Part shown: in pieces, positions 1 through 33,873 of the stretch | Position numbering within the stretch: the first letter of the stretch is position 1 | Layout: every line of letters starts with the position of its first letter | Assembly: GCA_023264995.1 (NCBI GenBank) | Contig: JAHFUR010000042.1 | Location: 1-33,873, forward strand | Reading direction: 5' to 3' | DNA: 33,873 bases | DNA from: Acidimicrobiia bacterium | Lineage (GTDB): Bacteria > Actinomycetota > Acidimicrobiia > Acidimicrobiales > AC-14 | Notes under the pieces: model-generated | Database searches by the model: none | Told to the model about the DNA's origin: nothing | The model's input: only the letters and a program-made list of their open reading frames with translations | Program-made: the position numbers and the translations under genes

Positions 1-1
1 G

Positions 2-1735
2 GCCGCCGGCGGGCCCGACATCGACCTCGGCGCCCGGCTGGCCCTGGCCGCCGGCGACGCGGGGCGGGCCGCCGGGCTCTATGAGCAGGCCGGCCGGCGG
101 GCGGCGCGCCACGGGCTCCCCGCCGACGCCGCCGGCTACTTCGAGCGGGCCATCGAGGTGCTCCCCTCCGACCGGCCGGCGCTCCCCCTCCACGAGGCCC
201 TGCTCCACGCCCTGGCCGCGGCGGGCGACGCCACGCGGGCGCTGCAGGTCGGGGCCACGGTGCGCCGCCAGTTGGCGGCGGCCGGCGTCGGCGGGAGCCG
301 CCAGGTCGAGGCCACCGTGGCCATGGCCAAGGCGACGGCCAACGCCGGCCGGTGGGAGGAAGCCGACCAGCTCCTGCGCGCCGTGCCCGCCGGCGCCCGC
401 CCGCCCGGCGCCCAGGCGCTGCACGGCTCGGTGTTCATGGCCCTCAACCGCTTCGACGACGCGGCGCAGTCGGCGTCGCTGGTGCTGGCTGACCCGGCCG
501 CCCCACCCGCCGCGGTCTGCGAGGCGGCCGAGGTGATGGGGCGGCTAGCCCGGCGGTCCGACCTGGCCGAGGCCCGCCAGTGGTTCGAGCACGCGGTGGG
601 GACCGCCGAGCTCCACGGCTTGAGCCTGTGGCGGGCCCGCGCCCTCCACGAGCTGGCGACCATCGACCAGCTCCGCACCTGCGCCGTGGCCGGCCTGCTC
701 GACGCCCGCGACGCGGCGATCGTGGCCGGCGCTCCCGGGCTCCTCGCCGCCGTGGAGTTCCACGTCGCCGCGCTCCACGGCGTGCGCTTCGAGATTGCCG
801 AAGCCCTCGCCGCCGCTCGTCGCTGTCTTGACGCCGCCAGCCGGCTGGGCGCCGAGCGCCAGGAGGCGTGGGCGTGGAACCTCATCGCCCAGGCCCACGC
901 GTCCGGTGGGGAGCGCGAGCGGGCGCGGGCCGCGGCCGACGAGGCGTTGCGGATGGGCGGAGGCGACCCGGAGATCGTCGGCGTGGCCCTCGGGACGGGC
1001 TACGGCTTGGCCGCCCTGATCGCCGACGACATGGGCACGGCTCTCAGTCGGTGGCGGGAGGCCATCGCCGCCCTCCGGTCCCTGCCTGCACCCGCCCCCC
1101 TCCCGCCCTGGTACCTGTGGGCCCTCTTGGCGACGGTGTACGACCTCGAGGGCGACGGCGGCACGAGGGCCCGGGCTGAGACCGACGTGCCCGAGCTGCG
1201 GACCGCCACCGGGCCCGACGGCCTGTGGCACCTGGCCGAAGCCGTCGCCGCCGGCCGGCGGGGCGACACCGAGGGTGCGGCGCGAGCCGTCGCCGCCGCC
1301 GACGAGCGCTTCGCCCTCTGCCCGGCGTTCGCCGGCTACGCCCACCTCGGCCACCGGGTGGCGGCCGAGGCGGCCATCGCCGACCGGTGGGGTGAGCCGG
1401 CCCGCTGGCTGGCCGAGGCGTCGGCCTGGGCCGCCCCGCGCCACCTCACCGGGATCGGCCGGGCCTGCGCCGCCCTGGCCCGGCGGGCCGGCGTCCGCCA
1501 GCGGCGACCGGGCCGGGGCGAGACACCGGTCCCCGCTCACCTCGCCCGCCTCGGCGTCACCGGCCGGGAGGTCGACGTGCTGCAGCTTGTGGCGGAGGGG
1601 TGCACCAATAAGGAGGTGGCCGAGCGCCTCTACCTCTCTCTACGGACGGTGAAGGGCCACGTCGAGAGCCTGCTGGCCAAGACCGGGTCGGCGAACCGCA
1701 CCCAGCTCGCCGCCTTGGCCGGGCCGGCGGCCTAA
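2..1735 (+). CDS. LuxR-type transcriptional regulator (5' end outside window)
   Basis: The reading frame is open from the first bases of the window to the TAA at 1733-1735, so about 577 C-terminal residues are visible and the N-terminus lies upstream. Most of it is alanine/arginine-rich helical sequence resembling TPR-type repeats (for example the stretches around 60-160 and 860-960). The last ~60 residues form a LuxR/FixJ-type helix-turn-helix, with the motifs LGVTGREVDVLQLVAEG, TNKEVAERLYLSLRTVKGHV and a short final helix. Family knowledge: large LuxR regulators of this shape usually carry an N-terminal ATPase (LAL/MalT type), but that part is not in the window, so the subclass is inference. 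It probably regulates transcription in response to a ligand bound by the helical region. No target is evident; the next gene starts 82 bases downstream. Confidence 0.85.
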   Translation, partial: AAGGPDIDLGARLALAAGDAGRAAGLYEQAGRRAARHGLPADAAGYFERAIEVLPSDRPALPLHEALLHALAAAGDATRALQVGATVRRQLAAAGVGGSRQVEATVAMAKATANAGRWEEADQLLRAVPAGARPPGAQALHGSVFMALNRFDDAAQSASLVLADPAAPPAAVCEAAEVMGRLARRSDLAEARQWFEHAVGTAELHGLSLWRARALHELATIDQLRTCAVAGLLDARDAAIVAGAPGLLAAVEFHVAALHGVRFEIAEALAAARRCLDAASRLGAERQEAWAWNLIAQAHASGGERERARAAADEALRMGGGDPEIVGVALGTGYGLAALIADDMGTALSRWREAIAALRSLPAPAPLPPWYLWALLATVYDLEGDGGTRARAETDVPELRTATGPDGLWHLAEAVAAGRRGDTEGAARAVAAADERFALCPAFAGYAHLGHRVAAEAAIADRWGEPARWLAEASAWAAPRHLTGIGRACAALARRAGVRQRRPGRGETPVPAHLARLGVTGREVDVLQLVAEGCTNKEVAERLYLSLRTVKGHVESLLAKTGSANRTQLAALAGPAA

Positions 1736-1817
1736 ACCGGTCAGACGGCCGGTCCGCTCCCGGTCGCCGGGGCGCATGCTCAGAGGACACCGACCCAACC
1801 AAACGGAGGAACCTTTG

Positions 1818-2207
1818 ATGAACGAGCACCCCAACACCGTCCTGGCCCGCACCATGGTGGACGCCTTCAGCCGGGGCGACCTGGCCACCGTGGCCGCCGC
1901 CTTCGCGTCCGACGCCGTCTGGGACCTGCCAGGCCGGGGCACCGTCGCCGGCCGCTACGTCGGCCCCGACGCCATCATCGGCTTCCTGGCCACCGCCTAC
2001 GAGCGCTCCGGCGGCACGCTGAAGCTCGACGTGTTCGACATCCTGGGCAACGACTGGGGCGCGGTGCAGGTCCAGCGGGTCACCGCCGAGCACGGCGGGC
2101 GCACGCTCGACTGCGTCGAGGTCCTGGCCCACGAGATGGCCGCGGGCAAGATCGTCCGCACCTACCACCGGCCCGACCAGCACGCCATCGACGCGTTCTT
2201 TGCGTGA
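1818..2207 (+). CDS. SnoaL-like (NTF2-fold) small protein
   Basis: A 129-residue protein with the pattern of SnoaL/NTF2-like proteins: an N-terminal helical pair (NTVLARTMVDAFSRGDL), the phrase FASDAVWDLPGRG where this fold usually has its first strand, then alternating strands and a C-terminal YHRPDQHAIDAFF. The ATG at 1818 is preferred over the in-frame start at 1776 because AAACGGAGGA at 1801-1810 gives a strong ribosome binding site 7 bases upstream. Members of this fold bind small hydrophobic ligands or act as cyclases, isomerases or dehydratases. No catalytic residue can be assigned here, so the function is unknown. It is followed by a hairpin at 2229-2249. Confidence 0.85.
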   Translation: MNEHPNTVLARTMVDAFSRGDLATVAAAFASDAVWDLPGRGTVAGRYVGPDAIIGFLATAYERSGGTLKLDVFDILGNDWGAVQVQRVTAEHGGRTLDCVEVLAHEMAAGKIVRTYHRPDQHAIDAFFA

Positions 2208-2228
2208 GACCGGCGGACTGATTGGTCC

Positions 2229-2249
2229 TGGCGATGGCAACCATCGCCA
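2229..2249 (+). terminator. Probable intrinsic terminator after SnoaL-like gene
   Basis: TGGCGATGG and CCATCGCCA form a perfect 9-bp stem with a 3-base CAA loop, followed by AATTTCAAT. It lies 22 bases after the stop codon of the SnoaL-like gene, in a locally AT-richer stretch. Confidence 0.6.
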
Positions 2250-2375
2250 ATTTCAATCATCTGGGGCCGCTCTATGCGATTTGTCCTTATTGCGACGGCG
2301 ACATCTACCCAGCAGGATAGGCCGGTAACCCATCTGGGTCCTGTACGGCCCACGACGATCAAGGAAGGCGTGACA

Positions 2376-2960
2376 ATGAGGTCTCTTCGGAAGCTGGCGG
2401 GCGCAGGGCTGGCCGCCGCAGCAGTGGGCGTGGTCACGGCAGCCACGGCCTGGGCCTGCGTGTCCGGCCCCGCGGTGCTGATGAACAACTCCACGATCAA
2501 GGCCGGCGACACGATCCAGATCAAGGCCACCAACTTCACGAAGCCCGAGAACGTCATCGTCCGTTTCAACGCTCTCGACGGCGCCGTCCTGGCCGACCTG
2601 GGCGCCCCGAAGAACGGCGCCCTCGAGGGCAACGTGACCATCCCGGCCACCACCAAGCCCGGCTCCTACGTGCTGCTCTTCACCCAGACCTCCGCCGACG
2701 GCAAGCCGTCCCAGGTGCCGGCCCGCTCGCTGATCCAGGTCACCGGTGACTCGGGCACCCAGCCCGTGCTCGGCGCCACGCCGGCGTCCAGTGCCCGCAT
2801 CGACAGCCTGGTCACCGCCCACAGCGACTCCGTCAGCGGCGGCACCCTGGCCCTGGTCGCCATGGGCGTGGGCGGGATCGCCCTGTTCCTGGCCGGCATC
2901 GCCACCCTGATGACCAGCCGCCGGAGCAACGCCCCGGTCGCGGCCAAGGCCCGCAGCTAA
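2376..2960 (+). CDS. Exported, membrane-anchored surface protein
   Basis: 194 residues. An N-terminal signal peptide (MRSLRKLAGAGLAAAAVGVV, ending near AWA-C) is followed by a ~100-residue beta-rich domain with the phrase STIKAGDTIQIKATNF, typical of Ig-like or CopC-like extracellular domains. A linker leads to one transmembrane helix near the C-terminus (ALVAMGVGGIALFLAGIATL) and a basic tail (SRRSNAPVAAKARS). The start at 2376 is favoured over the upstream in-frame start at 2274 because AAGGAAGG at 2361-2368 lies 7 bases upstream and the signal peptide begins there. No sortase motif is present. The expected topology is extracellular domain outside and tail inside. No enzyme motif is visible, so the function is unknown. 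A strong hairpin follows the stop codon, so it is probably transcribed separately from the next gene. Confidence 0.85.
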   Translation: MRSLRKLAGAGLAAAAVGVVTAATAWACVSGPAVLMNNSTIKAGDTIQIKATNFTKPENVIVRFNALDGAVLADLGAPKNGALEGNVTIPATTKPGSYVLLFTQTSADGKPSQVPARSLIQVTGDSGTQPVLGATPASSARIDSLVTAHSDSVSGGTLALVAMGVGGIALFLAGIATLMTSRRSNAPVAAKARS

Positions 2961-2990
2961 CACCAGGTTCCCGCACCACCAGTTGTCGGG

Positions 2991-3023
2991 GCGGCCTCCC
3001 TTTCTTCGTGGAAGGGAGGCCGC
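2991..3023 (+). terminator. Strong hairpin, probable terminator
   Basis: A perfect 12-bp stem (GCGGCCTCCCTT with AAGGGAGGCCGC) around a 9-base loop, 30 bases after the stop codon at 2960. There is no U-tract, which is common for actinobacterial terminators. It ends 30 bases before the GTG start of the next gene, so attenuation of that gene is an alternative role. Confidence 0.6.
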
Positions 3024-3053
3024 CGTCGTGTTCCCCCAAGATCAGGAGCAGAT

Positions 3054-4805
3054 GTGAAGAGACGTCCCCAGCGGGCCTTTGTCGCCCTCGCCGCCGGCGC
3101 CATCGGCGCCGTCATGCTGGCTGGGCCCGCCCCGGCGGCCAACCCGACCGGATTGACCAAGCCCACCCAGGCCTCCAAGGCCGACCAGGACCCGGCCCGC
3201 CTCTACGGCAGCCCCTCGCTGGCGGTCGACCCCGAGAACCCCATGCACATGGTGGCCGGCTGGGGTGACCTGCGCAGCCGGCGCTGCGGCGTCCTGCGCT
3301 CCACCGACGGTGGCGTGACCTGGACCCGGCCCGACGCCTCGCCCGACACCTCCACCTTCCCGTTCTGCATCCAGCAGCAGGGCGGTGTCATCCAGGCCCC
3401 GATCGCCTTCGGCGGCAAGGGCATGCTCTACATGGCCCTCGCCGGCTGGGGCCCCGAGGACATCGGCCGTAGCTCCGGCGCCGTCATGGTGGCCCGCTCG
3501 TCGAACCTGGGCGACTCGTGGGAGACCACGGTCGTGCGCTCCGACCGGGGCAAGACCGGCGAGCAGGACGAGGACTACCGGCCGGTGCAAGACATCGCCG
3601 TCTTCCCCCAGAAGGGTGTCGACGACGTCGTCTACCTCACCTTCGCCATGGCCCGCCCGGGCTTCGTCGCCCCCAACGCCGCGCCCGGCCTGCCCATGGT
3701 GGCCGTGTCCCGTGACGGCGGCCGCACCTTCGACCAGGGCACCAACCTGGCCGACAAGGTCTTCGACGACCAGGCCATCCGTGACCGGGCCATCGCCGCA
3801 GTGACCACCACGGTGCCCGCTCCCGGCGTCACCACCACCACCGTGGCCGCCCCGCCGGCCGGTTCCAAGGCGGCCACGCCCAACCAGGCCGCCAACTTCG
3901 GCAGCCGGGGCGGGCGCAACGGCCACACCGTCGCCACCGACGGCAAGGGCAACGCCTACGTCATCTGGGGCGCCGGCACGGCCAACATCACGCCGTCCCC
4001 CCCGGGCGCCCTGTTCCTGTCCAAGTCGTCTGACGCGGGCAAGACCTGGACCACGACCCAGGCCACGCCCTACGGCTACGACAACCCCACGGGCGGTCCC
4101 GCCTTCGCCGGCCAGCAGATGGCCGTCAGCAAGAACGGCACCATCCACATCGTCTACGGGTTCAACCCCAAGCCCGAGCTGGCCGCCTACGGCGAGGTCT
4201 ACTACCGGGCGTCCTACGACGGGGGCAAGACCTTCACCGCCCTCAAGGACCTGAGCGACGACGACCCCAAGAACCTGGCCGCCCAGTTCTTCCCGAACGT
4301 GAGCGTGGCCCCCAACGGCCGCGTCGACGCGGTCTGGTGGGACACCCGTGACGACCCGGGCATCCGCTCCAACGACGTCTACTACGCCTACTCCAACGAC
4401 GACGGCAAGACCTGGAGCAAGAACCAGCGCATCACCGACCAGAGCGTCGACCGCCGCCTCGGCGTCTACGGCCTGGGCTACGACATCGCCGCTCCCCCGG
4501 GCGTGGCCTCCACCGACCAGTACGCCCTCGTGGGCTGGGACGACACCCGCAACAGCGGGCCGGCGCCCACCGGGTTCAACGCCGAGCTCGGCACCGGCCT
4601 CCAGGACGTGTACACCGCGGCCGTGCAGTTCGAAGCCCTGGGCGGGGGCGGCACGTCCAACGCCGCCAAGATGGCCCTGGCTGCCGTCGTCGGCATCGTG
4701 GTGGTCGGCATCGTGCTGGTGATCGCGGCCATGGCCGCCCGCCGGCGCAACCCACCGGCCACCACCACCAAGACCACCGGCTCGAAGGCGGGGGCCAAGG
4801 TCTGA
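3054..4805 (+). CDS. Asp-box (sialidase-like) beta-propeller surface protein
   Basis: 583 residues, GTG start at 3054 with AGGAG at 3044-3048. A signal peptide (AFVALAAGAIGAVMLAGPAPA) precedes a propeller-type domain carrying repeated Asp-box motifs SxDGGxTW/F: STDGGVTW, SRDGGRTF, SSDAGKTW, SYDGGKTF and SNDDGKTW. A C-terminal transmembrane helix (ALAAVVGIVVVGIVLVIAAM) and a basic/threonine-rich tail anchor it to the membrane. Asp-boxes mark BNR/sialidase-fold propellers but do not prove sialidase activity. The FRIP motif of true sialidases is not seen, so a binding role or another hydrolase activity is equally likely. A Thr/Pro-rich insert (around residues 246-280) separates two parts of the propeller. 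A paralogous architecture is encoded at 29648-31306. Confidence 0.85.
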   Translation: MKRRPQRAFVALAAGAIGAVMLAGPAPAANPTGLTKPTQASKADQDPARLYGSPSLAVDPENPMHMVAGWGDLRSRRCGVLRSTDGGVTWTRPDASPDTSTFPFCIQQQGGVIQAPIAFGGKGMLYMALAGWGPEDIGRSSGAVMVARSSNLGDSWETTVVRSDRGKTGEQDEDYRPVQDIAVFPQKGVDDVVYLTFAMARPGFVAPNAAPGLPMVAVSRDGGRTFDQGTNLADKVFDDQAIRDRAIAAVTTTVPAPGVTTTTVAAPPAGSKAATPNQAANFGSRGGRNGHTVATDGKGNAYVIWGAGTANITPSPPGALFLSKSSDAGKTWTTTQATPYGYDNPTGGPAFAGQQMAVSKNGTIHIVYGFNPKPELAAYGEVYYRASYDGGKTFTALKDLSDDDPKNLAAQFFPNVSVAPNGRVDAVWWDTRDDPGIRSNDVYYAYSNDDGKTWSKNQRITDQSVDRRLGVYGLGYDIAAPPGVASTDQYALVGWDDTRNSGPAPTGFNAELGTGLQDVYTAAVQFEALGGGGTSNAAKMALAAVVGIVVVGIVLVIAAMAARRRNPPATTTKTTGSKAGAKV

Positions 4806-4838
4806 CCGTGCCGTAGCATGCGAAGTCCGCAAGGCGGA

Positions 4839-4882
4839 AGCGAGGCCCGACGAACCACCCCCACGGTTCCTCGGGCCTCGCT
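4839..4882. terminator. Bidirectional terminator between convergent genes
   Basis: AGCGAGGCCCGA pairs perfectly with TCGGGCCTCGCT (12 bp). Inside, after one C-C mismatch, GAACC pairs with GGTTC. It lies between the rightward gene ending at 4805 and the leftward gene ending at 4915, as expected of a shared terminator. Confidence 0.65.
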
Positions 4883-4914
4883 CCGTTCGGGGGCCCGTTT
4901 GGCTGGAGAGGAGC

Positions 4915-5715
4915 TCAGGCCTGCTCGGCCCAGACCTCGATGGTTTCCAGCACGGCGCCGCCGTAGGTCGTGACCATGGCCACGTCCAGGGCGTCACGGC
5001 CCCGGCCGATGACGACCCGGCCGGTGCGGGGGATGTTGTTGCGGGGGTCGAAGGTCCACCACCGGTCCCCCAGGTAGGCCTCGAACCAGGCGCAGAAGTC
5101 CATCGGCGCGCCGGTGGGCTCGACGCCGATGTCGGGGAGGTAGCCGAAGACGTAGCGGGCCGGGATGTTCATGCACCGGCAGAAGGTGAGCCCGAGCTGG
5201 GCGAAGTCGCGGCAGACCCCGACCCGCTTCTCCCAGATGTCGACCGCCGTGGTCGTCGGCGTGCTGGCGCCGGCCTGGAAGGTGACGTGCTCGTGCACCC
5301 AGTCGGCGATGGCCTGGACGCGGGCCCACCCCGGCTCGGTCGAGCCGAACAGCTCCCAGGCCTGGTCGTGGAGCAGGTCCGACAGGCAGAACCGGCTGGG
5401 CAGGAGGTAGACGAGGGCCTCGTTGGGCAGATCCTCGATCAGGAGCTGGGCCGCACCGGGCTCAGCCGGGTCGGTCCCGGCGGGGACGTCGACCATGGCG
5501 TCGTAGCGGACCAGGTTCTGGCCCTCGACCAGGCTCAGGCGGTCACAGACGTTGCCGTAGGCGTCGAGGTAGGTCGAGACCGGCAGCGCCGGCGTCGTGC
5601 TCCACGCGTGCGACAGCAGCCAGTGCGGCCCCTCCGGGCGGGGGCGGACCTGCCAGATGGTGGGCGTGGGCGCGGGAGCGCGGTAGCGGAACTCACAGCC
5701 CACGCGCACCTGCAC
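4915..5715 (-). CDS. Transglutaminase-like cysteine protease-fold protein
   Basis: 266 residues. It matches the COG1305-type transglutaminase-like family of ~270 residues. The N-terminus VQVRVGCEFRY aligns with the family's usual M-x-L/V-R-I-G-C-E start, so the GTG at 5715 is chosen over an upstream in-frame ATG at 5820; GGCAGGA lies 7 bases upstream. The catalytic cysteine is in GVCRDFAQLGLTFCRCMNIP, followed by ARYVFGYLPDIG and the TFDPRNNIPRTGRVVIGRG segment containing the acid. The position where many transglutaminase cores have the catalytic histidine reads DFCAWFEAYLGDRWW, with Cys instead of His. From memory, relatives also vary here. There is no signal peptide, so it is probably cytoplasmic. 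Such genes often sit beside alpha-E/circularly permuted ATP-grasp genes, which are not present here. The substrate is unknown. Confidence 0.8.
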   Translation of the reverse strand: MQVRVGCEFRYRAPAPTPTIWQVRPRPEGPHWLLSHAWSTTPALPVSTYLDAYGNVCDRLSLVEGQNLVRYDAMVDVPAGTDPAEPGAAQLLIEDLPNEALVYLLPSRFCLSDLLHDQAWELFGSTEPGWARVQAIADWVHEHVTFQAGASTPTTTAVDIWEKRVGVCRDFAQLGLTFCRCMNIPARYVFGYLPDIGVEPTGAPMDFCAWFEAYLGDRWWTFDPRNNIPRTGRVVIGRGRDALDVAMVTTYGGAVLETIEVWAEQA

Positions 5716-5782
5716 CCGGTGATCCTGCCCGCCCTTCGTGAACGGGACATGTCCGCAGGGGTGACGATCGCGTGAAGTGCGC

Positions 5783-5965
5783 CTAGACGGTGATCTCCAC
5801 CAGTTGCCGGGAGGCCTCACCCAGGTGCATGGCGCACGGGGCGGCGTTGGTGTGGGGCTCGGCCCGGAGGCAGAGCTGGGTGGCCCGCCGGGCCAGCTGT
5901 TCCTGGTCCGTGCCGGGCTCGGGGCTCCGAAGATCGACGGGTTCTTCCGATCGCAGTGCGCTCAT
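5783..5965 (-). CDS. Small hypothetical protein (60 aa)
   Basis: A short leftward frame with strongly GC3-biased codons encoding a 60-residue protein beginning [18 protein letters not shown] and ending [11 protein letters not shown] purine-rich GAGAGGG lies about 8 bases before the ATG at 5965. It fills the gap between the transglutaminase-like gene (same strand, 67 bases downstream) and the divergent glycosylase gene. It contains two cysteines (QLCLRAEP and APCAMHLG) but no motif I recognise. It may be co-transcribed with the transglutaminase-like gene. Confidence 0.5.
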
Positions 5966-6058
5966 GGCATCCACCCTCTCTTCCGAACGTGTCGACCGGA
6001 TTTTACGGCCGGCGCCCGACCACGTCGAACCGGGGCCCGGTCGACCTACGCTTCCCGC

Positions 6059-6892
6059 GTGCCCGAGATGCCCGAGATGCAGGCCCTGGCCGAGCGGTTG
6101 GAGGCTGCCGTCGGCGGGGCGACGTTCGAGGGGGCCACACCCCTGTCGTTCTCGGCGTTGAAGACGTACGCGCCGACGGCCGAGAGCCTGGCCGGGCGCC
6201 AGGTGGCCACTGTCGGTCGCCGGGGGAAGTACCTCGCCATCGACTTCGACGGTCCCCGCATCCTCGTCCACCTCTCCCAGGGAGGCCGGGTCGACGTGGA
6301 AAGCCCGCCCAAGAGCACGCGGCCGAAGTTCGGGGTCGTCCGCTTCCTGTTCGACGGTCGGCCCTCGGTGCTGGTCAAGGAGTTCGGCACCGAGCGCAAA
6401 GCGGGCTGGTGGGTGCTGGCCGAGGGCGACGACGGCCCGCTCAGCGGCCTCGGGCCGGAGCCGTTCTCCGACGAGTTCGAGGAGCTGGTCCTCCACGGCA
6501 CCGACGGCCGGCGGGTCCACACCCTGCTGCGCAAGCAGTCGACGGTGGCGGGGATCGGGCGGGGCTACACCGACGACAGCCTGCACCGGGCCCGGCTGTC
6601 GCCCTACGCGTCGCTCACGTCGCTCACGGCCGAGGAGCGCCGGCGCCTGGTCGACTCGGTGCGGGCGGTGCTGACCGAGGGGCTCGAGGTCGAGCGGGAC
6701 CGCACCGGCGGCCTCCCGACCAAGGTCGGCGACCACTGGGTGGTGCACAACCGCCACGGCACCCCGTGCCCGGTGTGCGGCGACGGCCTGCGCCGGGTGT
6801 CCTACGAGTCCTACGAGGTCACCTACTGCCCGGCGTGCCAGACCGGGGGAAAGATCCTGGCCGACCGCCGGATGTCACGCCTGGTTCGCTGA
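6059..6892 (+). CDS. mutM: Formamidopyrimidine-DNA glycosylase / endonuclease VIII family
   Basis: 277 residues. These enzymes excise oxidised bases using the N-terminal proline exposed after Met removal. The GTG at 6059 gives V-P-E-M-P-E-M-Q, aligning with the canonical MPELPEVE, so it is preferred over the ATG at 6068 even though that also reads M-P-E. Visible features are the beta-hairpin lysine in [13 protein letters not shown], the helix-two-turn-helix with [25 protein letters not shown], and a C-terminal zinc finger CPVC...CPAC. The finger ends [18 protein letters not shown]. The arginine that in E. coli Fpg lies just before the second CxxC pair is not at the equivalent position, which reads SYEVTYC. 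This suggests a family variant whose lesion preference may differ from classical Fpg. Its last 18 bases overlap the end of the convergent gene. Confidence 0.9.
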
Positions 6893-7876
6893 CGCCCCCG
6901 CACCCTCGAAGATGGCGGCCTTGACCCCTCGGTCGGCCAGGGCGGCCAGGAAGGGGCCGGGCTCGGCCATGGTGGCCAGGCCGCCGGCGCCGGTGCGGGC
7001 CAGTCGGCCGTCGACCGCCCACCGGGCGGCGAGGGCGGCCACCGCGCCGGCGGCCACCGCCGGCCGGTCGACGGCGCCGAGCACCCGGTCGCTGCGGACG
7101 TCGCCCTGGCGGCCCCGGACCTCCACCCGCACCCCGCCCAGGCTGCCCTCGGGGTGGGGCCGGCGCAGCATGGGCAGGTGGGCGGTGAGCCGGTCGCGCC
7201 GGTTGGCACCCACCCGAGAGGTGATCCGCTCCGCGTCGGGGAACGCCGGCGTCAGGAGCAACGGTTCGGGAAGGGCGGCGCGGTAGCAGTCGACCCCGCA
7301 GACCGGGTCGGGGAACCAGATCAGGCTCCGGCCCGACCCGCCCCGCCGGCGCTGCCAGACCCCCTGCGTGCCGTCGACCGCCGGGCCCCGCAGGGCGAGG
7401 TGGTGCTGGCGGGCGCACGCCGGGCCGCCGGCGCCCACCTTGGCGACGTGGATCTCCTCCACGTGCTCGAAGGTGCGGGCAGCCAGGGCGGCCAGCAAGC
7501 AGGAGAGGCCGGGCGAGAAGCCGGCGCCGACGACCACGTGCACCCCCCGCTCGACGGCCTCGGCGTCGAGGGCCAGCAGGTCACGGACGTCGTCGACGTC
7601 GTCGGACACCGACACCACCGACGCCCCGCTGTCGAGGGCGGCTTCGGCCGCCTCCCGGTGGCCTCGTGGCCCGGCCAGGATGACCACGCCTGCGCCCTCG
7701 GCGGCGATGGCCACGTCGGCCACGGCAAAGGCGGGCTCGCCCAGCGACTCGACCACGGCGTGCAGGCGCGCCGCCCTGGGCTCGACGATGCCCAGGCTGT
7801 CGACGGTGCCCATGAAGAGCAGCTGGCGGGCGGCGCGCATGCCCACCGCGCCCGCCCCGACCACCACGGCGCGCAC
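6875..7876 (-). CDS. Saccharopine dehydrogenase-like NAD(P)-binding protein
   Basis: 333 residues. The N-terminus is a Rossmann fold with [17 protein letters not shown] (GxGxxG) followed by [10 protein letters not shown], then [20 protein letters not shown], the pattern of saccharopine-dehydrogenase-like or homospermidine-synthase-like proteins. The GTG at 7876 is chosen because it begins directly before the first beta strand and lies 2 bases after the stop codon of the upstream small ORF, implying translational coupling. A longer frame from TTG at 7912 would overlap that ORF. The C-terminal half ([20 protein letters not shown]) is helical and may form the substrate domain. The substrate is unknown. 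The 3' end overlaps the convergent glycosylase gene by 18 bases. Confidence 0.8.
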
Positions 7877-7878
7877 CG

Positions 7879-8016
7879 TTACTTCAGTTCCGGTCCGGTG
7901 AGCTCCCGCCAACCGCCCTGCTGGAGGGGGACGGGCCCGCCCCGCTTGAACCGCACGCCGGCGGCGGCGATGCCGGCCAGGACCAAGGCCAACGCCCCGC
8001 GCCGAAGCGCCTTCAT
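7879..8016 (-). CDS. Small membrane peptide (45 aa), coupled to the dehydrogenase-like gene
   Basis: A 45-residue ORF from ATG at 8016 to TAA at 7879-7881. It starts MKALRRGALALVLAGIAAAG, a short basic segment followed by one hydrophobic helix, and continues with RFKRGGPVPLQQGGWRELTG. Codon use is strongly GC3-biased like its neighbours. The next gene starts 2 bases after its stop. No good ribosome binding site is visible before the ATG; the upstream bases are GGGTCCGCGGG and the tRNA-Ile gene ends 17 bases upstream. It may be translated from a tRNA-proximal transcript. The protein is probably a single-pass inner-membrane peptide of unknown function. Confidence 0.6.
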   Translation of the reverse strand: MKALRRGALALVLAGIAAAGVRFKRGGPVPLQQGGWRELTGPELK

Positions 8017-8033
8017 CCCGCGGACCCGGCCCG

Positions 8034-8107
<74 letters not shown>

Positions 8108-8109
8108 GC

Positions 8110-8133
8110 AAAAGTGCTGGTCAAAGCACTTTT
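8110..8133. repeat. Perfect inverted repeat directly upstream of tRNA-Ile
   Basis: AAAAGTGCT and AGCACTTTT form a 9-bp perfect palindrome around GGTCAA, two bases outside the tRNA 5' end. It is AT-rich in an otherwise GC-rich window, and a related GAAAAGTCGC follows at 8139-8148. It lies between the leftward tRNA and the rightward toxin-antitoxin units, so it could be an operator, a tRNA leader structure or a terminator. Confidence 0.5.
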
Positions 8134-8268
8134 CGGTGGAAAAGTCGCTTCGCACAGCGTTGTTACAGCACACACCCTGACCTCTGGCGACCCGCGCCGC
8201 AGTGTAGAGGGGCGCGCGGGAGCGCGCACCCTGAACCTGGGCTACCCGACCGGGGGAACCGAGGTGCG

Positions 8269-8453
8269 ATGGTGACGCTGGACGACCTGATCGACTCATT
8301 CGAGAGCAGTCTACGGGCCGGCAATCGGACGAGCGACTCGACCTCCTTTCCGACCGCAAGGCCATCAAGGAACTGCGGGACGCCGAGCTCGCCGTCGCCG
8401 CCGGCGACGTCGTCCATGGTGTGGACGCGGTGCGCGGACGGCGTGGTGGCTGA
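8269..8453 (+). pseudogene. Frameshifted Phd/YefM-like antitoxin remnant
   Basis: Two frames carry complementary parts of an antitoxin-like protein. From 8269 one frame reads MVTLDDLIDSFESSLRAG. From about 8319 the next frame reads RQSDERLDLLSDRKAIKELR and then AELAVAAGDVVHGVDAV, ending in TGA at 8451-8453. The second part resembles the C-terminal helix of Phd/YefM antitoxins ('LLSDxxAIxELRxAExxxAAGDVV'). The TGA overlaps the toxin GTG by 8 bases, as in intact units. The N-terminal DNA-binding portion is degraded: the bases upstream (8163-8268) encode no convincing Phd N-terminus in any frame. If the shift is real, the downstream toxin lacks its own full antitoxin. A sequencing error at about 8310-8325 is the alternative for the shift itself. 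Confidence 0.55.
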
Positions 8454-8727
8454 TGCCGCTCCGTACGGGCTCGTCGTAGCCGGGCCTGCGGCGCGAGCAA
8501 TCGCGAAGGCTCTGCCCGAGGCGGTCGCTGTTGCTGCCGTCGCACTGGTCACCGGCGATCTCGTCACCGCTCCGCGCCGCGTTGGCAAGCCGTTGCGGCG
8601 GGAACTCGAGGGGCTCTGGATCGCCCGTCGAGGCACCTTTCGCGTGGTGTACCGCATTGACGACGAGAACCACGAGGTCGTCGTGCTTCGAGTCGATCAC
8701 CGGCGTGACGTCTACCGCAGAACCTGA
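8446..8727 (+). CDS. RelE/ParE-family toxin (unit 1)
   Basis: 93 residues from GTG at 8446, overlapping the end of the antitoxin-like frame. It contains PYGLVVAGPAARAIAKALPE, RRVGKPLRRELEGLWIARRG and FRVVYRIDDENHEVVVLRV followed by DHRRDVYR. This is the RelE order: N-terminal helices, then a four-stranded sheet carrying basic residues. RelE enzymes cleave mRNA on the ribosome; ParE relatives inhibit gyrase. The sequence, with RRG-FRVVY and H/R-DVYR, favours RelE. It is clearly paralogous to the toxin at 9067-9342, with about half the aligned positions identical by eye. A longer frame from 8269 exists, but its N-terminal ~59 residues have no toxin homology and are better explained by the frameshifted antitoxin. 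Confidence 0.8.
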   Translation: MADAAPYGLVVAGPAARAIAKALPEAVAVAAVALVTGDLVTAPRRVGKPLRRELEGLWIARRGTFRVVYRIDDENHEVVVLRVDHRRDVYRRT

Positions 8728-8766
8728 CCTTTGAGAGCAACCCGGGTGCGACGGGGCATCGAACGC

Positions 8767-8772
8767 TAGAAT
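8767..8772 (+). promoter_or_regulatory. Probable -10 box for a leaderless antitoxin mRNA
   Basis: TAGAAT ends 7 bases before the ATG at 8780, fitting the TAnnnT -10 element of leaderless actinobacterial transcripts. No ribosome binding site is present between it and the start codon. No convincing -35 element is seen at 17 bp; TTGAGA at 8731-8736 is too far. Confidence 0.5.
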
Positions 8773-8779
8773 TCTGTAC

Positions 8780-9070
8780 ATGACGACCCTCCCTGTCGCT
8801 GAAGCTCGGGCCAAGCTCTCTCGGTTGGTCGAGGAGGCCTCGAGCACGCACGCCCGCTTTGAGATCACGCGCAGCGGCCAGCGGGTGGCGGTGCTCCTCG
8901 GTGCGGACGACTACGACGCGCTGCGCGAAACGATCGCCGTCCTTGCCGACGTCGAGCTCCTGCGCGCCCATACCGAGGGTATGGCCGCACTCCAAGCCGG
9001 GGACAGCCTCGATGCCGAGGGTCTTGCCGGCGCCATGCGTGCAGCTGGGCGGCTGGCACCCTCGGCGTGA
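8780..9070 (+). CDS. Phd/YefM-family antitoxin (unit 2)
   Basis: 96 residues. The N-terminus TTLPVAEARAKLSRLVEEAS followed by RFEITRSGQRVAVLLGADDY is the Phd/YefM fold (PF02604 type), which binds operator DNA. The C-terminal half, TIAVLADVELLRAHTEGMAA onward, is the toxin-neutralising helix region. The start codon lies just after a TAGAAT -10-like element with no ribosome binding site, suggesting leaderless translation. The stop overlaps the downstream toxin start by 4 bases. It should neutralise the 9067-9342 toxin and autoregulate the unit, and could also counter the related toxin of unit 1. Confidence 0.9.
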   Translation: MTTLPVAEARAKLSRLVEEASSTHARFEITRSGQRVAVLLGADDYDALRETIAVLADVELLRAHTEGMAALQAGDSLDAEGLAGAMRAAGRLAPSA

Positions 9071-9342
9071 GCGGGGAGCCGTACGGCCTCCGCATCGCTG
9101 GCCCGGCTGCCCGAGCCCTGGCCGGACCACTACCACCAAAGATCGCCGCGGCCGCCTATGCCTTCATCACCGGGCCGCTGCTCGAGAACCCCCGGCGGGT
9201 TGGAAAACCACTCGATGCCCCCCTTGCGCCGGCGTGGTCAGCGCGGCGGGGCGCCTATCGCGTCGTCTACCTGATCGACGACGCCTCGCGGACCGTCGTC
9301 GTGACCGCCGTCAAACACCGAAGCGACGCCTACCGGCCCTGA
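9067..9342 (+). CDS. RelE/ParE-family toxin (unit 2)
   Basis: 91 residues, GTG start overlapping the antitoxin stop (GTGA). Motifs: PYGLRIAGPAARALAGPLPP, PRRVGKPLDAPLAPAWSARR, GAYRVVYLIDDASRTVVVTA and KHRSDAYR. The order and basic residues match RelE-type ribosome-dependent mRNA interferases. It pairs with the Phd-type antitoxin just upstream and is a paralog of the toxin at 8446-8727, so the two units look like a tandem duplication that has since diverged. Confidence 0.88.
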   Translation: MSGEPYGLRIAGPAARALAGPLPPKIAAAAYAFITGPLLENPRRVGKPLDAPLAPAWSARRGAYRVVYLIDDASRTVVVTAVKHRSDAYRP

Positions 9343-9370
9343 TCCGGCCGACCTGCCTGCTGGACCCGGC

Positions 9371-10099
9371 CTATGCGCTCGTGTGGGCCCGGGCCGGCGG
9401 TTCGAACTTGTACCCCAGGCCGCGGATGGTGACGATCGAGACCGGTACGGCCGGGTCGGCTTCCACCTTCGAACGCAGGCGCTTGATGTGCACGTCGAGC
9501 GTCTTGGTGTCGCCGACGTAGGACGGGCCCCAGATGCGGTCGATCAGGAGCTCCCGGGTCAGGACCCGGCCGGCGTTGCTGACCAGCGCCTCGAGCAGCT
9601 CGAACTCCTTGAGCGGGAGCTTGACGAGCTCGTTGCGCACGAAGACCTCGTGGCGTTCGACGTCGAGACGGACCGGGCCGACCTCGACGATGGCCACGCT
9701 GCCGGCCGGTTCGGGGCTGGGCGCCCGGCGGAGGGTGGCCCGGATGCGGGCCACCAGCTCGCGCATCCGGTAGGGCTTGGAGACGTAGTCATCGGCGCCG
9801 ACCTCCAGGCCAACGACGACATCGATCTCCGAGGTCCGGGCCGACACCATGATGATCGGGACCCGGGAGTGGGTGCGGATCTGGCGGCAGACCTCGATGC
9901 CCGACACCGACGGCAGCATGACGTCGAGCAGGACCAGGTCGGGGTGGACAGCGTCGAACCGCTTCATGGCCTCGACGCCGTCGCGGGCCACCTCCACCCG
10001 GAACCCCTCACGCTTCAGCCCGATGGACAGGGCCTCGACGAAGGACTCCTCGTCCTCGACCACCAACACGGTCGTCGTCGGCTCGCGCACCAGGCTCAT
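9371..10099 (-). CDS. regX3: Phosphate response regulator, RegX3/PhoB type
   Basis: 242 residues. The N-terminal receiver domain has the acidic pair in VLVVEDEES, the phospho-acceptor Asp ~59 in DLVLLDVMLP, Ser/Thr in MVSART and Lys ~108 in YVSKPYR. The C-terminal OmpR-type winged helix carries LPLKEFELLEALVSNAGRVL, RIWGPSYVGDTKTLDVHIKR and TIRGLGYKFEPP. The sequence is closest in style to RegX3 of the SenX3-RegX3 phosphate system. ATG at 10099 overlaps the phoU stop (ATGA), which decides the start against longer frames. It should bind the 11-bp direct repeats found at 11698-11719, 11751-11783 and 16108-16140. No intact histidine kinase gene lies nearby; only a kinase fragment remains at 16185-16409. 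Confidence 0.92.
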   Translation of the reverse strand: MSLVREPTTTVLVVEDEESFVEALSIGLKREGFRVEVARDGVEAMKRFDAVHPDLVLLDVMLPSVSGIEVCRQIRTHSRVPIIMVSARTSEIDVVVGLEVGADDYVSKPYRMRELVARIRATLRRAPSPEPAGSVAIVEVGPVRLDVERHEVFVRNELVKLPLKEFELLEALVSNAGRVLTRELLIDRIWGPSYVGDTKTLDVHIKRLRSKVEADPAVPVSIVTIRGLGYKFEPPARAHTSA

Positions 10100-10758
10100 C
10101 GGGCCTCGGCCGCCAGCGCGCTGGGGTCGCCGGTGACCAGGTAGCTGACCCGCTCGCCGATGATCACCGCGTGGTCGGCGATGCGTTCGAGGTTCCGGCC
10201 GGCGGCATGGGCGTGGAGCACAAGGCTGGGCGCACCCGGGCCGGTCTGGCTGAGGAGGTGGGCCACCAGCTGGCGCAGGGTGGCGTCGAGCACGCCGTCG
10301 CGGCTCTTCAGATCCGACGCGGCCACGAGGTCCTGGTCCACCCAAGCGGCCCGGGCCGACTGCAGCAACGTGAGGGCCAGGTCCCCCATCCGGCCGAGGA
10401 GGCCGATGGTGACCGGTTCGCGCTCCCAGTCGGCCAGTGACGACTTGGCCACGGCCACGGCCCGGTCACCGGTCTTCTCGTAGTCGGCCATGACCCGCAG
10501 GGCCGACATCAGGAAGCGGAGGTCGGTGGCCACCGGCGCCTGCTGGGCCACCAGGGCGTAGGCCCGTTCCTCGAGGGCGACGAACTGATTGTCGATGGCG
10601 TCGTCGCCGGCGATGACGGCGGCCGCGGCCGACGCATCGTCGCCCAGCAGGGCTCGCATGGCGTTGGCCACCGCCTGCTCGCCCAGGCGCCCGAGGGCGT
10701 CGACGTCGACCCGGAGCAAGTCCAGCGCCTCCTGGAACTGGCCCCGGACCGGCATCAT
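10096..10758 (-). CDS. phoU: Phosphate transport regulator PhoU
   Basis: 220 residues, the normal length for PhoU. Two three-helix repeats are visible, each with the metal-binding E-x-x-x-D type motif: [13 protein letters not shown] in the first half and [15 protein letters not shown] in the second. PhoU links the Pst transporter state to the phosphate kinase/regulator and restrains Pst activity when phosphate is plentiful. Two adjacent ATGs (10758 and 10755) overlap the pstB stop codon; the first is given. It overlaps regX3 by 4 bases, so pstB-phoU-regX3 form one translationally coupled operon. Confidence 0.93.
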
Positions 10759-11651
10759 CCGAACCGTCCGCTCACGTAGGCCTCCGTACGGGGATCGGAG
10801 GGGTTGGTGAACATCTTCTCCGTCCGGTCGAACTCCACCAGCAGGCCGGCCCGCCGGTCGGCCGTGGCGTCGACCTCGGCGGTGAAGAACGCCGTCATGT
10901 CGCTCACCCGGGCCGCCTGCTGCATGTTGTGGGTGACGATGACGATCGTGTAGTCGTCCTTCAGCTCCTGCATCAGGTCCTCGATGCGCAGCGTGGCCAC
11001 CGGGTCGAGGGCCGAGCACGGCTCGTCCATCAGGATCACGTCGGGCTGGGCGGCGATGGCCCGGGCGATGCAGAGGCGCTGCTGCTGGCCCCCCGACATC
11101 TGGGTGGCCGGCGTCCTCAGCCGGTCCTTTACTTCGTCCCACAGGGCGGCCCGGCGCAGGGCCTGCTCCACGCAGTCGTCCATGTCGACCTTCAACTTTG
11201 CGATCCGAGGGCCGAACGCCACGTTGTCGTAGATCGACTTCGGGAACGGGTTGGGGCGCTGGAACACCATCCCGATGAGCCGGCGGACGACCACCGGGTC
11301 GACGCCGGGACCGTAGAGGTCCTCGCCTTCGAAGCGCAGGCGGCCCTCGACCCGGACACCGGGGATCAGGTCGTGCATGCGGTTCAGGCTCCGCAGCAGC
11401 GTGGTCTTCCCGCAGCCCGACGGGCCGATGAACGCGGTGATCTGGCCCTTGCGCATGGTGAGGGTGACGTCGCGCACGGCACGGAACGCGCCGTAGAAGA
11501 TGCTCAGCTCCTCCAGCTCGAAGACGGGTGCTCCCGCGGTGGAAGTCTCCGTTCGGACCACCGGCGCGACCCGGGCCAGGACGGGCGGATGTTCGGGCGG
11601 TTCGGGGCCTTCAGTCAAGACCTCACTACCTAGGGCTGAGGAGTCGGTCAT
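10755..11651 (-). CDS. pstB: Phosphate ABC transporter ATPase PstB
   Basis: 298 residues. Walker [10 protein letters not shown] at ~76-84, Q-loop in [20 protein letters not shown], signature [16 protein letters not shown] and Walker [14 protein letters not shown], followed by the H-loop [13 protein letters not shown]. The [11 protein letters not shown] phrase is diagnostic of PstB. The start MTDSSALG at 11651 gives a ~45-residue lead before the first strand, longer than usual. A putative -10 (TACGTT, 11670-11665) lies just upstream, so the mRNA would have a very short leader. PstB energises phosphate uptake by PstSCA, which here is encoded on the opposite strand. Confidence 0.95.
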
Positions 11652-11697
11652 GGGTATCGGGGCGAACGTACCGAGCCTGGATGGCCACCACCCGTAC

Positions 11698-11719
11698 GCC
11701 GGGTGGACGGGAGGTGAAC
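11698..11719 (-). promoter_or_regulatory. Pho-box-like direct repeat upstream of pstB-phoU-regX3
   Basis: On the minus strand two adjacent 11-mers, GTTCACCTCCC and GTCCACCCGGC, match the actinobacterial PhoP/RegX3 direct-repeat unit (consensus about GTTCACCCGGC). Twenty-seven bases separate them from a TACGTT -10-like hexamer at 11670-11665. They fit an activator site for the leftward operon. Confidence 0.7.
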
Positions 11720-11750
11720 GCCGGACGTCATCCTCGTGGACACGCGTGCG

Positions 11751-11783
11751 TTTCATGGCCCGTTCATCTCCCGGCCACCTGTC
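11751..11783 (+). promoter_or_regulatory. Pho-box-like direct repeats upstream of pstS
   Basis: Three tandem 11-mers on the plus strand: TTTCATGGCCC, GTTCATCTCCC and GGCCACCTGTC, resembling GTTCACCCGGC. The gap to a TACGGT -10-like hexamer at 11811-11816 is 27 bases, the same as on the pstB side. A further isolated GTTCATCTCC occurs at 11824-11833 just before the pstS ribosome binding site. Confidence 0.65.
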
Positions 11784-11848
11784 GGCTACCACGTCGCAAG
11801 ACACGCTCTCTACGGTCCGCCTTGTTCATCTCCAAGGAGGCACGTCGC

Positions 11849-12952
11849 ATGCACCGCTGGTCCACCCGTTCCGCAGGTCTCACCGCCGCCCTGGCCGCGG
11901 TCGCCATGCTCTCCGGGGCGTGTGGGGGGAGCGACACCCCGGCGGCCTCGACCGCGACGACCCTGGCCGACAGCCCGACCACGGTCAAGGAGGCACCCCT
12001 CTCCGCCACGTTGAACGGGTCGGGCTCGACGTTCATGAAGGGCTTCGTCGAGGTAGCGATCGCCGGCTACAAGAAGGTGCAGCCGGGTGTCACCATCAAC
12101 TACGCCGGCGGCGGGTCGGGCACCGGCCGCACCAACCTGCAGGACGGCGTGGTCGACTACGCCGGCTCGGACAGCGCCATCGCTGACGCCGACAAGCCGA
12201 AGTACAAGGGTGAGGTGGTCTATGTCCCGACGGTGGCCGCCCCGATCACGGTGTCGTACAACCTGAGCGACGTGAAGGACCTCACCCTCGACGCCGACAC
12301 CATCGCCAAGATCTTCCAGCGCCAGGTCAAGAAGTGGGACGACCCGGCCATCGCTGCTCTCAACCCCGGCGTCAAGCTCCCGAGCACCGACATCGCCGTC
12401 GCCCACCGCTCCGACGGCTCCGGCACCACCGACAACTTCACCAAGTTCCTCGTCGCCGCGGCCCCGACGACCTGGACGCTCAAGTCCGGCTCCACCGTCG
12501 AGTGGCCGGCGGACACCCAGGCCGGCAACGGCAACGCCGGCGTGGCCCAGATCGTCAAGGGCACGGCCGGCGCCATCGGCTACGTCGACCTGTCCGACGC
12601 CAAGGCTTCGGGTCTCCAGTTCGCCAAGGTCAAGAACAAGGCCGGCAAGGCCATCGTGGCCAACCTGGCCGGCGCCACCGCGGCACTGGCCGGCACGCCG
12701 TTGAACGCCGACCTCACCTACAACCCGCTGAACGCCGACGGTGCCGACGCCTACCCGATCACGTCGCCGACCTGGATCCTCGTCTACAAGTCGCAGACCG
12801 ACAAGGCCAAGGGCGCGGCCATCAAGTCCTTCCTGCGGTACATGCTGACCGACGGCCAGAAGCTGGCCAACGACGTCGACTACGCCACGCTCCCGGCGGC
12901 GTTCCAGCAGAAGGCCATCAGCCTGATCGACAGCATCACGGTGGGGGCATAG
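11849..12952 (+). CDS. pstS: Phosphate-binding lipoprotein PstS
   Basis: 367 residues. A signal peptide, MHRWSTRSAGLTAALAAVAM, ends at LSGAC-GG, a lipobox-like site (with Ser rather than the usual Leu at -3), so the mature protein is probably a lipid-anchored lipoprotein. Phosphate-binding signatures are LNGSGSTFMKGFVE, INYAGGGSGTGRTNLQDG, DYAGSDSAI and HRSDGSGTTDNFTKFL. Start: AAGGAGG at 11834-11840 is 8 bases before the ATG. It captures phosphate outside the membrane and passes it to PstCA. It is first in a pstS-pstC-pstA operon (7-base gap to pstC) and lies behind the Pho-box-like repeats. Confidence 0.96.
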   Translation: MHRWSTRSAGLTAALAAVAMLSGACGGSDTPAASTATTLADSPTTVKEAPLSATLNGSGSTFMKGFVEVAIAGYKKVQPGVTINYAGGGSGTGRTNLQDGVVDYAGSDSAIADADKPKYKGEVVYVPTVAAPITVSYNLSDVKDLTLDADTIAKIFQRQVKKWDDPAIAALNPGVKLPSTDIAVAHRSDGSGTTDNFTKFLVAAAPTTWTLKSGSTVEWPADTQAGNGNAGVAQIVKGTAGAIGYVDLSDAKASGLQFAKVKNKAGKAIVANLAGATAALAGTPLNADLTYNPLNADGADAYPITSPTWILVYKSQTDKAKGAAIKSFLRYMLTDGQKLANDVDYATLPAAFQQKAISLIDSITVGA

Positions 12953-12959
12953 CCATCGG

Positions 12960-13931
12960 ATGACGCTCACCACCGCCCCGCCCCGCCCGCCGGCCCCCGG
13001 CCCGCTCGCCAGCCCCCAGCGGGCGGGCCGGGCGGACCGGGCGTTCCGCGCCCTGACCTGCGGCTGCGGGCTGGTGGTGCTCGTCATCCTCACGCTGATC
13101 GCCGTCTCGACGACGAGTAAGGCATGGGCCGCCTTCACCCACAATGGCTTCGAGTTCTTCACCTCCACCAGGTGGGCCCCGAGCGCCGGCGTGTTCGGCT
13201 CGTTGCCGTTCCTGTACGGCACCGTCATCACCGCGGTGATCGCCCTGGTCCTGGCCGTCCCGGTCAGCATCGGGCTGGCCCTGTTCCTCTCCGACATCGC
13301 TCCCCCGCGGCTGCGCCGGCCGGTCGGTTCCCTCGTCGACCTCCTCGCCGCCGTCCCGTCGGTGGTCTACGGCCTGTGGGGGGTGCTCGTCCTGGCCCCG
13401 TGGCTCATGGGCGTCTACCGCCGCATCGGCGACCTGACCTCCCCCATCCCGGTCCTGTCGCGCCTCTTCGCCGGCCCCTCGACGGGCCGAGGGCTGTTCA
13501 CCGCCGGGATCATCCTGGCCCTGATGGTGGTCCCCATCATCACCTCGATCACCCGTGAGGTGTTCGACACCGTGCCTGCCTCGGCCAAGGAGGCCGCCTA
13601 CGCCCTGGGCTCCACCCGGTGGGAGATGGTGCGGGCGTCGATCTTCCCCCACAGCCAGGCCGGCATGATCGGGGCGGTGATGCTCGGCCTCGGTCGGGCC
13701 ATGGGCGAGACCATCGCCGCCGCCCTGGTCATCGGATCCAGCCCGCAGATCTCGGCCAAGCTGTTCGGGTCGGGCGATTCGATGGCCGCGGTCATCGCCA
13801 ACCAGTTCGGGGAGTCCGATGGCCTCCACCGGTCGGCCCTCATCGGCCTCGGCGTCGAGCTGTTCGCCCTGACCATCGTGGTCAACATCGTGGCCCGCCT
13901 TGTCATCGCCCGGAACAAGCGCCGAGCATGA
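12960..13931 (+). CDS. pstC: Phosphate ABC transporter permease PstC
   Basis: 323 residues. A Pro-rich cytoplasmic lead is followed by about six transmembrane helices, the first at GLVVLVILTLIAVSTTS. The ABC-permease EAA loop is visible as PASAKEAAYALGSTRWEMVR, followed by MLGLGRAMGETIAAALVIG, characteristic of PstC. It forms the membrane channel with PstA and couples to PstB. The ATG at 12960 follows the pstS stop by 7 bases. The 3' end overlaps pstA by 4 bases (ATGA). Confidence 0.95.
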   Translation: MTLTTAPPRPPAPGPLASPQRAGRADRAFRALTCGCGLVVLVILTLIAVSTTSKAWAAFTHNGFEFFTSTRWAPSAGVFGSLPFLYGTVITAVIALVLAVPVSIGLALFLSDIAPPRLRRPVGSLVDLLAAVPSVVYGLWGVLVLAPWLMGVYRRIGDLTSPIPVLSRLFAGPSTGRGLFTAGIILALMVVPIITSITREVFDTVPASAKEAAYALGSTRWEMVRASIFPHSQAGMIGAVMLGLGRAMGETIAAALVIGSSPQISAKLFGSGDSMAAVIANQFGESDGLHRSALIGLGVELFALTIVVNIVARLVIARNKRRA

Positions 13932-14788
13932 GCGCCCTCCAGGGCTCGATCAGCCCCGCTCGCCGGTTCCGCAACCGGGCGGCCCTCGGTTCGATCTGGC
14001 TGTGCGTCGTGGTGGCCGCGGTGCCCCTCATCTTCGTCATGACGTACCTGGTGCAGAAGGGCGCCGGCGTCATCAGCTGGGACTTCCTGACCAAGGACAT
14101 CCCGATCAGCTCTCGCGTCCGGGGGCCGGGCATGGGGCCGGCGGTGGTCGGGACCCTGCTGGCCACGGGCGCGGCCACGCTCATGGCCGTCCCCCTCGGC
14201 GTGCTGGCCGCCGTCTACCTCAACGAGTACGGCCGCAGCGGGCGGCTCCCGGCGGTCATCCGGTTCCTCTCCGACATCATGACCGGCGTGCCGTCCATCG
14301 TCATGGGCCTGTTCATCTATACCCTCTGGGTCCTGCGCTTCGGCTACAGCGCGTTCGCCGGCGGCCTGGCCCTGGGCTGCCTGATGCTGCCGATCGTGAT
14401 CCGCTCGGCGGAGACGGCCCTGACCTTGGTGCCGAACGAGCTGCGCGAAGCCAGCGCCGCCCTCGGCGCCCGCCGGTCGCGGACCATCCTGACCGTGGTC
14501 ATCCCGGCCGCCCTGTCCGGCATCGTCAGCGGCGTCCTGCTGGCCGTGGCCCGCGCCGCCGGCGAGACGGCGCCCCTGCTGTTCACCATCGGCACCGTGA
14601 CCTCGGTGAACCGCCACATCTTCAGCGGCACCAACACCGCCCTGTCGGCGCAGATCTTCGGCAACGCCGGCCAGCCCTACGAAGGGGCGATCGCCCGGGC
14701 GTGGGGGGCGGCGCTCACCCTCATCGTGCTCGTCTTCGTGCTCACGGCCGTCGCCCGTCTGATCGCCCGGCGCTTCACCGTCCGCTAG
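13928..14788 (+). CDS. pstA: Phosphate ABC transporter permease PstA
   Basis: 286 residues with six hydrophobic helices. Characteristic segments: SDIMTGVPSIVMGLFIYTLW, the EAA loop LVPNELREASAALGARRSRT and VARAAGETAPLLFTIG, the PstA hallmark. The start at 13928 overlaps the pstC stop, which excludes longer upstream frames. It is the last gene of the rightward pst operon. The usual downstream pstB is missing here because pstB lies in the divergent operon. A palindrome at 14800-14847 follows. Confidence 0.95.
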   Translation: MSALQGSISPARRFRNRAALGSIWLCVVVAAVPLIFVMTYLVQKGAGVISWDFLTKDIPISSRVRGPGMGPAVVGTLLATGAATLMAVPLGVLAAVYLNEYGRSGRLPAVIRFLSDIMTGVPSIVMGLFIYTLWVLRFGYSAFAGGLALGCLMLPIVIRSAETALTLVPNELREASAALGARRSRTILTVVIPAALSGIVSGVLLAVARAAGETAPLLFTIGTVTSVNRHIFSGTNTALSAQIFGNAGQPYEGAIARAWGAALTLIVLVFVLTAVARLIARRFTVR

Positions 14789-14799
14789 CGCCCCTCCCG

Positions 14800-14847
14800 A
14801 ACTGGTGACGGATCCGGGGGCCAGGGCCGCCGTTCGCGTCACCAGTT
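14800..14847. repeat. AACTGGTGACG palindrome, copy 1
   Basis: AACTGGTGACG and CGTCACCAGTT are perfect 11-bp inverted arms separated by 26 bases. The same two arms with the same 26-base spacing recur at 26498-26545. This copy lies between the converging pstA and metallophosphoesterase genes, where it could act as a terminator. Confidence 0.75.
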
Positions 14848-14867
14848 TGAGAGGCAGCAGGGCAGGG

Positions 14868-16016
14868 TTAGGGCTGGACCATGCGCTCCCAGCTGAACGG
14901 TCCGAACGACGTGTCAGTCGTGGCCAGGTGGGCCCCCGGGCTGATCGTCAGGCGGAGCCACTCGAGCGGGAAAGTGCTGCCATGGACGACGATGCGGTGG
15001 AAGTTGGCCACGTCGTAGCCAGGGTGGACGAAGTTGAGCGGGTCGGAGGCGGCCAGCGGGTTGTCCGAGCGGTAGACGTGGGAGTCGCCGTTGAACATCA
15101 GCACCGGCTTGGCCAACGCCGACGTGTGCGAGGCCACACTCTGGACGAACGGCTCGAAGGCGGCCTGGTGAGCCGGGCCCTTCTCGTTGTCCCACATGTC
15201 GGCCTGGGCGCCGATGACCACCGCGTCGACCCCGTCGGCGGCGGCCCGGGCGAAGGCGATGTCGAGCCAGCGCAGGTCGGCCGCCGTCCGCTCGTTGATC
15301 TCCTGGATCTGCGCCGCCGACTTGGTCGGCGCGCCGTACCAGACGTCGTTGTCGTTGTTCGACCCGCCGGGAAGGTTGATGGTGACGAACAAGACCTTGG
15401 ACTGCTCCCACATCACGTTCTCGACGTACTTGGCGTCGGCCGGGTGAGCCCGGTCGGGGTGACGGGCCTGAGAGATGACCTGGCGCTTCCGCTCGCCGAG
15501 GGTCACGCCCGGGACCGGGAAGAAGATCGACCGGATGAGGGCCAGGTTGGCAACCGGGTCGCCCTTGGCGTAGTCGACGGGGTTCCCGCTGCCGTCCACG
15601 ACGTAGTCGATCTGCTGGGTGGCGGCGTTGTAGGCACCACCGCCCTCGCCGGCCTTGTTGCAGTCGGTCCACTCGTTGTCGCCCGGTGTGTAGACCACCG
15701 GGTCCTTGTACTCGGTCCACAGGTCGAACACGCCCTGGTCGTACGCCTGCGTGCAGTACTGCTTGCCCGAGTGGATGTCGCCCACGTGTAGGACGAGGCG
15801 GACCTTCGGGTCGGCGTTGATCGAGTCGATGAACCCAGGCAGGGCCTGGAACTGGGCGGTGTCCGTCGGCGTCGTCCCGTAGGGCGCGTCGCCGTAGACC
15901 GCCATCGTGAACGTGTTGGCGGCGTCGGCGTTGAGGGGGTTCCCGTCGGCGGCGAGCGCCGGCACGGTGGGCAACAGCGCCATGGCTGCGGCCGCGAATA
16001 CGAGCGTCTTCTTCAA
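14868..16016 (-). CDS. Secreted metallophosphoesterase
   Basis: 382 residues from TTG at 16016, chosen because GGAGGAAA sits 4 bases upstream and a clean signal peptide follows ([20 protein letters not shown], cleavage near ALA-AD). Metal-binding motifs of the calcineurin-like phosphoesterase fold appear in order: AVYGDAPYG (~40-47), LHVGDIHSG (~77-84), [11 protein letters not shown] (~109-119), [11 protein letters not shown], and FNGDSHVYR near the C-terminus. It probably releases phosphate from extracellular esters. A Pho-box-like repeat at 16108-16140 and the neighbouring pst genes support phosphate control. The same frame stays open upstream to 16409 through a histidine-kinase fragment; that is read-through of a remnant, not part of this protein. 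Confidence 0.85.
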
Positions 16017-16107
16017 GCGTTTCCTCCAGAGGTGGTCGTCCGTGGCCCGGTGGCGGGCGCCGTCGCACGCGGGCGCGCCGAACGCCGGAGACGGGGAACC
16101 TACGGTC

Positions 16108-16140
16108 CGCCAATGGCCGCCCGGTGAACGCCAGGTGGCC
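16108..16140 (-). promoter_or_regulatory. Pho-box-like direct repeats upstream of the metallophosphoesterase
   Basis: On the minus strand three tandem 11-mers: GGCCACCTGGC, GTTCACCGGGC (one mismatch to GTTCACCCGGC) and GGCCATTGGCG. A TAGGTT -10-like hexamer lies at 16102-16097. Measured from the second unit, its gap is 16 bases, one repeat unit shorter than the 27 at pstS and pstB, so it keeps the same helical phase. Confidence 0.6.
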
Positions 16141-16184
16141 ACCTCCTGTCGGGTGGGCGAAGCTTGCGAACCGGCTCGGGGGAC

Positions 16185-16409
16185 AGCCCGGGGGAGACGG
16201 AGGGTGAAAGTCGAGCCCTCCCCCTCGTGCGACTCGACGGACACATCGCCGCCATGGTTGGTGGCCACGTGGCGGACGATCGACAGCCCCAGTCCAGTGC
16301 CTCCGGTGTCGCGGCTGCGGGCCCGGTCGACCCGGTAGAAGCGCTCGAAGATCCGCTCCAGGTCGTCGCGGGGGATACCGATGCCGCTGTCGCGGACCAC
16401 GATCTCCAC
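16185..16409 (-). pseudogene. senX3: Remnant of a SenX3-type sensor histidine kinase (C-terminal ATPase tail)
   Basis: About 75 codons encode the end of a histidine-kinase catalytic domain: G1 box [17 protein letters not shown] box [14 protein letters not shown]2 box [20 protein letters not shown] and the terminal STFTLRLP strand. The wording is that of SenX3, the RegX3 kinase. Upstream the frame meets TGA within a few codons, and no N-box, phospho-accepting His region, HAMP or membrane helices occur in any frame. Downstream there is no stop before the metallophosphoesterase, so the frame runs into it. The piece has no start, no sensor and no phospho-acceptor, so it cannot work as a kinase. 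Together with the unassigned bases around it, it accounts for the gene-free stretch 16017-16523. Confidence 0.8.
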
Positions 16410-16523
16410 GTCACCGTCGCGTCATCCTTGGCGCGGCGGGCCTGGCGGACGGCGTCGTCGAGCCGGCGCTTCATGCGGCGCTTGCGGATTTCCTCCACCT
16501 CCGCATCTTGCGATCGGCACCCA

Positions 16524-16748
16524 TCACGAGAACTTCATGGCGGGGCCTCCCCCGTCCCCGAGGAGCGAGCAGGCGTCCCACAGGTCCAAGTCGTCGCCGA
16601 CGACGATCCGGAGGGGCGCCGGGGCGGCGGGATGGGCGCGCCGGGCCATGGCGAACGCTTCTGCGCACTCGACACACAGCGCGGGGGCACGAGTCGGGCC
16701 AGCGCAGGCCGGGCAGAGGGACAGGCGTCGAAGATCATTGATGACCAT
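16524..16748 (-). CDS. Small zinc-ribbon-like protein (74 aa)
   Basis: 74 residues from ATG at 16748. Two CxxC pairs, CPAC and CVEC separated by nine residues, suggest a small zinc ribbon. The rest contains APLRIVVGDDLDLWDACSLL and a C-terminal GPAMKFS. Codons are strongly GC3-biased from the ATG onward. The frame can be extended to a GTG at 16835 that overlaps the parA stop, but the extra 29 codons use rarer codons (ATA, GTT, CTT), so the shorter form is preferred. Placed directly downstream of the parA gene on the same strand, it may belong to the same operon. The function is unknown. Confidence 0.55.
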   Translation of the reverse strand: MVINDLRRLSLCPACAGPTRAPALCVECAEAFAMARRAHPAAPAPLRIVVGDDLDLWDACSLLGDGGGPAMKFS

Positions 16749-16825
16749 GCCCGGCCGACGGTACGGCCCGAAGATGTCGGCCAGCCGACCGTGAGCTTGC
16801 CGCCGGGTAGCCGAACGAAGAACCG

Positions 16826-17569
16826 TTATGTCCACAATCTCGCGGCGATGTCCGCCCAGAGCTGCTTGAACGCCGCCGCCGCGTTCGACGTCGGGTCGTA
16901 GGACGCCACGGGCGCGCGCTCGGGCCCCATGCGCTCGATGGTGCTGGCCGCGGGGATGGCGGTGGGGAGCAGATCCGGCCACTCGGCCCGCAGCTCAGCC
17001 ATGGTCTCCCGGTGGAGCCGCTTCCGACCGTCAACCATCGAGAAATAGGGCAGGAGCGCCGGCGGGTGCTCCTGGGTGGCGAGAAAGGTCGAGAGCTGCA
17101 GCAGGGTCCGTGACGACAGTGTGGTCGGGATCACCGGCACCAGCAGCGACCCGGCAGCGCCGAACACGCTCTCGCTGGCCAGCGAGATGCTCGGTGGGCA
17201 GTCGAGGAGGGCCACGTCGTAGCGGTCGGCGACGCCGGCGAGCAGCGCGGCCAGACGCTCGATGGGGCGCTTGCTCCCATCGAGGTGAAGGTCCAGGTTG
17301 CGAAGGGAGAAGTCGGCCGGGACGACATGGACACCTGGGAGGTCGCTGGCCCGGATGTGCTCGACGAGGTCGCCCTTGGCGCTCACCAGGCGCTGCGTCC
17401 CACCCTTGACCTTGGGCCGGATGCGGAAGAAGTAGGTCGCCGCCCCCTGTGGGTCGAGGTCCCAGACCAGGACGCGACCGCCGGAGGCCGCAGCTTCGCG
17501 GGCCAGGTTCACCGCGGAGGTCGTCTTCCCGACGCCTCCCTTGATGCTGTAGGTCGCCAGGATCCTCAC
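16826..17569 (-). CDS. ParA/MinD-family partition ATPase
   Basis: 247 residues. Deviant Walker A SIKGGVGKTTSAVNLA with the signature lysine, Walker A' VWDLDPQGAATYFF and Walker B DVALLDCPPSIS, then the ParA-typical C-terminus VASYDPTSNAAAAFKQLWAD. Such ATPases dimerise on ATP, coat the nucleoid and move or space cargo (plasmids, chromosome origins, carboxysomes, chemoreceptors). No helix-turn-helix precedes the ATPase and no parB or parS-like repeats are visible, so a plasmid or chromosome partition role is unlikely. The GTG start overlaps the end of the upstream CHAD gene by 4 bases (GTGA), implying coupled synthesis and a shared job. Confidence 0.92.
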   Translation of the reverse strand: MRILATYSIKGGVGKTTSAVNLAREAAASGGRVLVWDLDPQGAATYFFRIRPKVKGGTQRLVSAKGDLVEHIRASDLPGVHVVPADFSLRNLDLHLDGSKRPIERLAALLAGVADRYDVALLDCPPSISLASESVFGAAGSLLVPVIPTTLSSRTLLQLSTFLATQEHPPALLPYFSMVDGRKRLHRETMAELRAEWPDLLPTAIPAASTIERMGPERAPVASYDPTSNAAAAFKQLWADIAARLWT

Positions 17570-19104
17570 CGCACGGCCTTGATCATCTCGCCAAAGGCCC
17601 GCGCCGTCTGCTTGGTGTCATAGGCCGCGAACCGGTCGGCGAAGGCGGCGCGCGCCGCCCTTCGCCGGCGGTCAAAGACCTCGGTCAGTCGGCCCATGGC
17701 CACCAGGGTGTCGGCCGTGACCCCGCTGGACGCGAGCAGCTCGTGGCTCATGGCGGTGAGCTGCGTGGTGTGGACCTCCGTGTCCTGGAACTCCCCCAGG
17801 TTGTCCTGCAACATCTTCAGGCGTTGGACGAACGGCTTCCTGGTCGCCGGGGGGAGCAAGCCACCGAAGCACTCGAGAAGGTAGCGAAGGCGCTTGGCAT
17901 CCTTGCGGAGCTCGTGCAGCTCCTCGGCCGGGCTTGCCGGCCCGATCCCTCGGCCGTGCATGAGCAACCGGTCCTGAGCCCCGTTGATAGTTGCGACCAC
18001 CACCGGGCCGAGCGCCCGGTCGCCCTTCGTGGCGATGGCACTCGCCGCTTTCCGTCCGGTCTTCGCCTTCGGGCCGTCGAGCCACGCTCGCCAGGCGGTC
18101 ATGAGCCCGAGGTACCGAGGCGACTGGAGGTGCTCGGCAAGGGCAAGATGTTCGGCGGCCCGCTGGCTGGCGATGTGGGCGACGACCGGCGCCAGCGCGC
18201 GCACCGACTCCGGGTCGAGCGGCGCGACATAGCCCGGCCACTCGATCAGGTAGACATCGAGGTCACGCAACGGGCTGGTGATCGTGCCGAGCCACCGCAA
18301 TTCGGCCCGGAAGTGGTCACGCCCGGCCGACGGCAGCACTTGCTTGGCGTGGGAGAGGACCGAACGAGACCGGCGGACGGCGATGCGTAGGTCGTGGAGG
18401 AACTCGGGGTCGATGTCGTCGATCGTGCCCTGGCGGTTGGCGTCCACCGTGACCGCGAGGTTCGACAGGACCCGCCGGAAGCCGGCGCTGACCGGCTCGG
18501 CCGGGTCGAGGGCCACCGACGGCGAGTCGATGAACCCCCGCAGGTCGACCCCCGCCTCCGCGGCCGCCAGATCGAGGACATCGCCTTCCGTCCGGACCAG
18601 GCCGACCGAGGCCAGGAGATCCTCCGCCTGGCGGACGGCGCGCGGGTACCCCTCGAAGGGGATGACCTCGGCGGCGCAAGGCCGCGAGGTCACCACCTCC
18701 TCGTACAGGACGACGCCGACGATGGCCTTGCCGGTGGCGTCACGCCGCACGGCCTCGGCGTGGCGGGCCCGGACGCCCACGATCGGGACGAGAGCGCGGA
18801 TATCGAGCAGCGCCGCCAGCCGGTCGCGCACGGGGCCGGCGGGGAGGTCGCCCGCGACTCGGGGCGCACGCGCAACCACCACCTGCGCCGGCGCAGGGCC
18901 GCCCCCCGTGAGGATCAAGGTGGGCCCGCCGGCGCCGCCGCGAACCTCGAGTCGGACGCCGCCGGCGTGGAGACGACCGTCGAACGTGTCGAGCAGGGTC
19001 CGCTCGACGGCACGGAACGGGCCGACCTCGAAACCGGCGCCCTCCAGCGCCGAGGCCAAGTGCGGCGCCGGTGGGGTCCCACCGCTGTAGGTCACGGTGT
19101 CCAT
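17566..19104 (-). CDS. CHAD-domain protein with degenerate CYTH-like N-terminus
   Basis: 512 residues. The C-terminal ~300 residues form a CHAD domain, a helical bundle with conserved His and basic motifs: FLHDLRIAVRRSRSVLSHAK around residue 235, and ELHELRKDAKRLRYLLECFG around 400. CHAD domains bind polyphosphate and can target granules. The N-terminal ~180 residues resemble a CYTH (triphosphate tunnel) fold (ERTLLDTFDGRLHAGGVRLE; IVGVRARHAEAVRRDATGKA) but lack the ExExK signature, so they are probably non-catalytic. No signal peptide, so cytoplasmic. The ATG at 19104 has only a distant GGAGGG. The stop overlaps the ParA start by 4 bases. The setting beside Pst, PhoU and PhoX-like genes fits a role in polyphosphate handling. 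Confidence 0.85.
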   Translation of the reverse strand: MDTVTYSGGTPPAPHLASALEGAGFEVGPFRAVERTLLDTFDGRLHAGGVRLEVRGGAGGPTLILTGGGPAPAQVVVARAPRVAGDLPAGPVRDRLAALLDIRALVPIVGVRARHAEAVRRDATGKAIVGVVLYEEVVTSRPCAAEVIPFEGYPRAVRQAEDLLASVGLVRTEGDVLDLAAAEAGVDLRGFIDSPSVALDPAEPVSAGFRRVLSNLAVTVDANRQGTIDDIDPEFLHDLRIAVRRSRSVLSHAKQVLPSAGRDHFRAELRWLGTITSPLRDLDVYLIEWPGYVAPLDPESVRALAPVVAHIASQRAAEHLALAEHLQSPRYLGLMTAWRAWLDGPKAKTGRKAASAIATKGDRALGPVVVATINGAQDRLLMHGRGIGPASPAEELHELRKDAKRLRYLLECFGGLLPPATRKPFVQRLKMLQDNLGEFQDTEVHTTQLTAMSHELLASSGVTADTLVAMGRLTEVFDRRRRAARAAFADRFAAYDTKQTARAFGEMIKAVR

Positions 19105-19293
19105 CGGCGGTGTAGTCCCTCCGGTCGAGCGCTAGGTACAGGCACCGCGGCCATCTTCGTCCACCCGGTCGGACCGTGTGCCGCCCCCGGTAAACGGGGA
19201 GTTGCGCAGGGATGAATGTCCGGTGGATCCAGCGGAGCCGTCCTCGCCGAGCCGGAGCGGGAGGCCCTCACGCCGGCACTGCGGGCGGTCTGA

Positions 19294-20901
19294 CTAGAAG
19301 AGAGTCAAGAGGACATCGAACCCGGCGAGGATCTCGAGTTGGAGGTCGAGCGGCACCGGCAGCGCAGCGCGGCCCGTCGGCGGGATGTACATGGCCAGCA
19401 ACTGGCCGTCCTCCACCGTCTCGGCGTCGACCCTCGGGCCGGTGGCGTTGTGGGCCTGGTCGTCGATGAGGTACCAGCCCCGGCCGAGGATGCCGAAGAC
19501 GGGGATGACCCCCGATGTCTCCTCGTCGTTGTTGAACGGCGCGGTCGGCGCCACACCGATGTCGCCGAAGCGAGCCGGGTCGTGCTTGCCCACCAGCGTG
19601 AGCGCGTCCGTGGCCAGGTCGTACTTCCAGATCTTGCCGTTGTGGGCGTTGCCGCCGACGTCCTCGAGGAGCACCAGGTGGCCCTCACCGTCGGCGGTCA
19701 CGTTGTCGAGCATCTGCACCGGCTCGCTGCCGTCGAGGAGGGCGGTGATCGTCCCGCCGGCGGCGAGGTCGCGACGGTCGTTCAGCTGGACCTTCCAGAG
19801 CCGCGTACGCCCGACCTGGCTGCCGGCGGCGTCCTTGGCCTGGTCGTAGCGGTCGGTGGTGACGAAGTAGTAGACGTTCGGGTCCTGCGGGTCCCAGACA
19901 CCGTCCTCCGGTCGCAGCATCGAGGTGCCCTGGGCGACGGCGAGCGCCTCGAGCTGGGCCATGGAGAGGTTGGACACGTCGCCCAGGTCGGCGAAGGAAA
20001 CGGTGCCGGAGAAGTTGGGGGACCCCGAGCCCAGCGCGTTGGCCCGGTCCTCGGCGGTGACGCCGTCCACCTTCATCACGAAGAGGTTGCCGTTGGTGAG
20101 GCCGGCCTTGTCCACCGGTGTCCCTGAGCGCGTCTTCGTGCCCATGTACATGAACACGTTGCCGGCGGCCGTGGCGCTCGGCGTCGTGTCGTCGTTCAGG
20201 GCCACCAGCGTCTTGTCGCCCATGGCCGGGTTGGCCCGCGCGTTCTCCCACGCCTGCTTGCCGAGGCGGGGAAGCTCGTAGGAGGTGCCGGCGTACGGGC
20301 CGGTGACCACATGGGCGAAGGAGCGCCCGAGCCCGCCTTCCTCGCCGTTCATGAAGATGCGGGCGAGGGTGCCCTTCAACGTGGTCGGATCGAAGAAGGC
20401 CGAGAGCTTGGGGAGGTCGGCCGAGCAGAAGCGGTTCATGTCCAGCACGGTGTCGCCAGGGGCGAGGACGACCGTCTTGTCGAGGTCGCTCCCCGACAGG
20501 ACCTTGTTCGTCCGCTTGTCCACGATCAGGCGGGAGACGAAGGCCCCCTTCTTGGTGCCGCCACCGACCGTCGAGCGGTCGATGCCGAGGGTCGAGCCGA
20601 TCTCGTGGTTCACGAGCTCGGTGTAGGTGCCGTCGTAGTTGTCGAAGGCACCCATCCCGTCGGGGATGCCGGCGAAGGTGAAGGGCGTACCGGGAGCGGC
20701 GCCGGGGCGGGGGACGACATCATGGGCGGTCAGGACGCTCTGGAACCGCACGCCGGCGGCAACGGGGAGGACGTAGGGCGATTGCGAGGAGCTCGGCCCG
20801 GTGTCGCTGGGCGCCGCCAAGGTCGGGGCCGCCAACGCCCCGATGGCGAGCCCGGCAAGAGCGATCGCGGCCGGGCCCCTGCGAGCGAGTACTGAGGACA
20901 T
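19294..20901 (-). CDS. Secreted PhoX/DUF839-type phosphatase-like protein
   Basis: 535 residues. Signal peptide (RRGPAAIALAGLAIGALAAP, cleavage near LAA-PSD). The long mature domain has DUF839/PhoX features: YTELVNHEIGSTLGIDRSTV, FMNGEEGGLGRSFAHVVTG, MLRPEDGVWDPQDPNVYYFV and GHLVLLEDVGGNAHNGKIW, with many Asp/Glu side chains for calcium/iron binding. PhoX enzymes release phosphate from many esters. ATG at 20901 has GGAGGGAAA 5 bases upstream; a longer frame to 20937 lacks this. The N-terminus has only one Arg pair and no clear Tat motif, unlike classical PhoX. No Pho-box-like repeat was recognised in the 199-base divergent region upstream. It closes the phosphate block. Confidence 0.8.
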   Translation of the reverse strand: MSSVLARRGPAAIALAGLAIGALAAPTLAAPSDTGPSSSQSPYVLPVAAGVRFQSVLTAHDVVPRPGAAPGTPFTFAGIPDGMGAFDNYDGTYTELVNHEIGSTLGIDRSTVGGGTKKGAFVSRLIVDKRTNKVLSGSDLDKTVVLAPGDTVLDMNRFCSADLPKLSAFFDPTTLKGTLARIFMNGEEGGLGRSFAHVVTGPYAGTSYELPRLGKQAWENARANPAMGDKTLVALNDDTTPSATAAGNVFMYMGTKTRSGTPVDKAGLTNGNLFVMKVDGVTAEDRANALGSGSPNFSGTVSFADLGDVSNLSMAQLEALAVAQGTSMLRPEDGVWDPQDPNVYYFVTTDRYDQAKDAAGSQVGRTRLWKVQLNDRRDLAAGGTITALLDGSEPVQMLDNVTADGEGHLVLLEDVGGNAHNGKIWKYDLATDALTLVGKHDPARFGDIGVAPTAPFNNDEETSGVIPVFGILGRGWYLIDDQAHNATGPRVDAETVEDGQLLAMYIPPTGRAALPVPLDLQLEILAGFDVLLTLF

Positions 20902-21100
20902 GTGCGTTTCCCTCCGTGGGTTGACGTGGGCAGCCAATCAGCCGACGACAACGGGCGAGTAGCCAACCGGCGACGGGCGCGTGTCGTGGAAGCGAACTCT
21001 GGGGGCCGGCGAACATCGGCCAGCACACGCCCACCGGATGGTCGTAACGTCAGCCGCTGACGGGGGACTGAACGGTGTCGTGCCGAAGAGGAGGAACGAG

Positions 21101-21703
21101 ATGTTCGTACAGGTGATGGAGGCCCGGGTCGGCGACCTGGATGCCATGAAGGCGCAGATGGCGGCGTGGTTGACCGACCTGCAACCGGGCGCCGACGGGT
21201 GGCTCGGCACCACTGCCGGCGTGACGGCCGACGGGACGTTCATCGGCGTGACCCGCTTCGAGTCCGAGGCCGCGGCCCAGGCCAACAGCGACCGGCCCGA
21301 GCAGGGCGAATGGTGGACCGCCTTCGCAGCCACCCTCGACGGCGAGGCGACCTTCACCAACTGCCCGGACGTGGACACCTTCGGCGCCGGCGGCTCCGAT
21401 GAGGCCGGCTTCGTGCAGATCATGATCGGCCACGGCGACCGGGCGGCCATCATGCCCCGCGCCGCCGAGCTCGACGCCGTCCTGCGCCGCATGCGCCCCG
21501 ACGTGATCGGCGGCACCGCGGCCTGGCCGGGCGACGGCTCGTTCGTCCAGACGGTGTACTTCACCAGCGAGTCCGAGGCCCGGGCCAACGAGAGCGCCCC
21601 GCCCATGACCGACGCGGAGGCGGCCGAGATGGAGGAGCTGCTGGCCCTCATGAAGGTCGACCGCTACCTCGACCTCAACGAGCCCTGGCTCTACAGCCGA
21701 TGA
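21101..21703 (+). CDS. Duplicated alpha/beta-barrel (ABM-like) hypothetical protein
   Basis: 200 residues made of two similar halves: FVQVMEARVGDLDAMKAQMA and FVQIMIGHGDRAAIMPRAAE each begin a ~95-residue unit, and FIGVTRFESEAAAQAN matches FVQTVYFTSESEARAN. This is the pattern of dimeric ferredoxin-like alpha/beta barrels (ABM/EthD-like) fused in tandem. GAGGAGG at 21088-21094 precedes the ATG at 21101 by 6 bases. The last bases overlap the next gene (ATGA), so the two are co-transcribed. No catalytic residues are recognisable. Confidence 0.8.
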   Translation: MFVQVMEARVGDLDAMKAQMAAWLTDLQPGADGWLGTTAGVTADGTFIGVTRFESEAAAQANSDRPEQGEWWTAFAATLDGEATFTNCPDVDTFGAGGSDEAGFVQIMIGHGDRAAIMPRAAELDAVLRRMRPDVIGGTAAWPGDGSFVQTVYFTSESEARANESAPPMTDAEAAEMEELLALMKVDRYLDLNEPWLYSR

Positions 21704-22263
21704 CCGACCTGGTCGAGCTGTTCGAGCGGGGGGTCACGCACTTTGGGGCGTTGCTCGCCGCCGTGGGCGACCGGTGGGCCGGCGCCACCCCCGACACCGA
21801 GTGGGACGTGCGGACGCTCGTCAACCACGTCCTGGGCGAGAACCTGTGGGCGCCCCCTCTGCTAGCCGGCAGCACGATCGCCGAGGTCGGGGACCGCTTC
21901 GACGGCGACCAGCTCGGCGACGACCCGGTGGCGGCCTGGGCGGCGGCGACGGCCGCCTCTGTCGCCGCGGTGGCCGAGGAGGGGGCATTGGCCCGGACGG
22001 TCCATGTGTCCTTCGGCGACATCCCGGGGCAGGAGTACGTCTCCCAGCTCGTCTGTGACCACGCCATCCACGGCTGGGACCTGGCCCGGGCCCTCGGCGC
22101 CGACGAGCGGATCGACCCCGACCTGGTGGAGTTCGCCTACGACTTCCTCCTCCCCCAGGTCGAGGGGTGGCGGGCCGCCGGCGTGTTCGGGCCGCCCGTG
22201 GAGGTCCCGGCCGGCGCCGACCGGCAGGCCCAGCTCCTCGGCCTCTCGGGGCGCAAGCCCTAG
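21700..22263 (+). CDS. TIGR03086-like DinB/maleylpyruvate-isomerase-fold protein
   Basis: 187 residues. The DinB-fold pattern of actinobacterial TIGR03086 proteins is visible: VELFERGVTHFGALLAAVGD, then WDVRTLVNHVLGENLW with the first metal-binding His, and QLVCDHAIHGWDLARALGAD with two more histidines spaced for a divalent metal. Relatives include mycothiol-dependent enzymes, but the substrate cannot be told. It overlaps the upstream gene by 4 bases. Its TAG stop shares the palindromic CTAG with the stop of the convergent gene. Confidence 0.85.
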   Translation: MTDLVELFERGVTHFGALLAAVGDRWAGATPDTEWDVRTLVNHVLGENLWAPPLLAGSTIAEVGDRFDGDQLGDDPVAAWAAATAASVAAVAEEGALARTVHVSFGDIPGQEYVSQLVCDHAIHGWDLARALGADERIDPDLVEFAYDFLLPQVEGWRAAGVFGPPVEVPAGADRQAQLLGLSGRKP

Positions 22264-23924
22264 TCCAACCCGAACCACCCGGCCACGTCGGCGATCAGGT
22301 GGCACGACCCGGCGGCGTTGACGAGGGACAGCCGGCCGGCGTCGCCGAGCGCGGCCGCCACCAGGCCGGGCACGGTCTGCCCGCCGGCGACGTTGACGTT
22401 CGACGTGGCCGGGCGGGGGGTGCCGGTGGGGAACGCGGTCAGGAAGCTCGGCGCCGTGGGTTCGGTGACCGTGAGGTTGACCAGGGCGGCGACCGCCCCT
22501 GACGCCGGCACGCCGCCGGCGCCGGCCACCTGGAGCGCCACCGCCCCGCCGGGCCCGACCGCGCCGGCCGGGGCCCCGAGGCCGCTGCGGGTGTCGAGGA
22601 TGCGGGCCGGTGAGAGGGGGTGGTAGCGCAGGCCGCCGGCGCCGTCACCCTGGTCGAACCAGCCGGCGACGTCGGCGACCACATGGGTGGTACCCGCCCC
22701 GTTGGCGATGGCGATCGCGCCGCCGGCGCCGACCGGCGCCACCACCAGGTTGGCCACCACGCCCCCGGCGGCGACGTTCAGGTTCGACGTCGGCGGGCGG
22801 TTCGCTCCCGAGGCGAACGCGGTGAGGAAGGTGGCCGCGGTGGGTGCCACCGCCGTGAGGGTGAGGACCACGGCGGCGACGCCGGTGGCGGGGAGGCCAC
22901 CCCGGTTGAGGACGGGGACGTTCAGGATGGCGTCGGGCCCGATCGGGCCGGGCGCGTTGAGCGCGGCCCTGGTGTCGAGGATGCGGCTGGGCGCCACCGG
23001 GTGGAACCGGGAGCCGGCGCCAGGACCGAACCAGCCGGCAACGTCGACGATCACGTGGGTGGCGCCGGCCAGGTTGAAGAGCGTCACCTGGCCGCCGGCG
23101 CCGAGCCGGCAGGCGACCAGGTTGGCCACGGTGGAGCCGGCGGTGAAGGTGACGTTGGAGGTGGGGGGCAGGGCCTCGCCGGACGGGAACACGGTGAGGA
23201 AGCTGGCCGCGCTGGGCCCGGTGACGGTGACGTTGAGCACGACGGCGGTCACGCCCGTCGCCGGCACACCGCCGGCACCGGCGACCGGGACGTTGAGGGT
23301 GGCGCCGGCGCCGAGCTTGGCCCCGCCGGCCCGGGTGTCGAGCAGCCGGGCCGGCGTGAGCACGTGGTAGGCGTCACCGGCGACGGTGGGTGGCGGCGAG
23401 GACGGGTTGCGGGCGAAGACCTGGCTGGTGAGGAACACCCGGGTCAGCGGTTGGTTGCCGGGCGACCCCGTCCACGGCTGGGCGAAGGAGCGGAACAGGC
23501 CGATCCCGACGTGGGTGAAGTTCGGGTTGAGCAGGTTGGCCCGGTGATCGAGGTCGGCCATGAGCTGGTTGTGGATGTTCTCGGCGGCCAGCACCTCGTC
23601 GTCGGTGCCGCTCATGAAGGCCAGGTTCTCGCCGGCGCCCGAGTGGACGATGCCGCCGGCCACCAGCATGTCGAAGACGCTCTCGTTCCCGCAGTCCTTG
23701 ATGGCGTGGCTGAAGTAGTTGCGCGCCCCCATGTCGGCCGACCGGCCCGTGACCACCAGGCCACCGCAACCGGTGAACGGCGCGTCCTGGGCGATGGCGG
23801 CCAGGGCTGGCGAGACGGCGAGGGCGGCGGCGCCGTTGGCGGCCCGGGCCTGGTTGATCAGCTCGAGGGACCGGCCGACGAAGGTGGTGGCCGTGGCCGT
23901 GGCGGGACTGGTGGTGAGGGTCAT
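22260..23924 (-). CDS. CAP-domain protein with three tandem beta-rich repeats
   Basis: 554 residues. Residues ~15-175 form a CAP/SCP (PF00188-type) domain with LELINQARAANGAAALAVSP, HSGAGENLAFMSGTDDE and HRANLLNPNFTHVGIGLF. Three repeats of ~120 residues follow, each opening with (Y/F)Hxxx(P)xRxLDTR (YHVLTPARLLDTR, FHPVAPSRILDTR, YHPLSPARILDTR) and closing with DVAGWF. These repeats are common in secreted actinobacterial proteins and may bind cell wall. Unusually, the N-terminus (MTLTTSPATATATTFVGRSL) has no hydrophobic signal segment, and no in-frame start further upstream supplies one. Either export is non-classical, or the 5' end is altered. Convergent with the DinB-fold gene. Confidence 0.85.
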   Translation of the reverse strand: MTLTTSPATATATTFVGRSLELINQARAANGAAALAVSPALAAIAQDAPFTGCGGLVVTGRSADMGARNYFSHAIKDCGNESVFDMLVAGGIVHSGAGENLAFMSGTDDEVLAAENIHNQLMADLDHRANLLNPNFTHVGIGLFRSFAQPWTGSPGNQPLTRVFLTSQVFARNPSSPPPTVAGDAYHVLTPARLLDTRAGGAKLGAGATLNVPVAGAGGVPATGVTAVVLNVTVTGPSAASFLTVFPSGEALPPTSNVTFTAGSTVANLVACRLGAGGQVTLFNLAGATHVIVDVAGWFGPGAGSRFHPVAPSRILDTRAALNAPGPIGPDAILNVPVLNRGGLPATGVAAVVLTLTAVAPTAATFLTAFASGANRPPTSNLNVAAGGVVANLVVAPVGAGGAIAIANGAGTTHVVADVAGWFDQGDGAGGLRYHPLSPARILDTRSGLGAPAGAVGPGGAVALQVAGAGGVPASGAVAALVNLTVTEPTAPSFLTAFPTGTPRPATSNVNVAGGQTVPGLVAAALGDAGRLSLVNAAGSCHLIADVAGWFGLD

Positions 23925-23966
23925 GCCCCTCTGAGCGCGGCGGGGCGGGCGTGATACCCGACCGTT

Positions 23967-24004
23967 TGGTCAACCGGTGGTGCTATTGCACGCCCGATTG
24001 ACCA
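23967..24004. repeat. Short inverted repeat in the 89-base intergenic gap
   Basis: TGGTCAA and TTGACCA form 7-bp arms 24 bases apart between the glucose dehydrogenase 3' end and the CAP gene 5' end (both leftward). It could be an operator for the CAP gene or a weak terminator for the operon upstream. Confidence 0.35.
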
Positions 24005-24013
24005 CACGCGGCG

Positions 24014-25120
24014 TCAGGGCAGCGGGTTGACCTCGACGAAGACCTTGATGGCCCCCGGGGTGCCCAGGAGCTCGAGGGCCTTGGGCGCGTTCTCGAGCCC
24101 GTGGACGGGGTGGGTGAGGAGCTGGCCGAGCCAGCCGGGCCAGCGGGCCTGGGCCATGGCCAGGTCGCGGACGCCGGACTCGAAGTCGGCCCGGCTGGCG
24201 TTGACCGTGCCGACCATGACCTTGTTGCCGAGGACGAAGCCCAGGTTCAGGGCGTCGGAGGGGACCTCCACCGTGCGGTTGCCGCCGGTGACGCTGGAGA
24301 GGACGAGCACGCCGTTCTTCCCGAGCACGCCCATGGCCTCGAACACCAGCGGGGAGAAGCCGGTGGCCTCGAACATGAGGTCGAAGGGGCCGTGGGCCCG
24401 GGCGCCGGCGGCCAGGTCGGACTCCTGGGTGCTCACGTAGCGGGCGCCCAGGGCCTCGATGAGGTCGGAGTTGAAGTAGGGCGGGAGGTCGCGGCCGAAC
24501 ACGGTGACGTCGAGGCCCCGGAGGCGCAGGACCACCGTGGCCAGCAGGCCGATGGTGCCGGCGCCGAGCACGGCGGCCCGCCGGGGCTGCCAGATCTTGA
24601 GCCGGCGCTGGATCTCGAAGGCCTGGGCGATGCCCTTCTCGACCACGGTGGTGGGCTCGAGGAGCACGCCGACGTCGCGCAGGCCGCCGGGGATGAGGAC
24701 CAAGCGGCCGGCGTCCTCCACGTAGGACTCGGTGAGGAAGCCGTGCACCAGGTTGATCCCGTGCTCGTGGTAGCTGGAGTCGGTGGTGAAGTCGGGCGTG
24801 CCGATGGCGTCGTAGGCGCTGGTGCCGGGCTGGCGCACGATGGCCACCACATAGTCGCCCGGGGCGAACTCGGTGACGTTGGGGCCGACGTCGGTGACTA
24901 CGCCGAAGCCCTCGTGGCCGAGGATGAGGTACTCGAACCCCGGCGGCGGGGCCCCGTACTCGCCGGCGTTGATCTCCTTGTCGGTGCCGTCGAGGCCGAC
25001 CCGCAGGACCTGGACCTTGACGCCGCGGCCGCCGGGCACGGCGTCGAGCATGGGCTCGGGGATGTTGTCGCGCACGCAGGCGCTGTGGGGGACCCGGGGG
25101 GTGACGACAAGGGCTTTCAC
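24014..25120 (-). CDS. Glucose 1-dehydrogenase-type zinc alcohol dehydrogenase (MDR family)
   Basis: 368 residues, medium-chain dehydrogenase. The phrases VGLDGTDKEINAGEYGAPPP, FEYLILGHEGFGVV, HGFLTESYVEDAGRLVLIP and LLEPTTVVEKGI follow glucose dehydrogenase (archaeal-type GDH). The NAD(P) site is AAVLGAGTIGLLATVVL, followed by VTVFGRD. The usual catalytic-zinc Cys (GxCGTD) is Asp here (GLDGTD, residue ~44), with His ~69 and Glu ~155 as other ligands, as in Haloferax mediterranei GDH. The structural-zinc cysteine loop is absent. It would oxidise glucose to gluconolactone. GTG at 25120 overlaps the upstream oxidoreductase stop by 4 bases. Confidence 0.88.
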   Translation of the reverse strand: MKALVVTPRVPHSACVRDNIPEPMLDAVPGGRGVKVQVLRVGLDGTDKEINAGEYGAPPPGFEYLILGHEGFGVVTDVGPNVTEFAPGDYVVAIVRQPGTSAYDAIGTPDFTTDSSYHEHGINLVHGFLTESYVEDAGRLVLIPGGLRDVGVLLEPTTVVEKGIAQAFEIQRRLKIWQPRRAAVLGAGTIGLLATVVLRLRGLDVTVFGRDLPPYFNSDLIEALGARYVSTQESDLAAGARAHGPFDLMFEATGFSPLVFEAMGVLGKNGVLVLSSVTGGNRTVEVPSDALNLGFVLGNKVMVGTVNASRADFESGVRDLAMAQARWPGWLGQLLTHPVHGLENAPKALELLGTPGAIKVFVEVNPLP

Positions 25121-26549
25121 AGGCCGTAGGCCTCCATGAGTCGGAGCCAGACTTCGCTGACCGTGGGGAACGAGGGGACGGCATGCCACAGGGTGTCGAG
25201 GGTGACCTGGCCCACGACGGCGATGGTGGCGGAATGGAGCAGCTCGGCCATGCCTGGGCCGGTGAAGGTGGCGCCGACGATGACCCGCCGGGCCTCGTCG
25301 ACCACGATCTGGCTGGTGCCGGCGACGCCGTTGCCGAGGAGGTAGGCGCCGGAGACGTTGCCGGTGGGGTAGGACACGACCCGGACGTCGATGCCGGCGG
25401 CGCGGGCCTGGGCCTCGGTGAGGCCGACGGCGCACACCTGGGGGTCGGTGAAGGTGACCCTGGGGACCGGCGCGGTGGCGGCCGGCGGGTTCCCGAGCGC
25501 GTCGGTCTTGCCGACGATGACGTCGCCGGCCAGGCGGGCCTGGTACTTGCCCATGTGGGTGAGCAGCGCCCGGCCGTTGCAGTCCCCCACCGCGTACAGC
25601 CAGCCGCCGGCGACGCCGGTGGCCCGGAGCTGGTCGTCGACGGCGACGAAGCGCCCGGGTTCGAGGCCGACGGTGTCGAGGCCGAGGTCGGCGGTGGAGG
25701 GGCGGCGGCCGACGGCCACGAGGATCTCGTCGGCGACGATCTCCCGGCCGTCCTCCAGCGTGCCGGTCACCGCGCCCTCCCGGTGGGCGGCCACCAGCTT
25801 GACGCCGGTGATGACGGTGATCCCGTCGGCCTCCAGGCCGGCCTTGACCTCGGCGCCGGCGAAGGGCTCCTCGTTGGGCAGCAGCCGGTCGGCCGCCTCG
25901 ACGACGGTGACCTCCTCGGCGCCGAGCCGGCGGAAGGCCTGGGCCATCTCGGCGCCGATGGCGCCGCCGCCGAGCACGAGCAGCCGGCGAGGGATGGCCT
26001 TGGCCCCGGTGACCGAGCGGTTGTCCCAGGGCGACGACTCGCGCAGGCCGGGGATGGGCGGGATGGCAGCGCCGGTGCCGGTGGCCAGGACGACGGCCAC
26101 GTTGGCCGTCAGCCGTGTGACCTCGCCCGCGGCCGAGGTGACCTCCACCGTGCGCTCGCCGGCCAGGCGGCCGGACCCCCGGTACAGCTCGATCTTCTCC
26201 GACTCCAGCCAGCCCAGGGCGCCGCTGTCGTCCCAGTTGCTGGTCATGTAGTCGCGCTGGGCCAGGGCCTTGGCCACGTCGATGGTGCCGGTGACAGCCT
26301 CGGCCGCCCCGGGCACGCGGCGGGCGGCGGCGATCACGTCGCCCGGCCGGAGCAGGGCCTTGGACGGCACGCACCCCCAGAACGAGCACTCCCCGCCGAT
26401 CAGCTCGCGCTCGACGATGGCCGTGGCCAGCCCGCCGTCGGCGCAGCGGCCGGCCACGTTCTCGCCGGCGGGGCCGGCGCCGACCACGATCACGTCGAAC
26501 TGGTGACGGTTCGACACCCCAGGACCTGTCCGATCGTCACCAGTTGCGG

Positions 26550-26553
<4 letters not shown>
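25117..26553 (-). CDS. FAD-dependent pyridine nucleotide-disulfide oxidoreductase
   Basis: 478 residues. FAD-binding DVIVVGAGPAGENVAGRCAD, redox-active disulfide GGECSFWGCVPSKALL (CxxxxC), NAD(P) motif LLVLGGGAIGAEMAQAFRRL, second FAD motif LYAVGDCNGRALLTHMGKYQ, and a C-terminal interface WHAVPSFPTVSEVWLRLME with the catalytic His-Glu pair. This is the dihydrolipoamide dehydrogenase/mercuric reductase/mycothione reductase family; the exact substrate is not clear. ATG at 26553 overlaps the glucosidase stop (ATGA), giving an N-terminal extension MTATGDDRTGPGVSNRHQF before the first strand. That extension is encoded by the palindrome at 26498-26545. A GTG at ~26517 (VSNRHQFDV) is an alternative start. 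Confidence 0.88.
26498..26545. repeat. AACTGGTGACG palindrome, copy 2
   Basis: The same 11-bp arms (AACTGGTGACG and CGTCACCAGTT) and the same 26-base spacer length as at 14800-14847. Here it lies inside the first codons of the oxidoreductase gene, just after the glucosidase stop. The spacer sequences of the two copies are unrelated; the shared left edge extends to CGAACTGGTGACGG. Confidence 0.75.
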
Positions 26554-29138
<2,585 letters not shown>

Positions 29139-29177
29139 CTCCGTCTCCCGGGATGGCGCTCACGTTACGCGGGAGGG

Positions 29178-29537
29178 CTAGGCGGCGCCGGCGCCGGCGC
29201 CGGCGTCGGCGTCGGCGGTGCTGCCGTCGTCGATCGTCCCGAGGATGCCGGCGTTGATCACGGTGCTGGGGTCGGGGTTCTCCACCATCCCGGTAGCCGG
29301 GTCGATGCCGATGTCGACCAGGTAGGCGTTCACGCAGTCGTCGACCGCGGAGGCCACGTCGAAGTCGGTCCCGCTCATCAGGGCAGCCCGGTAGGTGGTG
29401 CTGGCGCCGTCGATGCAGGTCGACAGGCCGTCGTTGGGGGTATCGGCGTGGGCCGCGCCGGCCTGGAAGGGCAGGGCGGCGGCCGCGACGATGGCGGCGC
29501 TGACGACGGTACGGCGCAGGGTGGTCCTCATGCTCAT
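29178..29537 (-). CDS. Small secreted protein (119 aa)
   Basis: Signal peptide RRTVVSAAIVAAAALPFQAG ending near AHA-DTP. The mature ~85 residues carry two cysteines (LSTCIDGAS and VDDCVNAYLV), likely one disulfide, and an acidic C-terminus with a low-complexity Asp-Ala/Gly-Ala tail encoded by a hexanucleotide repeat. ATG at 29537 has GAGGAGG 4 bases upstream; the in-frame ATG at 29531 is also possible. No family recognised. Confidence 0.75.
   Translation of the reverse strand: MSMRTTLRRTVVSAAIVAAAALPFQAGAAHADTPNDGLSTCIDGASTTYRAALMSGTDFDVASAVDDCVNAYLVDIGIDPATGMVENPDPSTVINAGILGTIDDGSTADADAGAGAGAA
29184..29213. repeat. Hexanucleotide tandem repeat in coding sequence
   Basis: Five units, three GGCGCC then two GGCGTC, encode the Asp-Ala/Gly-Ala tail at the C-terminus of the small secreted protein. 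Such a tract could vary in copy number by slippage while keeping the frame. Confidence 0.7.
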
Positions 29538-29615
29538 GGAGCCTCCTCGTGGTGCATGCACGCCCGGTCTGGGGTGCAGGACCACCCTCCCCCGGCGACA
29601 TGAGGGTCGAGTGAA

Positions 29616-29637
29616 CCGGGCCTGGGAAACGGCCCGG
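29616..29637 (-). terminator. Probable terminator of the second Asp-box gene
   Basis: CCGGGCC and GGCCCGG form a perfect 7-bp stem with an 8-base loop, starting 11 bases after the stop codon of the leftward Asp-box gene. Confidence 0.55.
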
Positions 29638-29647
29638 AATCGGCTCC

Positions 29648-31306
29648 CTATCCTGTGACGACCGGCCGCAGCCTCCGGGAGACGACCAGGAGCACGGCAC
29701 CGACCACGCCGAGCATCAGGCCGGCGCCGAGCAGGACGTGGGCGACCGCGTTGTCCGAGCCGCCGGACTTTTCGGTGGACGTGTCGTAGACCACCGAGGT
29801 GAAGTAGTAGTCCTCGGTGGGCGTCTGGATGCTGCCCCGGCGGGAGTCGCCCCAGGCCACGTAGGCCGCCTTGGTCGTGGAGGCCACGCCGATGGGGCCC
29901 ATCAGGCCGTAGCTCGAGCTGAGGGTGTAGCCCTCGTTCTTGTTCATCGAGCGGTCGCTGACCCGGACGTTCGGCGTCCAGGTGGCGCCACCGTCGCTCG
30001 ACGAGGACAGGTAGGCGTCCCAGTACAGCTCGGTGTTGAAGTCGCCGGCGGGCTGGTACTGGCGGTCGTTGCGGAAGTCGTGCCAGGCCACGTCGACCCG
30101 GCCGTTGGGGGCCACGCTCACGCCCGGGAAGTACTGGTCGAGGTTGGTGGTGTCGTCGTTGAGCTTCTTGCGGTCGCTCCAGGTGGCCCCGCCGTCGCCC
30201 GAGCTCTTGAACCAGATGTTGGTGTCGCTCGTCGCCGTGTCGGCCTGGGCGAAGACCACGTAGATGCGGCCGCTGTTCGGGTCGACGGTGCCCTCGGGGA
30301 TCCACTGGCAGCGGTCACGGGAGCCGCAGGTGACCGGGCTGTCGTCGATGGGCTTCACCGTCCACGTCTTGCCGTGGTCCTTCGACGTGCTCATCAGCAG
30401 CCGGCCGCCGGCGCCGGCCTTCCCGGGCAGGAGGGTCGTCGGCGCCGGGGCGTTGGCGTCGACCGGGGGCGTGCGCTCCCGGGTGAAGGCGTAGACGGTG
30501 CCGTCGGGGCCGACCGAGATGGAGGGGACGTACGCGCCCCAGATGTCGCTCCGGGGCACGCCGGCCATGGGGTCGACGAGGTCGGTGAAGGTCTTCCCGC
30601 CGTCGGAGGAGGCGGCGATCATGTTGCGGATGGGGATGACCCCGAAGGTGCCGAACGGCGGGGTGCGGTCGGCCTGCTGGTAGCGGACGCCGGCGTAGAC
30701 GTAGCGGGGGTCCTTGGGGTCGGTGCCCATGCGGACCAGGCTCATGTGCTCCCCGCCCATCTTCTTGGTGCCGTCCTGCAGGGTCCACTCCACGCTGTCG
30801 AGGCCCTTGTGGGCCACGGTGAAGTCCCAGGAGTCGCCAAGGTCCTCGCTGCGGGCGATGTACAGGTCGTTGACCACCTGCTGGCCGCCGGCGTTGTCGC
30901 CCACCGACGTGAGGTAGAGGGTGCCGGTGGGGCCGAACTTGGCGCCCAGGTACGGGCCCAGGTCGGGGCGCACGCACGTCTTGTACTGGGGCGGGCGGGC
31001 CAGGGCCTTGCCCGGCCGCCAGGTGGCGCCGCCGTCGTGGCTCAGGAAGTCGAGGCACTCGCCGGCGTTGTAGTTGGCGCCGGCGACCACCAGCGTCTGG
31101 TCGTCGGTGGGGTCGACGAGGAGCTGGGGCTGGTTGTAGGCCCGGCCGGGGCGCAGGTCGGTGGACACCTGGCGGGCGGGGAGGACGACCGGCGCCCCCG
31201 GTACCGGCGGCGCCGGGGTCTGGGCGCCGGCGCCACCCGGCCCGCTCAGCGCCGTGAAAACCGCGACCAGGGTTGCCGGTACCAGGAACCAACCTCGACG
31301 CGCCAC
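29648..31306 (-). CDS. Second Asp-box (sialidase-like) beta-propeller surface protein
   Basis: 552 residues, GTG start with GGGGGAGA 3 bases upstream. Signal peptide (WFLVPATLVAVFTALSGPGG), propeller with Asp-boxes SHDGGATW, SEDLGDSW, SSDGGKTF, SKDHGKTW, SGDGGATW and SSDGGATW, then a C-terminal helix HVLLGAGLMLGVVGAVLLVV and a short basic tail SRRLRPVVTG. Architecture and motif style match the protein at 3054-4805, including FPGVSVAPNGRVDVAWHDFR versus FPNVSVAPNGRVDAVWWDTR. No FRIP motif, so true sialidase activity is doubtful. The C-terminal helix would leave the propeller outside. Confidence 0.85.
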   Translation of the reverse strand: MARRGWFLVPATLVAVFTALSGPGGAGAQTPAPPVPGAPVVLPARQVSTDLRPGRAYNQPQLLVDPTDDQTLVVAGANYNAGECLDFLSHDGGATWRPGKALARPPQYKTCVRPDLGPYLGAKFGPTGTLYLTSVGDNAGGQQVVNDLYIARSEDLGDSWDFTVAHKGLDSVEWTLQDGTKKMGGEHMSLVRMGTDPKDPRYVYAGVRYQQADRTPPFGTFGVIPIRNMIAASSDGGKTFTDLVDPMAGVPRSDIWGAYVPSISVGPDGTVYAFTRERTPPVDANAPAPTTLLPGKAGAGGRLLMSTSKDHGKTWTVKPIDDSPVTCGSRDRCQWIPEGTVDPNSGRIYVVFAQADTATSDTNIWFKSSGDGGATWSDRKKLNDDTTNLDQYFPGVSVAPNGRVDVAWHDFRNDRQYQPAGDFNTELYWDAYLSSSSDGGATWTPNVRVSDRSMNKNEGYTLSSSYGLMGPIGVASTTKAAYVAWGDSRRGSIQTPTEDYYFTSVVYDTSTEKSGGSDNAVAHVLLGAGLMLGVVGAVLLVVSRRLRPVVTG

Positions 31307-31363
31307 GCTTCTCCCCCACTCAGACCGCTCGGGCGACGATTCTCCTGTCAGTCATGGGGGGCG

Positions 31364-32767
31364 TCAATGAATGTCGCCCACGTGTACCGGCGCGGCGCCG
31401 ACGGCGGCCTCGGCGGTCACGGGCGCGGCCGCCTGGCGGCGGACCTGGCGCGACCCCCGGAACACGGCCACCATCATCGCCGGCGTGAGGAGGGTGGGCG
31501 CCGGGCGGAGGAGGGTGGTGACCTCGACGACGCGGAGGCTGACCTTGTCGGACATCTGGGCGGCGCGGAACACATGGGGCATGTACCGGTTCAGCAGGTC
31601 GGTGCCCGGGGCCTTGGGGCCGTGGGTGGCGGGCAGGGAGAAGTCGGCGCCGGTCGTCATCTGCCAGGCCGGAGAGACCGCCCGGGCCAGGCGCCGGTAG
31701 GCGGCCTTCACGAGACGGCTGTCGAGGGTGCCGACCGTGTCGAGGGCCCGGCCGAGGGCCTCGGCCTGCAGCGCTGCGGTCGTCATGCCCTGCCCGTAGG
31801 TGGGGTTGAAACTGCAGACGGCGTCACCCAGCATGACCAGCCCGCCAGGCACCCGGCGCAACCGCTCGACGTGCCGGCGCTGGTTGGAGGGCAGCCGGTG
31901 GGTCACGATCGGGCCGGCCGGCCGAGCCGACTCGATCACGTCGGCGATCTCGGTCGAGGGCAGGGCCCGGGCGAACGCCAGGAAGCCGGCCTCGTCGGTA
32001 GGCGGGCGCTCACCGTGCATGCCGGCGAGGGTGACCATCCACCGGTCGCCCTCCAGGGGGAAGGCCACACCTTGGCGACCGGTGGGCGGGCCGGCTAGGA
32101 CGAGCGCGAACTCCCACTCGGTGACCTGCGCTGGGTCACGGTGGTAGACGCGGCTGGCGTAGGCCACGTCGATCCGCACCTCGGAGACCGGCGGCGCCTC
32201 GTAGCCCAGCTCAGCCAGCCACAGCAGGGAGCGGCCCTGGCGGCCCGAGGTGTCGACGACCAGGTCGGCGGCCAGGGTGGAGCCGTCGTCGAGGGTCACG
32301 CCGGTGACGGTGACGCCGTCGGTTGAGGTGGTCAGGCCGGTCACGCCGGCGGCCCGGAGCGTGACGTTGGGTAATGCCAGGGCCCGCCGGCGGACCTGGT
32401 GCTCGAGCAGGGCCCGGGAGGCCAGCGGGGCCCGGATGCCGGTGGGGAAGCGGCGGCGGTAGCCGCCCTGGTGCCAGACGGCCTCACCGATGTCGACGAG
32501 GTGGGCGCCGGCGGCCACCATCTCGGCGGTCAGGCCGGGGAACCAGCCTTCGAGCCGGGCCAGCCCCGAGGGGAGCAGGCCGTGGGCGTGGCGGCCCTGG
32601 GGGACGCCCTTGCGATCGGCGGGGTGGCCGGCCATGGCGTCACGCTCGACGACGACCACAGTGTCGAACCGGGAGGCAAGGACGGCCGTGGCGCTGAGGC
32701 CGGCCATGCTGGCGCCGATGACCACGGCGCGGTGGCGGGCCTGGTGGGCGTGGGGGGTACGGGACAT
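31364..32767 (-). CDS. FAD-dependent monooxygenase / reductase-like protein
   Basis: 467 residues. FAD-binding VVIGASMAGLSATAVLASRF with the following VVVVERD, an FAD-interacting GVPQGRHAHGLLPSG loop, and the second FAD motif MLGDAVCSFNPTYGQGMTTA (GD-x-x-x-x-x-P). These mark the aromatic monooxygenase/geranylgeranyl reductase-like superfamily. A start at ATG 32767 is supported by GGAGGAA 5 bases upstream. The C-terminal ~90 residues are helical and may contact membranes or lipid-like substrates. The substrate is unknown. Confidence 0.85.
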   Translation of the reverse strand: MSRTPHAHQARHRAVVIGASMAGLSATAVLASRFDTVVVVERDAMAGHPADRKGVPQGRHAHGLLPSGLARLEGWFPGLTAEMVAAGAHLVDIGEAVWHQGGYRRRFPTGIRAPLASRALLEHQVRRRALALPNVTLRAAGVTGLTTSTDGVTVTGVTLDDGSTLAADLVVDTSGRQGRSLLWLAELGYEAPPVSEVRIDVAYASRVYHRDPAQVTEWEFALVLAGPPTGRQGVAFPLEGDRWMVTLAGMHGERPPTDEAGFLAFARALPSTEIADVIESARPAGPIVTHRLPSNQRRHVERLRRVPGGLVMLGDAVCSFNPTYGQGMTTAALQAEALGRALDTVGTLDSRLVKAAYRRLARAVSPAWQMTTGADFSLPATHGPKAPGTDLLNRYMPHVFRAAQMSDKVSLRVVEVTTLLRPAPTLLTPAMMVAVFRGSRQVRRQAAAPVTAEAAVGAAPVHVGDIH

Positions 32768-32858
32768 CGGTTCCTCCTGCTCGGTGGGGTACCGGAGCAG
32801 CGTGCGTGAGGGACCTTGCCAGCTACCTGCCAGGCGCTTTCAGGACCGAGGGCCGACG

Positions 32859-32867
32859 TTGTCCACA
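32859..32867 (+). promoter_or_regulatory. Single DnaA-box-like 9-mer
   Basis: TTGTCCACA matches the actinobacterial DnaA box consensus exactly, with a partial inverted match (CTGTGGTTT) 13 bases on. A single exact box in a 141-base gap is not an origin; a titration or regulatory site is possible. Confidence 0.3.
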
Positions 32868-32908
32868 GAGAGTTACAAACCTGTGGTTTACCTCGGCCCG
32901 GCCTGCGC

Positions 32909-33508
32909 TCAGTCGCCGGGGCGGGTGAGCTTCATGATGCCGAACGGTTCGGGCTCGGCCGGCGCCGGCTCCGGGGTGGAGGCCGGCGGGCGGTCGGGCA
33001 TCGGCGTGGTGTCGAGGGGGCGGGGTGGCGCCACGGTCACGGCCGGGCGGAGGGCGGCCCGCGACGGCTTGAGGGGCTTGGTGGCCGTGGTGGCCGTGGT
33101 CGAGGGCGGGGCGGCGGCGGCGCGTTGGCGCCGGCGGGTCGGGCGCTCCTCGAACACGACGGCGATGCCACCGACCACGTCGCTGATCAGGTTGTAGAGC
33201 ACGGCGAACAGGACGTTGGCCCCGGTGCCCATGACCACGAGCACGAACCCGCCGATGGCGGAGGCCCGGAACATGGTGGCGCCGAGGATGTGGAAGTCGT
33301 CGGCGGCGATGAGGTCACCGATGAACTTCTCGATGTTCCCCCGCAGGCCGGTGGCGCTGGCCGCGGCCCACAGCACCAGCCCGGCGACGAGGAACACCAT
33401 GTAGAACGTCGCGAAGAGCAGCACCGAGAACTTGAGAACGGTCCACGGCTCGATTCGGCGGACGACAAGACGGACGCGCCGTCCCTGCGTTTTGGGGCTT
33501 CTACTCAT
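32909..33508 (-). CDS. DUF3566-family membrane protein
   Basis: 199 residues. Two transmembrane helices, LKFSVLLFATFYMVFLVAGL and GFVLVVMGTGANVLFAVLYN, separated by a short extracytoplasmic segment, then a Pro/Ala/Arg-rich cytoplasmic C-terminus. The N-terminal RRVRLVVRRIEPWTVLKFS followed by these helices is the DUF3566 (PF12089) signature found across actinobacteria, usually next to gyrA. gyrA is not in this window. ATG at 33508 is chosen because it precedes the conserved domain directly; the longer frame adds a Pro/Gly-rich stretch without conservation. Function unknown. Confidence 0.85.
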   Translation of the reverse strand: MSRSPKTQGRRVRLVVRRIEPWTVLKFSVLLFATFYMVFLVAGLVLWAAASATGLRGNIEKFIGDLIAADDFHILGATMFRASAIGGFVLVVMGTGANVLFAVLYNLISDVVGGIAVVFEERPTRRRQRAAAAPPSTTATTATKPLKPSRAALRPAVTVAPPRPLDTTPMPDRPPASTPEPAPAEPEPFGIMKLTRPGD

Positions 33509-33549
33509 ACCGGGATGACCGCGAACCGTAGTCGGTCCCCGGTGTGGTC

Positions 33550-33873
33550 CTACCGGCAGACCTCGAAATGGGCCGGGTCGTCGGCCGGCGCCGGCCGGCA
33601 CAGGCCGGCCTTGGCCCCGATCTCGGCCAGGCGGGCGACGACCTCGGGGGCCACGTCGACGGCCAGGCCCCGCTCGTGCATGGCCGCGGCCGACGGTGAC
33701 GCCCCCTCGGGCGCCCGGGTGCCGGCGACGATGGGCACGGGCCGGCCGAGGACCTGCTCGGCCCGGGCCAGCACGGCCCGCATGGCCGGGGCCAGGCCTT
33801 TGGCCGGGCCAGTGCCGGCGCCGGCGGAGCCGTCGTCGCGGTCGCCGGTGCGCCGGGCCCGGCCGGTGGCCTC
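33550..33873 (-). CDS. M15-type (VanY-like) peptidase fragment, 5' end outside window
   Basis: The frame is open from the window edge to TAG at 33550-33552, giving about 107 C-terminal residues. A Zn-ligand pattern of M15 D-Ala-D-Ala carboxypeptidases is visible: AAAMHERGLAVDVAP (His and Asp) and CRPAPADDPAHFEVC (final His). It probably trims cell-wall peptides if exported. The N-terminal part, any signal peptide and the first motifs lie beyond the window. Confidence 0.65.
   Translation of the reverse strand, partial: EATGRARRTGDRDDGSAGAGTGPAKGLAPAMRAVLARAEQVLGRPVPIVAGTRAPEGASPSAAAMHERGLAVDVAPEVVARLAEIGAKAGLCRPAPADDPAHFEVCR

Follow-up and report, generated by a model that had tools for sequence, protein, structure and literature searches.

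A CHAD gene overlapping the gene of a distinct ParA-family ATPase as a candidate two-gene system that places polyphosphate granules

The McdA/McdB system resembles the gene pair described here in combining a ParA-type ATPase with a cargo-binding partner, in having a cytoplasmic body as its cargo and in working without ParB and parS. The pair differs in its partner, which is a CHAD protein instead of McdB, and in its cargo, which would be polyphosphate (polyP) granules. Its ATPase is also nearer to Soj: by sequence, the ParA of the window (the whole analysed stretch of 33,873 nucleotides) lies closer in the PDB to Soj (E 4e-21) than to McdA (E 2e-11). In 30 complete or partial ORFs of the window, Pfam matched no McdB or carboxysome gene, and the neighbour of the ParA gene is CHAD. 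The ATPase fold and motifs are also common to ParABS systems and the window ParA; however, ParB and parS were not found in the window, and its ParA stands on a separate family branch.

PolyP granules are ordered in several species. The available part of a 2025 review (PMC13052382) tabulates AlgP alone as a spacing factor, describes the proteins behind granule order in Caulobacter as not identified and leaves energy use open. AlgP of Pseudomonas aeruginosa influences the even spacing of polyP granules, which is like the role proposed here for the pair. However, it is a histone H1-like protein and a proposed tether, not an ATPase of the ParA kind, according to the available parts of PMC9239181 and PMC13052382. 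The adjacency of parA, CHAD and ppk genes in Acidithiobacillus was published in 2019 (PMC6416229) and in 2024 (PMC10892726); the same gene types adjoin there, the likeness being at the level of gene type. In these papers, whose subjects are cAMP, polyP metabolism or copper resistance, ParA is treated as a chromosome or plasmid partition protein, and an interpretation as granule placing is missing from both. The earlier note on this DNA knew of no described system of this composition; this stands for the function in the literature searched, but not for the adjacency, already in print for Acidithiobacillus.

In the window, the CHAD gene (17566..19104, minus strand; Pfam CHAD, PF05235, E=7.9e-55) encodes 512 aa with a degenerate TTM/CYTH-like N-terminal domain and a CHAD domain (17761..18450, minus strand). 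Its C-terminal tail (17578..17670, minus strand) is typical of ParA-linked CHADs and is a candidate contact for ParA. The ParA-family ATPase gene (16826..17569, minus strand; AAA_31, E=1e-29) starts with GTG and encodes a full-length protein of 247 aa without an HTH extension; the ORF and Pfam agree that an N-terminal extension is absent. The window ParA matches 20 NCBIfam models, none at its cut-off. The CHAD stop and the ParA start overlap in a GTGA of 4 nt common to both genes (17566..17569, minus strand), which suggests that the two are translationally coupled. Among order-level pairs, the 4-nt overlap was found in 10 of 14 (own gene calls), the remaining four giving -1, 2, 4 and 19 nt. 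Pfam detected no ParB family in the 30 complete or partial window ORFs scanned, a subset of the possible ORFs, and no parS site was found in the window at up to 3 mismatches from the consensus used. The overlap, the full-length ATPase and the lack of ParB and parS were thus as the earlier note had described them. A defence system was rejected: PADLOC returned a 36-residue P-loop match for ParA and nothing for CHAD or for the small ORF downstream.

The surroundings of the pair bear out the phosphate block proposed from the sequence, with pst and phoU genes confirmed by NCBIfam and Pfam. On the minus strand, Pfam recognises an OmpR/PhoB-type response regulator (9371..10099), phoU (10096..10758) and an ABC ATPase in the pstB position (10755..11561). 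On the plus strand follow pstS (11849..12952), pstC (12960..13931) and pstA (13928..14788). All three pass NCBIfam equivalog cut-offs, pstS and pstA in longer frames (11528-12952 and 13619-14788), their starts being our own gene calls. A putative Metallophos-type phosphoesterase (14868..15980, minus strand, start uncertain) has a weak Metallophos match barely above the cut-off. The window pair adjoins pst and not ppk1, which has a second CHAD beside it elsewhere in the genome. Downstream of ParA, the small ORF with two CxxC pairs was indeed present (16524..16748, minus strand, 74 aa); its frame has no Pfam or NCBIfam match and the ORF no PADLOC match. Among 99 relatives its homologue is present in both genomes of the same genus and in this genus only, and a small four-cysteine ORF follows ParA at only 2 of 71 loci examined. 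A general role for this zinc-ribbon ORF as an accessory factor or third component was therefore rejected; it is a genus-level accessory at most.

The AF2 model of the window CHAD protein (pLDDT 82.5) matches the polyP complex of CtCHAD (6QVA), full-length YgiF less well and TTM enzymes weakly. The Foldseek matches to YgiF, thiamine triphosphatase and SaTTM have low to moderate TM scores, E being below 0.001 for YgiF alone. Residues H237, R240, R244, R280, R407 and Y408, all held within the CHAD domain, align with CtCHAD residues whose mutation reduces polyP binding, and these six are conserved in 82-87 of the 88 ParA-linked CHADs. With both a CHAD domain and the basic polyP-binding residues, the window protein is a predicted phosin. 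In CYTH/TTM phosphohydrolases, ExExK is the catalytic motif; the window protein lacks it in its N-terminal region. The motif is retained in 2 of 80 full-length ParA-linked CHADs vs 23 of 33 unlinked ones (a looser motif window additionally flags L278, outside the 2/80). The C-terminal tail shows the opposite distribution: outside the gammaproteobacteria, 40 of the 47 linked CHADs carry it, against 6 of 45 unlinked ones, and five of these six are in genomes also encoding a family ParA. The unlinked set for both tests was made up of 41 non-randomly chosen loci and 5 more, added on account of a family ParA encoded in the same genome; the tail could be scored at 45 of the 46 ends tallied. Where genomes with an unlinked family ParA had a scorable CHAD elsewhere, only 4 of 13 such CHADs carried the tail. 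Since most CHADs there lack the tail, as do 7 of 47 linked non-gamma CHADs, it may mark a CHAD subfamily and not an interface.

The link of the pair to polyP is supported by one ParA-linked CHAD that is a proven polyP binder. The gene for the CHAD of PDB 6QV7 and 6QVA is separated by 2 nt from a family ParA that follows it; the genome concerned very probably belongs to Chlorobaculum tepidum. This protein, CtCHAD (Chlorobium tepidum; PDB 6QV7, 6QVA, 3E0S), is like the window CHAD in having the tail (7.9 bits) and in being encoded directly upstream of a family ParA. Binding of polyP in vitro was shown by others, and the polyP complex was crystallised (PDB 6QVA). The structure covers the isolated CHAD half only, and ParA is unmentioned in the available part of PMC6537752.

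ParA/MinD proteins of the deviant Walker A type are marked by KGGVGKT with its signature lysine and by the Walker A' and Walker B aspartates. The corresponding K10, K15, T16, D37 and D123 were found in all 65 CHAD-linked ParAs compared, and D39 in 64. R182, the aligned counterpart of the "DGRT" arginine of Thermus Soj, presumably has a DNA-binding role and is conserved in 59 of the 65. Judged by its sequence, the window ATPase is a member of a distinct ParA family, which forms a branch with SH-aLRT 100 and a long stem in a quick tree. L073 and L050 were left out of this tree, L229 (a split ParA) was absent and only 17 of the 68 canonical genome-contig loci were included; 4 rows with <1.6 kb upstream of ParA were scored unknown.

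A CHAD gene lies directly upstream of a family ParA on the same strand at 88 of 116 loci in a single tally with some loci preselected, spanning Actinomycetota, alpha- and gammaproteobacteria, Desulfobacterales and Bacteroidota; no canonical ParA locus had CHAD upstream (0/68). The alphaproteobacterial, Paracoccus and added Actinomycetota loci of this tally were known as linked beforehand. Its slightly different rules gave 41 instead of 42 gamma linked loci and 3 of 4 added Actinomycetota, otherwise adjacent in 4/4. Short CHAD-only partners at L213, L214 and L221 were recognised by Pfam and a second CHAD profile, and the CHAD start of L039 was trimmed by hand because the called gene extended too far in the upstream direction. 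Tight pairs are found in 15 of 99 order-level genomes, and CHAD accompanies 42 of 57 fetched gammaproteobacterial family-ParA loci and 19 of 26 examined in Bacteroidota (60 family matches in 59 genomes). On genome contigs, the pair is present in 7 of the best 12 loci and in none of the remaining 68 (p=2.5e-7, which overstates independence, the loci being related). The pairing recurs in several phyla, so its confinement to this genome was rejected; this and a ParB/parS set nearby, of which the window scan gave no sign, were the genomic findings that the earlier note had named as refuting. The Paracoccus pairs observed are plasmid-borne. For the Halomonas PA16-9 ParA (48% identity), the 6 kb at the opposite end of its circular record contain no CHAD, and none is included in the annotated genes flanking the Pontibacter ParA (42%). 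The CHAD link is lacking at 15 of the 57 gamma loci, and 6 of those 15 genomes have no CHAD whatever; of 12 other genomes whose family ParA is unlinked, 6 gave no CHAD either, and the same holds for two of three further ones (G105 and G106, unlike G104). Family ParAs occurring in genomes without any CHAD imply that other partners must exist.

In some lineages, the genes standing in line with the pair are ppk1, a Nudix gene or a stand-alone CYTH gene. At L063, ppk1, CHAD and ParA are in line with ppk2 on the opposite strand, and at L327 the same three genes are followed by a CYTH/NUDIX ORF. PPK1, PPK2 or PPX is encoded within 6 kb at 9 of 42 linked gamma loci vs 0 of 71 canonical ParA loci. The co-occurrence with ppk that the earlier note proposed to look for was observed in gammaproteobacteria, where ppk1 is present in 39 of 42 pair-bearing genomes vs 179 of 327 others (p=4.7e-7, again overstating independence among related loci). 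In the window's own order ppk1 is near-universal (90/99 genomes), so co-occurrence is uninformative there.

The CHAD-ParA association and its polyP link are well supported. They point, with reasonable probability, to a two-gene system placing polyP granules, with CHAD as the cargo adaptor of an ATP-driven ParA. The CHAD domain would dock the protein on polyP, while the TTM-like domain, having lost its catalytic motif, may serve in binding or as a scaffold. ParA would form an ATP-dependent dimer on nucleoid DNA, as expected from its family. Granule-bound CHAD would contact ParA and stimulate its ATPase, perhaps through the C-terminal tail, and the resulting ParA gradient would space granules along the nucleoid and give a share to each daughter cell, as McdA/McdB does with carboxysomes.

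The polyP genes near the pair could also be read differently: ParA may localise or switch PPK1 and PPK2 via CHAD and thereby set the site and number of granules and not move finished ones, comparable to the part that BcsQ plays for cellulose synthase or FlhG/FleN for flagella. The ppk1, ppk2 and ppx neighbours and the adjoining CYTH and Nudix genes at some loci agree with this, as does L216, where a family ParA directly follows PPK1 without an adjacent CHAD and the genome's one CHAD match is poor, with internal stop codons. However, polyP enzymes are missing from the fetched 6 kb at 33 of the 42 linked gamma loci, and the constant partner is a polyP binder and not a kinase; we regard this explanation as rather unlikely. 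It is less probable still that the pair acts on granules as a tether or a spreader, with no movement driven by ATP, or couples the polyP state to another process, for example stress or cell-cycle control. Tethering is the mode proposed for granule spacing by AlgP in the available part of PMC9239181, but a passive tether needs no signature lysine, P-loop lysine or Walker B aspartate, all conserved in 65 of 65 linked ParAs. An ordinary plasmid or chromosome partition ParA standing beside CHAD by chance would suit the plasmid-borne Paracoccus pairs. This is highly improbable given that neither ParB (in the window ORFs scanned) nor parS was found, given the separate family with its long stem and given the recurrence of the pair across several phyla, in some cases on contigs 2-5 Mb long (G580, G355 and G1076); plasmid partition was rejected on the first two of these grounds.

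The pair therefore makes a good candidate for the machinery by which polyP granules are placed or shared out at division, granule movement by ParA and its contact with CHAD being the conjectural parts. The balance tips, slightly, toward the broader proposal of an ancient, widespread and dedicated ATP-driven system for positioning and inheriting polyP granules, its cargo adaptor being a TTM-CHAD protein that is catalytically dead and is served by a ParA family of its own. The pair offers a concrete and genetically small candidate for granule ordering whose partner has a known polyP-bound structure, which makes the question directly testable. If the proposal is true, CHAD proteins without their enzyme motif would have a role, and an inorganic polymer store would have a dedicated ParA system.

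In the window, a CHAD gene (17566-19104, minus strand; Pfam CHAD, 7.9e-55) lies directly upstream of a ParA-type ATPase gene (16826-17569, minus strand; Pfam AAA_31, 1e-29), the end of the first and the start of the second having GTGA in common. The ATPase was matched by 20 NCBIfam models, with 0/20 reaching the cut-off. The block around the pair also encodes PstS, PstC, PstA, PhoU, an ABC ATPase in the pstB position and an OmpR-type regulator. The lack of ParB and parS claimed in the earlier note was borne out: none of the 30 window ORFs or ORF parts scanned matched the ParB family, and the window holds no parS at ≤3 mismatches. Between the zinc-ribbon ORF (16524-16748, minus strand) and a putative phosphoesterase gene, a HATPase_c fragment (16150-16409, minus strand), matching from model position 39 on, looks like the remnant of a truncated histidine kinase. 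A Phd/YefM-type antitoxin gene is located at 8780-9070 (plus strand). On another contig, the host genome (3.8 Mb, 81 contigs) carries PPK1 followed ~2 kb further, in the same orientation, by a second CHAD gene (G000:C31:26096-29162). The C-terminal end of this second CHAD differs, and a similar ppk1-CHAD arrangement was found again in relatives.

Among the matches listed from 99 genomes of the order, own genome included, 18 close ParAs align over most of their length at 36-81% identity, background matches showing mostly 27-36%, a few partial ones excepted. Of these 18, 14 have CHAD directly upstream on the same strand ("linked"), at distances from -4 to +19 nt according to the analysis' own gene calls; L045, L047, L048 and L049 are the loci without it. 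Apart from the missing CHAD, the neighbourhood is conserved between L045 and L048 and comprises nine gene clusters. In genome G089 (locus L027), CHAD stands 116 nt upstream of a ParA with only 31% identity. A pairing confined to this one genome, which would have spoken against the earlier proposal, is not what was observed, as pairs occur in 15/99 genomes of the order, G089 included, and in other groups. Of this gene set, the 10 kb examined in G002, a genome of the window's genus, contain no more than a 3' remnant of ParA plus the zinc-ribbon ORF. When 72,556 plasmid records were searched with ParA by tblastn, Halomonas gave the top match and Paracoccus 6 of the 10 best rows among the matches listed; a CHAD search placed CHAD just upstream of ParA in all six. 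The gene order is CHAD-ParA-CYTH-NUDIX in Paracoccus aestuarii, with ends close or overlapping, and CHAD-ParA-CYTH in P. marcusii. On Marinobacter nauticus pMAQU02 (L058, 5001-5747), a ParA 39% identical to that of the window lies ≤5 kb from phbB and acetyl-CoA genes and possibly serves another storage body.

A cross-phylum scan of genome contigs listed at least 80 ParA loci, among which CHAD was directly upstream in 7 of the 12 closest vs 0/68 others (Fisher p=2.5e-7). The seven comprise two gammaproteobacteria, Rhodothalassium, three Actinomycetota including Prauserella, and one Desulfobacterales. Among the other five, L072 and L073 are cut near the ParA start, L066 has 1.2 kb upstream, and L064 and L071 truly lack an upstream CHAD. 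Profile scores in 369 gammaproteobacterial genomes were bimodal (58 matches at 187-386 bits, others listed ≤158). CHAD adjoins ParA in 42 of the 57 high-scoring loci examined and in the 58th, L063, but in 0/3 lower-scoring loci examined alongside; three of the 42 CHADs are short CHAD-only proteins detected by Pfam. The 15 unlinked genomes include nine with CHAD elsewhere (one a poor match with internal stops) and six in which no CHAD was found. Loci L225 and L227 have flanking gene clusters in common with L205, L207 and L208, with CHAD absent and ParA diverged, an apparent loss of the adaptor. In Bacteroidota, family ParAs occur in 59/247 genomes, and CHAD adjoins ParA in 19 of 26 loci examined (18/20 of L274-L293, plus L309), the exceptions being L279/L317, L289/L318 and L312-L316. 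Alphaproteobacteria have family ParAs in 5/240 genomes, three linked, and Actinomycetota at large in 10/246, six linked, two of these counted before.

When 111 ParAs were placed in a quick maximum-likelihood tree, all 65 CHAD-linked ones, with 22 unlinked and 3 of unknown status, fell on one side of a branch (SH-aLRT 100, length 1.74) that sets this family apart from canonical ParAs. The CHAD label requires 8 changes on this tree vs 33 in shuffles (0/500 as low). The positions of L027 and L049 are unsure, since long branches meet there and quick-tree support is less reliable for those. ATPase residues are kept in 65/65 linked ParAs, D39 in 64/65. R49, R90, E133, R154, H186, E212, M214, R218 and W238 are mostly common to the linked ParAs and, as far as listed, absent or rare in 21 canonical ones (R154 in 4).

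ExExK is the catalytic motif of CYTH enzymes; it is kept in 2/80 full-length linked CHADs vs 23/33 full-length unlinked ones (p=4e-14). Most linked CHADs end in a C-terminal tail, roughly R-Q-x2-A-R-x2-F-x2-R-F-x2-F-x8-F-R-x-L-F. A profile trained on gammaproteobacterial tails alone (threshold ≥5 bits) detected it in 40/47 non-gammaproteobacterial linked CHADs (not in L027, L036, L044, L046, L065, L069 and L074) vs 6/45 unlinked CHADs (p=2.6e-12). Five of these six are from genomes also holding a family ParA (G099, G104, G154, G568, G615); a search of the sixth, G074, found none. Where an unlinked family ParA coexists with a scorable CHAD elsewhere, the tail is present in 4/13 genomes (G104, G154, G568, G615) and lacking in nine (G185, G252, G264, G369, G375, G469, G600, G732, G972), which weakens it as a marker of the ParA link.

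Modelled by AF2 from a seven-row alignment (pLDDT 82.5), the window's CHAD protein has an N-terminal domain with strands followed by the CHAD helices; Foldseek matched the model strongly to Chlorobium tepidum CHAD, to YgiF at 2.7e-8 and weakly to other TTM enzymes. The solved structures nearest to the CHAD alignment are also from C. tepidum (E=3.6e-89 and 1.8e-89), one of them, 6QVA, with polyphosphate bound. Genome G580 is very probably C. tepidum itself, because its CHAD gene encodes the same 315 residues in the printed alignment. There, ppk1, a 273-aa ORF, CHAD and ParA follow on a single strand, CHAD ending 2 nt before ParA; this ParA-linked CHAD is identical with the solved one. According to the sections available of PMC6537752, this protein binds polyphosphate but not nucleic acid and loses affinity when His253, Arg256, Arg260, Arg296 or Arg418/Tyr419 are mutated. 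By alignment, their counterparts in the window are H237, R240, R244, R280, R407 and Y408, and these six are conserved in 82-87 of the 88 linked CHADs.

PPK1, PPK2 or PPX was found within the 6 kb examined in 9/42 linked gammaproteobacterial loci (L173, L174, L177, L187, L191, L195, L200, L206, L212); 0/71 canonical ParA loci had any of them in flanks of up to 7 kb. L063 has the order ppk1-CHAD-ParA with ppk2 next on the opposite strand. In L327 (Actinomycetota), ppk1-CHAD-ParA on a single strand is followed on that strand by one ORF (5556-6623, plus strand) matching CYTH and NUDIX profiles, likely a fusion of genes that are separate in Paracoccus. Near the pair in the window's order, stand-alone CYTH (4 loci), Nudix (4) and SixA-like (2) genes were named by eye from sequence. 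In L216 (G266), PPK1 is followed after ~14 nt by a family ParA, without an intervening CHAD; the sole CHAD match of that genome is poor, with internal stops. Co-occurrence with ppk, which the earlier note proposed to check, held in gammaproteobacteria, with ppk1 (PF02503) in 39/42 pair-bearing genomes (that of L063 included) vs 179/327 others (p=4.7e-7, uncorrected for relatedness), but could not discriminate in the window's own order, where ppk1 is too common (90/99).

The literature searched, with bioRxiv and most subscription journals outside it, yielded in the parts available no proposal of a ParA for polyphosphate granules, which leaves absence unproven. In Acidithiobacillus, parA was reported beside CYTH-CHAD and ppk (PMC6416229, PMC10892726), and the portions seen of both suggest no positioning role. 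As far as its accessible text goes, a 2025 review (PMC13052382) names AlgP, the P. aeruginosa granule-spacing protein described in PMC9239181, as the sole factor for polyphosphate and leaves energy use open. General ParA-type positioning is treated in PMC10241942, PMC12204374 and PMC9178275, and neither polyphosphate nor CHAD is mentioned in any of these three.

What is conserved is the combination of a polyphosphate binder with a positioning-type ATPase. As some genomes hold a family ParA although searches found no CHAD in them, further partners of the family are probable. Considering the tail, the lost enzyme motif and the polyphosphate gene context, the simplest account of the pair is a system for granule positioning or inheritance, in which ParA would bind DNA, contact CHAD, perhaps through the tail, and move the granules.
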